From Glomus cerebriforme (taxonomy: Eukaryota; Glomeromycota; Glomeromycetes; Glomerales; Glomeraceae): 64,000 bases of DNA. The notes beneath the pieces are model-generated. The model ran no database searches, was not told where the DNA came from, and worked only from the letters and a program-made list of their open reading frames with translations. A program made the translations under genes and the position numbers. The stretch's first letter is position 1. Each line of letters starts with the position of its first letter. Below, in pieces: positions 1 through 64,000 of the stretch. The stretch covers positions 210,135 to 274,134 of the forward strand of contig QKYT01000070.1 in assembly GCA_003550305.1 (NCBI GenBank), read 5' to 3'.

Positions 1-781
1 CAAATAATTTTATTTAAAAAAAATTTCATAATAATACAAATTATTTTAATATTACAATAATACCTAAAATTTCTATTAAAATGCTAATTTTTCTGATAAA
101 ATCTGAAATATAGGAATCAATTTTTATTAAAATTTCATAAAATTTTTAACGAAAATACATTTTAACTTGATGATCAACTTTACTTATACTATAAAAAGTA
201 AGTTAATTATCAAAAAAAAATGTTTACATGAGAGTATATTTGTGCGATGATTATTTTAATTTATAGGTGACCGGTAACTTATTGCCGGGCACTGTACCTC
301 TGACCTGCATTATGATAATTTTAATTAGTATTACAAATAATTTGGCTAACATTAATTGCAAAAAAATATGCAAAAAAATATAGCATACTTTATTACCTTA
401 CCATATTCTTAATCCCCAACCAGCAATTTTAATAGTAAAATTTAACAAAAATATCTAATTGCATAATTTCAATCCTCATTTAGAATTTGCAATTTCAAAG
501 ATATTCTTATGATTTTTTTATTAGAGGTAGCCAGAAAGCCATAAATTAATCTATTATTTTTAAAGATCCAAAACAATTATCAAAATATGCCAATATTTGC
601 CCGATGGTTCTAAATTATGGTTACTAATAAATTTAATTATAAAATTATCCTACTGATCACTAATGTAGATCTTTTTATTTCTTACAAATTGTGAATTAAT
701 TAATGCTAATTAACTTTAAACTAATAAATAATAAAATAAAAAAAATATACCAGATTTATTGCAAATTTGAAAATCTATATA
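1..781. other. A+T-rich intergenic DNA, no gene seen
   Basis: All six frames are closed by frequent stops and I see no splice-supported exon, RNA gene or clear repeat unit. A short G+C-richer patch near 265-310 is the only break in the A+T-rich texture and I could not assign it. Confidence 0.6.
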
Positions 782-1654
782 CAGTAGTGGTCATAAGTAT
801 TCTATCCCTAATATTTTTTGAAATTACATAATAATACTCATCAAAAATTTTTGAAGTTCAAGTACAATACCAATGCTGATCATATACAAAATTATAAGTT
901 TGTACAATATAAAAATCAGGAGTTAGATGATAGATGAATTTTATGTATCAAAAAAATTACACCTATTTTTATATAAATAATATCATTTCTTTATTATTTT
1001 ATACTCTTAACTCTTTAGATATATAGTTTTTTTTTAAAAAAAATTAATTTTTAGGATCATCACATATTTTCTATAGAATTTTAAACAGTTATATAGATAA
1101 TTAGAAAAATTTTATTATACCATATTCTTTCTATTATTTGTTAAATAGTGTTTAGAATTATTAATTTCTTGCAGAATTTACTCTAAGTTATCCTTGCTGA
1201 AAAATTTACAGTTATAAGCCAAGAAGTCCCTTTTATAGATACTACATATAAAATTAATATTAGGATTCTGCTGAAAGAAAATTGGCTTATCAAATCTTAA
1301 AATCTAAAAAATCACTATCACATAAATTTTTGTCAAATATTTGATTTTATTTATTATTTAAATCTTTATCTAAATAGAATTTTTGGAACTAATAAATAGT
1401 CATAATCTTATTGTAATAAATATAAGTAGTTGCCTTCTTAAAATTTCATTTCAGTCCTTATTGAATATTTATATAAAAAATCTATTTTGTATAATTTATT
1501 AAAAAAATTAACATTTTATGGTTAAAATTCATCAATCATCTAACTTTTGATATATATACTATACAGACTTATAATTTTACATGTGATCAGCACTGGATGT
1601 TATCATTTAATTTTAAAAAATATTTGGAATCAGATACTTAAATTATTAACTACA
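782..1654. mobile_element. Tc1/mariner-like element with long degenerate terminal inverted repeats
   Basis: The left part (about 782-950) reads as the reverse complement of the right part (about 1515-1654) over roughly 130-150 bp with mismatches. A clear shared block contains GCTGATCA, AAATTATAAG and AGTTAGATGAT followed by GATGAATTTTA, seen at 873-943 and, inverted, at 1523-1598. The left end begins CAGTAGTGGTCATAAGTATT next to TA (780-781), a Tc1-like start. The right end is more decayed and also abuts TA (1655-1656). The interior has no usable reading frame, so this is a non-autonomous or dead element. Confidence 0.55.
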
Positions 1655-3352
1655 TAAATTTTTTAACTTTTGGAAATTTGCACAGATTTTTTTAATTTTT
1701 TTTTGTATAGCATATTGGCAAAGTTACAGAACTATACAGATTTTTATATTACAAAATTATATAAATCTAATTATAAAAAATTTGCTAATGATAATTAAAA
1801 ATTAAAGGTCTAAAATAAGTTTAAATTAAATCATATACACTATTTGTTTTTATTATTAAACAACAGAAATTTTGATAAATTGATATTAGTATCAATAATT
1901 ATCGATTGGTATTAATTTTGATTAAAACTGATACTGAAAGTTTTGGTAAATTACTAATACTGATACTAATTAATTCAGTTTAGTTTTAATTTTATCTAAA
2001 CTTAAACTGATAAATCATATAAAATAAAAATTTTTAATATAAAGAATTCTTAACCTGTATCTTTTAAATGTAGACTTTTATTCTAAATCTTTTTTTTTCT
2101 TAAATATAATTGATTGATAGTATAGTATGACTGATCATCTTTAGCTACAAATTTTTGTGCAATATTTATCTTAAAAATTTTTGACTTATGCCAGGTTTAT
2201 AATACAGCTAATTAATATAATGTAACAAAAAAAAATCATAAAAAAAAAGATTAACATATAGCTTTTAAAAGTTGTTAAATATATTTAATTTTAGCTATTT
2301 TATGAGTATTAAAAGCAGTTTTAAATATTATTATTAACTTATTTAATAAAAATTTTATTTTCATTAAATTTGTTTTTAAAAACAATTAGCAAAAGCAGTA
2401 AAATCAATTATTTATATATAAAGTTAAAAATAGTATTTTAAACCTTCTTTAAAGTATAAGTAAACTTGTAAAGTAGCTGAAAATACATCTACAATATAAA
2501 TTTAAAAGCTTTATATCAAAGAAAAAAATTGTTATATGTTTTTTTGAAAAAATTGCAATATCACAAGCTTGGCATATATTTAAGAAATGCAATTTTTTGA
2601 TAATGCAAAGCAAAAGCATGATAGGAAGAAAAAATACACTGAAGAATAAAAAAAAATAGAATATTTGACACATATTAAATTGAAAAATTTTTAAATTTTA
2701 TTTATTTTGTATTTTAATGGTTTATAAATTATATTAACATCAAATTTTGTAAAATTAAATAAAATATTTATTAAAAATAAAAAATACTATTAAAGCAATC
2801 AAAAATTATTAAATGTTAACAAAATATTTTTTTAAAAAAAAGAAATAAAGAAAAACAAAGTTAAAGAATAAAATTAAAAAAAAAACTTTCAAACTTACCA
2901 AAAAAAGGATTTCAAACCTCTAAGCTGAAATGTTAAAAGAAAAAGTTATAAACAAAAGAAATAAAAAAAAACGAAAAGAGCAAAAAAAATGCGTTTGTAA
3001 AATGTTTATTTAAACAAATAACTATAATAATAAGTCAATAAGACTATAAAGGCTGGTCTTCAGACCCGCTTAGTAGATAAATGGATAAATTAATTGCGAC
3101 ACTAATTTATCACGTGGGCGTGTATCATTTCTCAGTTGAAGTTTCACAAAATGTGTACATTTCATTTTGTGCGACCCAAGTGTTACATGATGACTGACTT
3201 CTAAGCCACCAAATTTTAAATATAAATAGACGGAAAAAATGCCCGTTTGTTAATTTTTGGTTCAAAGGGAATTTAATTTGGTCCCGACGTCGATCTATTC
3301 CATTTCTGCTTAACTAAACCTTATTTTTTTTAAATCTAAAACTATCGACGGG
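1655..3352. other. A+T-rich intergenic DNA and promoter side of the INTS4-like gene
   Basis: Mostly A/T homopolymers and simple sequence. From about 3030 the base composition becomes more balanced, as is usual next to an active gene here. A small hairpin (CACAAAATG at 3145-3153 against CATTTTGTG at 3163-3171, 9-bp arms) lies about 180-210 bp before the start codon. No gene is seen. Confidence 0.5.
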
Positions 3353-6300
3353 ATGAAGAGAACATATCATCCTACTCAGGATTTCCGAAATGGAAGTCAG
3401 GATATTATTCCTGCATCAAAGTAGGACTTTATAAATAAATTTTTTTTTGCTTTAATTATATATTAATTACTAGTAAATTTCTAATTAGAACACGAATTTT
3501 TGAGAATGAACATTCTCATAAATTTGAAAGTCGTGAGATTGAAACTTACAACATTCCTTCACAATTCCAAAAATTCGATGAAGCTTCCTCAAATATTAAA
3601 GTCGAAAATATAACTTCCTCACAAGTGAAAGTAGAGTCAAATATTCTAGATACAAAAATGGATATTGATGACATTTATTCATCAGATGTACGTTTTAATG
3701 ATAAATATTTAATTTTCAATTTTCCTATTAATGACAGACCTACATTATGTTATTTATAGGTTAAAGAAGATGATATGATGAATATTGATTCTCTGTCTAA
3801 TCAACAAACTATCCCAAACGAACACGAGGTTGGCATCTTATCATGATTATGCTAATTTAATTTAATTTATTTCGTTTATAGATGGTTAATTTAAATTTTT
3901 TACAGCTTAATATGAATGAATTGTTTTCCGCAGAAATACAAAATAGAATTCATGTTAGTATATATAATGATCTTTGTATTACTTTAATATTAAAGTAGAT
4001 ATTCACTGCATGTTGTATTATAGTCGTTGCGTCGATTTACAAAATTGCTTCCATATATGGATGATGCGAACAAGAAAATTTTATTTGATCATCTTAGGAA
4101 ATTATTGTACAATGAACAGGATAAAGATGTTAAGGTCAATTATATTTCATTAATTTATTTAATTTTATTTCATTTCTAAAAAAATTATTTATTTAATAGA
4201 TTCTTGTAATAATACTTTTGGGTAAATTGGCTCTTGATCCAATAATTAATTGTGGCACAGTACTTGAGGATTTTATGAATCAGGCACCTAATTTAATATT
4301 TTGATTGTATTATTTTTTTTTAGACCATATTTATTTATTTTTTTTATTAATTAATTATAGATGGAATCAAATTCTACTGAATTGAAATGCAGAATATATG
4401 ATACTATTATTAAAATTTTGCAAGTACGTAATATTCATTTATAATACATTTTGCATTTAATACTACGATTTGACTGATATAAATAATATTTTTATTATAA
4501 AGACGAGATTTGAAAGTATACTGCAAATGCCAAAGTTAAAAGACACACTGAAGTTTCTGTGTATAAAGGTGACTAATGAGCTGACCGATTCACATTACAG
4601 TATTAGATCATCTTGCATTAGTTTGCTCGCATCTTTAGCACCTATCATTAAATTGATGCAAGGACAGACCAAATTTACCGAGCAAGAGTATCTGAATGAA
4701 ACGCAGATTCAAACTATAATTCATGATTTTGGGAAGGATTCTGATCCACGTGTTCGAAGTGTAAGATGCCTCTATTATTAAATTATTGTCGTTATTTCTA
4801 TTCGAATTTTTTTTTTTTTTGTAACCTACGCTTTACAATTTCTTTTAAATAGAGCGCTCTCAAATCGCTTCTTCAGCTTCATAATTGTGGTTATAAACTT
4901 GATTTGTCATTGTATAGTTTATGTGTGGCATGTTTGACAGATGATTATGAAGAAGTTCGAATAGAAGCTTTAAGTTTAATTTGGTAACCTCTTCAAATAA
5001 TATCGTATTTAGTTAGATTATTATTTTTAAATTATCCGAATATAATGAATATAATTATTTAGGGTTTTAAGTAGCCTTTATTCTGAAAGAACGATGCAAT
5101 TAGATGATAGAAGTACACAAGTTCTTCGCCTCATAGATGATGCGTTTATCAAAATTTGTGATATGGTATGCGATGAATCAGTGAAGGTGCGAAGTAAGGT
5201 AAGATAAAATATCGGCAATAATCCAAAACAATTAAGTTGGGGAATTAACATTAGTACTTGAAATTAATGGTTCTTTACAGAATTTGCTCAATCAAGTTGG
5301 GCTCTTATTTCAAACAGGCGTGCAATATAATGGGAAGTTATAAACTCGTTGAAGACTCGATTCTATTATCGACACTAAGTCAACAAGTTATATCACATGG
5401 AAAACCTCGTAAACCAATGTTTAAAAAAGTAAGTTTAATTTTTATTAATTCACTTTGGATCGATTTCAAGTAATATATTTAATTGATATATGTATTAATT
5501 TATATTTTTTAAAAAAAAGTCAAGATATATTCCAACTCCTGAAGGTGATATTGATGTCGAATCGACAGAATTTCGACTTTTAAAATCAAGTGCGAATGGA
5601 GCGTTTATTCACGGATTAGAAGATGCATTTCAAGATGTTCGCAATGCTGCAATAGGTAATTATAGTTAATTTATAATTTATTAATAAGTGTATTAATTAA
5701 ATTGAAAATTTTATAGATTCCATTTGCGAATTAAGCATGCATAATCAAAAATTTTCGAAAAGAGCTGTTGAATTCCTTGTAGGTAATTATTTGCAAAAAA
5801 AACAATATATATATATATATTCGATATACCTGTATATAATTTCGGTTGAAATTTAATAACTTAATGACAAAATTAAATAGATATGTTCCAAGATGAAATT
5901 GATTTTGTACGACTGAATTCGATCATCAGTCTTCGTAAAATTGGGACTCTTCAGCCTATTGAATTGGATTCGGAATTATTGCAGATTACGCTTAGTGTAC
6001 TTAATGATGCAGATCCTATTGTACGAGAATCAACACATGGAATGTTGGGGTAAAAATTAAATTATTTGAAATATTATTTAATAAATTTTGTTACTCTACA
6101 AAAAGTGCTTAATTAATTTTTTTATTAAGTGTTGCACGAATTACCTCTCCGGAATTAATACCGTCATTCATTAAAGATTTATTAGCAAGTATGTCACGGT
6201 ATCCGGAAGATCAATTATCAATCTATCAATGTTTTCGTGAATTCGGTTCTGTTCATGGGGAATATATCGGTAAATCAATTTGCATTTAATTATTTTTATT

Positions 6301-8442
6301 TTATTGGTGTCATAATTATTTCTCTTTTTTTGAACACAGAAAAGTTTATTCCTAAATTTTTCAAGATGGAATCAAGCTATATTTCCAAAGAAATTAATCA
6401 AAATGCCCCTGAACGTATGTTGAATAATAAAGAACTTCCCTTTCTTTAAGCTGTAAATATCAAAAAAAAAAAATTTTTTAAAATCATTGCTTTTAGATAT
6501 TGGGAATTTAATACTTGCATTTAATGCTTCGGTCTCAAATCCAAAGATATTATCGATCTTACCAAAATATGCATTTAGGCATTACGAATATCTAAGAGAT
6601 AAGTTTCCTAATTGCTTCCCAGAAGTAAAGGTATTTTAATTACTTAATTCGATTCTTTATTCAATTCGTTACTTTTGATATATAAGATTGAATAAATTAT
6701 TTAGATTCCGGGTGATGCACCACGGCAAAGCATTCGGATCAATGCAGATGGTAAGAGTTATTTTTAAATAATAAAATATACGATCTTTTAAAATATTATT
6801 GTACTATTTGACGCAAAACTTTTGACAGATAATACACAATTATTTATGAATCAAACCATAAAAATGGTGTTTTCGATGGGGAACTTTTTCAAGACTGGCG
6901 ATTTCAAAGCTGCGCTGCGTGTTGCAAAAGTTTGTACAAAGTACGTTAATATATTGAATAACTTCGTTTATTTTGTTTTTCTCATAATTCGATAACTTAT
7001 TGGTTATTATTTATTTCTAGTAACTTAAAATATATATCGCATGTGCCATCGCTCTCTGGTAATGCAATATTTATTATTATGTATTTAGACTGTGTGAAAA
7101 TCATAATACAGGTACACATATTTTAATATATTTCAAATCAAATTTTATATAGAGTAAATAATATTTATAAGTAAATGTTAATTTAGATCAAACAAAATTA
7201 TTTGGAAGCAAATTCTTTTACAACCGCGGTAGACACAGCTGCACGATTGTTGTCACTTTCTTATATTATGGAACATAGGCTTATTGGACTTTCAGTTACA
7301 TCAAAAACTTTTGTTGTTTACTTGAGAGTGCTTGCAAATATAGTGTGGATATTTGGTTGTTTGATAGATGCTAATAATAGGTTAGTTAATCAATTTTATT
7401 CGAATTATTTAATTGTTTTTTTTCTCTCGAGTTTATATTAAAATATTCATTATTAGTCAAGTGCTGCCATTGTTGAGTAAGAAAGGCCTTTTGAAATCCT
7501 TCATTAAAAGAGTATCAGATTTACAAAAGTATGTTTGCATTTTTTTTTTAATTTATTTGCATAAAAATTATCGTTACTCAACTGGTTTATTTTAGAAAAT
7601 TTGAACGTGACAATTTTCTCTCAAAAGACCTGGGAAAACTCCAAACCAAATTAAATAAAGCTAGTATTTCTCCGACGATTGAAAATATTATGTCATTGTT
7701 TGATTATATAATGGTAAATAAAATTCCTCATGTATGAACGTCACTTCATTAAAGTATTAAAAAATATTTTTCTTTAAATTTTATGATTTAGGATTATAAT
7801 CTTATCGATATTGATTTAAGTGATGATGTTAAAAGGTCTGAAGCTACGATAATTAAACCTGTTTCAAATCCGGATCAACCACTTGAATTTCAGTCGGAGT
7901 TTCCTTTCACAATCAATATTGAAGCCGAATTACGAAATGTAATAGATGCAACTTCTGTGGCGGTTCAAGTCAGTAAATTTTAATAATCTTTACAGTTTAA
8001 TTTACTTTTAGTTTATTTATCAATTTTTTATTGTAGGTGATATTTCCCGATCAAACAATTGAGCATTTTAGACCACCATCGGCTGATTTTGTTGTTACTG
8101 AAACGGATAAACTACATCTGAGAACGCAAATCGATATATCTCAACCTGCATGGACCGGTAATATGACATTCTAATTGTATATATATTTATTTTTTTTTGT
8201 ATTGTAATTCTGCTTAATTTTATAATAATCTCTGCTTTTCATTATATGCAGAGTCTTGCTATATTCAGCTCAAGATAGTTCGTGATTTTGAACCAGATAT
8301 TCCGGAAATGGATCAACATATCATGCGCCAGTGTGTTAATGGAAATATTTATGGAAGTACCTATGAGAAAACAATAGATCTTTCAGAACCAGTCAAATAT
8401 CACATATGGCCAAGAGATTTGCTATCCAAACGAATACGCTAG
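3353..8442 (+). CDS. INTS4: Integrator complex subunit 4 homologue (HEAT-repeat scaffold), many exons
   Basis: Homologue of the nuclear HEAT-repeat subunit that, in animals, scaffolds the INTS9-INTS11 endonuclease module acting on snRNAs and other RNA polymerase II transcripts. The first exon runs 3353-3420 (starts MKRTYHPTQ, donor GTAGGA). The frame then passes through about two dozen short exons, for example 3489-3687, 3760-3828, 4361-4423 and 4503-4759, to a TAG at 8440-8442. The middle is helical repeat; the motif GAFIHGLEDAFQDVRNAA near 5600-5650 matches the family's GAFVHGLED region. The last two exons (about 8038-8442) carry the beta-sandwich C-terminus with PAWTESCYIQLK and EPVKYHIWPRDLL, matching INTS4's final domain. 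At 4284 the only in-frame donor I find is GC (CAG|GCACCT). Exon edges are mine by eye; the family call is firm, the detailed model less so. Confidence 0.85.
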
Positions 8443-8774
8443 TTATTGAAAATAATAGAGTTGAGCAAAAAATTACTTTTTTTAACTGTAATTATTTATT
8501 TAATTTTGGGTATTAAATATTGTGTGTATTGTAAACCAATTAGAATGGTGTTTCGCATAGATTTCTTTATGTTTATTGTTTAATTAATAAATATTAGTAT
8601 ATCTAACATCAAGTGATCTGTATGTATAACATCTACCAATTATAAACTGTTCGATCGACCAATGGTTTGTCTGATCGGGTTACACCGACCAATAAAATTC
8701 GAGACCAAAATGCCGATCGGATAGTTTATATGAAATCTGCAAATAACCGTTCGAGCTCATAAAATAAAATTATT
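8443..8774. other. Intergenic spacer with a 90-bp inverted repeat
   Basis: The gap between the INTS4-like gene and the coiled-coil gene. The distal half (8641-8730) is an imperfect inverted repeat whose outer arms read TATAAACTGTTCGATCG on the left and, inverted on the right, TATAAACTATCCGATCG (15 of 17 match). It ends 44 bp before the next start codon, so it could be a tiny MITE or part of that gene's promoter. Confidence 0.5.
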
Positions 8775-9713
8775 ATGACCCGAACAAGAAATAAATCATG
8801 TAGCAATTGCGGAATTATTCCCGCAGAAAAATATATGCGAAAATTAGCTGATCAAAATTTATATTGTAATGATTGTCGTGAAGCTTTAGTCAATTGTAGT
8901 AAGAAAGAGTTAAAAAACTTAGGACATCCTTATTACCTTAATTTTAAAAAGTTAAAGAATGAAAATGGGAGATTAAAAAATAATCAGCGAAGAAATGAAA
9001 CTCAACAACTTGCTACGATCCAGAAAGAAAGAGATGGATTAGTTGCTCAATTAACTGACTTACAAATAGCCTTAAATAAAGCCAACAAGGAGATCCAAGA
9101 TGAGCGAGAAATTCACGAAGATTCTTTAAAAATTCAGGACAACTGGTACCATCGTTTGCCTCCTAATGATACAAATTTAAAGAACATTTTAACTGATTTT
9201 GCTCAAAAATACTTAAAACTTAATTGGAAAAATAAAGTCAAGAAGCAAAGAATTAAAGAGTTAGAAAACTACTTAGAAATAGTTAATCATTTAGCAAACT
9301 TTCAACTTCAAGAACTTCAGCAGACTAATAAGTTGCTTCAAGAGCAATTAACCAAGATTAAGCAAGAAAATATTACTTTAAAACTTGATTTAGAATTTGT
9401 TGTCAAAGAAAAAGATGAAATTAAAGAGGATTGCCGAAAAGTAATTCAAAACCATCAACAAGAGTTTCAACTTCAAGAACTTCAGCAAACTAGCAAGTTA
9501 CTTCAAAAGCAATTAACCAAGCTTCAGCAAGAAAATATTTCTTTAAAACTTGATTTAGAATTTGTTGCCAAAGAAAAAGATGAAATTAAAGAGGATTGCC
9601 AAAAAGTAATTCAAAATCATCAAGAAGAAATTTTGCAATTACAGCAACAAATTCAGCAAGAGGAATTACTACCTAGAACAATGACTAAGTTGACTTTTTG
9701 GAAAAAGTGTTAA
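8775..9713 (+). CDS. Cys-motif and coiled-coil protein with a duplicated 55-residue unit
   Basis: Single-exon frame of 312 residues, function not recognised. The N-terminus has two Cys pairs (C9/C12 and C31/C34) in a CxxC-x18-CxxC layout that could bind one zinc. From about residue 55 the protein is rich in Lys, Glu, Gln and Leu with heptad-like spacing and reads as long coiled coil. Residues 176-230 and 231-285 are near-identical tandem copies (period 55 residues, 165 nt; 9300-9464 and 9465-9629), each starting FQLQELQQT and ending VIQNHQ. Replication slippage or unequal crossover is the simple explanation. It may be a lineage-specific nuclear or cytoskeletal scaffold, but nothing in it fixes a role. 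Nearby downstream DNA is transposon-derived. Confidence 0.65.
   Translation: MTRTRNKSCSNCGIIPAEKYMRKLADQNLYCNDCREALVNCSKKELKNLGHPYYLNFKKLKNENGRLKNNQRRNETQQLATIQKERDGLVAQLTDLQIALNKANKEIQDEREIHEDSLKIQDNWYHRLPPNDTNLKNILTDFAQKYLKLNWKNKVKKQRIKELENYLEIVNHLANFQLQELQQTNKLLQEQLTKIKQENITLKLDLEFVVKEKDEIKEDCRKVIQNHQQEFQLQELQQTSKLLQKQLTKLQQENISLKLDLEFVAKEKDEIKEDCQKVIQNHQEEILQLQQQIQQEELLPRTMTKLTFWKKC
9300..9629 (+). repeat. In-gene tandem duplication, two 165-nt units
   Basis: Units 9300-9464 and 9465-9629 share nearly all bases and keep the reading frame; differences are scattered single substitutions (for example GAGCAATTAACC against AAGCAATTAACC). Each encodes one coiled-coil repeat of the surrounding gene. 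Confidence 0.8.
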
Positions 9714-9835
9714 GTTTGAAGTTTGCTATTATCACCGGTGGTGATCATCCACTTCATCCCACGTGATTTTGTGGCGCATCAGCCCTTTACGTGTTACAAT
9801 AATTTCTTATAAAACTGACCCCTCTATAATCACCA

Positions 9836-9895
9836 GGTCCGTTACATCAAAAATTGGTGATTATATAGGAGTGTGATTATATAGGGGTTTGACTG
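9836..9895 (+). mobile_element. Solitary pogo/Tc1-type terminal end
   Basis: The stretch finishes GATTATATAGGGGTTTGACTG followed by TA at 9896-9897. Its reverse complement starts CAGTCAAACCCC, the terminal form also seen (CAGTCAAAACTT) at the element starting at 19438. An inner near-palindrome CTATAATCACCA / TGGTGATTATATAG lies just inside. I find no matching left end upstream, so this is a truncated or solo terminus. Confidence 0.5.
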
Positions 9896-9897
9896 TA

Positions 9898-10332
9898 TCT
9901 AGGTGTGAACAGTGTAAACTTATTTTAAAGATACCTGTTAATATTTATTGCATATACTTTATAGCATAATTTTAGTATTTTGTCTTTAAAGCAAGCTGTT
10001 TAACAGTTATAGAATTATTCAGATATTAATTTTTATTAACATATGTTAAATATTCATGATATTCATGTATTTTTTAGTTTATTTTGAAAATTTTCATTTA
10101 ATAATAAAGCTTTTTATATAAATGAATATAATGTCTTATATAGAGATTAGATTTGGTATTTGACATCCAGATTTAAATCTGGTTTCCTTCAATTCAGATT
10201 TAAATCTGAATATTGAAGAAATTGAATATAATAAATCTGAATAGAATGAAAGAAACCAGATTTATTATATCTGGATAACTGAAGAAAATCTGAATAAAAC
10301 TGAAAGGATTTGATCCTATTTCTTTACCTAAT
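9898..10332. other. Intergenic DNA with two perfect palindromes
   Basis: No gene. CCAGATTTAAATCTGG (10167-10182) and TTCAGATTTAAATCTGAA (10193-10210) are perfect palindromes ten bases apart. Further CAGATTTA/TAAATCTG words follow to about 10300. This word set resembles the ATCTG-rich elements at 18-21 kb, so it may be a decayed member of that family. Confidence 0.45.
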
Positions 10333-10956
10333 CTCATTACTAACCTTTTTCTTATATTCTTCATTTAAGAAAGCATCCATCTCTCTATCCTTCAATAGGA
10401 TTTTCTTGAAAAGAATATCTTCAATAGAACATACATCCTGCAAATTGGTAATGTCTTGAGTTTGCTATTTAATTTCAGAGTCAAATATTAAATCATTCTC
10501 AGTAGAGTTAGTTTCAAGAGGTCTTTTTAGGATCAGACCATTTCATAAATTATTATGCAAAGTACTATTTTCTAGATAAGAAATAGGTTCTAAGACTTCT
10601 TGTTCTTTTATAATAGGAATTTCAATTATATCAGCATTATGATTTGAGAGTTTAGTATCCTGTGAAGCTTTGATTTGAAAAACATCATTTATTTCTTTAG
10701 CTTTAATAGCAGAATATTCAAGACAAACATTATGAATCATGCGTCTATTTGTAAAAATAGTAATATTTTTTTGTTGTAAATTTGTAAAAATAGGTTCATG
10801 GTATTCTAGGTATAAAAGCAATTCATAAATTTTTCTAGCTAAAATATCCTACACAAAAGTATCTATATTTGGTCAGGATTCTCTAAAAGCATTTAATGTT
10901 AGTATATATAATATAATTCATTCTAGTGATGAATTTATTTTATTTATATGACTCTA
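10333..10956 (-). pseudogene. Decayed reading frame of unknown family, segment 2
   Basis: Read on the minus strand, one frame stays protein-like for about 205 codons but carries about five stop codons (TGA, TGA, TAG, TGA, TAG) before a terminal TAA at 10332-10330. The longest clean stretch is 10543-10821 (LLYLEYHEPIFTNLQQ near its start, ISYLENSTLHNNL at its end). TAG is one C-to-T change from the Gln codon CAG, and TGA one from the Arg codon CGA; the frame itself is not shifted. The protein family is not recognised. It is probably a remnant of a repetitive element or a dead gene. Confidence 0.45.
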
Positions 10957-11277
10957 TAAAAAAATTATGTACTTTTGCCAAGAAAAAAGATTTGATCCTA
11001 TCTTTTCAAAAACAGAGATATATTATTCAGCTGAGTGAAATAATATACCTAGATTTGAGATGCTATTTTTTTTTGAACTAATGGAAAGAAAAAAATTAGT
11101 ATACATTGATGTTCATACAATAAAGTAAGTGCTATTATATGTATGAAACTGGCATGTAAACATTTTTATTATTTTAATACACATATATATACCCATACAT
11201 GGTTAAAAATTATGAGCCCAAAATGTGAGCAAACAAAAATACTATACTTACATGTGAAAAGGACAATTAATTCCAAT
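10957..11277. other. A+T-rich spacer between two decayed frame segments
   Basis: No continuous frame or repeat recognised. It may be the eroded link between the two pseudogene segments, which lie in the same orientation. Confidence 0.35.
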
Positions 11278-11790
11278 TCATACTCTTAGTATACAAATCA
11301 ACTTTCTTTTTAACTTTTTTTTAAAATCCTTTCCCACCTTATCTTTCAATTTTTTTATAATACGCTTATTTACATATAAAATTTTTAAACTAAGACTTCT
11401 ACCAAGCTTTGCTTTATACTCATTTTCAGACAGATGTTTATTTGTAATGGTAATTTGACCATCACTCATCCATACAATAGTGTATTAACCATCATCATAT
11501 ACATCTTTAGCAGATAAATAAATATTACAACTTTGTATTTTTCTAATAAAAAACTACTTTGGATATGTATTCTTATGCATTTTTCATATTTGTTGTACTA
11601 AACTTTCTCTAGCTTTTGCTAATCTTGAGTTGTCGTTAGCTTTTTTAAGGTAATCAAATATAGCAGTTTTATATTTTGCTTAGGTTATAATATTATCAGT
11701 GCCAATATAATCAATATGAAAAGTAATGGTAACTTTGTATGCTGATATAGCTCTTTCACCAAATCTTATGAGGTGATATTAAATATTATT
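11278..11790 (-). pseudogene. Decayed reading frame of unknown family, segment 1
   Basis: On the minus strand one frame runs about 165 codons with four internal stops (TAA, TGA, TAG, TAA) and otherwise sensible protein: RFGERAISAYKVTITFHIDY, then AIFDYLKKANDNSRLAKARE, then IYLSAKDVYDDG, then the clean tail at 11278-11469 (MSDGQITITNKHLSENEYKA onward). TAA and TAG stops sit where Gln codons (CAA, CAG) would be one C-to-T step away. No frameshift is needed. The family is not recognised; the Lys-rich tail could suit a nucleic-acid-binding or element-encoded protein, but that is a guess. Confidence 0.5.
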
Positions 11791-13920
11791 AAAATGAATT
11801 ATAGTGGAAATTGGAAGCTCTCACCTTGTTTTATTTTTTTTTATCTTATTGCTAATTTCAAGAATTCTTTCTATAGATTCAAAATCATTTCATCTTAGGG
11901 AAATTATCTTGTGGGAAATAATCTATTACATATTCTGTGTAAGTAAAAGTGATATAGATAGATGAAAATTCTGTAGTATAGAGAAAGATTATGAGAATGA
12001 AAATCTTATAATTAGTAAATTGATATAGAAATAAATTATCTGTAAAATTTACTCTAAGAGCAAAGAAATAACTTGATACTAGGACTCACATTAAATAGCC
12101 TAGGATTCACGTATTCCCTTCCTCTTTGATAGTATCATACATTCATTCACTTTTCTAGTATTTTTTAATAAAATTTCACAATACATCAAATAAATAAATG
12201 CCAATATTTTTATTGTTTGCCCATTTTTTTTGTACGCCTGAAAAATTAATCAGGAAAAAATTGTAGACTAAGAATCTAACTTTTGCTAAACTGTAGACTA
12301 AGAGTCCAGCTTGTATTAATGTCATACTGCCATAAAAGTATCCTTATTAAATGAAGAGTCCCAGCCTGTTAAACAAAGAGTTCATTACTAGAAATTAAAA
12401 ATTCCAGCCTGCTAAACAAAGAGTTTATCACTGAGGACTAAAAGTCCCAACTTACTACTGTTCAAACATGATGTTAGATAAGTTTTAAGTAATAAATTAG
12501 AAATCTGTTACATGAGCAGTAATCCATACTTGTGGTATAATTACTTCTACCCCTCAGTTTTTAGAACATATAGAAAATCAATATACCCAGTTATGTATTC
12601 TGATAATGCTAAACTGACAAATTACAAATCCTGGTGGCTTAGAATCTCTTATAACATATTTTTTGATTCATAACCAAAATTTTTTTAACACCATTTAAAA
12701 ATGGTTCATCTAATTAACACTTTATTATTCTTTTATCATATTACTGAAGTCAAAAAATAGATATGTGATAATTTGGTAAAGTATTATTATAAAAAAATGA
12801 AATAAAAAGATTGGAAGATAGTATTGAACTGGATTAAATAACTCATTGGATTCGATGAATTAAGAGTTAGTCTTTTTCCTGGTATAAATACATTTAGTTA
12901 CAAAATGGTTCTCACAAGTATAATGATTTGAAAACTTGTTTTTTAAGAAATGGACTGCATCATACAGTGTCATTATAAGAAAGAATAGCATTTATATGAA
13001 TATATAAGTAGGTTCTTCTAGTCTATTATAAAATTCAACTACAATAAATCATTTTTCATTTTTTTGTAAAATTTTTATGAAGTTTATATAATAAAGGATA
13101 AATTAATAATTTTTATCAATTAGGTAAGGACTATAAGTACTATAAGTTAATTCAATAAATACAAAATTTTGATAATTATTATATAACTTCAGAAAATGAG
13201 ATAGAGAAGAAATAGAAAGAACCTCAACTTGAAAAAAAATAAGATCATCACAATCTATGAAATGCAAAATCATGATTTATTTATAAATATTGATTTTCAA
13301 ATTTCAGAAAATACTTTCCAGTGAAAGTTCAATAAGTTCAATGAAAGAACCAGATATTCAGAACTATTTTTCACAAGTTTGCTCTAAGTAGAATAAATAG
13401 GATTTCATAAAACTTCTTTCTAGTTTATCTAAATCAGGTAGCCAAATAAATTACGATATTATGAAGAAGACAAGAATGAAGATGAAAATAAAAAATCGAA
13501 ACATTTTGTAATAGTATAAAATGTATGGTAACTTAATGTTTAAATGAAAACTTTTTTGGTATTCTAAAGATCATTGCAAATTTTAAAGTTTAACAGAAAT
13601 TATTTAATGGCTGAATAAGAAATATAGATATAATAATCACTAAAAGAAGAAGTGTCTTTTATAATTGAAGATTTTGAAAAAGGGTATTATAATAATTTCT
13701 ATATAGTTAATTATAACTGAAAGTAATTATTCATATAAAAATTACTCTTGTTAAAACAGCTTGGCCAATACTAATATTGTATGATGAAACTTTAATAAAG
13801 AAACTGCTGCAAAACTCTATAGCAATCAGATATATATCAGATGATTAATAAATCATCATTTTTAGTCACGCTTTGTATATTTTGACAAAATCTAACACAC
13901 CAAATCCTTACTATTCTCAA
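11791..13920. other. Gene-free repeat-rich DNA
   Basis: No gene recognised. It contains a dispersed fragment at about 12060-12130 that resembles 33115-33190, and the short tandem repeat at 12261-12460. The remainder is A+T-rich and closed in all frames. Confidence 0.5.
12261..12460 (+). repeat. Degenerate short tandem repeat (gactaagagtcc-type units)
   Basis: About five diverged copies of a 30-50 nt unit built on the words GACTAAGAGTCC, CAGCCTGCTAAAC and AAAGAGTT, seen near 12264, 12294, 12354, 12395 and 12436. No coding frame runs through it. Confidence 0.55.
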
Positions 13921-13924
13921 AGTC

Positions 13925-14480
13925 TTTCTGTATTCACTACAAAATAAATAAAAAGAAACATTAGTCATTATAATAATATTTTTTAAATCCTCTTTACTAA
14001 ATTACAATTCATTCAAAACCATTTGATGTTCACTACAAAATAAAAAAATGAGAATTATTAGTTGTCATACTAAACCCTCTTTGCCAAATTACAACTCACC
14101 CAAGACCATTTGGTATTCACTACAAAATAAAGAAATAAGAAATGTTAGTCATCATACTAATATTTCTTATAACTCATTTAAAACTATTTATTGTTCACTA
14201 CAAAATAAAGAAATAAAAAATATTAGTTATTATACTAAACCCTCTTTACCAAATTACAACTCAGTTACTCAGATAAGTTTCCAAGGCTATTTTGACTTTC
14301 ATGTTAACTGCAAAATAAAGAAAAAAAGAAATGTTAGTCATTATACTAATGTTTTTTAAACTTTTTTTGCTAAATTACAACTTATTCAAGATCATTCAAT
14401 GTTCACTACAAAATAAAAAAATAAGAAATGTTAATCATTATACTAACATTTTTTAAACCCTCTTTGCCAAATTATTACTT
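13925..14480 (+). repeat. Minisatellite, about six copies, unit 80-105 bp
   Basis: The core TTCACTACAAAATAAA recurs near 13932, 14029, 14117, 14194, 14301 (variant) and 14398. Each is followed by AGAAATGTTAGTCATTATACTAA and then by CCTCTTTGCCAAATTACAAC in variable order. A 103-codon open frame at 14048-14359 is made only of these repeats and is not a believable gene. More diverged copies continue at about 14880-15000. Confidence 0.65.
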
Positions 14481-15287
14481 ATCAGACAATAGAATTTGGA
14501 TTTATTATTTGAATGGATAATTAATAAAATTGTAATTAAATATTAAGAATAAATATTTGAAACAAAAAATTTTAGAATAAATATTTTTCATAATATTAAC
14601 TATTTAATATTATAATTTATTTCAGCTTTATATATAACTATAGACTTACTATACATAAATACAGATATTTTGATCTAAATCTAATTATTACAACATTATA
14701 AAAATAAATTAATAAAACTTTGTCATTATAAATGATCATTGACTTAATGAGTATCTGCTAAATTATTTAAATTTGCCAGTCTTTATCTATAAATCTGAAT
14801 GATCATCCAATTTATTTTTATTTGTTTAAATAACAAATCCAAACTCTATCAGACAAATTTCCAAAGCTATTCTGACTAAGAAAGAATATTAGTTATTATA
14901 CTAATATTCCTTTTAAAGCTTTAAACCAAGATATTTGCATTTCTACAAAATAAAAAAAAAATATTAGTCATTATAATAATGTTTCTTAAAGCATTTCAGA
15001 ATTTTCAACTTACTAGAAGTCTATAAGAAAAATAGATATTCTGAAAAAGATATTATACAAATTGTTCTCATTTTTAATATAAGTTTTTTTTCATTAAAAG
15101 TAGGGATTAGAGGTAATTAAAAATATTATTAAATAATTTTTTTTTTTAAAAAAAGATTATCTATCTGATCAAAATACAACAGAATTATTATATCATATTA
15201 TATAAGAATTAAGAACAATTATTTTATTGCTAATTGTTATTTAACAAATAAATTTCATTATTACTATAAAAAAAAAATAATGTTATA
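14481..15287. other. A+T-rich DNA with diverged minisatellite copies
   Basis: Nothing coding. Weak copies of the upstream minisatellite lie at about 14880-15000. Confidence 0.45.
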
Positions 15288-15554
15288 CCGTATAACACTG
15301 CATAAAAGACCTCCCATTTCGGCATATCCCCCATATAAAATACCCATTTTGAGATATTAAATATGTAATATGTAAATCTAATTTATTTTCTAAAAATTAG
15401 AATATTTAATTACTATTTTAAATCAAATTTAAATTTTTCATATATTAAATTTGTCTAATACTAACAGGATGAACGTACACACCCGGGTCTAATTCAATGT
15501 TTTAAATCAGGTAAATTGATTCAGACTCAGGGTATTTTATGCAGTGCTATACGG
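15288..15554. mobile_element. Tc1/mariner-type MITE (267 bp)
   Basis: The left end CCGTATAACACTGCATAAAA matches the inverted right end CCGTATAGCACTGCATAAAA at 19 of 20 positions. It is flanked on both sides by TA (15286-15287 and 15555-15556), the target duplicated by Tc1/mariner transposases. The interior is A+T-rich with no frame, so it is a non-autonomous element. Confidence 0.75.
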
Positions 15555-15556
15555 TA

Positions 15557-18033
15557 ATTATTTTAACTAATTAAAATTACAAAAATTTGAAATGAAAATA
15601 TTTAGTGATTCAGCTACTCCAGTAATTAAGGAAAAGTATTCAGATGAATAACCTTTAGAATAAATTTGAAAACATTTTAATAAAGGAAATGTAGTTAATA
15701 TTGGAAAATTTGAAGCTAAATGTAAATACTAAAGAATTTGTACATGAATAATATGATAAATAAATAAATAAAGTTTTTTTTTATATTATATAACAATAAT
15801 TTTTAATTGTAAACTAGTTGCTACACATTGCAAAACAACGGGTTTAGTTTAATTCCGGCCAGAATTATGTGTATACATATTAATTTCCTTTTTTGAAAAT
15901 TTGTATAACTTTGTATTACCGTTTAATACAATTTTCGTAAGAAATAAAATTTCCTTTTTTAGAATTTGTGTAATGTCACATGATCAAGTCACACAATTGT
16001 AAAGCTTTTATTTATACAGTTAATCTAAAGATAACGGTTACATAACAAATATTTTTAATTATATAGATTACAATTTTATAAGTTATATAAGTTTCACAAG
16101 TTTTGTCAAGTTTTACAGGTTTTATAAATTTTGTCAAGTTTTGTCAGTTTTACAGTTTTTCATTTATTTTATTAAAATTTTGACAAAATATTTAAACTAG
16201 TTTCATATATATTAATTAGAAATGCTTATTTAAACTCTTCTAAAATCCTATATTTAGTTTTACCAAATTTTTACTATAATTTTATTATAGTTTTGCAAAG
16301 TTTCATCAGTTTCACTATTTATAATAAATTTTAACAGATTTAATCTTTCATTAAGTTTTGCTAATTTTTTAATAAGACTTTCATTAAATTACAATATTTT
16401 GTCATTTTGCCTATTTACTAAACCTTCTAGTTTCATTAAGCAATTTTAATGTTGATTGCTAAACTCATTAGTTTCATCCAGGAACTTTAGTTATAAATGA
16501 TAAATTAGAAATATGAAAATTTCATTAGCCATAATTATTGATCATGTGATATAATTTATAATTACTACATTATAAATTCAAAAGGATATTTAAATTATTG
16601 TAATATAGAAAATATCTTTACTATTTTCTTTATTTTGAATTCTTATATATTGTAATACAATTTCTTATAAAGGTAAAATAAATATAAGTTTTTGTAAAAG
16701 TCTTATCAAAAGATTATTAAAATACTTGCAATATATAGTACTTTTTTTTAGTTCAATTTACTTGCATAAATTAGGCAAAATTTTGGGATTAATTTTATAA
16801 TTCATTTCATTTTCTATTTTATAATCCATGTATTCTATTTATAATTTTGTTACTTAATTCTGTTTAGATTTTAGATTATAAATAATCATAAAGAAATGGT
16901 CCATTTACTCTCCATACAAATGATCATTCTATATATGATTTTTTTCTTTTATTTGATAGATAGTTACATTGTATTGCATATTTCCATTTATACTTTATTT
17001 TTTTTTTTATGTAATATAAAATTTTATATAAATATACTATAATTCCTTTTTTTTAATATTTAAACTTCAGTTTATATAAATTATAAAGAAAAAATTCTTA
17101 TATCTATATAAATAAATATATCTTTTCTTTCTATACCAGATATTATGATTTAATTACCAGATTTTTTTTTTTATTTTTTTCTTTCTTTTCACCTGAAAAA
17201 TTGATAAAAAAAATTTTTTTTTGCCTTTTTATCTAATATAGTGATAAACAAATATAGTATAATTTCCTTTCTTTTGATATATAAATGCAATTTAAATTTA
17301 AAAAGAAATAACTCTTATCTTATTATTTTATCTTTTTTTTTTAATTTCAAAATGTTAAATAATCTGAAAAAAATAATTGTATTATACTAGTAATGTGAGA
17401 AAATATCAAAATAAAAAAAAAATAAATAAATAAAAAAAAATCTGATCTTTATATACAGTATAAAGGTCTGTTAAAAAGAGGAGGTAGTATTATAATTTTA
17501 ATCTTAAATTTTTTAATTCATATTTTTGAATTTTTGAATTTTAGATTAAAAAAGAAGAAATTTATATTATTATATCTATTAAGTTGTTTATGATATATTA
17601 TATATATGAATACTTTAAAAAATTAATTTTAGAATATACTATTAAAGAGATTACTAGTATGATAAAAGTTGATAATGAAATCTATTAAAATAATTTATTT
17701 AAAGATAAAGTATTTATTTCTATCAATATAACTGAAGTATTAAAAATAACATAAATGATTTTGACAGAATTCAAGTAATCTATATAAAAGGTAAATTTAT
17801 AGGTTGTAAAAGTTGATATACAATAGTTATTTAATATTATTTTTGTTTTTGATGTTTAATCCTTTTTTTTATATCCTTCTAAAATTTTCTTTTCTGTTCC
17901 TTTTTTTTCACAATAATAAGGTCAATACAATGACTATTAAATTGATTGATGATATTTTTTTTTAAGTAAGCTTATTTCACTCTCAGTAGATATAAAATAT
18001 GGAATAATATTGAAATATTTTATCCTAACAGAT
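15557..18033. other. Gene-free A+T-rich DNA
   Basis: All frames closed. A patch of GTTTTGTCAAGTTTTACAG-like simple repeats lies at about 16085-16165, and an AATTCCGGCCAGAATTA near-palindrome at about 15850-15867, a word that recurs in variant form near 39432. No gene seen. Confidence 0.5.
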
Positions 18034-19199
18034 TAGCGTTTATGGTTGATCTAGAATTTTAATTCATTAACTGATTATCTATTCTAAATTCAGATATCTG
18101 TTATCTGTCAAATAAATCAATTAGATCAGATAGGCATTTTATTGATGAATTAAATGATAATCTGATTTGAATGAAATCAGATTATCTGTCAAATCTGATT
18201 GTCTAAAAAATTTTTTTTTTTAACCCTTTTTTTTATAATAAAATAATAAGAGAATAGCAGCTTATATTACTATTAAATTTAAGTTAAATTTTCTTTTTTT
18301 TTAGTATTTCTTTTTTATTAATGACATTAACTTTTCTCTTTTAATTTTTAGAAATGATAATGACATGATGAGAATGATCTTAAGTAAATATATATAAAAT
18401 ATTTTTCTTTTTTCTAGTTTCTAGAAACAGAATTAACTATTTTTTTTTTTTTTATTAGGAATAGGTTTGGCTAGGTTAAAATAACTTTAGATAGGGTTTT
18501 ATTTTTTTTTCTTTTTAAAAATGGTATTAACCATTTCTTATTTTTTTTTAGAAATGGATTTTTTAACTTGATAGCTTAGGCTCCTTGAAATAATCTTAAT
18601 AAGTATTAGAGAGGTTTTGTATTTCTTTTTTTAGGACATGAGTAAATTTAAGTATTAGAGGACAAAAAGTTTTTCTTAGAATGAAATTAATCATTTCTTC
18701 TTTCTTTTTTAAGGAATGGATTCAGTCTAATAATTTTAGATAAATGTCAAAGTGCTTTGTTTTTCTAATATTTACCTAAGACCATTCTAAGAAGTCTGAG
18801 CTAAAACTACTTCTAAAAAAGAAGAAAGAAATAGTCAATGCCATTCTTAGAAAGAAAAAAAAATTAAAAAGAAACAAGAAATTTCTCTAATACTTATCTA
18901 AATCATTTCAAATCTATTCCTTTAAAAAAAAAAAAAAAGAAGAAATATTACTGCTATTCCTGAAAAAAGAAACACAAAATCTTTTCAATATTATTGATAC
19001 TTACTGATTAGTAAAAGGAATATTAAAAATATTTGAAAAAAAATTATTTTAAATTTTGATCACAGTAAAAGGGATCATTTGTCAGATTACTCATTGGATG
19101 AATCATTCAGATTCAGATTATATTTAACAGATGATAGATCAGATGGATCATATAAACTTCAGATAATAGATGATGGATGATCTGCAAATTGGAACACTA
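18034..19199. mobile_element. Possible hAT-like element with ATCTG-rich ends
   Basis: The left end starts TAGCGTT and the inverted right end TAGTGTT. The following 150 bp on both sides are rich in ATCTG/CAGAT words, and the ends resemble the better supported element at 20566-20914. The centre (18300-18960) is a degenerate inverted repeat of pyrimidine runs separated by AGAAATGG-type words. No convincing 8-bp target duplication is present, so the limits are tentative. Confidence 0.35.
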
Positions 19200-19604
19200 G
19201 GTTGATTAAGATAGTTTTCTTGAATATCAAAAGATATTTAATATTTTTAAGATGAATCCTCACTTATTTTAAAAAAAAATCTGTTATTGGCCTTTTATCA
19301 CTTTTATCATATAACTAAATCTTAATAAATTAATCATATAATAAATAACTTGAAATTTAAACCAATAAAATTTTTAACCTTTTAAATATTTTAAATTAAA
19401 CTTTTTAAATTACAATCTTTATTCTGCTATAAAGTTACAGTCAAAACTTAATATAACAAACTCTCTGGTTTGATGATTTTGGTTTATTATAATGAGGATT
19501 TGAAAAAATGAGTTTTTTTTGATATACTAATTTAAATAATAAATAATGTAAAAATTTGCTATATAGAGAAATTATTTAAAAAAATTTTATTATTATATAG
19601 AGGG

Positions 19605-19848
19605 TAGGGTTCCTCAAACTCGAATCAAATCAAATATGAAGCCAATTTGAATTTGTCAAATCAAATCAGGTTCGAATCAAATTCAAATCAAATATCAAAT
19701 ATTTGTCGAATTGACCAATCAAATTAAAGAATTTTCGAATCAAATCAAATCAAATTCAAATCAAATCAAAAAAAAGCTGATTTGAATTTGCAAATTCAAA
19801 TCAAATTCAAATCAAATGTCAAATGTCAAATCAAATTGCGTATCCCTA
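19605..19848. mobile_element. hAT-type MITE (244 bp) with perfect 8-bp target duplication
   Basis: Ends are TAGGGTTCCTC on the left and, inverted, TAGGGATACGC on the right. The flanks ATAGAGGG at 19597-19604 and 19849-19856 are identical, the 8-bp duplication typical of hAT transposases. The interior is almost entirely AATCAAATTC-type simple sequence. It lies inside the pogo-like element and is therefore younger than it. Confidence 0.8.
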
Positions 19849-20565
19849 ATAGAGGGTGATCAATGTTATACTGATATTTTATTCTACCCAAATTATACTG
19901 ATCATTATATATTAATGTAATATAAATTAACATATTATTCTGTACTTACAGTCATAATAAATAAACTTATATTTTCAGAATTTTTTGTAAGTATAAAAAT
20001 GTTCACTGCAAAAATTCTGATTTGTACAATTAGCATAATAAATAATTAAAAATTTAAAAAAATGGCATAGTTCAGTTATTATTAATCCATCAATATGTAT
20101 TTACTATCATTTAAATCATCTCAATGAGATGAATACAATGAGTTAAAGATTATGAAAGACTAACCATTGGATCAAAAAATATTGTAGAAAATATCTAAAT
20201 TTTTAAAGCGTAATTATACATTGAATATTGATCATACAAAGACAATTTTATTATCATTTGAATCCTCTTGATGAAATAAATCTAATGAATATAAAATCAT
20301 GGAATTTCAATCAATAGATACTGAAATATCTTTAAATGTCCATATAATATTGATTGTTCTCTGTATTACGTATTTATATATAAATACATTATTTGTTTAT
20401 TTTGTATTACATTATTTGTTATTTCTACATTTTATTCATAAAATATTTCTGTAAAGTTCTATTATTGTAAATTATTTTCAAAAAAAAAATTCTAATTAAA
20501 ATTAATAAATTTATCTATACTTAATTGAATTGAAAATTCTAATTTATATTTCAACATCTTACATC

Positions 20566-20914
20566 TAATGTTATGATCCAGATAAATTCATAATCTGTCA
20601 ATCTGATCCATAATGATTCAAATATCTGAAATGAATTCACAAATTCATCTAGATATCATTTGAATGCATTCAGATATAGAATATCATCCAAATATATTGG
20701 ATTTCAGATATTTAATCCAGTTTTTTTTTCAGGATTTTTTTTTTTTATTTTTTATTTTTTAAATTTTTTTAATAAAAAAAAAATAAAAAATCATCTGGAT
20801 TATTTGTCAGATTATCCATTATCTGTCCATAATTTATTCAGATGATCTGAATGGAATTCAAATCAAATAAATCTGTGAATTGATAGATTGACAGATTAAT
20901 AGATTGTAACACTA
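20566..20914. mobile_element. hAT-like MITE (349 bp) with eroded target duplication
   Basis: The ends TAATGTTATGATC (left) and TAGTGTTACAATC (right, inverted) match at 10 of 13 positions. Flanks CTTACATC (20558-20565) and CTTACGCT (20915-20922) agree at five of eight, the three differences all being transitions. The interior is ATCTG-rich around a central T-run. The right terminus supplies the stop codon of the remnant frame at 20912-21244. Confidence 0.55.
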
Positions 20915-21244
20915 CTTACGCTTAATATCTTTTAAAATTCTCAAATCTTCATTAGTCACTTCAAAATTTTCTAGTGAAAAATTATGTAAATTAATCAAGT
21001 TTTCTACATTAATCAATATTTCTGTTAAGAAAATGACAGGAATAATTTCTTCTTTATCTTGTAAATTATTTGCATTTGGGTTTGGTCTTACTGTTTTAAC
21101 AATTTTATTATCTAATAATAAATAAAATAAGAAATCTTTTTTTATAATGATGATCAGTAAATTGAGAAAAAAATTGTTATCAGTTAATTGTGAATAAATA
21201 TATATTAGTAGTTTACAACTAGACTTCATTATATATAATATCAT
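20912..21244 (-). pseudogene. Remnant reading frame inside the pogo-like element
   Basis: A minus-strand frame of 110 codons ending ...ILKDIKRK, where the TAG stop is formed by the end of the inserted MITE (20566-20914). Its position inside a pogo-like element suggests a transposase remnant, but I see no DDE motif and cannot assign it to a family. Confidence 0.25.
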
Positions 21245-21471
21245 AAATTTATAATAAAATCATTATATAGTAATAAAATTAATTATAGGTGGATTTGGTT
21301 TGATAAAAAAGTTTATTATAAACCAAAATTAGTTTATCACGAATCATTATATCAAGTTTTGACTGTATATAATAATCCTTCCAATTTTCTATCACATCAA
21401 TCAAAATATATCACTAATCATCCTGTATTACCTCTACACATACCTAGTGATGCAAAAGTATCATTCTTGAT

Positions 21472-21832
21472 TAAAGTTGTTCTTCTAAACTAATGAGTTT
21501 AGAATTATTCTAAATTAAACCTATTCTAAATTAGTTTAGAAAATTACTTCAAATTTTGAAACTTTCTAAACTAAAAAATAAAAGTTAATTTTTATTTTTA
21601 AATCTAGTTTAAATTAATTTTAAAGTTTTAAATTAGGTTTAAATTAGGTTTAAATCAGATTTAAACTTTCAAATTAGGTTTAAATTAGTTTTGAACTAAC
21701 TTTTATTAGTTTTAAAGTTTGAATTAGTTTAGAATTAGTTTAGAAGTTCAAAACTAGTTTAGGAAATAGAGTTTAGTTTAGAAGTTTAGAATTAGTTTAG
21801 AAAATGAATTTTAGTTTAGAAGGGTAGCTTTA
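21472..21832. mobile_element. hAT-type MITE (361 bp) filled with TTTAGTTTAGAA repeats
   Basis: The left end TAAAGTTGTTCTTCTAAAC and the inverted right end TAAAGCTACCCTTCTAAAC match except at four positions. Flanks TTCTTGAT at 21464-21471 and 21833-21840 are an identical 8-bp duplication. The interior is degenerate TTAGTTTAGAA / AGGTTTAAATT tandem sequence. Confidence 0.8.
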
Positions 21833-21840
21833 TTCTTGAT

Positions 21841-22515
21841 AAATCTGCAGTATACTTCTTGATGGGCTTATATTTATTTTATTATTGATATATTAAGAAC
21901 AATCCCCCTAACCCATCAAGATCAATACTTTTGCCCAGTGACTCATGAGTACTGGGATCAAAAAGTACTGGCTAGTTTAATAAAATAATTTTTTTGGACT
22001 TTAAATTTTAGTTTTAAATATCATAGATTATTATTGTAAAATAAATTTTCCTATATATCCTATATAAGAAAATATTTGCAGTAAAATTTTGGCTAATGGT
22101 AATTTTGGTCAACGTAATTTTTAAAAAATGCATATAAGTCAAATTTATAACAAAAACTTCTGTCACTCTAAGTAAACTTGCAGAGCGCCCAAAAATACAC
22201 TCCTAAACATAATTTCAGAAGGTAAAAATTAGTTTATTAAAGTCTTTTTTTGAGGAAATAAATTTTTTGTTGCGGCTCGTTTTCAAAAATATCCGGCGTA
22301 ACCTGTCACACATGCCTAGATAATATCACGTGATTTTAATGACATTTTTTGATTGCAGTGATTGCACAAATTGTTTATAGTAATTGTTCAGCATGTTTTA
22401 CCTATAAAAAATCGCGACAGTTTAACATCTATCTGGCGAGAAGCGCGTTTATTGTTTGATCAATTTCTTAGTACATTCAAATTTATTTTACGTACATTCT
22501 AAACGGGTAGTAGCG
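21841..22515. other. Upstream region of the ubiquitin protease gene
   Basis: No gene. Base composition becomes more balanced from about 22270. A TATA-like TATAAAAAAT occurs at about 22402, roughly 115 bp before the start codon. Confidence 0.4.
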
Positions 22516-25500
22516 ATGGAGAAAATACTCGATGCTCTTCTTACATCTCCTCATTCTGAAGACGTAAAAAATAAATTTATTGTGCTTTATTTAAAAAACT
22601 TAAGTAGAACAAATACTTCAAAAGCAGATTGGGAACAACTTTGCGAATATGCATATGGACTCATCACCAAGGTGCCTTTAAATTTGGCTTAGTTTTATTA
22701 TTGTATTTAGCAGAAAAATGTTGCGGAGTTTAACTTTATCATTTCTTTCAAGCATAATTCTCGCGTTTATTCTGTTTCGGGTGAAATTATTCTATCTCAA
22801 ATAGCGCGTTTGCAAAAATCAATATATATGCTCTATTTTAATTCAGGCTGGATAGACCAAACCATTAGTATTGCAGATAGTGTACTTATATTTCAAAAGA
22901 TATATATATATATATATATTAAAAAAAATTATAATAATAAATGATTATTATATCTGTACTCTGTAGGCGCCTTCATATCAACAGTTAAAAGAATTAAGAG
23001 CATTAATTAAAATAATTAAATACAAACAAGGTACAGTCTAATATAATAAAAAATTATGAATTATTTATATAGTTCTCACAAGTTTACCTCTTTTAGAAGT
23101 TGCAAGCGATTCCGACGATGTTAAAAACGATTGTCGATTATTACAATCTTGTGCTAATAAATATGTCGCGATGGTCAAAAGTAGAATTGAATGGCTGCAG
23201 CTGTTTGTATCGATGTTTATTGATCTTCCACAATCAACTCCCGAAGATCATGTTAGATTAATTGAGGTAAATGAAATTATTTGTTTGATTTGGTTTACTC
23301 TACTATATTCAAAAGAATTCAAATTATTTATTTGTATAAATATAGGTGCTCGTATATTCTTTGGCGATTCCGGAAAATGATTTTTTAGAATCATATAATG
23401 AATTTGTGGAGCAGACTGTAAATCTAATTGAATCTTTATGGCAGCGAAAGTAAATTTTAACATTGTTTCCTATCGTGTATTACCAATATGAGCATCGATT
23501 TTCTAAATTATTACAACTTTCAGCAACGAAAATATAGGTATCACCATCCGTGAAGTCTTTGTACGGCTTTCAAGTAATCAAATTTGTTCCAACTCTATAG
23601 TACTTTTGATCAGTAAGATACCTAAATTATACAGATCAAGTGAGTTGTTTTCTTTTTTTTCTTGATTTGGAAGAACGAACGTTTAGATTGAAATCCTGTT
23701 AGTTATTTTGCCTTATGTTCAGAAGATTTCTGCAGATGATGTTAATAAATTTGAATTATGTGTTGAACGAATGATTTCAATGATACCACACCGATTTGCT
23801 GATAACATCGGTATGTTATATATTTTATTATAATTTAAATTCTTATTTTTATGAAATTCATATATTTCAATTTTGATTTACACATTTTAGGTTGTTGGAT
23901 TATAGAATTGGTCAAAGCTTTGGAAAAATTACAGAATAAGACTATATTAATACGGGTCGCTCATGCAAATACGGTTAGATGTAAGAATTTTGTTTATTTA
24001 TAATTTTTGTATAAAATTGTAATAAATTAATGCGAGGTTTATAATTAGGCTTTGAATATTTGCTGGATCGCCATGCGCGTAATGATGCTTTAATGGTTGT
24101 TGAACATTTATTACTTGGAACACCTGATATCTTCGATTCAGTTGTTCCAACTTTTTCTAAAGTTTTAGAGAAAATTGCTCAAGAGGTTAATTCTATTTAT
24201 TTTTATATGATTCTCAGGGAAAATTAATTTTTAATATACCTACTAGTACTTTTAAAATTGCAGGAAGATCAAGATACTTTGCTTCGGCTTTCAAAAATAG
24301 CTCAATGTCTTATGCAGCGATTTCCTAATGGAGTCTATAAATATTCGCGACTTTCCAAAACCTTGAAATCGCTTAACTTGGTATATTAAATCAATTCTAA
24401 ATTCCCATTTAAATAAAGTCATGTTCTTCTCTTTTATCTAATGCGTAAGAAATATATGTACAGCCGGAATTGAAACAGGATGAAATTTTGGATATTCTCC
24501 GGAAGACTACATGGTTTAAAGGAACAAATATCGCAGGTAATTTTTAGTTGACGTTGACTTTTTTTAACCAATTATTCCTTTAATTAGCTAAGTTGTACAG
24601 CTTAACATACAGGTGGTCGTAAGGAAATTACGACGAAGCCTGTTAACTATTCCACGCAAATTTCAAAAAAGAAAGGATTACAAAACTTGGGAAATACATG
24701 TTTCATGAATAGCGTACTTCAGGTTGAGTAATATAAAAATAAGATTTAATTTGAGATCGGTTCTAAAAATTAATAACCGAGTTGATATTTATTTTTAAAT
24801 TTGAAGGCGTTGTTTAATTCAATTGAATTCAGAAATCGTATATTAAGGACAGAAATGACAGAAATGTAAGTTTATTATATTTAATTCTATTTATAAATTC
24901 AACTGATTCATATCTTATTTCATTCAGATCGAAATCAGAAACACCAACGATTTATCAACTTCAAATATGTTTTGCTCGTATGATAAAATCTACCAAATCA
25001 TATTTCTCACCATCAGCATTATTGGAGGTTAATAAATTTATTTATTAATTTATTTAGTTTATTAAATAAATAATAAAGAATCATTTGAATTATTAGACGC
25101 TTCCAACATGGTTAAATAATGGTCGACAACAAGATTGTCATGAATTTTTGAAGCAAGTACTATTATTATTCATTAACATTAATTGCATTAATAAATCATT
25201 AATGTAATGTGTTTACTTTAGAATTTTATTTAGTCAAATTGAAGAAGAATCGAAAAAATCAAAAAAATCTAGGTCAGATTTGGAAAAAGAAGAAATTTTA
25301 ACCACGCATAAAGATATGACTGATATTCCCATATGTCCGTTTGGTGGAAAATTAGAGAACACAATTGAGTGTTTGACATGCGGGAACAAATCAAAAACAA
25401 AGGTATAAATAATAAGAAAAAATTTTTATTTGTTTTTTTATTATATATATTTTTAATATCCACATTTTATAATTCTAATTCTCCAAGGAAGAATTTCATG

Positions 25501-26622
25501 ACCTTTCCCTTTCATTGAAAGTTGGTACATGTAAGATATTCAATTTATAATTAATGTATAATAAAAAATTATTTCGATGTTAAAAATTAGAATATAATTT
25601 TCAGCAGATAATCTCTCTTTTTCTGATTTACTATCGGAATTTCTTTCTGCGGAATATCTAAGAGGAGATAATCAATATTTTTGTGAAAAATGTGGAGGGC
25701 TACGTGATGCAAAAAAGGTAAGCAGAATTTATATTTGCTTAATACTACAATTTTAAAAGTTATTAAAAACATTTATTGACCTAAAAACTTAGTTAACGCG
25801 AATAATTACACAACCGCATTATTTAATATTATCACTTAATCGATTCGAGTATGATGTGAAATATGCTAAAAGGATAAAAATTACGACACATGTATGTATT
25901 ATAAAATGATGATGAAAAATAAATTAAATACACTAATAACACCTATTACAATAGGTTTCAATACAAGATTCATTATCTTTTAATGTACAAGATTATGATA
26001 ATGAATCACACAGCCAAGTTAATAGTAAAATTAATGGAATTATGAATGGAGATATTAACGAGAAACAATATGATTTATCGGCGATCGTAATACACTCTGG
26101 TTCATCTGCTGAATATGGTCATTATTATACGTATGCAAAGGATGAAGGTAATATATCTAACGTGTATCTTATTTTATTTTTTTTTATTAACTGTAATTAA
26201 TATTTACTCTCTTTTTGATAAACTTATAGAAGACAATAAATGGTATAATTATAATGATAGTTATGTTACTACTTCATCCCTATCAAGAATCATTTCTGAA
26301 GGAGAAGATTTCAAATCGGATACTCCTTATCTCTTATTCTTTCGACAAAAAAATATTGTTAATCAAAAATTACGTATGAAATATATTTCTTTTTTTAAGT
26401 ATATACGCGATTTAAATTAATTATAAATATATCCTAAACAATTTTTCTTTTTTAGCTGAAATTTCACAATCTCTTACAAAAGAAGTTGAAAGGGTAGAAA
26501 AGGAGGATAACTATTATAATAAAAAAGGTTTCTCAATGGATGATACGAACAAAAAGAAAGATGAAGATGATCCACTTAGCGGAGGATATGATATTTTTGA
26601 TTATGATAAATCTGTATTTTAA
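22516..26622 (+). CDS. Ubiquitin carboxyl-terminal hydrolase of the USP35/USP38 type
   Basis: Cysteine deubiquitinase that cleaves ubiquitin from proteins. The start chosen is the ATG at 22516 (MEKILDALLTSPHS), which fits the USP38 N-terminus; the upstream in-frame extension is non-ATG. A long helical N-terminal region fills the exons to about 24650. The Cys box GLQNLGNTCFMNSVLQ is at 24679-24723, the catalytic Cys being TGT within AATACATGTTTC. Downstream come the QQDCHEFL box (about 25130), a CxxC pair in CLTCGNKSKTK (about 25375) and a second in CEKCGG (about 25685). The His box HSGSSAEYGHYYTYAKDE (about 26095-26145) and a short acidic C-terminus ending DYDKSVF follow. Two CxxC pairs fit the zinc-binding finger of USPs. 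All key residues are present, so it is probably active. Introns are about 50-100 nt. Confidence 0.88.
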
Positions 26623-26726
26623 TAATATTATTATTTCATAGATTATAAAATTTATATGAATTTATGCAATATATATAATTTTCCATTGGCTATCATTAAT
26701 TCTAATGATAATTATGCAGTAGAGAA

Positions 26727-27417
26727 TTATTTCTTTGAGGAATTCTTGAAATATGAGCCTACAATTAATGCACCAACAGCTACAATTCCACTCGTAATAA
26801 TCATACCCATTAATCCCTCTAATATAAGATATTTGTAAATTAAAAATTATTCTTTTAAAAAAAAACAAAAAAAGAAAAGAATGAAAGTCATACCACTTTT
26901 AAGTTTCTTTTCTATGAGATCCTTTAAACTTTGAGCTTGTAAATTTCTAGGTTCATTCTCTATCAATTTGTCATTATATAATTTAGCTTTTGTATATTCA
27001 CCTAACTTGAAATTGCCTAGTGCTAAATAATAAAGACATTCGCGACGACGTTCAGGAATATCATTATAGATTTCTATATAAAACCAAATAAACCATTAAA
27101 TATATAAATATACTTGTTAAAAAAATTTCATAAAAAAATATTTTTTTTTTACCGCTTAGAAGCTTCAAACCAAATTGTTGGTCTGTTGATCTTCGGCTTT
27201 TAATTAGACCCCAAGCATAATTGAATTTAGTTTGTGTTGTAACATCACCGTTCGTCTTTTCGCTTTCATGTTCATATTGTTTTCGCAATACCTATTAAAA
27301 TTGGCGTGTTTAATGGACGATCTAAAAGCCAGAATATATTGACTTATTTAAAATTACATTCAATTCTTCTGTTGAAAGAGGAGCTTCAGCGTCGGCAGCA
27401 TACGGCAAATCAGACAT
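26727..27417 (-). CDS. FIS1: Mitochondrial fission protein FIS1
   Basis: Tail-anchored outer-membrane protein with a TPR-like cytosolic domain that helps recruit dynamin-type fission factors to mitochondria and peroxisomes. Exon 1 starts at the ATG 27417-27415 ([15 protein letters not shown]) and splices in phase before VLRKQYEHE. The second exon holds [14 protein letters not shown], the third (about 27080-26895) holds [19 protein letters not shown]. The last exon gives the hydrophobic anchor [20 protein letters not shown] and the basic tail FKNSSKK. About 155 residues, normal for the family. It is head-to-head with ATP11. The 3' end converges on the ubiquitin protease gene with only about 100 bp between stop codons. 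Confidence 0.9.
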
Positions 27418-27584
27418 CGTTGATAATAAATAAATTAAACCTATATTTTTTGATTTTAAAAGTTTTTATTGCCTCTATTGCCTATGAGGGACTTATCATT
27501 TTTGGTTAGATATCGAACGCCGAATTATTGTGACGATCTACTTACTAAATACCTGATAATGATAAAAAAAAATTCTTTGAAAAA
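27418..27584. promoter_or_regulatory. Bidirectional promoter between FIS1 and ATP11
   Basis: Only 167 bp separate the two start codons, which point away from each other, so both promoters must lie here or in the first introns. The stretch holds no repeat. Two mitochondrial genes sharing it suggests coordinated expression; that is inference. Confidence 0.6.
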
Positions 27585-28756
27585 ATGTATAACGGGTATA
27601 ACGGTCTTAGAAATTTCACACTTTCTCTTTCTCCTTTGTTTATTAAACAGTATAGGCAAAATGTTTTTCTTATTAAGTTTCGAACTCAAACGCGATTTTC
27701 TAAAGTAACCTCCGGTTAGTTTATATATTTTTTATACAATACCCTATTATTTGCAATTTCTTATTTTGTGATTTGGTTTTAAGTTCGTTTTCAGTTTATT
27801 CCTTCGAAAGATACAATAAATTCAAAATACATGGAAAAATATTATGATAAATTAAAAATCAAAGCTGAAAAGTATAAAATTAAAATTATTACCTTTTTTT
27901 ATCACAAAATATTCTAATATAATAAATTAATTGTTTCCTTTGTAATTAAAGGGAGAGATTTTCTTCTGTGGAAGAAATGAAAGCTGAAAAATTAAAAGCA
28001 TTTCAAAAGGATTCAATATCTATATCTAAAGAAATTTCATCTAATGAAAATGAAACAAATTCTTCACAGAAAACTATGAGCTTACCGCCGCATGTCAAAG
28101 TAAGATTACACAGATAACTATTATGACATTATCTTAATTGTTTTGTTACGGTGACATCAAATCTGTCGAATTTAGCCTCTTGACAAGATACTAAAGATGG
28201 ACAAGATAAAAGATCAGGACTCGGAAACAATTGAAAAATTATGGTTAGAATATCATTCTACAAAAAATTGCTTGTCGGCTGTTATTCCTGCTGATACCTA
28301 TAAAGCCTTATTTAGACGTGGACAGCAATATCCAATGGTATATTTTTATTTTGGATTCTGAGTTTATGGAATTTAAATCAAAGTTTTTTAATTATTTTTT
28401 AAAACCAGTTCGTTGTTCCTTTACCTCAAGAACAAGGATTAGAATTTTATATTCTTCAATTTCAATTCCATCAATGTTTTTTCACTTCTTTATTAGAATA
28501 CAAAACTCATGGAACTGAATCAAAACATCATATGGTATTAACTCATTTTCCTGATCTTATCGATTCAAAAGGAATTGTTTTAATGCATGGCGAAATTGTT
28601 CAACCAAAGTTAATTTCCTTAAAATCGGCTCAATATCTTGCTTATGCAATGCAAAAATTTTATGTTAGTGGGACAAAAAATGAATTAGATTTAGTTGAGA
28701 AATTTTATAAAAATCCTGGTAAATTTGAATATTATGACTTAATAAAAGATTTATAA
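27585..28756 (+). CDS. ATP11: Mitochondrial F1-ATPase assembly factor ATP11 (ATPAF1 family)
   Basis: Matrix chaperone that binds free F1 beta subunit during ATP synthase assembly. Exon 1 (27585-27714) encodes a mitochondrial-type presequence: MYNGYNGLRNFTLSLSPLF, then several Arg and Lys and no acidic residue. I chose this start because it splices in phase (acceptor TTTTAAG near 27783) into VRFQFIPSKD. Following exons give a Lys/Glu-rich helix, then PLDKILKMDKIKD, LWLEYHSTKNCLSAVIPADT, and the final exon FVVPLPQEQGLEFYILQFQ, with LTHFPDLIDSKGIVLMHGE near its middle. The protein ends at TAA 28754-28756. The order and spacing of these blocks match the ATP11 domain. Confidence 0.9.
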
Positions 28757-29317
28757 ATTGTATGATTTGTTAATATTTCTAAACTAAACTTTCCGATAAA
28801 AACTGAAGGTCCACTTTCTGATTTAACTGTCCTCGATGATTCTTTTGATTATCTTCTTCAAGAACTGGTAATCTTATCATAAAAATTTGTTCATTCATTA
28901 CCTTTGGACAAATCGAATCGTAATTCGAAATTATCCTAGAATGTTATTAACTGATAATTTTTAAAATATATAAATAACAATCCAATTGGGATCGAAGTCT
29001 TATTTCAAAATTAACATTGTTTCAAGCGAAATCCTTGATTTAGAATCAAACCGAATTGATGTAATAAAAGCATCCGATAACATCGTGTGAATGATGTGTT
29101 GTAATATATAATCGCCATTATTAGTTAGGTCATTATGTATTTTAAAGATCGGACGTTTTCCCTAATAACCTGACTGATAAAGTGCTATCAGTGGGTAGTA
29201 CATAATAATTTACGTGTAGCACACGTGATGGATTATGAGCTAATCGTATATATAAAGAGCGAAAATTAAAACTTTTAATGACTTCGTTTCATTTTATTTC
29301 GTTATATTTTTACGAAT
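28757..29317. other. Intergenic DNA
   Basis: A short open stretch at 28805-28870 (PLSDLTVLDDSFDYLLQEL) is coding-like and ends at a possible GTAATC donor, but I cannot attach it to a gene. The rest, up to the 29318 start, looks like promoter sequence with a TATATATAAAG motif near 29251. Confidence 0.4.
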
Positions 29318-30196
29318 ATGTTAAAGTTTTTTGGAAGTAAAAAGCAAGCAGCATCTGTCACAAAAAAACAAATTAAAACCGTTACAGCTGCAAGCACCAC
29401 CGCGACTACAACTACAGAACCTATATCAATTCCTAGTGATAATAAAATAAAAGTCCCGGAGTTGGCAATTACACCACCACAAGATTATCTTGAAGAAAAT
29501 TTGTTTAAAGAAGCGTTAAATTATGTTATAGTGCGTACATCACCCAATTCAATTAACGATATTGAAGTACTTCATCCTATTAATGTACCAAAAGAATATG
29601 CCATTAGTCCAGAAACGGAAAAATTAGAAATTATTAAAGATGATAAAAATGAAATAAAAAAGGATAAATTAGAAGTGTTAAGTGGAGAGGAAGTAACAAT
29701 TTTACATGCAATATATTTTAAACAATTAATAAACTCAAAGAATACACCATATCAATGTACGCTCAAGCAATTATATAATGATTATGTGATAGGAGAAGCA
29801 AAACGTATTTCATCGGTAGGAGAACCAACAATTACCATTCATACTCCTCAATTAGAAACTGAATTACGTAGAACAGGTGCACTTAGTAATACATGGCACT
29901 TCACTTTTGAAGAAAAAGATTATAGATGGAAACCAACTTTGCTTGGTGCAAAAGATTCTGATTTAATATGCGAATTAATTGAATACGAAATCCCTTTCGC
30001 TAGTAGTAGCGGGTCTTGTAAAAAGAAAAATAAAGAAGTTGTAGCTACTCTAAAGAGGAAAAGTGAAAGTTGGGATTCGATTGGTGATTTACGTATTTTG
30101 GAGAATGCTTGGTTTGATGTTAAAAATCCTCGTGATTTGGAAATTATTTTGGTGATTGGATGTTTAATCATGTTAGATGTTATTGAGGCCTCATAA
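29318..30196 (+). CDS. Protein with a probable tubby C-terminal-like domain
   Basis: Intronless frame of 292 residues. The first 60 residues are Lys-, Ala- and Thr-rich and look disordered. The C-terminal part contains TWHFTFEEKDYRWKPTLLG, DLICELIEYE, VVATLKRKS and a hydrophobic end EIILVIGCLIMLDVIE. This order resembles the tubby-C-like beta-barrel proteins common in fungi, which carry an F/W-x-G-x-x-Y-x-W core and a final hydrophobic helix. No signal peptide is seen. Function unknown; membrane or lipid association is possible from the fold class but is inference. Confidence 0.6.
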   Translation: MLKFFGSKKQAASVTKKQIKTVTAASTTATTTTEPISIPSDNKIKVPELAITPPQDYLEENLFKEALNYVIVRTSPNSINDIEVLHPINVPKEYAISPETEKLEIIKDDKNEIKKDKLEVLSGEEVTILHAIYFKQLINSKNTPYQCTLKQLYNDYVIGEAKRISSVGEPTITIHTPQLETELRRTGALSNTWHFTFEEKDYRWKPTLLGAKDSDLICELIEYEIPFASSSGSCKKKNKEVVATLKRKSESWDSIGDLRILENAWFDVKNPRDLEIILVIGCLIMLDVIEAS

Positions 30197-30386
30197 TTGA
30201 AATCTCATATAATATAATAAATAAATAATATACATTTTTTATTTTATTTTTATATATAATTTTTTTTTTTTACAATGTATATGACTATTCTATTTTAGTC
30301 ACGTGTATCTTAATCTAATCCAAATAATATTTTATATTTTATATGTACATTTTTTTTTTTATGCTATCCATGACGGTTATATTTAT

Positions 30387-31961
30387 TCAACGGGGACGAG
30401 TTATTACTTGAGCCTTACTAATTGCACTATTATTTTTTTGGTTAACTATCACGGCAGGGAAATAACAAATTTCAACTTCTTGATTTGATATATCTTTTTT
30501 ATCCCAAGCGCCTTTCATTTTATGTTCATCAACTGTTGTACCTTGATCATAATAAAACAATTTTGGTTGAGGATCTAAAGATTTTAATTTAAAATAAACC
30601 AGAGAAATAAAACCTAATATAATTTGTTTTGCTTCTTCTTTAACTTGTGGTAATTCTGTGAAGGGAAGTGTACGATATTCTTCCATAAATTTTAGAAGTT
30701 GTGATGCTAATGAGGTAATAAATGGATGTGTATCGTTTTCGGATGAAAAGGAGGAGATACTTAGTGAAGAATAAATTAAAGAACGAAGTTTAGCACATGT
30801 TTTTCTAAGAGATTTATCTCCGTTTGCACGAGCATCCGCAAATCTATTTAGTAATTCGGCTAATTTTTCGGTGGTGATAACCAAATCATATTCAAGATTA
30901 TTATCATCATAATCTTCTTCCAAGTATGTATCCTTCATTGCTGATACAAAATAACCTTCGACTTGTTCATTAAGTAAAGATGAAATTCGTGCTTCTAATG
31001 CTGCAGCCAAATGCATTTTAGATGATTTAGAATTATCTTGGAATGAACCTAATTGATATGATTCTAACAACATATTTGCGTTGTCTTTGTTGATTTCAAT
31101 TTCGTTGCCTGATACGCTCGTGAATGTATGGAATGATCGTTGTAATTTCTTAAAATCATCTTTTATTTCTTTAGTAATTCCAATTCCATTTATTCCGTTC
31201 ACGTGGCTTTCATTAGTCGTACCATTTATAGAATTAGCATATTCTTTGAATTGATCTTCGTAAATTTTAACTTTTTGACGAAGTTTATTAATTTCTTTTT
31301 CCTGTTTCTTTATTAACTCATAAGCATCTTCTTTTCCGATATTGGATTCACTCTTATCACTATCAGTCAAACTTTCTTTTGATAAATTAAATGAATCAAT
31401 TATACCAGTAGAAACTTTTCTTTTATGAATGTGATTACTTGATTCTCCATTACCATTAGTATTTTTTTGTTGTTTTGATTCGAATTTTGTAGTTATCTTA
31501 TCTTGTTCAGTTCTTAATCTATTCATTTGACTTTGTAATATAACCAATTCAGTTTTCAAACCATCATCATCCTTTCGTTTATTAGGATCACCATTATCTT
31601 CATTACCATTTACATATGTATCATCTTCATCATCATCTAATAATTCACCATCAAGTTGAGCTTGAACTGAAAGTTGAGCTTGAATTGAAGATAATAATTG
31701 AGCTGATACAGTATTTACCAATTCATCAGGAATTGGTGTAACATTATCATTTTTTGGATTCTTTTTTTGTAAACCGGTTATTAAATCATTTAATCCCTTA
31801 TTTACTAATCTTATGATTTCTACCGATTCTCTACGTTGTTCTGTTAAATGTTCTACAACATTTATTAAACGTCGACATTCATCTTCATATACTTGGTTTG
31901 TTTCCATACGAAATCTACGTCGATTTGCATCACTATTTCGTTTTTTAAAGACTTCAAACAT
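30387..31961 (-). CDS. Uncharacterised coiled-coil protein (524 residues)
   Basis: Intronless frame, start at MFEVFKKRNSDANRRR. Residues 1-70 are basic helix. Residues 105-140 are a disordered acidic patch (LDDDEDDTYVNGNEDN). About 135-165 and 215-245 are predicted coiled coil (ELVILQSQMNRLRTEQDK; KKQEKEINKLRQKVKIYEDQ). About 290-520 are a helical C-terminal region ending EVEICYFPAVIVNQKN, which looks folded and conserved. No catalytic motif or membrane segment is seen. It does not match a family I can name; a scaffold role is a guess. Confidence 0.6.
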   Translation of the reverse strand: MFEVFKKRNSDANRRRFRMETNQVYEDECRRLINVVEHLTEQRRESVEIIRLVNKGLNDLITGLQKKNPKNDNVTPIPDELVNTVSAQLLSSIQAQLSVQAQLDGELLDDDEDDTYVNGNEDNGDPNKRKDDDGLKTELVILQSQMNRLRTEQDKITTKFESKQQKNTNGNGESSNHIHKRKVSTGIIDSFNLSKESLTDSDKSESNIGKEDAYELIKKQEKEINKLRQKVKIYEDQFKEYANSINGTTNESHVNGINGIGITKEIKDDFKKLQRSFHTFTSVSGNEIEINKDNANMLLESYQLGSFQDNSKSSKMHLAAALEARISSLLNEQVEGYFVSAMKDTYLEEDYDDNNLEYDLVITTEKLAELLNRFADARANGDKSLRKTCAKLRSLIYSSLSISSFSSENDTHPFITSLASQLLKFMEEYRTLPFTELPQVKEEAKQIILGFISLVYFKLKSLDPQPKLFYYDQGTTVDEHKMKGAWDKKDISNQEVEICYFPAVIVNQKNNSAISKAQVITRPR

Positions 31962-33585
31962 GGTGAGAATTTCACGGGGTTTACTTCACGGATAAGTTTT
32001 TTTTTTTTTTAAAAGAAAAATTTATTTGTTTTTTTGTGGAGAACCAAATAAACAAAAAAAAAATAGTTTGTTTACTTTTTTTTTTTTTGTACTTTTTATG
32101 GAGAATTAAATTTCAACGGGATATTTATTGAATAGATTGAACAGGTGACATTCAGTGATGCACATGCACAAAATTTTACACATACATTATCTTTTCTTTA
32201 TGATACTCGTGAAATTACATAAAATTCTACCTTTTTTGAGTAGGGTTCTTTGTTTTGTTTAAAGAACAATACTATTATTACGGTAGGATTTCTTTAACTT
32301 TATTTAGTGAGTTTGTGAAAAAAACTTTTTTTCTCTAATTTTTTTCGGAGTGATGCATGCAAATCCTGATTTTAGTGATTATTACGAGGATTAATTTATC
32401 CTCATTGTTGTCATCATTGTTGAGAAAATTAAAGTTTTTAATTGAAAAAGAACAATGGATTTTACCTGTATTCTCTCCCTAATTTATTATAATGGGTGTT
32501 ATCTCAAGTATTACGATCGATTAACTTGAGACAATTTTGTGGAGAATTTTTTTTTTTAATTGAAAATTTTTTTTAAAAAAAAAATCAAATAATAAAAAAA
32601 TTTTCTATTGTTCTCTAATTTCCAAATAGAATCATATTCTTGTATTAAATCATGATTTTATGAAAAATACCGTGATTGTTTTTTTCGCATGAATAATACC
32701 TAATCAAGTATCCTTATGTACCCATTTGATACGCTCTTCCATGCGGAGTGACGATCGTCCTAAACGTCACGCGTTAATCTCGATAAATCATCTTTTTTTG
32801 TTCATGCGAATTAATCGTGATTTGATTGGATAACTAATCATTTCAAATAATATATTTTTATTTTTTTTTTTATTTCCTTCGAGAATTAATGGTATATAGT
32901 AAATTATACCAGAGAAAATTATCACAATCACGTAACTGATTAATTAAATAATACAGTATCTTTAAAAAAAAAATAATTTTTAAGAGATTCTTCAAAATCT
33001 TAACGACTTGACCAAACAAGTGTAACTTCAGCATCAGAATGAATTAGAGTTACAGTAGTTTACTATGTTTAGGATTTCCGCAATCATAGCTTTAAAATCT
33101 TTCAAAAATGTGAGTAAAGAAATAATATGACACAGGGAGTCAGGAATTCACATTATATGGGATCAGGATCCGCATACTCCCTTCCTTGAAAGCATTTCAT
33201 TACTGTACAGTATCTGAAATAAAGTGTTTTTTAACGCGAATTTTTCTTGACAGTAATTTTTATTTCAATGGAGTAACTTGCATAAATTACATTATAATAC
33301 ATATTCCAGTTTTCTATCATAAAGTAATTCTCCTCATTGATTAATAACATTTTATTGAACGAGACTGAAAAGTTACCGTATCATTGGTTTCCTCAGTCTT
33401 ATTGAGAAAATTTTCATATACAATATCCTAGCACTAATGACACGTTTTCCTACTTCATGATATTTATAGGTTTTAAGAAATTTTGCGGTTCTGAATTTTT
33501 CTCTCATTAATCTGTTTGATGACTGCAGAAATAGAATTAGTAAATCAAAACAACAAAGCTGTGTATATTGTATCAAAACTAAACT
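31962..33585. other. Intergenic region
   Basis: No gene. Pyrimidine and purine runs lie next to the coiled-coil gene's start. A fragment at about 33115-33190 resembles 12060-12130, sharing CTCCCTTCCTT/TTCCCTTCCTC and a preceding AGGAT(T/C)C word, so a dispersed repeat is present. Confidence 0.45.
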
Positions 33586-33589
33586 TACC

Positions 33590-34260
33590 TTTAAAGGACT
33601 AAGACATCTATCTCAACGGATTTTAGATCCACCAACTAATTCATTTAATCTTTTCATCAATTTCTATCACTGGATTATACCAAGCACTACGTGCTAAAAA
33701 AGAACGTCAATTTGTAAATATACTTTGTAAATCTTTAGTTCAATAGTATCAAAGACACTTATTCCATTCTTCTTACCCCCCTTTACTACTAAAAAACACT
33801 GCAATATATTTCCTGCTATCAGCATTGTCTTTTGCATCATCCTGAAGAATAAAATATCAAAATTTCTGAATTCTTATGAACCAATCGACTAATATTGTCA
33901 TCGAATCAAAAATATTGGTTAACTGTAATTAAATGCTAATGACAATATTACCTTTAGTTATATCTAATATTTTTCGTACCAAATGTTCTATGATAGAAAT
34001 ATTTTCCTCAAATGTAAAATTAATAGCTTTTCCAAAAAACCTCACCAACTTCTTCGAAGAATAGTCAACATATACAACACCATCCCCCAACTTCATTTGA
34101 TCAGTGTAGTTTTTTCAGTTCCAAGATGATTGATATTCATTGGGTTGAAAAATTCTTTTGAGACATTCTATATTTCAGATCGAGAAACCAACTTATCATT
34201 TGAGGGTTCCATTTTAAGTCGAGTGCCCTTTTCCATAGTTTCATTGAGAAGATGTTTGTT
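33590..34260 (-). pseudogene. Decayed protein-coding remnant of unknown family
   Basis: On the minus strand the segment 34115-33957 is open and protein-like (KLGDGVVYVDYSSKKLVRFF, then FTFEENISIIEHLVRKILDI). It can splice (GT near 33954, AG near 33841) into DDAKDNADSRKYIAVFFSSK, after which TAA, TGA and TGA stops interrupt a frame that still resembles protein (SFLARSAWYNPVIEIDEKIK). Upstream another stop interrupts EYQSSWN*KNYTDQM. I do not recognise the family. Confidence 0.4.
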
Positions 34261-37178
34261 ACATCTGTTTTGATATCAAGCATATACGATATAAGACCAT
34301 CAATAAGGCCATTTACAATTATTTTCGCAAATATAGCAGTCTATAAATAATGAAAGTTAACCGAAAAACACATAATAAGCAATAATTCTCTCATACCGGA
34401 AGCTGTTTTGAAAGTCTGTTCTAATTTTATCTGGGTATTTATTTAGATTGGAAAATGAAGTAGACTCTTTAGAAGGGGTATTAGAAGAAGGAGAATGAAA
34501 TGTAGAGTGAGTAAGATCTTAAAAGTGATAGAATAGGATTTGAATTGTTTTTAACGTAAATTTTGTACATGACTTGATGGATAATGAGGTGAGATGATAA
34601 AATCACTCCTATGAAAATAATAGGACGTATCAAAAAAAAATCCCACTGGTAAAAAAAAAATTTAATGGTTGAAAGAAAGACATTATCGATTCCAAAATTC
34701 ATTCCTCATTTAGAGCTTTAAATGAGTCAGTTTAGTCAAGGAAAAATTTGAAAACATTGAATGCCGCCAAGATTATAAAATTTTATGAATCAACTTGACT
34801 CAAATTGAAAAAAACGATTGAATCGAATTGACTTGGATGTTGGAACAATTTGAATCAACTCAAATTGAATGATTATCTGATTTTTATTTTTACTTTTTTT
34901 TTTTTCCTTTAATTCTTTAGGAATGCTCGGACGTCATCAGCTTCTTGAAGACTGAACTTCAAAATAGAGTAAGCGGGGGATTTTTTTTATTTTAGGAAAA
35001 TACTAACTTTTCTTCTTTTTTTATCTCTTAAGAGATGCCTTGGACTTCAGTTTCTTGGAGATTGGAATTGAAATTGGCGAGATTAAAAATCCAATGAAGA
35101 AAAATCCGCATGAAAGTCCTATCGTCAATTACTAATCTTTTTGGGTGTTCTTCGTTATGGTTCAAAATTGTTTATTCAAGAATCAGATTTTAAAGCAACC
35201 GGGAGACTATATACTCTAGAAAGTATACAAATGGAGATAGCAAATCAATATTGACAAATTTTGTTCAACTTCTTTGATGTAATTCATAGAATCAATTCTT
35301 TTCATGATCCAAATTAATAGTTATAAAAGAAATTATTATGATGATAAGACAATGAAAGTTGAATAGTTGAAAGCACAGAATTTGAAAAGAATTATAACCA
35401 AATTTTGCATTTTGAATAATAGCTTGCGCATCAAAAAAGCATTCTACATATATATTGAGCAATAAAACCTCTTTCACAGTTAATAATTAGGAGTTATGAG
35501 TGTAAGTTCACGAATTATAATTGTAAATTAATATTTAATAAAAAATATATAAATTTTACTCAAAAATTCCCAACAAGATGTGTTCATTGCAGAACTGATT
35601 CATGTTCTGAGAATAAAAAAATAATTGGTTGATCGGAAAAAAGACAAAGGCAAACAAAAAAGAGGTTAATAACTTTTCATTAAGCCTGCTGTTTCTGGAA
35701 ATCTGAAAAAAAAAGCTTAGCATATAAGATTATTAGTTTTTTTTAGTGAGGGAATTTATTAGATATGATATCAAACTGATATTTATAAAAACTCGATTTT
35801 TACTTCTTATTTAGAATCAAACTATATTATAGGGTTGTTTATACTTTATAACTAATCCGAAACGGTTTATTTTTTTGCACAATTCATTTATTAAATTCTT
35901 TAAAATATTTATGTTAATCATTAAATATTAATTGCAGAATTTTTTTCTCATTCTGATGAATACTTAATCAGTAGAATTTGTGAAAGTTTTATTAGATATA
36001 AAAACGCGTTTGAATATTTCAAGAAATATTACAAACCCCAATCCGAAAAAAACAATTATGTATCCTCCTTAAAAAGATCTCATTATCACGATATAAAAAA
36101 CCTCCCAAAAAATCCCATTACCTCCTGACATCTAACTGTTTTAAATTGCTTAATAATATCAGTTAATATGATATTGATAATTTGCGGCAGACTTTAATCA
36201 AAAATTGAGTCATAACTACTTCCTTTGCTGTACAAGTTGTTTACAAATGCGTGATTAACTATCCGCACCAGAAGATTTTTCCATTCACTTTTAAATACTT
36301 TTCTCTATTTCGTCTTTTCCCTCTACTAGAGCATTTGCTCAAATTTTTTTTGTTGATGTCGCTGAATACAATTGAATAAAAAAATCTTTAAAACCACTCA
36401 TAATCACAAAATTCACAAATAAATCCAAAGTCATGGTAATGAATATAAATTCTAAATAAAATAGTAGTTCTAACAAGATTACTTAATAGTTTTCAATTAA
36501 TTAGCATATTAAAAGTTCTTTTCCTTCTAATTGTTATAAAAATGTTTTTAGTATTTCTTTTTTTAATAGCCCAAACGTGTAAGGTTACAGTACTATTATA
36601 CAGAAAAAAATAATAACGGTTTACACCTGAGGATCAATATTATCTAATATTCTGGTAATTCCGGTACCCTTCTCTCTTCTTGATTATTTTTACCCTACGA
36701 CATAAACATTTTCCTAAATAATCTTTCTGTAGTAAATACATAGACAGAAAACATACCAAAATCTTTTTTGGTGCAAGGCGATTTTCGCGCACCTTGTCGG
36801 AAGGTTTGAAACAAAATTTTAGTTCTTAGGTTTTTTAATAAATGAGCATTTTATGAGTTCTCCTACAGTAGAAGAAATTCGTGATCGCATATCTGATATA
36901 GTTAGTTTATTTTTATTTTTAACTAATTTTGGATTTGATTTGATAATTTGTAAAGTCATGTGGGTGAAAAAAAATTCATGATGAAATCATTGATAAAGAT
37001 AATCGCTAAAAAATATGGAAATTTGTGGAATGTAACTCCGATACTCCGTAAATACTTCTCAAATTCTAACATTTCTAAAATGATAGGAAAGACAAACTTA
37101 TTATTTATTGTTCTTAAATTTCGTTTAATTATAAGGCAGATATGAATCCTATTAATTGTGTATAAAGAATTAATTAAT
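34261..37178. other. Intergenic region upstream of the kinase gene
   Basis: No gene that I can support. The 34.9-35.1 kb part has short diverged repeats around CTTGAAGACTGAACTT / CTTGGAGATTGGAATT. A short frame beginning at 36854 (SSPTVEEIRDRISDI) precedes the kinase, but I could not connect it by splicing. Confidence 0.4.
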
Positions 37179-39050
37179 ATGGCAAATAATTCTTGGAATG
37201 AGGTTGATTTTGATAAATATCGGGTAATAATATAAACAAAAATCATTTTATCGTGAAATTTTAATAATTAAAATAATAATGATTTTTTTAATCGTTCATT
37301 TTTAAAGTACCATGTTACAAATTCTTCTATTGATTCAGAAGAGGCCATTGAAAAAAATAAAATAGTTTATGAAGAAGATTTAGAAAAAAGAAAAAAAGCA
37401 TATGGAATATGCGGAGAATGTAATCTTCCTGGTACAGGAGAAAAATGGTGTCGACCTTGTAATGCTAAAAGATTTAAGAACAATTTTAATAATTGGTCTA
37501 GTGGAAATGAAGATATTGACAAATCAATACAACAATCACAACTTAATGCTGTGCATTATAAAAAATGTCTTGAATGGATACCTTTTGAAAATTTTCAAGA
37601 CATTATTCCTATTAACGGGGGAGGTTTTGGTAAAGTTTATTCAGCCAAATGGCCTGAGGGATATATTTGTTATTGGGATATTGAAAATGGGGAATGGAAT
37701 AGGAAGTCAAATATCAAAGTTGCATTAAAGCGTTTATATAGTTTTAATGACAAAATTAAAGATCTTTTAAAAGAGGTAATTAAAATAAAAGGAAATAATT
37801 ACTATTTAAATTGTTTACTCAAAAAAAAATATATATATATATTTTTTATTTTATTTTTTAGGTTGAAGCTCATCTTCAAATTTATCTTTTGGATGTTATT
37901 CAATGTTACGGAATAACTCGAGATTTAAATAAAGATTATGTGATAGTTTTACAATTTTGCGAAAATGGAAATTTGAGAAATTATTTAAAATCTGAAGATT
38001 ATTTAAATTATGAACCAAAATTTGAGAATTTATTTATGATAGCAAGAGGACTCTTAGATATTCATAATGCTGGAAAAGTTCATAGAGATATTCATCCAGG
38101 AAATATATTATTTAAGGGAGCTTCGTATATAAGTGATTTAGGAATGTGTCAATCAGAACATAATGAAAATCAATCAGGAGTTTATGGAGTATTACCTTAT
38201 ATTGCACCAGAAGTTTTACGAGGACGTCGATATACAAAAGCAGCAGATATTTACTCATTTGGGATAGTAATGCATGAATTTATATCGGAAGAACGTCCAT
38301 ATTATGATTTTCCTCATGATACTATTAATTTAGCTAATGAAATATGTATAAAGGATGGACTTAGACCAAAGATTTCTGAAGATGTACCAAAATTACTTGC
38401 AGATTTGATTATAAAATGTTGGGATGGTAAGGTAGAAAATAGACCAACCGCTAAAGTATTATACCAAACATTAAAGAAGTGGGATGAGGAAATCAAGAAT
38501 AATTATAACAGGGAATATGGCGAAAATAATGATGATGATGATGAAGTTAGCGAAGATAGTGAAAATAATGAAGATAGCAAATATAGTGAAGATAGCGAAT
38601 ATAGCGACGATAGCGATGATAGCGGAAATAGTAAAGATAGCGAAGACAGCGAAGTCAGTGAAGTCAGTGAAGTCAGTGAAGTTAGTGAAGATAATGAGGA
38701 TAATGAGTATAAAAAATATAAAATATATAATGAAAATAATGAAAATAATGATGATAATAAGGGTAAAAATAGTAAAGATAATAAATGGGATTGTAAAACA
38801 TCCAACAAGGATAGTGGAATTTGGGTTCAGATAAAAGAATGTGAAAAAAGTAGAAAAAACAAATTAAAAAATAATATACAAACCCTCCCAGAATCAACTT
38901 ATATTAGTAAACTTTTAAGTCTTCCATCAGGTAAATACTTTTATTATAAAATATTTTATTGCATTATTATTTATTATTAACTTTTTTATTTAATTATTTA
39001 TGGTTTTAGACTGTTTAGATTGTCATATACGTTCTCAAGAAGTTTCATGA
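37179..39050 (+). CDS. Protein kinase with N-terminal Cys motif and acidic Ser/Glu/Asp tail
   Basis: Four exons: 37179-37223, 37308-37775, 37862-38930 and 39010-39050, all in phase, giving 540 residues. Before the kinase domain lies a CGEC...WCRPC motif (about residues 50-66) typical of a kinase family expanded in glomeromycotinan fungi. The glycine loop is INGGGFGKVYSA (about 117-128), and VALK supplies Lys156. The catalytic loop is HRDIHPGN (about 245-252). The Mg-binding motif is DLG (263-265) rather than DFG, and the APE helix is IAPEVLRG. Lys, Asp and Asn are kept, so it is probably active, on Ser/Thr or Tyr. The tail from about 390 is SED/SEV-rich repeats. The last 13 residues come from a tiny final exon. 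Substrate unknown. Confidence 0.82.
38536..38700 (+). repeat. In-gene microsatellite coding for Ser-Glu/Asp repeats
   Basis: Units of 9-12 nt such as GAAGATAGCGAA, GATAGCGAT and GAAGTCAGT repeat through the kinase tail, including four consecutive (S/V/E) triplet units near 38647-38690. They preserve the frame and make an acidic stretch with many Ser. Long open frames in other phases here are by-products. Confidence 0.75.
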
Positions 39051-39972
39051 TGTATGTATTTATAATAAATATTTATCACTATGCTATACTATTTATAGTT
39101 TATATCTGTTTCATTATTTATTTGATGTATTTTAGGGTGGCTTTTTTTGAACTAACTATTTAATGTATTATAACCTTTTCTGTAATCGTTCATTCTCTTT
39201 ACAAATAAATATGTTGTGACTTGTGACGTCGATCATTAATTATGAATTATTGTAAGCTCGCTATACTGCATTTGCTTTTCATTACAGTGTGGTACTCAAG
39301 CCATTTATGCTTCTTTTGGTGTATCAAGTAACGATTTTTAGTGAACGCGCCAAAAAAAATTGCCAAAACTCAAAAGTCACGATGAACGATCATCCGTTAC
39401 TCATTTTTCTGGATTATCATCTCTTATATTTAATTCCGGCCGGCATTAATATCCATTAAGGTTTATATCATTAAATACTCATGTACATTTTCGGAAATGT
39501 CAGTAGAGTTATTTGTCCGTATAAAGTTACGTTGAAGAATAAGTCCAAAGTTCCTTTAAAAATGTGATTTTCAAATGATTATAGTTTGTTTGTTGTTGAT
39601 GTTAACTGTTAAGTTATTTCCAATTCATCATTATTAACAGACAACAGTTATTGATATTATAATTGGAAATCGCTTCCCTTTTATATTTTTTATGTTGATC
39701 AAAATATTTATTGTCATATTTGTAATCCTTTTTCAGGTCCGATATCCTACCCGAATTTTTAAAAATGTCATACAGAAAAGTCTGCTGATTATTTATATAA
39801 ACACCTCGAGTTCGGGTTTTTTTTCTCCTTTATGAGATTAATGAGCAATAAATTTTTTATTATGTAAGTTTTTAATAAAAATAAATTTATTTTCATTGCG
39901 TGAATTTATTTTCTAACTCAATATATCAACTTTAGATTAGAACAAACGATATTTTACATATAATACAATATA
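39051..39972. other. Intergenic region
   Basis: No gene seen. An AATTCCGGCCGGCATTAA near-palindrome lies at about 39431-39448. The last 70 bases before 39973 are the probable leader of the membrane protein gene. Confidence 0.45.
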
Positions 39973-40377
39973 ATGATTAAATCATCTCAAATACGGATTC
40001 TTTTCATTAATCTTTTACTTTTAATCCAAACTCAAATTGCATATTCAGCTCCATTGAGTCGAAATCGAAGTTGGGTTTTTTGGTATTATTCAAATGATGG
40101 TCAAAATAGAAATTGTGCAAATTACTGTGTTCTCACTTTCTCTATTGTAGGAGCAATAATAATATTAATAATATTATGTGGTATTTTAAGTTGTTATCGC
40201 ATAAAGAAACAAGCTTTAAAAGATGGAAGAGCTCCAAGTTATAGAGAATTTTTTACAAGTCAAGATTCTGCTTTAAATGGTATTAGAAGGAAAGGTGGGA
40301 AAGGCGAAAAGGATGGAAAACAACATGAAAGAAGTGGTACAAGCGGAAGTATGTCAGATGTTTACGCTGGAGTATAA
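39973..40377 (+). CDS. Small single-pass membrane protein with signal peptide
   Basis: Frame of 134 residues. Residues 1-26 form a signal peptide (IRILFINLLLLIQTQIAYSA; likely cleavage after YSA). A short extracellular segment with two Cys (CANYC) follows, then a strong membrane helix at about 53-73 (VLTFSIVGAIIILIILCGIL) and a basic cytosolic tail rich in Lys, Gly and Ser. Type I topology is expected. No enzymatic motif; a surface or secretory-pathway protein is likely, but its role is unknown. Confidence 0.65.
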   Translation: MIKSSQIRILFINLLLLIQTQIAYSAPLSRNRSWVFWYYSNDGQNRNCANYCVLTFSIVGAIIILIILCGILSCYRIKKQALKDGRAPSYREFFTSQDSALNGIRRKGGKGEKDGKQHERSGTSGSMSDVYAGV

Positions 40378-41097
40378 TTCTTTTCCCTTTTGTATTCCTT
40401 CTCATTTTGATTTTTAATGAATTTACAATATTTTTTTTTTGTATATATTTCTTTTATGAATTAAATGATATTTTTAATATAAAATGAAAGTGATTAATTC
40501 TAATTAAACACAAAAATCGTTTATCGCGGTAATTACGGAATGAAATGTGTCTAGTGAGATAAGATTTGCGTTTCTGATGATCAATAAAGATAATATATTT
40601 GGGAATTTATCGTCATAAAAAATTTTTTGGCTAACTACGTATATGTTGTATTTATTCCGGGCAACCTCCATATAGTTAAGCTTAACTTGTGACCGATTAT
40701 CGAATCAAGTGCTAAAGAAACGCCCACATGTGTTGCTGCAAATATATAAATTAAGAAAAAAAGAAAATTTCTTTTTTTTTTTTTACTTAATTGGGAAAAT
40801 AGGAAATTTAATGACGCAATAAATTTTTCCTAATCACGTTGGAAATTAAACATGTAACTTAAAAAGTTAATATAAGTTAATATACAGTTTATAGGTCAAT
40901 TTGAAAATCACTTAGATTATCATTAATTATATTTATTAATAAAATGCTACTACAATTTCTACTCAATTTCTAATAAAGTTCTATTATTCTATATTTCTAT
41001 AAGTCTATAACTTTAACATGTTATATAAAAATGTTTCTTTATTGTTTAATTTGATATACTCTATGTCTATAATTAGCAGTGTTTAATTTCTATGCAG
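40378..41097. other. Intergenic region
   Basis: Convergent 3' region between the membrane protein gene and the first HMG unit. No gene or clear repeat. Confidence 0.45.
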
Positions 41098-41694
41098 TCA
41101 TAAAGGGGAATGTCGAGGTCCTTCATCAAATTTTGGCAGATTATCATCAAAATAATCAGATTCTTCTTCATCTTCCATTTGTCCATCAGGTTCAGGAATG
41201 GATTGAACAGAACTTGATTTTGTTTTATATTCATAAGGTTTAAAAGTGGTGAAGTTACTCTTTTTTCTTATTGGTTGATATTTATAAGTTGGGTATAATA
41301 ATTTGTGTTCTGCTTTAACTTCTGAAGCTAATGTTTCAAAAAATTTCTGATAGTGTTCTGGTAGTTCTTTCCATAATATTTTACTAACCTTCTTTGAAAG
41401 TGGTATTAATTTTTGCTTATTAATTTTATGTTTATCACAGAATTTTCTAATAATATCTAAAAAGCCAAATCTATTAAGTTGATTGGTATAAATTATATTG
41501 GAATTTGGAGGTCGTTTAATTTTTTCGTTTTCGTTTTTTTTATCAATTTGATCCTGCAATATTTCAATCGCTTTTGGCATCTCATCATTATCAATTTTAT
41601 TCTTAAATGAGTATAAAAAATCGTTCAATTCATTTTCATGCTCAATACTAACTTGATCGGCTAATTCATCTAATTCACTCGAAACTTGTGTCAT
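41098..41694 (-). CDS. MATA-type HMG-box protein, stand-alone copy 1
   Basis: Frame of 198 residues. The box begins IKRPPNSNIIYTNQLNRFGF (about residue 59), continues KQKLIPLSKKVSKILWKELP, and ends LYPTYKYQPIRKK, matching the MATA_HMG class of sequence-specific DNA-binding domains. N-terminal to it lies a helical acidic region with EMPKAIEILQDQ in place of the EMPTAKDLLRDQ of other copies. The tail after the box (YEYKTKSSSVQSIPEPD) is acidic near the end. It terminates HSPL with no donor site, and no protease frame follows. Nuclear transcription factor or chromatin protein expected; target genes unknown. Confidence 0.8.
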   Translation of the reverse strand: MTQVSSELDELADQVSIEHENELNDFLYSFKNKIDNDEMPKAIEILQDQIDKKNENEKIKRPPNSNIIYTNQLNRFGFLDIIRKFCDKHKINKQKLIPLSKKVSKILWKELPEHYQKFFETLASEVKAEHKLLYPTYKYQPIRKKSNFTTFKPYEYKTKSSSVQSIPEPDGQMEDEEESDYFDDNLPKFDEGPRHSPL

Positions 41695-43607
41695 TTCTTT
41701 TAACTATTTAAAATAGAAGAAATAATGTCGGATTTGATGTTACTTTTAAAAAGAAAAGTAGAAGGATTTGATTTTGCAGAGTTGATTTACTCTTAATATC
41801 AATATCGATGTTTCAAATGTTAACTTATAGATACTTTTAAAAGAATAGAAGAAATATTGGAGGGATTTGACTTTTGATCTTGATCAAAATGTCAAATACT
41901 TCTTTTAAAAAAAAAAATGGAAGGAATGTTAGAGTTAACCAACACTTGATATTGATATTCAAAATGGTAATTACTTTCTTAGAAGAGGATTTATTTTAAA
42001 AATCCATGAAGGAGCGATTCGAATCATTTAAATATAAATTTTAATAATAAATTTTTTATTCACTCATTTAATTGAAAAAGGAAAGTATACAAAAATGACG
42101 AAGAGGTTATTAATAGCAGTTTTATTTTTATTCGACAAAATAGTGGAAAAGAAGTGACAAAGAAATTATACATATTAATAATTATAAAACGGAAATTGTA
42201 AAATCAATTTATTTTTATCATAATCGCAAATTTATTTCCGGTTAAACCAAAAGAAGAGGTTACTACGTCGAAGAGAATATTTACGATAAAAAAGATTAAA
42301 AAAAGATTGCAAAGGTATAAATATTAAATTTCTCTTTTTCATTAAAATTATACCAAATTTAGAAATAATATATCAATTTCTCTCATTGTATTTTTCCTTA
42401 TTTATAAATCATGTTTTTATTAATTTCAATTTTTATTCGGGTAATAGAAATGCTTGTTATGTAGATAATTCATTGTTTTGAATATTAAAATACTGCGTTC
42501 TACGTTCAATGATTTAAATACTTAATATGAATGTCTATACAGTCTATAGAGTAACAGAAAAATCATTTTTTTCCATGGTTTTTTAGAATAAAAGAACATT
42601 GTTCTATTAATAAATTTAGTTCTTTTAACAAAGTCATTTTTTTATTGTTAAAATTACCTAAAAAATATTTTTACGATTGATTGATGTCACGTTTTTTTTT
42701 TAAAAAAAAAATCGGTTAGTGAGAAATTCCTTTAATAAAAGATATTTATATTTTTGGTTTGTGCCTAAATTTCTTTATAATTTTTACACCTCTTGTGAGA
42801 ACAAATTAAAGTTCCAATCATCATTAAATTCGCTCATGACGCGAAACAACAAAAAAAATTCTATATATATCTATGAACCTCCAATCCTAAACTCTGAAAA
42901 AAAAAAACTCCGTAAAAATAATTTCTCGACATCTATAATCGTAGAGAAAAATCTTTAACTAATTATTTATAGATGCTAGAGATCCCATTCGACGCGTCTT
43001 TATTAGATGAGTTGAATGAGATATCTGATATAGTTTCGTAAAGTTTATATTATAGTTTAGGAATTTAGAAGGCTATGAATTATACGTCGACAAATACCAT
43101 AACAGACTTCGTTTTTCCCAAAAAATATTCTTCTTTTATGTTATCAATTTATGTTGTAGACTAATTGTGCATACTTAATCCAGCAAATGGGGTGAAGATA
43201 ACCGACGCGTTGATATCGGCAATTGACGTATGAAAAAAGACTCTGAGTTTCGTTCGATCGTGGACTTTCAATAATGATAAATTTAACAATATTATTATTG
43301 GAGATGTATCCAAGAGATGATGTAAAAAAGTTACATAAAGTGATAAAAGTACACAATTTATTGATTAAGACAAAAATGATAGCATGGATACATAGTAAAT
43401 TTCGATATAATGAAGGAACTAAATTATAAAAACTGAAAATAGTCCAAATTAGAATGTAGAAAGTAGTACAGTTAGGATAGAATGCTCTTGAAATTTTTTT
43501 TTAAAAAAAGAAAAAGAAATAATTAATAAAGTTGCTAATAAGTAATAGCCAATATAAATAAATACTTACAAATATTATTAAAATAATATTAATTCTTATC
43601 CATTTTT
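41695..43607. other. Upstream region of HMG copy 1 and 3' flank of copy 2
   Basis: No gene. TGATGTCA at 42682-42689 followed by a T-run/A-run and ATCGGTTAGTGAGAAATTC is the same module found upstream of the other HMG units. A plus-strand frame at 42719-42958 overlaps it and looks accidental. Confidence 0.5.
42682..42740 (-). promoter_or_regulatory. Conserved upstream module of HMG copy 1 (CRE-like, T/A tract)
   Basis: TGATGTCA, then T9A9, then TCGGTTAGTGAGAAATTCCTT. The copies upstream of 49785 and 55386 read TGACGTCA/TGATGTCA, T/A tract, TCAATTAGCGGAAATTCTTT. It lies 988 bp before the start codon. Functional role is inferred from conservation only. Confidence 0.45.
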
Positions 43608-44039
43608 TTAGGATCGGCTGCTTTTTCTTATTGGTTGATATTTATAATTTGGATATAATATTTTGTGTTCTGCACTAACTTTCAAAGCTAATTCTTCAAA
43701 AAATTTCTGATATTGGTCTGGTAATTCTTTCCATGAGATAATACTGACTTTCTTTGAAAGTGGTATTAATTTTTGTTTACTAATTTCATGTTTTTCACAG
43801 AATTTTCCAATAATATCTAAAAAGCCAAATCTATTAAGTAGATTGGTATAAATTATATTGGAATTAGGGGGTCGTTTGATTTTTGTACTTGATTTTTGGT
43901 CCCGTAATAAGTCTTTCGCTGTTGGCATTTCATTTTTATCGATTGCCTCTCTAAGTGAGTTTAAAACATCGTCCAATTCAACCTTATTTTCAGAATGGAC
44001 TTGTAAAGCTAACTCTTGTAAAACTAATTTTTGTGTCAT
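43608..44039 (-). CDS. MATA-type HMG-box protein, stand-alone copy 2 (short)
   Basis: Frame of 143 residues with the same N-terminal helix (EMPTAKDLLRDQKSS) and the box IKRPPNSNIIYTNLLNRFGF to LYPNYKYQPIRK, then a stop after KSSRS. Unlike the other copies it lacks the post-box tail (the KPYE...KSIP region), so it is C-terminally truncated right after the DNA-binding domain. The box residues are intact, so DNA binding should survive. No protease frame follows. It may be functional as a minimal factor or be decaying. Confidence 0.75.
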   Translation of the reverse strand: MTQKLVLQELALQVHSENKVELDDVLNSLREAIDKNEMPTAKDLLRDQKSSTKIKRPPNSNIIYTNLLNRFGFLDIIGKFCEKHEISKQKLIPLSKKVSIISWKELPDQYQKFFEELALKVSAEHKILYPNYKYQPIRKSSRS

Positions 44040-44224
44040 TTAGTTTTTGTCGTTAGCTAACAACTATTTTTTTTTAAAAAAAATAATAGAGGAGATATCG
44101 GTCTACTTAATCTTGACTAGTATTTATAAGAGAAAAAAATATTCTTTTATTCTTATAAAAAACTGAATCCAGAAATAATGAAATTATTATCGGGTAATTT
44201 GAACAAAGCAATCGTCGCACAATG

Positions 44225-44325
44225 GTTTCACCGCCTTAACGCCTTTAATGCCGTTAAAAAAAAACATATATCCTATTTAATAATTATTTAAGAGGGTGAA
44301 GTCAAAAATGATTGTTTCGGTTATT
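44225..44325 (-). promoter_or_regulatory. GTTTCACCG block upstream of HMG copy 2
   Basis: GTTTCACCGCCTTAACGCC, then CCGTTAAAAA, then AAAAATGATTGTTTCGGTTA. The same ordered words occur upstream of the units starting at 49785, 55386 and 58339, and the first word upstream of 63274. Confidence 0.5.
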
Positions 44326-45083
44326 CAAGTGTGAATACACACACAATATTATATTGTTTAAAATAGAATCTAAACAAATATAACTAAATTTAACTTTCAC
44401 AATTGTTACAATGATTCTACTAAGAAATAACATTTTATTTCAACGTTTTCTATATTAAACCAACTTGGAATACTCTCGAAAGAAATACGAGAAATAATTT
44501 GAACAATTCTTTTGTACTTTTACTTTTTTATTTAGTTAAGCTAAAGAACGGATTTTATAAAAAGATCCCCCAAAAAACGGTTGATTGGTAAAAAATACAA
44601 TTGCGAATCAAGCAAAGATTATTTGTTTTAACAAAAAAAAATAAAATAAATTTCATTCATGGTATATTTCTAAAGAAACAACTTTTTATGATTTCTAAGA
44701 ATCATAAATAGACATAACTGATGAGTATTGTTTGGGTTTCACAAAAGCTTACGATTATTTTTGTTCCTTTTCGTTCATATGATACAATTTCGCATTGTGT
44801 TAAATTTTGAGCAAATCCGGTAGTCATTTGCCTATGTTATACAAAAATAATTTCAATTTTTGTGTGGGTTTCGTTCGAAAATATTTACAATATGAACATT
44901 TCACCTTTGCTCATATGGTGATTTATAAAGTTAATAAAAATTGTCAATTCTTACTGTTCAAACTTTTAAACAAAATTATCGTAATTTAGTAAAAAGAATC
45001 ATTTCGTAGAATCAAAAACTTTTTTGGAAATGTATAATGTAATTTGAATTTCACGTGAACAGAAAACAGAACGTCATCGTCAT

Positions 45084-45091
45084 TGACGTCA
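45084..45091. promoter_or_regulatory. Perfect CRE-like palindrome TGACGTCA
   Basis: Eight-base bZIP-type site 1045 bp upstream of HMG copy 2. It recurs, perfect or with one CpG-to-TpG change, upstream of several other HMG units. Confidence 0.4.
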
Positions 45092-45838
45092 CGTAGCAAC
45101 GCTTACGCAAATACAGATTTGAATTCTCTTCAATTGAGTAACTCAGTAAAGTCTGTCTGATTTTATTTTAATTTAATAGCCTTTAGGGATTATAACTTTT
45201 TTTAACTTACGAATCTGACGTAATAAATAATCTTTTACCATTCTTGCATTTTTTTATAATCATGTTTTCGCTAGAAAGATATTATTTTTCAGGTAAGTTA
45301 CGCCAATATGACATTAAATCTAAAGGCTTTACATAATTGTATTTGGTTCTTTGGATTTGTAAAATATATTAGCAAGCAAGTTGCTGAATGTTATGCGTGA
45401 TTTTTAGTGTAAATAATCTACGTGATGGAAACCTTTTAAATTAGTTCGAACCCAGATTGGTATTAAACGTTCAGTCCAGCTAGGATCTAAATAGTTATTA
45501 GATTAGTTTTTTAGATAAAAAAAACCCCCGTCTTGTGAACATATATAATTAAGAAAATATAATAAATTAAAGTATTAAGGTGAATATCAAAATTTACTTT
45601 TCTTTCTTTCTTTCATTATTTTAGCATGTGTATTTATCTACAAAATACTGTATATGTGAAATCATCTTTTTTTTTTATTGTTTTTTGAATTCTGTAAATT
45701 ATTATTAATTATTATAAACTTCATCTGTATATTTTGAATTTGTAATTAGTAATATTATCCTAAAAAAAAAAGAAATCCCCAAAATTTTTATTTTATCTAG
45801 ATACAAAAAAATTTTAAAATACCTTTCCAAATTACTTA

Positions 45839-46065
45839 CTATAAAAAAAATTGTCATCAAAATGTCCGAGTGCGTCCGGAAATGTCCCACACGTCCGGGA
45901 AATGTCCAGGAAATTGCAATATTCCGGACATTGAGTCATTAACTCGCCTAGACATTTTCTAGACGTTTTCTAGAATATTGCAATATCTCAACGTCCAAAA
46001 TGTTGGACATTTTCTGGACGAACCGGGACATTTTCGATGACAATTTCCGGACATTTTTTTTATAG
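45839..46065. mobile_element. Palindromic MITE-like element (227 bp)
   Basis: The ends CTATAAAAAAAATTGTCATC and (inverted) CTATAAAAAAAATGTCC match, and the two halves are broadly reverse complements built from GTCCGGAAATGTCC / GGACATTTTC words, meeting near 45945. Internal GGAAATTGCAATATTCC and TTGCAATATCTC also pair. No coding frame, and no clear target duplication beyond A/T. Confidence 0.55.
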
Positions 46066-47121
46066 GGATTCCTAATATTAGAAAATTAAGAAAAAACTTA
46101 TCTCCAAATACCTGTATCACAATTTAATTATTGAATTTTTTCATTCTTCTTTAAACACCAGCTTTATAAAAAATAGCTTTTTTGACATTAATTTACTGTT
46201 TATTACTTGCAGATAATCCATCCAACCAAATAATCTGCCTTAAAATCTGATCTGAACTTGAATAACAGATAATTTTCTGAATGTATCAATCGCCACAGAT
46301 AAATCTGGCGGTAATTCGTTATTCGTATTTCAATTCGAGTGATTTATAATAATAGAAAATTTATGATATTTGACTTTTTTTCATCTATCTTTATTCACAT
46401 TGAAATTATAGTTATTGTAACAAAATACGTAAAATAAAAACCGATAATGGCATCATGTGATTTTCTATGATAGAACTATGGATAATTTCACCTACACTAT
46501 GATTAGTTTCGGGTTGATTGATATCTGGAATTCTGGATTGAATAACAAATTTATCTGTCTATGGCTGGATGCACTTTCCATATATCTGATTACATATCAT
46601 CAGATCGTATTTTTATTACAGTATATACTCCTGAAGGTCATATTTTCCGAATGGACATTTTCTGATGACCTTGGGCGTGTTATCATAATTTGAACCAAAC
46701 TTTTTCAGGAAGACGTCCTTTCAGATAGAAAAACAGGCTTCAGGATAATTTAAATTTATTTAAATTATATTTATAATGAACTGAGTTTAGTGTCATTGAT
46801 ATACTGTAATGGATAAAATAAAAGGACATTTTAATTGAAAAAATATGATTCATGGATTGTTTATGATTTGTGTTTATTTGCTACAAGCTTATCTATCATA
46901 ATTATTCTGCATCAAATCAAGTAACTCAAATTTATAATAATTTTTCTTAAAGTTAAACTATATTATGTGGCTCTATAGAAGAAACTTTAAATCTTATTAT
47001 TATGATTAAAAATTCAAATTATAGAAGAAAATATTGAACCTTTAAAAATTGTATTATTTAAAAATGGGTAATTGAGAGATATTATTAATAAGAATGGTAA
47101 CATGCATAGTTAAGAGATAAG

Positions 47122-49785
47122 TTAATAATATTGTTTCAAATTAAAGGTTGAAGAAGAAGAAGAAGAAGAAAAAGAATATGACGATGATGATGATAATGTT
47201 ATAGAAGATGAGATAATTGTTGGTGAAATGGAATTAGAAGAATAACACATCCTAACGTTAAGTGCTTCAAGAACAGCAAAATAAGGAGAAACAATACCAA
47301 ATGTTTGGTATGATGTTATCCACTTTGCATGAAGAATACCAAGAGCTTTTCCTTTTTTATCTACAATACTTGCTCCTGAATCACCACATTCAAACTCTCC
47401 GAGTTCAAATCTAAATGCTAATTGACGATCAAACCATTCAACGGGATAGCATTTCTTGCGGGTTTGACGAATTTCTGAGTCCAAATGTGACTTCATATAT
47501 CCAACAAAAATTTTTTGATCTGTATTGTTATAGCATGGAACATGTTTTTCCATTGCTAGCTTTTTTGCATTTTTAATACTCTCATTTGTCAGGTTACAGG
47601 CAATAGCTTGATCAGTAGGAAGCAATTGTCCAAGAGTAAGACCTGTAGTTCGTCCTACTTTAAAAACCCTAGTATCATAATTAAAATTCTTTAACTCATC
47701 ATAAGTATAAGTACCTTCCAAACAAGTAGAAAATCCGGCATCCTCGAAGTAATTTGAAGGAATTGTAAATTTTGTTGGGCATAATGTACGATTTCCATTA
47801 TTAAAGTCACAAAATCCAGCATCAATACCATACTTTTTATTGTTAATTATGAAGTTTTCTCGCATACCTCTTACATATGTAGCCAAAGTTGAATCCTTTT
47901 TCATTGCTTTTGTTAATTTTCTTTCTTCAATTTCAATATCATCGGTGATTGACTCAATATCATCCTCTTTTATTTCTGGTTCTTTCAGCAATCTACGTAA
48001 TTCAACTAACCTTTTTTTTGGTTCAAACAAATCATTATATGAGGGTTGATAAATGGCAATATCTTTTCTTGAATCTGATTTATTAAATTTGAGTACATGT
48101 TCACATGAAATTATGCCAACCTTACATGATAAGTTGTCATATACAACAGCACTAAGAGTTCCAGTTATATTTTCTTCTTCTGATCCTACGCCTATACTTG
48201 ACCCCAATTTAACATCTCCTTGATAACGTCGACAAGAGTCTATACCTGAACCAGCACAAGGCACTGCAGCACATGCTTCAATAACATCTACTGGAAATCC
48301 ACAAATTTCCTTTGGAAATATACCATCACATCCACGACGTAAAATACCTTTCTGACGAACATATAATATAATTGCTGGTATTTCAGTTAACTGTCCTTTA
48401 ATTCGCTTATATCCAGTACTTATACCTACTAAATTATAATGTGCTTCACGAAATGATATTCCCAATTCATTATCCAAAGCTTCATCGAATTTTTCCTTTA
48501 AATCCTGTGGAATTTCTATTGAACTTGGCAATGGATCAATTGTATTAGCAAACTTTGCTTCTTCTGCTATAAAATGGATTATTTGACCATCTTCAATTAT
48601 TTCTGTCTTGGTATATGGATGATGTAAACCACGTGTAATCACATAGACATTCCATGTTGTACTTTCTGCAATATGATCCTCAATAAGTCGACCCCAAAAT
48701 ATATCTACAATATCATCCTTCATATACAGTTCACAAAGGCGAGCCTCAAGCACATCACTCCAACATATGGAATTTCTTATTACTTCTTCTATATTCAAAA
48801 GAATGTCAGTAACAAAAATTTTTTAAATTATAAAATGTATGCTCAAACGAAACATTATTTTAAGTATCTATTGTATCATTACCTGAGTCATTATTGAAAT
48901 CATTCGCTAAAAAAAAATAAATAAAAATTAATAATTAAGTTGCAACAAATTGGACTAGTGAGAATGAAATAATTGATAATTTCATTCAAGAAATGTAATT
49001 AAAAATTAATAATTCAAATGATATAGTATTCTGAAAAACTTACAAGGAAAAAGAGTTGAAGATGGAATGGCGAAGCCATCAAATATTGATTCAGCTATTA
49101 TAAATTATATTTTTTGAATTAATAAGCTAGTTTATTTCAATATGGTATAAATTTTTACGAAAATAGACTAAATTTAATAATTACCTATTGACAGTTCATC
49201 AACAGAGGAATCAGAGTAATCAGTGTCTTCTTCTTCCATTTGTTCATAAGATTTATATGTAGAAATTAAATTATTTATAGAAATCAATTGTTCATTTTTA
49301 TGACCAGGAATGGATTTAATAGGGGTTGTTTTTGTTTTAAGTTCATAAGGTTTAAAAGTGGAATAGTCATTTCTATTTCTTTTTGGTTTATAAATATAAT
49401 CTGGGTATAAATTTTTATGTTTTTTACGAAGTATTGAAGCTAATTCTTTAAAAAATTTCTGATAGCGTTCTGGTAGTTCTTCCCATAATATTTTACTGAC
49501 TTTCTTTGAAAGTGGCAATAATTTTTGTTTATTAATTCTATGTTTATCACAAAATTTTCCAATAATATATAAAAAGCCAAATTTATTAAGTAGATTGGTA
49601 TAAATTATATTGGAATTAGGGGGTCGTTTGATTTTTGTACTTGATTTTTGGTCCGGTAAATAGTCTTTCGTTGTTGGCATTCCATTTTTATCGATTGCCT
49701 CTCTAAGTGATGATAAAAGATTATTCAATTCATCTTTATTCTCATTATTGACTTGTATAGCTAATTCATTCAAATTTTGGGTCAT
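47122..49785 (-). CDS. Cassette A: predicted fusion of MATA-HMG box with NAL1-like serine protease (780 residues)
   Basis: Four exons join in phase: 49785-49185 (HMG), 49094-49044, 48906-48883 and 48788-47122 (protease), all with GT..AG introns of 90-137 nt. The HMG part has IKRPPNSNIIYTNLLNKFGF to LYPDYIYKPKRN (about residues 52-136). The protease part begins EEVIRNSICWSDVLEARL and has no ATG there, so a separate gene is unlikely. It carries NLVGISTGYKRIKGQ and PAIILYVRQKGI, then the putative triad: His in SCEHVLKFN, Asp in YGIDAGFC, Ser in CGDSGASIVD. KVGRTTGLTLGQ is also typical of NAL1-like trypsin-fold proteins. It ends in a poly-Ser tail. Prediction: a DNA-bound serine protease or protease-derived regulator in the nucleus. 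If splicing fails, the HMG frame alone ends at 49174 (203 residues). Confidence 0.72.
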
Positions 49786-50324
49786 TTCTTTTTAACTATT
49801 TTTTTTTAAAAAAAATAAATCTTGAGATCAATATTTCAAAAAATTCATGAAAGTAGCAAAGAATATTTATAGAAAAATTCGATATAAATAGAAATTATTG
49901 AACGTAATTTTTTATTAAAAAAAAGAATAAAAATATCTTATATTGCATTTTTTTTTATTGATTAATATCTTTACAAAAAAATGAATATCATTTTAAAAAT
50001 AACGATTACTCGTGAAAATATGAGCACCAAATTTGGACATGTTTCACAAAGCCTCGGAGTTTTGATCTTCATTATTACGCAGAAAATTTTCATTGTTTAA
50101 ATTTATATATTTATGGAAATTTTTTTAAATTATTTTCTAATTAGAAGTAACGGAAATTTTCTACATTAAAAAAATTTTGGAATACTTTCAAAGAATACTC
50201 TAATTATTCTATTTTTAACGTGATAATAGAAATTTCTTGTGATCATTTTTAATCTTTTGACTAAATCAATTTTTATTTAGTCAAGTTAAAGTAGAAGGTT
50301 AAATATTTATCTTGAAGTTTTCAA

Positions 50325-50400
50325 TGACGTCATGAAGAAAATTTTTTTTTTAAAAAAAATCAATTAGCGGAAATTCTTTAGAGCGAATAAACTTGATATG
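50325..50400 (-). promoter_or_regulatory. CRE-like site and T/A tract upstream of cassette A
   Basis: TGACGTCA (50325-50332), then T-run/A-run, then TCAATTAGCGGAAATTCTTT. It lies 540 bp before the start; cassette B has the same block at 534 bp with TGATGTCA. Confidence 0.5.
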
Positions 50401-50633
50401 TACCAAGATTTCAAAACTTTCTCCGGTTGACGTTACAAAAAATTTTAGATGCTTATGTTTTTGTTTGATTGTGAGTGTGGAAAGGACATGAATAATGTCA
50501 ATTTAAAATATAATAACATAAGACTCTTATATCATAAGTAAGTACAAAAATTATCAGTTTACCTGGTAACTTTTAAAAAAAGTCCATGACAAATTTCATG
50601 TGGTCTTATTATGATAAAGCACCGTGCACATTT

Positions 50634-50697
50634 GTTTCACCGCCTTTTGATTAACGTCCATTGAAAAAAATCAAGAATGATTGTTCGGTTATTCCAA
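50634..50697 (-). promoter_or_regulatory. GTTTCACCG block upstream of cassette A
   Basis: GTTTCACCGCC, TTAACGTCCATTGAAAAAAA, then AATGATTGTTCGGTTATTCC. Conserved in order with the blocks upstream of the other HMG units. Confidence 0.5.
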
Positions 50698-50981
50698 GGT
50701 ATATACAAAAAATATTTCTTGTCTAGCTTCATGAATTGTAGTGGAGTGCAGACTTTTGATAATGATATGGTCTCACGTCATTTACGTAATTCTACATAGT
50801 TCTGGCGTGTGAACTAAAAAACTAATATTTAATATTAAATCTATTTATTTTATTCATTTATAATAAATAAATTTTGAAACTTTAAATGCAGAGTTCACAT
50901 TAAAAATTTATATAAAGTGTAAAATTCAAGGGTACAAAGTTTATGTGAAGTCTATAGCATTTCATGCCAAAAGCTTATAAC

Positions 50982-51305
50982 TAGTGCTTTGATCCGAGTC
51001 CGGTTTATCCGGATAAAATCCGGATAAAACCGATAATCCGCTGTTATATCCGCGGTTTTATCCGATTTTCGACGGATTTTATCCGGATCGTTGGGATTCG
51101 GATAATTCAAAATATTTCGGGAACTAATGGTCAGATTTCTATGATTCATAGTTTGTTCGAAAGCCCTTAATGTCAGGAATATGTTTATAGTACTGAAATT
51201 TTAAAAATAATTGATCCTAACCCGAATTTTATTAAATAACTATTTTTATCCGGATAGAATAATTATTTTATCCGGATAACGGTTTTTATCCGGATCAAAG
51301 CACTA
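50982..51305. mobile_element. hAT-type MITE (324 bp) with perfect 8-bp target duplication
   Basis: Both ends read TAGTGCTTTGATCCG (15 of 15 inverted). Flanks CTTATAAC at 50974-50981 and 51306-51313 are identical. Both sides of the interior are rich in TATCCGGATAAAA words, giving strong self-complementarity. No transposase frame. Confidence 0.88.
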
Positions 51306-52755
51306 CTTATAACAAATTTTAAAAAAACCATATGGACGTTACTGATGTACGTCACGTGACGCTTAAAAAATGACGTAACTATAAAAAGTTCAAATGTAAT
51401 TTATTTTTTCATTTTTTTTTTTTTAGTTTTTTGGGAGGTGAGGTATATGATTGGTTAATACTTGAATGGATTTACCCAAACTAAGCATTGTTAGGGTTTC
51501 GTCTGTATTAATAGATTAAATCACTCGTATGACATACAGTATAGGGGAATCTTACGTTTGTATTGATATGTAAATTTTTTTTACATTCGTTTAATAAAGT
51601 TTTGCATTTCTGAAAAAAAATGAAGTTATCATATAATGTTGAAAAAAGTATAAATGCAGTTTGTACTATTCAATATACGGTTTATTATCTGCATGTATAG
51701 CTATTTATACAAGCAGACTATTGAATTTTAATAATTTGCCCAAACAAAAAAATGCAGGTGATGAGAAAGAATATTCAGGTTATGATTTAAAATAATGTAA
51801 TATTCATTAAACTTTTATTTTATAGATTCCATGAAAATTGATTTTACTAAACTTTAATATTAATTCTCAAGGTAAATTCTAAAATCATTTCAATATATTT
51901 GTTGTCGTACAATATTACCGTTCAATATTGAACAGCAATAGGGAATCATCATGATCAATATTAGTCCGTGCGATAATTAATAATAATAACCAACATAAAT
52001 ATAAAATTTATAAAATTATTCATCTTAAAAAATCAACCAAAATTTAATAAAAATTATCATTATTATTAAAATTTAAGTGGCTCCGGTGACACGTGACATT
52101 TCGTGACATTTAGAAACAATTACTCGATCTGATTAGCATCGTACAGTACCTGTATATGAATTATTATAAAATATAATTGTTAAACCCTAATTTATAATAA
52201 AAATTTAATATAAGAATTTTATATCGTAAAAGAACTTAAATAACGGATAATTTTCTGAATTCATCATCCGTCACAAACTCACAATTAATCTGACGGATAA
52301 TTCAAATGATTTATAATAACAATAAAATTATGATTAACGTTTTTTATGTATCTTTATTCACATTAAAATTATATATTTTTTCGTAACATTAAATAAATAT
52401 TTAAAATAAAAAAATAGAAGTTTTGAAACTGACAAGGTTGCAGTACACTTTCCTGAAGGCATGGATAATTTCTGAAAACCTTGAGTGGAATTATCATAAT
52501 GTGGGCTAAATTTTCAGAAACAACCTTTCAGAAAGTTCCTGCTTCTAATGAGCAAGTATAAACTTAAGTTTTTATCAATTTTTATTAAAATTATGATATA
52601 ACAAATTTTTAGATTATTTAAATACAATTCTATGCAACTCTATAAAGAAACTTTAATATTAAAATACATAATAAGAGATAAGTTAAAAATCATCTTGCGA
52701 ATTATATTTTAAAATTAAGGGTTGGAGAAGAAGAAGAAGAAGAAAGAGAAGAATA

Positions 52756-55386
52756 TTATGATGATGATGATGATGATAATGTTAAAGAAGATGGGATAAC
52801 TGTTGGTGAAATGGAATTAGAAGATAAATAAACGTTTACATTGAGTGCTTCAAGAATAGCAAAAAAAGGAGAAGCAATACCAAATGTTTGGTACGGGGTT
52901 ATCCACTTTGCATGAAGGATACCAAGAGCTTTTCCTTTCTCATCCACAACACTTGCTCCTGAATCACCACATTCAAAATCTCCAGATTCAAATTTAAATG
53001 CTAATTGACGATCAAACCATTCAATAGGATAGCATTTCTTACGAGTTTGACGAATTTCCGAGTCCAAATGTGACTTCATATAGCCAACAAAAATTTTTTG
53101 AACATCCTTTTCATAACAACGAACATTTTTTTCCATTGGCAAATTTTTGGCATTTTTAATACTTTCATTTGTTAGATTATAGGCAATAGTCTGATCAGTA
53201 GGAAGCAATTGTCCAAGTGTAAGACCTGTAGTTCGTCCTACTTTAAAGACCTGAGTATTATAATTAAATTTCTTTAATTCATCGTAAGTATAAGTTCCTT
53301 TCAAACAATTAGAAAATTTGGCATCTTTGAAGTAACTATTTGAAGGAATAGGAAAATTTTTTGAATCTAATTTGCGATTTTCATTATTAAAGACACAAAA
53401 TCCAGCATTAATCCCATAATTTTTATTATTAACTTTGGAAAGGAAATTTTTTCGCATTCCTTTTATATGAGTAGCTAAAATTGGATTTTGAATTTCTGCA
53501 ATTTCAAGTTTTCTTTGCGTGTCTTCAATTTCATCCTTGTTTTCACTTTCTTCTGAATCTTTTGATAACTCAAACTTCTTCAAATCCTCATATGAAGGTT
53601 GGTAAAAAACATTTTTTTTAGAATCATAATCATTAAATTTGAATATATGTTCACATGAGATAATACCGATCTGGCTATTATCATTATCGTAAGCAACAGC
53701 AGCAGCATCGAGAGTTCCAGTTGTATTTTCTTCTTCTGATCCTATGCCTATACTTGACCCCAATTTAACATCACCTTGATTACGTTGATAATAATCTACA
53801 CCTAAACCGGTACAGGGTGTTGCAGCACATGCTTCAATAACATCTACTGGGAATCCACAAATTTCCTTTGGAAATATACCATCACATCCACGACGTAAAA
53901 TACCTTTCTGACGAACATATAATATAATTGCTGGTGTTTCAGTTAACTGTCCTTTAATTCGCTTATACCCAGTACCTATACCTACTAAATTATAATGTGC
54001 TTCACGAAATGATATTCCCAATTCATTATCCAAAGCTTTATCAAATGTTTCTTTTAAATCCTGTGGAATTTTTTTTATTGAACTTGACAATGGATCATTA
54101 GTATTAACAAAATTTGCTTCTTCTGCTATAAAATGAATTACTTGACCATCTTCAATCATTTCTGTCTTGGCATATGGATGGTGTAAACCACGTGTAATCA
54201 CATAGACATTCCAAGTTGTACTTTCTGCAATATGATTCTCAATAAGTCGACCCCAAAATATATCTACAATATCATCCTTCATATACAGTTCACAGAGGCG
54301 AGTCTCAAGCGCATCACTCCAAAATATGGAATTTCTTATTACTTCTTCTATATTAATAAATTCAAAAGAATGTTGATAAAAGATTTTTTTTTAAATTATG
54401 ATAAATACAGTACAGTATGTTCAAACAAAAACATGATCTAATTGTTTATAATATTATTACCTGAATTATTATTAAAATCATTCGCTAAAAAATAAATAAA
54501 TAAATAAAAAAGGAATTAATAATTTGGTTACAATATAAATACATATATCTTAATAAAATCCATATTCTGAAAACTTACAAAGAGAAGGAGTTAAAAGTGC
54601 ATTTGATTGATATAATGATGTAATGTTGAAGTCATTATGTGAATATAAATATAATTCATTTTGATTTTCTGGAATATTAAATATATTGGCTATTATAATT
54701 TATATTTTTGAATTAATAAGCTAGTTTATTTCAATATATATTATATAATATTTTATCGAAAACAAATAATTACCTGCGATGCTAAGAGGAATAATTGGAA
54801 GGGTTTCATCATACATTGGCAGTTCATCAACAGAATAATCATTGTCTTCTTCTCCTATTTGTTCATAAGATTCATTTGTAGAAATCAATTGTTCATTTTT
54901 ATGACCAGGAATGGATTTATTAGGTGTTGTTTTTGTTTTAAGTTCATAAGGTTTAAAAGTGGAATGGTCATTTATTTTTCTGTTTGGTTTATAAATATAA
55001 TCTGGGTATAAATTTTTATGTTCTTTACTAACTTCCGAAGCTAATCCTTTAAAAAATTTCTGATAGCGTTCTGGTAGTTCTTCCCATAATATTTTACTGA
55101 CTTTCTTTGAAAGTGGCATTAATTTTTGTTTATTAATTCTATGTTTATCACAAAATTTTCTAATAATATCTAAAAAGCCAAATCTATTAAGTTGATTGGT
55201 ATAAATTATATTGGAGTTAGGGGGTCGTTTGATTTTTGTACTTGATTTTTGGTCCCGTAATAAGTCTTTCGCTGTTGGCATTTCATTTTTATCGATTGCC
55301 TCTCTAAGTGATGATAAAAGTTTATTCAGTTCATCTTTATTCTCATTATTGACTTGTATAGCTAATTCATTCAAATTTTGGGTCAT
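52756..55386 (-). CDS. Cassette B: predicted HMG-box/NAL1-like protease fusion with Asn at the putative catalytic Asp (779 residues)
   Basis: Exons 55386-54774, 54689-54579, 54484-54461 and 54347-52756 join in phase with GT..AG introns of 84-113 nt. Exons 1, 3 and 4 align with cassette A; exon 2 is longer (111 against 51 nt) and encodes a different linker. The HMG box is IKRPPNSNIIYTNQLNRFGF to LYPDYIYKPNRK. The first in-frame ATG of the protease exon (54282-54280) lies 22 codons inside conserved sequence (EEVIRNSIFWSDALETRL), which favours the fusion. His (SCEHIFKFN) and Ser (CGDSGASVVD) are kept, but the third putative triad position reads YGINAGFC, Asp to Asn, by one G-to-A change (codon 53407-53409). 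Activity is therefore doubtful. It ends in a Ser-rich tail. Confidence 0.7.
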
Positions 55387-55919
55387 TTCTTTTTAACTAT
55401 TTTTTTTTAACAAAAATAAATCTTGAGATCAATATTTCAAAAAATTCATGAGAATATTTATAGAAAAAATTCGATCTATAAATAGACATTATTGAACGTA
55501 ATTTTTTATTTAAAAAAAAGAATAAAAATATCTTATATTGCATTTTTTTTATTCGATTAACATCTTTACAAAAAACGAATATCATTTTAAAAATAACGCA
55601 TTACTCTTGAAAGTCTGATCACCAAATTTGGACGTTTCACAAAGCCTCGGAGTTTTGATGATCATTATTACGCAGAAAATTTTCATTGTTTAAATATATA
55701 TATTTATGGAAATTTTTTTAAATTATTTTAATTATTTTCTAATTAGAAGTAACGGAAGTATTAAAAAATTTTTGGAATACTTTCAAAGAATACTCTAATT
55801 ATTCTATTTTTAACGTGATAATAGAAATTTTTTGTGATCATTTTTAATCTTTTGACTAAATCAATTTTTATTTAGTCAAGTTAACGTAGAAGGTTAAATA
55901 TTTATCTTGAAGTTTTCAA

Positions 55920-55995
55920 TGATGTCATGAAGAATTTTTTTTTTAAAAAAAAAATCAATTAGCGGAAATTCTTTAGAGCGAATAAACTTGACATG
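55920..55995 (-). promoter_or_regulatory. CRE-like variant and T/A tract upstream of cassette B
   Basis: TGATGTCA, T8A9, TCAATTAGCGGAAATTCTTT. It differs from the cassette A module mainly by the C-to-T change that destroys the CpG of the palindrome. Confidence 0.4.
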
Positions 55996-57248
55996 TACCG
56001 AGATTTTCAAAACTTTCTCCGGTTGACATTACAAAAAATTAATAGATGCTTATGTTTTTGTTTGATTGTGAGTGTGGAAAGGACATGAATAATGTCAATT
56101 TAAATTATAATAACATATATTGTAAGACTCTTATAGTCTTATTATAAGGAAGTACAAAAATGATCAGTTTACCTGGTAACTTTTAAAAAAAGGGCATGAC
56201 AAATTTCATGTGAACTTATTGGATAAACAAAGCACCATGCACATTGGTTTCACCGCCTTTCAATGATGAAAAAATCAAGGATGATTGTTTCGGTTATTTC
56301 GGTTATTCCAAGGTATAAAATATATTTCATTGTTTAAATAATCTGTTATTTTAGTTCAATCAATCATTTATCCATTACGGTTTTCTAATAATTCTACTAA
56401 GAAACAACAGAATATTCATTTTTCTAACTTGGAATACTCTCAAAGAATACTCTATTTAATGCGACACATTTTTATTTATTAAAAGAGATATCATCGATAT
56501 TTAAAGGGATATTTTCATTTGTATTCATGCTTATAATCTATATCCTCCGATTACTTCACTTGTAGTACAATATTTAGGAAATGAACCATTCTTGTAAGAA
56601 GAAACGAAACTTGTTCATCTAATTTAATTCAACTGTTCTATAGAAAGATCTTAACAGTTATAATAATATAAAAATTAGTAGTAATTAAATTTTATTGTGA
56701 ACAGAAATTTATCAGGGATATAATAAATTCGTACTTATCGTTCCTTTTTCGACATTGTTCGTTTCCATCAATGTCATCTTTCCCACTTTTGATTTTCTAA
56801 TTTTTTAAAAAGAATAATTTAGGAGTATTTTAGGATTGGTTAGGAAGGGAATAAATTTTTTTTACATTTTTAAAAATTTATCTTTTCAAGATGAATGATA
56901 TTTATCGAGAATATAATATTAAATAAACAAATTTCTAAAGATGTCTAAAGTTACCATATAATGTTTGAAAAAAGTACAAATCCAGTTTGTTATATTATTT
57001 GTTATTCAATGATATTACGCAAAAAAAATAACATAATTTGCAAATAAAAAATTAATTTATAAAATTACCTATCTTAAAAAATTATCCAAAATTTAAAATG
57101 CTTAAAGATCGTATTCTAAATCATCTAACTCTTTGTATTTTAATTGAAAATTTGATTATTAAAATTTAGGGACAAAATCGATCTTAATCACATTTTATCG
57201 ATTTAATTTGCAATATGTAAAATATTCTAATAAGTAATATACTAATAC

Positions 57249-57429
57249 TGTTGTAGCTCGAACGTAACCATGTCCAAATCCGACTTGAATCAAACTTGGG
57301 ACAATCCTTATGTCCAAAATTTAACCATATCCCAAACCAAGCTACATAGTAAATTTTAAATGTTTAACGTCTCAAACTACCATCTAAGACTGGATTGATT
57401 TGGGATATGGTAGAATTTGGGCTACAACA
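57249..57429. mobile_element. MITE-like inverted repeat (181 bp)
   Basis: The left end TGTTGTAGCTCGAACGTAAC and the inverted right end TGTTGTAGCCCAAATTCTAC share TGTTGTAGC and then ACCAT(G/A)TCC(A/C)AATC further in. No target duplication is evident. An open frame overlapping its right side (57395-57604) is accidental. Confidence 0.5.
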
Positions 57430-57895
57430 ATTCCATTCAGATCATAATCAAGTCTTTATATTGTTCGACCAAGAAATTATTGATTATAAAGACCTATTTA
57501 TGAAAAAAAAGTTCTTTTGTTTTAATGGACTTCAACAAATATTGGAGAACTTCGGAAGATATTTTGATTTCATAATATTGAACAAATTTATACTGGAAGA
57601 ATGAACAACTACGATTTATTTATTAAAAATTGCGTCATCTTGATTTGCAAATACATAGATGTTTTAGTTGTACAACACTAAAGATTTCTAACTATCGAAT
57701 TATGAATATAATTTAAAAAAAATATAAAAGGAGGGGATGTTAGATAATTCTAACTTTTTTTTTTCTCACGAAGGAAAAAAAATATATATATATTATTTTC
57801 GATCGAAAATTAAATGCCGGTTTAAAAAATTGTAAAAATAATGCGAGAAAAATTCCTATAAATAATTTTAACGATTAAATGAGATAATCATTGTT

Positions 57896-58339
57896 TTAGG
57901 GTTCATAAGATCTAAAAGTGGAATAGTTATTTCTTTTTCTTTTTGGTTGATACTTATAAGTTGGGTATAATATTTTGTGTTCTTTACTAACTTCTAAAGC
58001 TAATTTCTCAAAAAATTTACGATGTTGATCGGATAATAATTCGTTCCATAAGATTTTACTGACTTTCTTTGAAAGTGGAATTAATTTTTGTTTATTAATT
58101 CCATGTTGTTCACAGAATTTTCTGATGATTTCTAATAAACCAAATTTGTTAAGTCGATTTGTATAAATTATATTCAAATTAGGTGGTCGTTTGACTTTTA
58201 TACTTGATTTTTGGTCCCGTAATAAGTCTTTCGCTGTTGGCATTTCGTTATTATCGATGGCCTTTCCGAATGTACTTAAAATATTGATCAATGCATATTT
58301 ATTCTCAGTATAAGCTTGCAAAGCTAAATCGGTCGACAT
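57896..58339 (-). CDS. MATA-type HMG-box protein, stand-alone copy 5
   Basis: 147 residues from the ATG at 58339-58337 (MSTDLALQAYTENKY). An upstream in-frame extension runs through the poly-T/A tract and is unlikely to be translated. The N-terminal helix keeps NEMPTAKDLLRDQKSS, and the box runs VKRPPNLNIIYTNRLNKFGL to LYPTYKYQPKRKRN, ending RSYEP where the tail begins. No donor site and no protease frame follow before the next cassette, so this is HMG-only, perhaps after loss of the 3' part. DNA binding should be intact. Confidence 0.75.
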   Translation of the reverse strand: MSTDLALQAYTENKYALINILSTFGKAIDNNEMPTAKDLLRDQKSSIKVKRPPNLNIIYTNRLNKFGLLEIIRKFCEQHGINKQKLIPLSKKVSKILWNELLSDQHRKFFEKLALEVSKEHKILYPTYKYQPKRKRNNYSTFRSYEP

Positions 58340-60560
58340 TTTATCGGTCGTTGGTTGCTTTTTTTTTTTTAAAAAAAAAAAAAGAATGGAAGAAATAAGA
58401 AGATTTGATCTACTTTGTCTTTTGATGACTTGAGATCGATTTCTCAAAAAATTCATGAAAGTAGAAAAGAACCATATTTATAGAAAAAAAATCGATCTAT
58501 AAATAAACATAATAAAACGCAATTTTTTATCATTTAAAACAATACGTTTAATAAGAATAATTTATACATGCATTTTTTATTCTATCTTGCAAAAAAATGA
58601 ATCTCATAATATGCGTTGAAAATCTTACCCAATCACATGACTCCAAACTGAATTTGGACGTTTCACACATTCGGAGTTTGATCGATCCTCATTATTACAC
58701 AGAAAATTTTCATTGTTTAAATTTAAATTTTAATGACTCCATATGGAAATTTTTTTTACATTTCTTCTAATCAGAAATAACGGACATTTCTATATTAAAA
58801 AAGTTTTGGAATGCTTTCAAAGAATAACTATTCTATTTTTAACGTGAGAACAAATAGAAGTTTCTCAATCTTTTGGCTAAGCTAATTTTTACTTAGTCAG
58901 ACGAAGATTTGAATGTATAATGAAAATGCTAAAGAATATTGTTAAAAGTTTTTAATGACGTCACGATTATTTTTTTTTTTATAAAAAATCAATTTATATT
59001 TTAAGGTCATATGTGTACCAAGGTTTTTTATATCAATGCAACCACTGTTATAAAAATATTTAATCATAAAAGAAATTTATATATAAATATTTTTGTTTTT
59101 TTAATCTATGATTTATATATAATTCATTATATATTCTCGGAGTTGTTGTCGTTGAAATATAATGATTTAGAAAAACTGTTTTTGTCGTAGAAAATGCATG
59201 AAAAATTTCTATAGAATCACCATTCACCGTCTTTTAATGATTAACGCCCGTTGAAAAGAATCAAAAATGATTGTTTCGGTTAATATATTTTCATTGTTTA
59301 AATAACTTAATTTTGTCTTGCACAATCAATCGTTTACCTAATACGATTTTCTAAAATTTTACTACGAAACAACAGAATATTTCATGTTTCTGACTTAGAA
59401 TACTCTCAAAGAATACTCTATTTTAATGTAAAAGGAAACATTAAACAATATCATCGATACTTAAAGATATTGTAATCTAAATCCCCTATAATTTTTATGA
59501 TTACTTCTAAAGAGCGTCTATGACGAGTGCGGATTCAATAACAGATTTACAATATATTACTTCAAAATATTTAATAATTAACCGTTCTACTGTAGTAAAG
59601 GACATGTATGTAACGAAACTTGTTCATCTATTTTAGCAAAAAAAAATTTCATTTACCAAACGATTCAAAAATTCGATCCGTTTCAGACTGTGATACAAAA
59701 AATGTGAGAAAAGAAAATTTTTCGCTTCACCAAACAAAAATTAGTATAGCTTGTCGCAGCAACTTTCAATATCAGGTGCTAAAATTATATTTTTAGAAAA
59801 ACGTAATTCTGGCCGGACAAATTTAAGATTTTACAGTATAAAGGATATCATTAGGAATTATGTGATTCCTTTTTATACTATATTACTATATATTATGACT
59901 AACTTCATTTTTCTAATGACGGTTTCATTTATTATAGTATAACAAAAAGCTAAAAAAAAAAATTAATATCCTATATACAATTGAGATATTATAACTATAT
60001 TATATCTAGCGATTGGATTTAAAATTTTTAGATACGTTTTAAAAAAGAGGATAATAAATTTGTTGCGGCTGAGTCTCGGGCTAGTAAAAGTTAAATGTTT
60101 TTATGAGCAATATGATTAAGAACTTTATCAAGGATATAAACTCTAGTAAAAATATTTTTCTATAATATTTTTCCATCAAACTTGGGAGCACTTCCATTTT
60201 AATTCCTTTAATCCTAATTTTTTGCTTTTAGTAAAAGTGTATAGTAGTATAATCAACTAAGCAAATGCTACTAAAGACTATAATGCATTTACTGAATTTA
60301 TTTTATAGGTTTCTTTTCATTATTTTATCGAAATTATAATATTAAAAGAAAAATTAACCATATATTGTTTGAAAAAATACAGGTATCATTCAATATGCAA
60401 TTATTATTCAATAATAATATGTTGATGCAAATAAAGTAATAATAAATAAACCTGGCACATTATTTCTATATACATAAATTGCAATATAAAAATTAATTTA
60501 TCAATTTAAGATTTAATATTTTTAAAATTCTTCCCTTAGATTTTGTTTCTCTTTGGATTA
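58340..60560. other. Upstream region of HMG copy 5 and 3' flank of cassette C
   Basis: No gene. Perfect TGACGTCA at 58956-58963 (617 bp upstream) and the GTTTCACCG-type block at 59218-59282 (TTCACCGTCTTTTAATGATT, TTAACGCCCGTTGAAAAG, AAAAATGATTGTTTCGGTTA). The rest is A+T-rich. Confidence 0.5.
58956..58963. promoter_or_regulatory. Perfect CRE-like palindrome upstream of HMG copy 5
   Basis: TGACGTCA followed by a T-run and AATCAATTTA, equivalent to the modules upstream of cassettes A and B. Confidence 0.4.
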
Positions 60561-62336
60561 TTATAGATAATCTAAAAATGAAAATAAGTATAAATATTAT
60601 TACAAAATTAGTATTAAAATAATAAATAAAATTACCGTTATAATCTAAATCCATAAAATCATCGATATCTTTTTCATAATCATTTGAAATTTCTACAAAA
60701 AAATTGATTTAATAACATTATATTCATTGATTTGAATTATATGATTGATATAATTATAACTTACTTGAAGAAATGACCATTGGTGTAATTGGATTGGAAG
60801 ATAAGTAAACGTTTACATTGAGTGCTTCAAGAATGGCAAAAAAAGGAGAAGCAATACCAAATGTTTGGTACGAGGTTATCCAATTTGCATGAAGGATACC
60901 AAGAGCTTTTCCTTTCTCATCTACAACACTTGCTCCTGAATCACCACATTCAAAATCTCCAGATTTAAATTTAAATGCTAATTGACGATCAAACCATTCA
61001 ACAGGATAGCATTTCTTACGGGTTTGACGAATTTCTGAGTCCAAATGTGACTTCATATAACCAACAAAAATTTTTTGATCTGTATTATTATAACATGGAA
61101 CATATTTTTCCATTGCTAACTTTTTTGCATTTTTAATACTCTCATTTGTTAGGTTACAGGCAATAGCTTGATCAGTAGGAAGCAACTGTCCAAGAGTAAG
61201 ACCTGTAGTTCGTCCTACTTTAAAAACCTGAGTGTTATAATTAAAATTCTTTAATTCACCATAAGTATAAGTACCTTCCAAACAAGTAGAAAATCCGGCA
61301 TCCTTGAAGTAACTTGAAGGAATTGAAAATTTTTTTGGATCTAATTTGCGATTTTCATTATTAAAGACACAAAATCCAGCATCAATCCCATATTTTCTAT
61401 TATTAACCTTTGAAATGAAATTTTTTCGCATTCCTTTTATTTGAGTAGCTAAAATAGGATTTCGACTTTCTGCGAGTTCAAGTTTTCTTTGCATTTCTTC
61501 AATTTCATCTTTATATTCACTTTCTTCTGAATCTTTTGATAACTCAAGGTAGCCTTTCAACTTCTTCCTTGGTTCAAACAAATCCTCATATGAAGGTTGG
61601 TAAACAACATTTTTTTTAGAATCTTTTTCATTAAATTTGAATATATGTTCACATGAAATAATACCAATTTGACCATTATCATTATCATAAGCAACAACAC
61701 TAAGAGTTCCAGTTGTATTTTCTTCTTCTGATCCTATGCCTATACTTGATCCCAATTTAACATCTCTTTGATAACGTTGACAATAATCTACACCTAAACC
61801 CGTACAGGGTGTTGCAGTACATGCTTCAATAACATCTACTGGGAATCCACAAATTTCCTTTGGAAATATACCATCACATCCACGACGTAAAATACCTTTC
61901 TGACGAACATATAATATAATTGCTGGTGTTTCAGTTAACTGGCCTTTAATTCGCTTATACCCAGTACCTATGCCTACTAGATTATAATGTGCTTCACGAA
62001 ATGATGATCCCAGTTCATTATCCAAAGCTTCATCAAATTTTTCCTTTAAATCCTGTGGAATTTTTATTGAACTTGGCAATGGATCAATTGTATTAATAAA
62101 CTTTGCTTCTTCTGCTATAAAATGAATTACTTGACCATCAATTATTTCTGTCTTGGCATATGGATGGTGTAAACCATGTGTAATCACATAGATATTCCAA
62201 GTTGTATTTCCTGCAAGGAGATCCTCAATGAGTCGACCCCAAAATATATCTACAATATCATCATTCATATATAACTCACAGAGGAGAGCCTCAAGCGTAT
62301 CACTCAAAAATATGGAATTTCTTATTATTTCTTCTT
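60561..62336 (-). CDS. Cassette C: NAL1-like serine protease frame with extra 3' exons
   Basis: The conserved coding part begins after an AG at 62337 (EEEIIRNSIFLSDTLEALL) and the main exon ends at 60765 with a GTAAGT donor. Two more exons, 60692-60636 and 60571-60561, follow in phase and give an acidic end (ISNDYEKDIDDFMDLDYN, DYL) where A and B have poly-Ser. The putative triad is complete: His in SCEHIFKFN, Asp in YGIDAGFC, Ser in CGDSGASVVD, with KVGRTTGLTLGQ between. The first ATG is at 62268-62266, inside conserved sequence. The linker exon's acceptor is AA instead of AG (62461-62462), so the join to the HMG frame appears broken; the frame may be translated alone from 62268 or be decaying. 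Confidence 0.6.
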
Positions 62337-62554
62337 CTATATTAATAAATTCAAAAGGATGTTGATAGCAAAAATTTTAAATTGTGAAATATATGTTCAA
62401 ATAAAAACATTATTTATTTGTTTACTGTATTATTACCTGAATTATTATTAAAATTATTCGTTAGAAAAATAAAAAAAAAAAAAGAATTAGTAGTTAAATT
62501 GCAATAATAAATACATACAATTTTTTTTTTCATATGATCAATATATTGAAAATC

Positions 62555-63274
62555 TTACAAAAAACATTTGTTTGACCAATTACTATCGTAACAAAACTTT
62601 AAAAATTTTATACCATATTTTGCTTTGCTTATCGATAATGGAGCTGGTGGAGGTCTTTTATCAATTATTAACGAATAATTATCAGAATAATCTAATCCAT
62701 CATCACAAGTTTCTTCATCAGCCTCATCATTTGTAAAAATCAATTTTTCATTTTCGTGATCAGGAATGGACCGAACAGGTGTCATTTTTGATTTAGGTTC
62801 ATATGATTCATATTTAGTTTCTTTTCTTTCTTTTCTTTGTGGTGAATACTTATAATCTGGATACAATTCTCTGTGTATCAAACTAACTTCTAAAGCTAAT
62901 TCAAGAAAAAATTTCTGATGTTGATCTGACAATTCTCCCCATAAGATTTTACTGACTTTATTTGCAAGTGGTACTAAGGTTTGTTTATTAATTCTATGTT
63001 TATCACAGAATTCTCTGATGATTTCTAATAAGCCAGATTTGGCAAGCTGATTTGTATAAATTAAATTTGAATTTGGAGATCGTTTGATTTTTGTTTTTGT
63101 ACCTGGTTTTTGGTCCCGTAATAAGTCTTTCGCTGTTGGCATTTCATTATTATCAATTGCCTTTCTAAATTTGCTTAAAAGATTATTCAACTCATTTCTA
63201 TTCTCAGAAAGGACTTGCGAAACTAAATCATCTTGCGAAACTAACTCGTTCAAATTAGTTAACTTTTGCGTCAT
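62555..63274 (-). CDS. Cassette C: MATA-type HMG-box protein
   Basis: Frame of 239 residues, the longest HMG frame of the array. The N-terminus has an extra DDLVSQVLSENRNELNN-type stretch, then NEMPTAKDLLRDQKPG. The box is IKRSPNSNLIYTNQLAKSGL to LYPDYKYSPQRKE; RSPNSN replaces RPPNSN, a divergence at a usually invariant Pro. The tail keeps SKMTPVRSIPDHENEKLI and an acidic patch. It reads through the place where A and B have intron 1 and ends ...NKCFL at a GTAAG that could be a donor, but that would leave phase 2, not phase 1. With the downstream acceptor lost, this copy probably makes an HMG-only protein. Confidence 0.7.
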   Translation of the reverse strand: MTQKLTNLNELVSQDDLVSQVLSENRNELNNLLSKFRKAIDNNEMPTAKDLLRDQKPGTKTKIKRSPNSNLIYTNQLAKSGLLEIIREFCDKHRINKQTLVPLANKVSKILWGELSDQHQKFFLELALEVSLIHRELYPDYKYSPQRKERKETKYESYEPKSKMTPVRSIPDHENEKLIFTNDEADEETCDDGLDYSDNYSLIIDKRPPPAPLSISKAKYGIKFLKFCYDSNWSNKCFL

Positions 63275-64000
63275 TGTTTTTGTCGTTAACTACAAAAAAA
63301 ATAGTGACTGCTTAGATCAATATCCGAAAATTTATCTTATATTTAGAAAATATATCTTACAATATATTTTCTTAGGGAGTCCTATTTTTATATAAATCAT
63401 CATCGCACAATGGTTTCACCGTTGAAAAACATTATCCTAATAAAGAAAACCATTACATTCGGCTGATGATTACTGTTAATGGTGATGTCACCACGAAACC
63501 GGCGTAACAGAATTTGATTCCTTTTTTATCTGAACAAATTCTAGTTTTTATAATAAAAATAACAAGAAATAAATTTATTAGGAGGGAAATGACATCATAG
63601 GAGCTTGCTCAGAAAGTTCCTTCATTTTGTTTAAAAGTATAAGTGCTTGATATTACTAACTAAAAAAATGTAATTACTATAAGCATTGTTAAATTTTAAA
63701 AAAAAATACATATTTAAAAATAAATTAGATAACTAACTGCAATAGTTTCAACACTGTCTATTTAATAAAAGTAAATTTTGCAAATATACGTACAATGTCA
63801 TTTTCATTAAAGGATTGAGTAGTCCTTTACGTGTATTGTAACTTAAATTTTTCATTACACTATGGTCCCATTCTAAAAAACAGCATCTCCAAATTCTATA
63901 TCAGATTTTTGAATATTAAATTCAGTTTTACCAAAGAGAAAAACATTCATAGTAGTTGACATTTTTTATTTCATTTTATTAAAGAAGGTTTGTTTTTCTA
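63275..64000. other. Upstream region of cassette C to window end
   Basis: No gene. CGCACAATGGTTTCACCG at about 63402-63421 matches the block upstream of HMG copy 2. GGTGATGTCACC, a perfect 12-base palindrome around TGATGTCA, lies at 63481-63492, about 210 bp upstream of the start codon. Confidence 0.5.

Follow-up and report, generated by a model that had tools for sequence, protein, structure and literature searches.

An HMG box joined to a NAL1-like protease in a tandem gene array of Glomus cerebriforme, a candidate DNA-tethered protease

GCNA/ACRC proteins unite, in a single chain, a protease of the SprT type with an HMG box, a zinc finger, and a disordered region. The SprT protease is a zinc metalloprotease with a HEXXH motif, the HMG box is of a two-helix type and is located after the protease, and GCNA is usually a single gene per species. 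FAM111A is described as an intracellular protease of the trypsin-like type that clears proteins off chromatin. Crinkler-RHS-type (CR/CRN) proteins, presumed to take part in conflict between organisms, are listed with trypsin C-termini in PMC5289972. Recombination of the C-terminal parts of CRNs has been suggested. Among plant NAL1 proteins (rice NARROW LEAF 1, and ZmNAL1a in maize), the known targets are TOPLESS-type corepressors, which are degraded. NAL1 is not known to carry an HMG box.

Glomus cerebriforme is an arbuscular mycorrhizal, root-symbiotic fungus, and such fungi live with most land plants. The window, i.e., the whole stretch of 64,000 nt analysed here (assembly GCA_003550305.1, contig QKYT01000070.1, positions 210,135-274,134 of the forward strand), harbors a minus-strand tandem array. 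Copies A, B, and C are composed of an HMG exon and a protease, and copies D, E, and F are HMG-only:

54774..55386, minus strand: copy A exon 1, HMG-box (ATG at 55386, phase-1 GT donor)
54579..54689, minus strand: copy A exon 2, linker (111 nt, phase 1-1)
54461..54484, minus strand: copy A exon 3, micro-exon (24 nt, phase 1-1)
52757..54347, minus strand: copy A exon 4, NAL1-like protease (His 53649-53647, Ser 52962-52960, Asn codon AAT 53409-53407)
49185..49785, minus strand: copy B exon 1, HMG-box (ATG at 49785)
49044..49094, minus strand: copy B exon 2, linker (51 nt, phase 1-1)
48883..48906, minus strand: copy B exon 3, micro-exon (24 nt, phase 1-1)
47122..48788, minus strand: copy B exon 4, NAL1-like protease (His 48099-48097, Asp 47823-47821, Ser 47379-47377)
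62614..63274, minus strand: copy C exon 1, HMG-box (phase-1 donor at 62613)
60765..62336, minus strand: copy C protease exon (His 61647-61645, Asp 61383-61381, Ser 60939-60937)
57896..58339, minus strand: copy F, HMG-only paralogue
43608..44039, minus strand: copy D, HMG-only paralogue
41098..41694, minus strand: copy E, HMG-only paralogue (terminates at a plain stop codon)

Copy C, the three HMG-only paralogues, and the Asp-to-Asn change of copy A were absent from the preliminary description of this DNA.

The HMG and protease exons form real multi-exon genes, a structure read and confirmed on the DNA. In copies A and B, the HMG frame is spliced to the protease frame as first described, with introns that are all GT..AG and junctions that are all in phase 1, yielding joined proteins of 779 and 780 residues, respectively. 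They are identical to the public models P0002 (copy A) and P0001 (copy B), and the join has thus been called by an annotation pipeline too. The protease frame was said to lack an early ATG, and its first Met is indeed found at codon 22, past the conserved WSDxLExRLCELY motif; standalone protease relatives (P0031; L015/L016) begin a few residues ahead of this motif. Between copies A and B, the 24-nt micro-exon is identical at 21 of 24 positions, the matching figures for the introns, gaps aside, being 67/80, 55/94, and 69/94. A 15-nt phase-1 version of the micro-exon is found at the same place ahead of the protease on another contig, where the upstream exon differs. The search of related proteomes for HMG and trypsin-like domains in one protein, suggested as a check, returned fused models in three other species. 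A join by chance is unlikely, given the micro-exon identity above that of the introns, the 15-nt version elsewhere, and these fused models. Two separate genes were likewise considered and set aside, an option weakened by a protease without a start codon of its own, by the conservation of the joins in phase 1, and by the fused models elsewhere.

In copy C, the counterparts of exons 2 and 3 are not usable as exons, yet the frame is kept from the HMG exon to the protease despite the loss of both. A possible extra exon from 60692 would lead to a C-terminal tail. No public model joining the copy C HMG exon to the protease occurs among the matches of the homologue search, performed on a database clustered at 90%; such a model could be hidden in the two-member P0003 cluster. 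If the donor of exon 1 is left unspliced, the frame of copies A, B, and C closes at a stop codon no more than some 20 codons further on, so that an HMG-only product via intron retention is possible. This ability of the HMG frame to end inside intron 1, together with the HMG-only paralogues of the same array, would fit an annotation artefact, in which the first reading and the gene caller alike would have mistaken an HMG gene and its protease neighbour for a single gene. However, this is very unlikely in view of a full-length protease devoid of an in-frame ATG, of the conservation of phase-1 splice sites and micro-exon, of the three species with fused models, and of the frame preserved in copy C. 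The HMG and protease exons are presumably transcribed as a single unit.

The HMG box of the array displays an HMG-box fold that matches solved DNA-bound boxes in structure comparison, and SOX/SRY boxes are the closest among the solved-structure matches listed, which bears out its original identification. With respect to the Pfam profile PF00505 (cut-off 25.4 bits), the copy B exon reaches 15.0 bits and copy A has no match; the relatives P0004 (16.9 bits) and P0005 (24.2 bits) also lie below the cut-off, and P0006 has no match. This genome contains at least 127 HMG_box matches, and the array HMG exon used as a query finds 17 places in it, including 10 with an E of 1e-20 or below. An HMG tree of 13 rows does not resolve (one of ten branches starred). 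The array box resembles the MATA-HMG genes of Rhizophagus in being related to the other HMG genes of its genome; an HMG expansion in Rhizophagus is reportedly the subject of Riley et al. 2014, going by its title. The portion of the literature examined for these genes does not mention a C-terminal protease. The HMG exons evolve under weak constraint, with a dN/dS of 0.60-0.63 against copy C, and are less constrained than the protease: between copies A and B, the nonsynonymous to synonymous counts are 29:5 in the HMG exon, resting on five synonymous changes, and 144:85 in the protease (Fisher P 0.011). The box would be expected to bind DNA.

Structure prediction was performed with alignments of 36 and 51 hand-chosen sequences. 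The model of the joined protein is poor in its protease part (mean pLDDT 60.1), and the protease was therefore folded alone. It then displays the overall NAL1 fold, with two helices (255-267 and 274-296) between the His and the Asp. NAL1 is the closest structural relative among the matches listed, with some 18% of residues identical when the structures are aligned, in agreement with the NAL1-like trypsin fold initially attributed to the protease exon. NCBIfam returned no match, and a literature search on the triad residues of NAL1 yielded nothing useful.

The His-Asp-Ser triad ascribed to these proteases is intact in copies B and C, but in copy A the probable triad Asp, a residue assigned by its near-invariance and its position on the model strand 317-328, is replaced by Asn. 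Copies B and C may be proteolytic. The protease frame of copy A is nevertheless still open, a combination that could suggest an inactive-protease scaffold or transcription factor, in which the protease fold would be a binding platform, the HMG box the working part, and copy A an indication of the direction taken. Such a scaffold is extremely improbable, since a triad residue is lost in only 2 of 63 rows (those of the 72 matched proteins with all three columns filled) and since the protease is more constrained than the HMG exons.

The joined gene, the HMG box, and the NAL1-like fold of the proposed architecture thus stand, whereas the triad of copy A does not, and the statement that no protein of such architecture had been described was too strong. 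GCNA/ACRC also combines an HMG box with a protease and a disordered region, and the trypsin C-termini reported in Crinkler-RHS-type proteins weaken the statement further (PMC5289972). Copies A and B differ from GCNA/ACRC by their NAL1-type trypsin fold; P0001 and P0002 have no HEXXH motif, and SprT is unmatched in the Pfam scan at E<=0.1, for which reasons GCNA membership was rejected. FAM111A, as an intracellular trypsin-like protease acting on chromatin, would be comparable to them; FAM111 chains are absent from the best 50 matches of each of four structure lists, a result that does not exclude a relationship. Both comparisons favor a protease removing DNA-protein crosslinks or chromatin proteins, in the manner of GCNA/ACRC, SPRTN, or FAM111A, as does an R. 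diaphanus relative in which a CCHC zinc knuckle is additionally present (25.3 bits, cut-off 20.8). This function is nonetheless quite unlikely: the closest structural relative among the matches listed is NAL1, with its corepressor targets, and the genes vary and exist in several copies, which would not be expected of a housekeeping repair enzyme.

The HMG-protease pairing occurs in predicted proteins of four species (this fungus and the three others). Within the protease family, the N-terminal partners comprise HMG boxes, tyrosine-kinase-like kinases, Sel1 repeats, Hsp70-like ATPases, and Crinkler headers. Among 60 homologues, 55 have no match to the HMG profile; it was built from the remaining five, whose own matches are hence circular, and the lack of a match in the 55 is informative for close relatives only. 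As the protease comes with no HMG box in the majority of relatives, DNA tethering is not general to the family, and the box is one address among several rather than the family's essence. From 856 candidates, a homologue search with residues 1-225 retrieved P0001 and P0002 and nothing else; it missed P0004, P0005, and P0006, which hold this region, so that no absence can be concluded from it. The Crinkler header PF20147 is carried by 8 of the 60 homologues (precomputed Pfam) and is present in P0035, P0036, and P0038. The same NAL1-like protease is thus the C-terminal part of Crinkler-headed Glomeromycotina proteins, but the HMG fusions (P0001, P0002, P0004, P0005, and P0006) have no PF20147 match at E<=0.1, and their membership in the Crinkler effectors was rejected. 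A RAMA-like segment seems likely by eye in Crinkler-linked relatives, yet Pfam gives no RAMA match, and no claim is made.

On the protease tree (61 of 77 sequences, those dropped having <380 aligned residues or <400 bits, or, for P0028, P0029, P0057, and P0071, being removed by hand), the partner labels lie in several places, with 20 changes for all groups where 7 is the least possible. A change count as low was obtained in 1 of 200 label shuffles; the labels are more clustered than in shuffles, and partner exchange is hence not free. Many partners, scattered in this way, agree with a conflict or recognition module whose effector would be the protease, released or aimed by swappable N-termini (HMG, kinase, Sel1, Hsp70-like, Crinkler) serving as sensors or baits. 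In such a module, the HMG part would work either as a decoy of the expanded HMG family or by sensing nucleic acid of foreign origin. The higher nonsynonymous share of the HMG exon and the Crinkler-RHS-type trypsin C-termini point the same way. The HMG pattern could, however, reflect relaxed constraint or gene conversion, and the absent Crinkler header and the clustering of labels argue against this module, as does a Pfam scan at E<=0.1 that gave no switch module, such as an NTPase, for the HMG fusions. We hold this reading to be fairly unlikely.

The explanation we favor, with a little more confidence than doubt, is a DNA-tethered protein made of an HMG box, a probably disordered linker, and a NAL1-type protease. 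It would have arisen from a portable C-terminal protease module, often with a small phase-1 linker exon, placed behind members of the tandem HMG-box array. By holding DNA, the HMG box would concentrate the protease at chromatin, presumably in the nucleus, where it may cut DNA-associated proteins. Transcriptional corepressors would be the leading candidate targets, as plant NAL1 proteins degrade those of the TOPLESS type. Points that speak against this explanation are the Pfam scores of the HMG box, which fall short of the cut-off, the Asp lost from copy A, the missing public model for a joined copy C, the weak constraint on the HMG exons, and the many relatives whose protease has no such box. 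Copy A, without the probable catalytic Asp, may be a weak enzyme or a competing, non-cutting partner.

A wider reading, offered tentatively and on balance doubtful, is that Glomeromycotina possess a portable cassette (phase-1 micro-exon and NAL1-like protease exon) repeatedly spliced behind proteins of several multi-gene families, namely the HMG, tyrosine-kinase-like, Sel1, Hsp70-like, and Crinkler ones. It would generate combinatorial, address-tagged proteases, perhaps a recognition or incompatibility system, with the HMG fusions as a DNA-addressed or decoy branch and proteins of the copy A type as inactive partners. If the explanation favored here is right, eukaryotic exon shuffling would be caught in the act, in tandem genes that retain phase-matched linker exons, with one protease family bearing different partners inside one genus. 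It would also provide a concrete prediction, namely that fungi associated with most land plants bring a protease to DNA. Since plant NAL1 acts on nuclear corepressors, a DNA-addressed fungal relative would directly test whether this fold has a general role in editing transcription complexes.

In this window, the 112.5-Mb genome of Glomus cerebriforme (synonym Rhizophagus cerebriforme) harbors a minus-strand array of six HMG exons, three of which are followed by a NAL1-like protease exon:

52757-55386, minus strand, copy A, HMG exon, two small exons and protease exon
47122-49785, minus strand, copy B, same exon order
60765-63274, minus strand, copy C, third HMG-protease gene, new in this analysis

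Re-joining the exons of copies A and B yielded the coordinates, GT..AG introns and phase-1 junctions of the preliminary description, including the 51- or 111-nt exon and the 24-nt micro-exon directly before the protease exon; inspection likewise bore out that the protease frame has no early ATG. In a protein search, the joined products are identical to two public models, P0001 (C1645_817347, 780 residues) and P0002 (C1645_817348, 779 residues), named HMG box domain-containing in UniRef. The HMG-protease join is therefore real at the sequence level, and the genes are not new to the gene catalogues, where they are present as hypothetical proteins.

In copy C, exon 1 ends at a phase-1 donor, the protease exon opens at a phase-1 acceptor, and the two join in frame. 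The 24-nt exon is still recognizable and has lost its acceptor AG; since all junctions are in phase 1, loss of the small exons is harmless. One or more extra C-terminal exons are possible from position 60692. No public model with the copy C join occurs among the homologue-search matches. Copies D, E and F are HMG-only paralogues: searches of 1.5-2.1 kb downstream of each, and elsewhere nearby within the window, gave no match to the protease. A fourth protease copy (G000:C839:275451-276614) has a run of N directly upstream (L043:2714-9901); the array may hold further fusions beyond the three.

A His-Asp-Ser triad is found in 61 of the 63 proteins with all three triad columns of the family alignment filled, and is intact in copies B and C. 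The two exceptions are P0029 and copy A, where codon 53409-53407 is AAT (Asn) in a column occupied by Asp in 66 of 68 aligned proteins. From this near-invariance and its position in the model, the column is probably that of the catalytic Asp.

In 150-base bins, identity between copies A and B is 92-99% for the six that run from the upstream region into exon 1 and 94-95% for the three after them; across the end of exon 1, the introns and the small exons it is 66-80%. The upstream region at 92-99% per bin spans 49800-50593 and 55400-56203, and a 96-base part of it also lies upstream of HMG-only copy F (58661-58756, 67%). For the HMG exons, dN and dS are 0.065 and 0.047 between A and B, and 0.288 and 0.478 between A and C; for the protease, they are 0.128 and 0.310 (A/B), and 0.069 and 0.177 (A/C). 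Copy A is thus nearest B in its front half and nearest C in its back half, the pattern that gene conversion or unequal exchange leaves behind. Nonsynonymous to synonymous changes between A and B stand at 29:5 in the HMG exon and 144:85 in the protease (Fisher P 0.011). The HMG part would appear to be under relaxed or diversifying change, five synonymous changes being too few to prove positive selection.

When related proteomes were checked for HMG box and protease in one protein, as the preliminary description had proposed, the pairing was found in predicted proteins of four species. R. clarus P0006 is 58% identical over 95% of the joined query; its HMG part has no Pfam match, and the HMG call rests on this alignment and on reading of the sequence. 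Both parts are present in R. irregularis P0005 and R. diaphanus P0004, the latter with a CCHC zinc knuckle in its linker. Judging from organism names, the named matches of the last homologue search are presumably Glomeromycotina or Endogonales. Mapping the HMG label onto the protease tree takes four changes, four being forced by starred branches, and P0006 pairs with kinase-linked P0011 (100/96), apart from P0004 and P0005. Shuffled labels need 5.8 changes on average, and as few as observed in 7 of 500 shuffles. This clustering, the unresolved fork with copy B, and the fact that the four changes may represent one gain and later losses were counted against a free-for-all exchange of partners.

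An HMG box and a protease in one protein have been described in GCNA/ACRC (PMC5098910, PMC13092972). The GCNA/ACRC protease, however, is a metalloprotease, whereas that of the fungal fusions is a NAL1-like serine protease. A literature search that covered few subscription papers turned up no publication in which an HMG box is fused to a NAL1-like serine protease.

The NAL1-like protease is a module with many N-terminal partners. Precomputed Pfam annotation of 60 homologue-search matches places a Crinkler header on eight, a kinase on five, and Sel1 repeats on four, including one that has a kinase as well; P0034 carries PF00255 (glutathione peroxidase), and P0025 a Sacsin domain. Partner families other than HMG and tyrosine-kinase-like genes are also expanded in R. 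irregularis. Within the same genome, locus C526 (L044:4915-5506) joins in frame, by manual joining, another upstream exon with a phase-1 end, a 15-nt phase-1 micro-exon, and the protease exon. Its upstream frame weakly resembles Hsp70/actin-like ATPases (MreB, 16.6 of 27 bits; HSP70, 12.1 of 20.6). At locus C79 (L013, G000:C79:15958-20511), which adjoins a run of N, Sel1-like repeats recognized by eye and the protease are continuous in one exon. The micro-exon linker peptide was also seen by eye in Sel1-linked P0014, with a less exact copy in kinase-linked P0007. P0003 (C1645_842076) matches copy C residue for residue in two blocks, of 406 and 48 residues, and has an unrelated N-terminus; it is possibly a recent swap or an assembly chimera, an artefact being possible since its contig is only 3379 bases long. 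A distant protease relative (34%) lies at L018 (G000:C414:237564-241694); ahead of its protease is a segment that, on visual inspection, looks like the middle part of the Crinkler-linked relatives, and DUF4441 matches weakly there, at 17.4 of 24 bits.

These Crinkler headers, kinases, and Sel1 repeats favor the main rival to a role on chromatin, namely that the HMG fusions are a recognition or conflict module, as do Crinkler-RHS-type proteins reported with trypsin C-termini (PMC5289972). The R. irregularis Crinkler RiCRN1 is described as localizing to nuclear bodies upon expression in plants (PMC6131194). The HMG fusions, however, have no Crinkler header, and this absence speaks against the rival. 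HMG and tyrosine-kinase-like genes are expanded in R. irregularis (PMC4219462).

In plants, NAL1 proteins alter transcription by cleaving TOPLESS-type corepressors (PMC12915138). With plant NAL1 acting on corepressors and an HMG box on its fungal relative, the simplest reading of the fusion is that the HMG box would hold the protease to DNA, where it would trim chromatin-bound regulators close to its binding sites.
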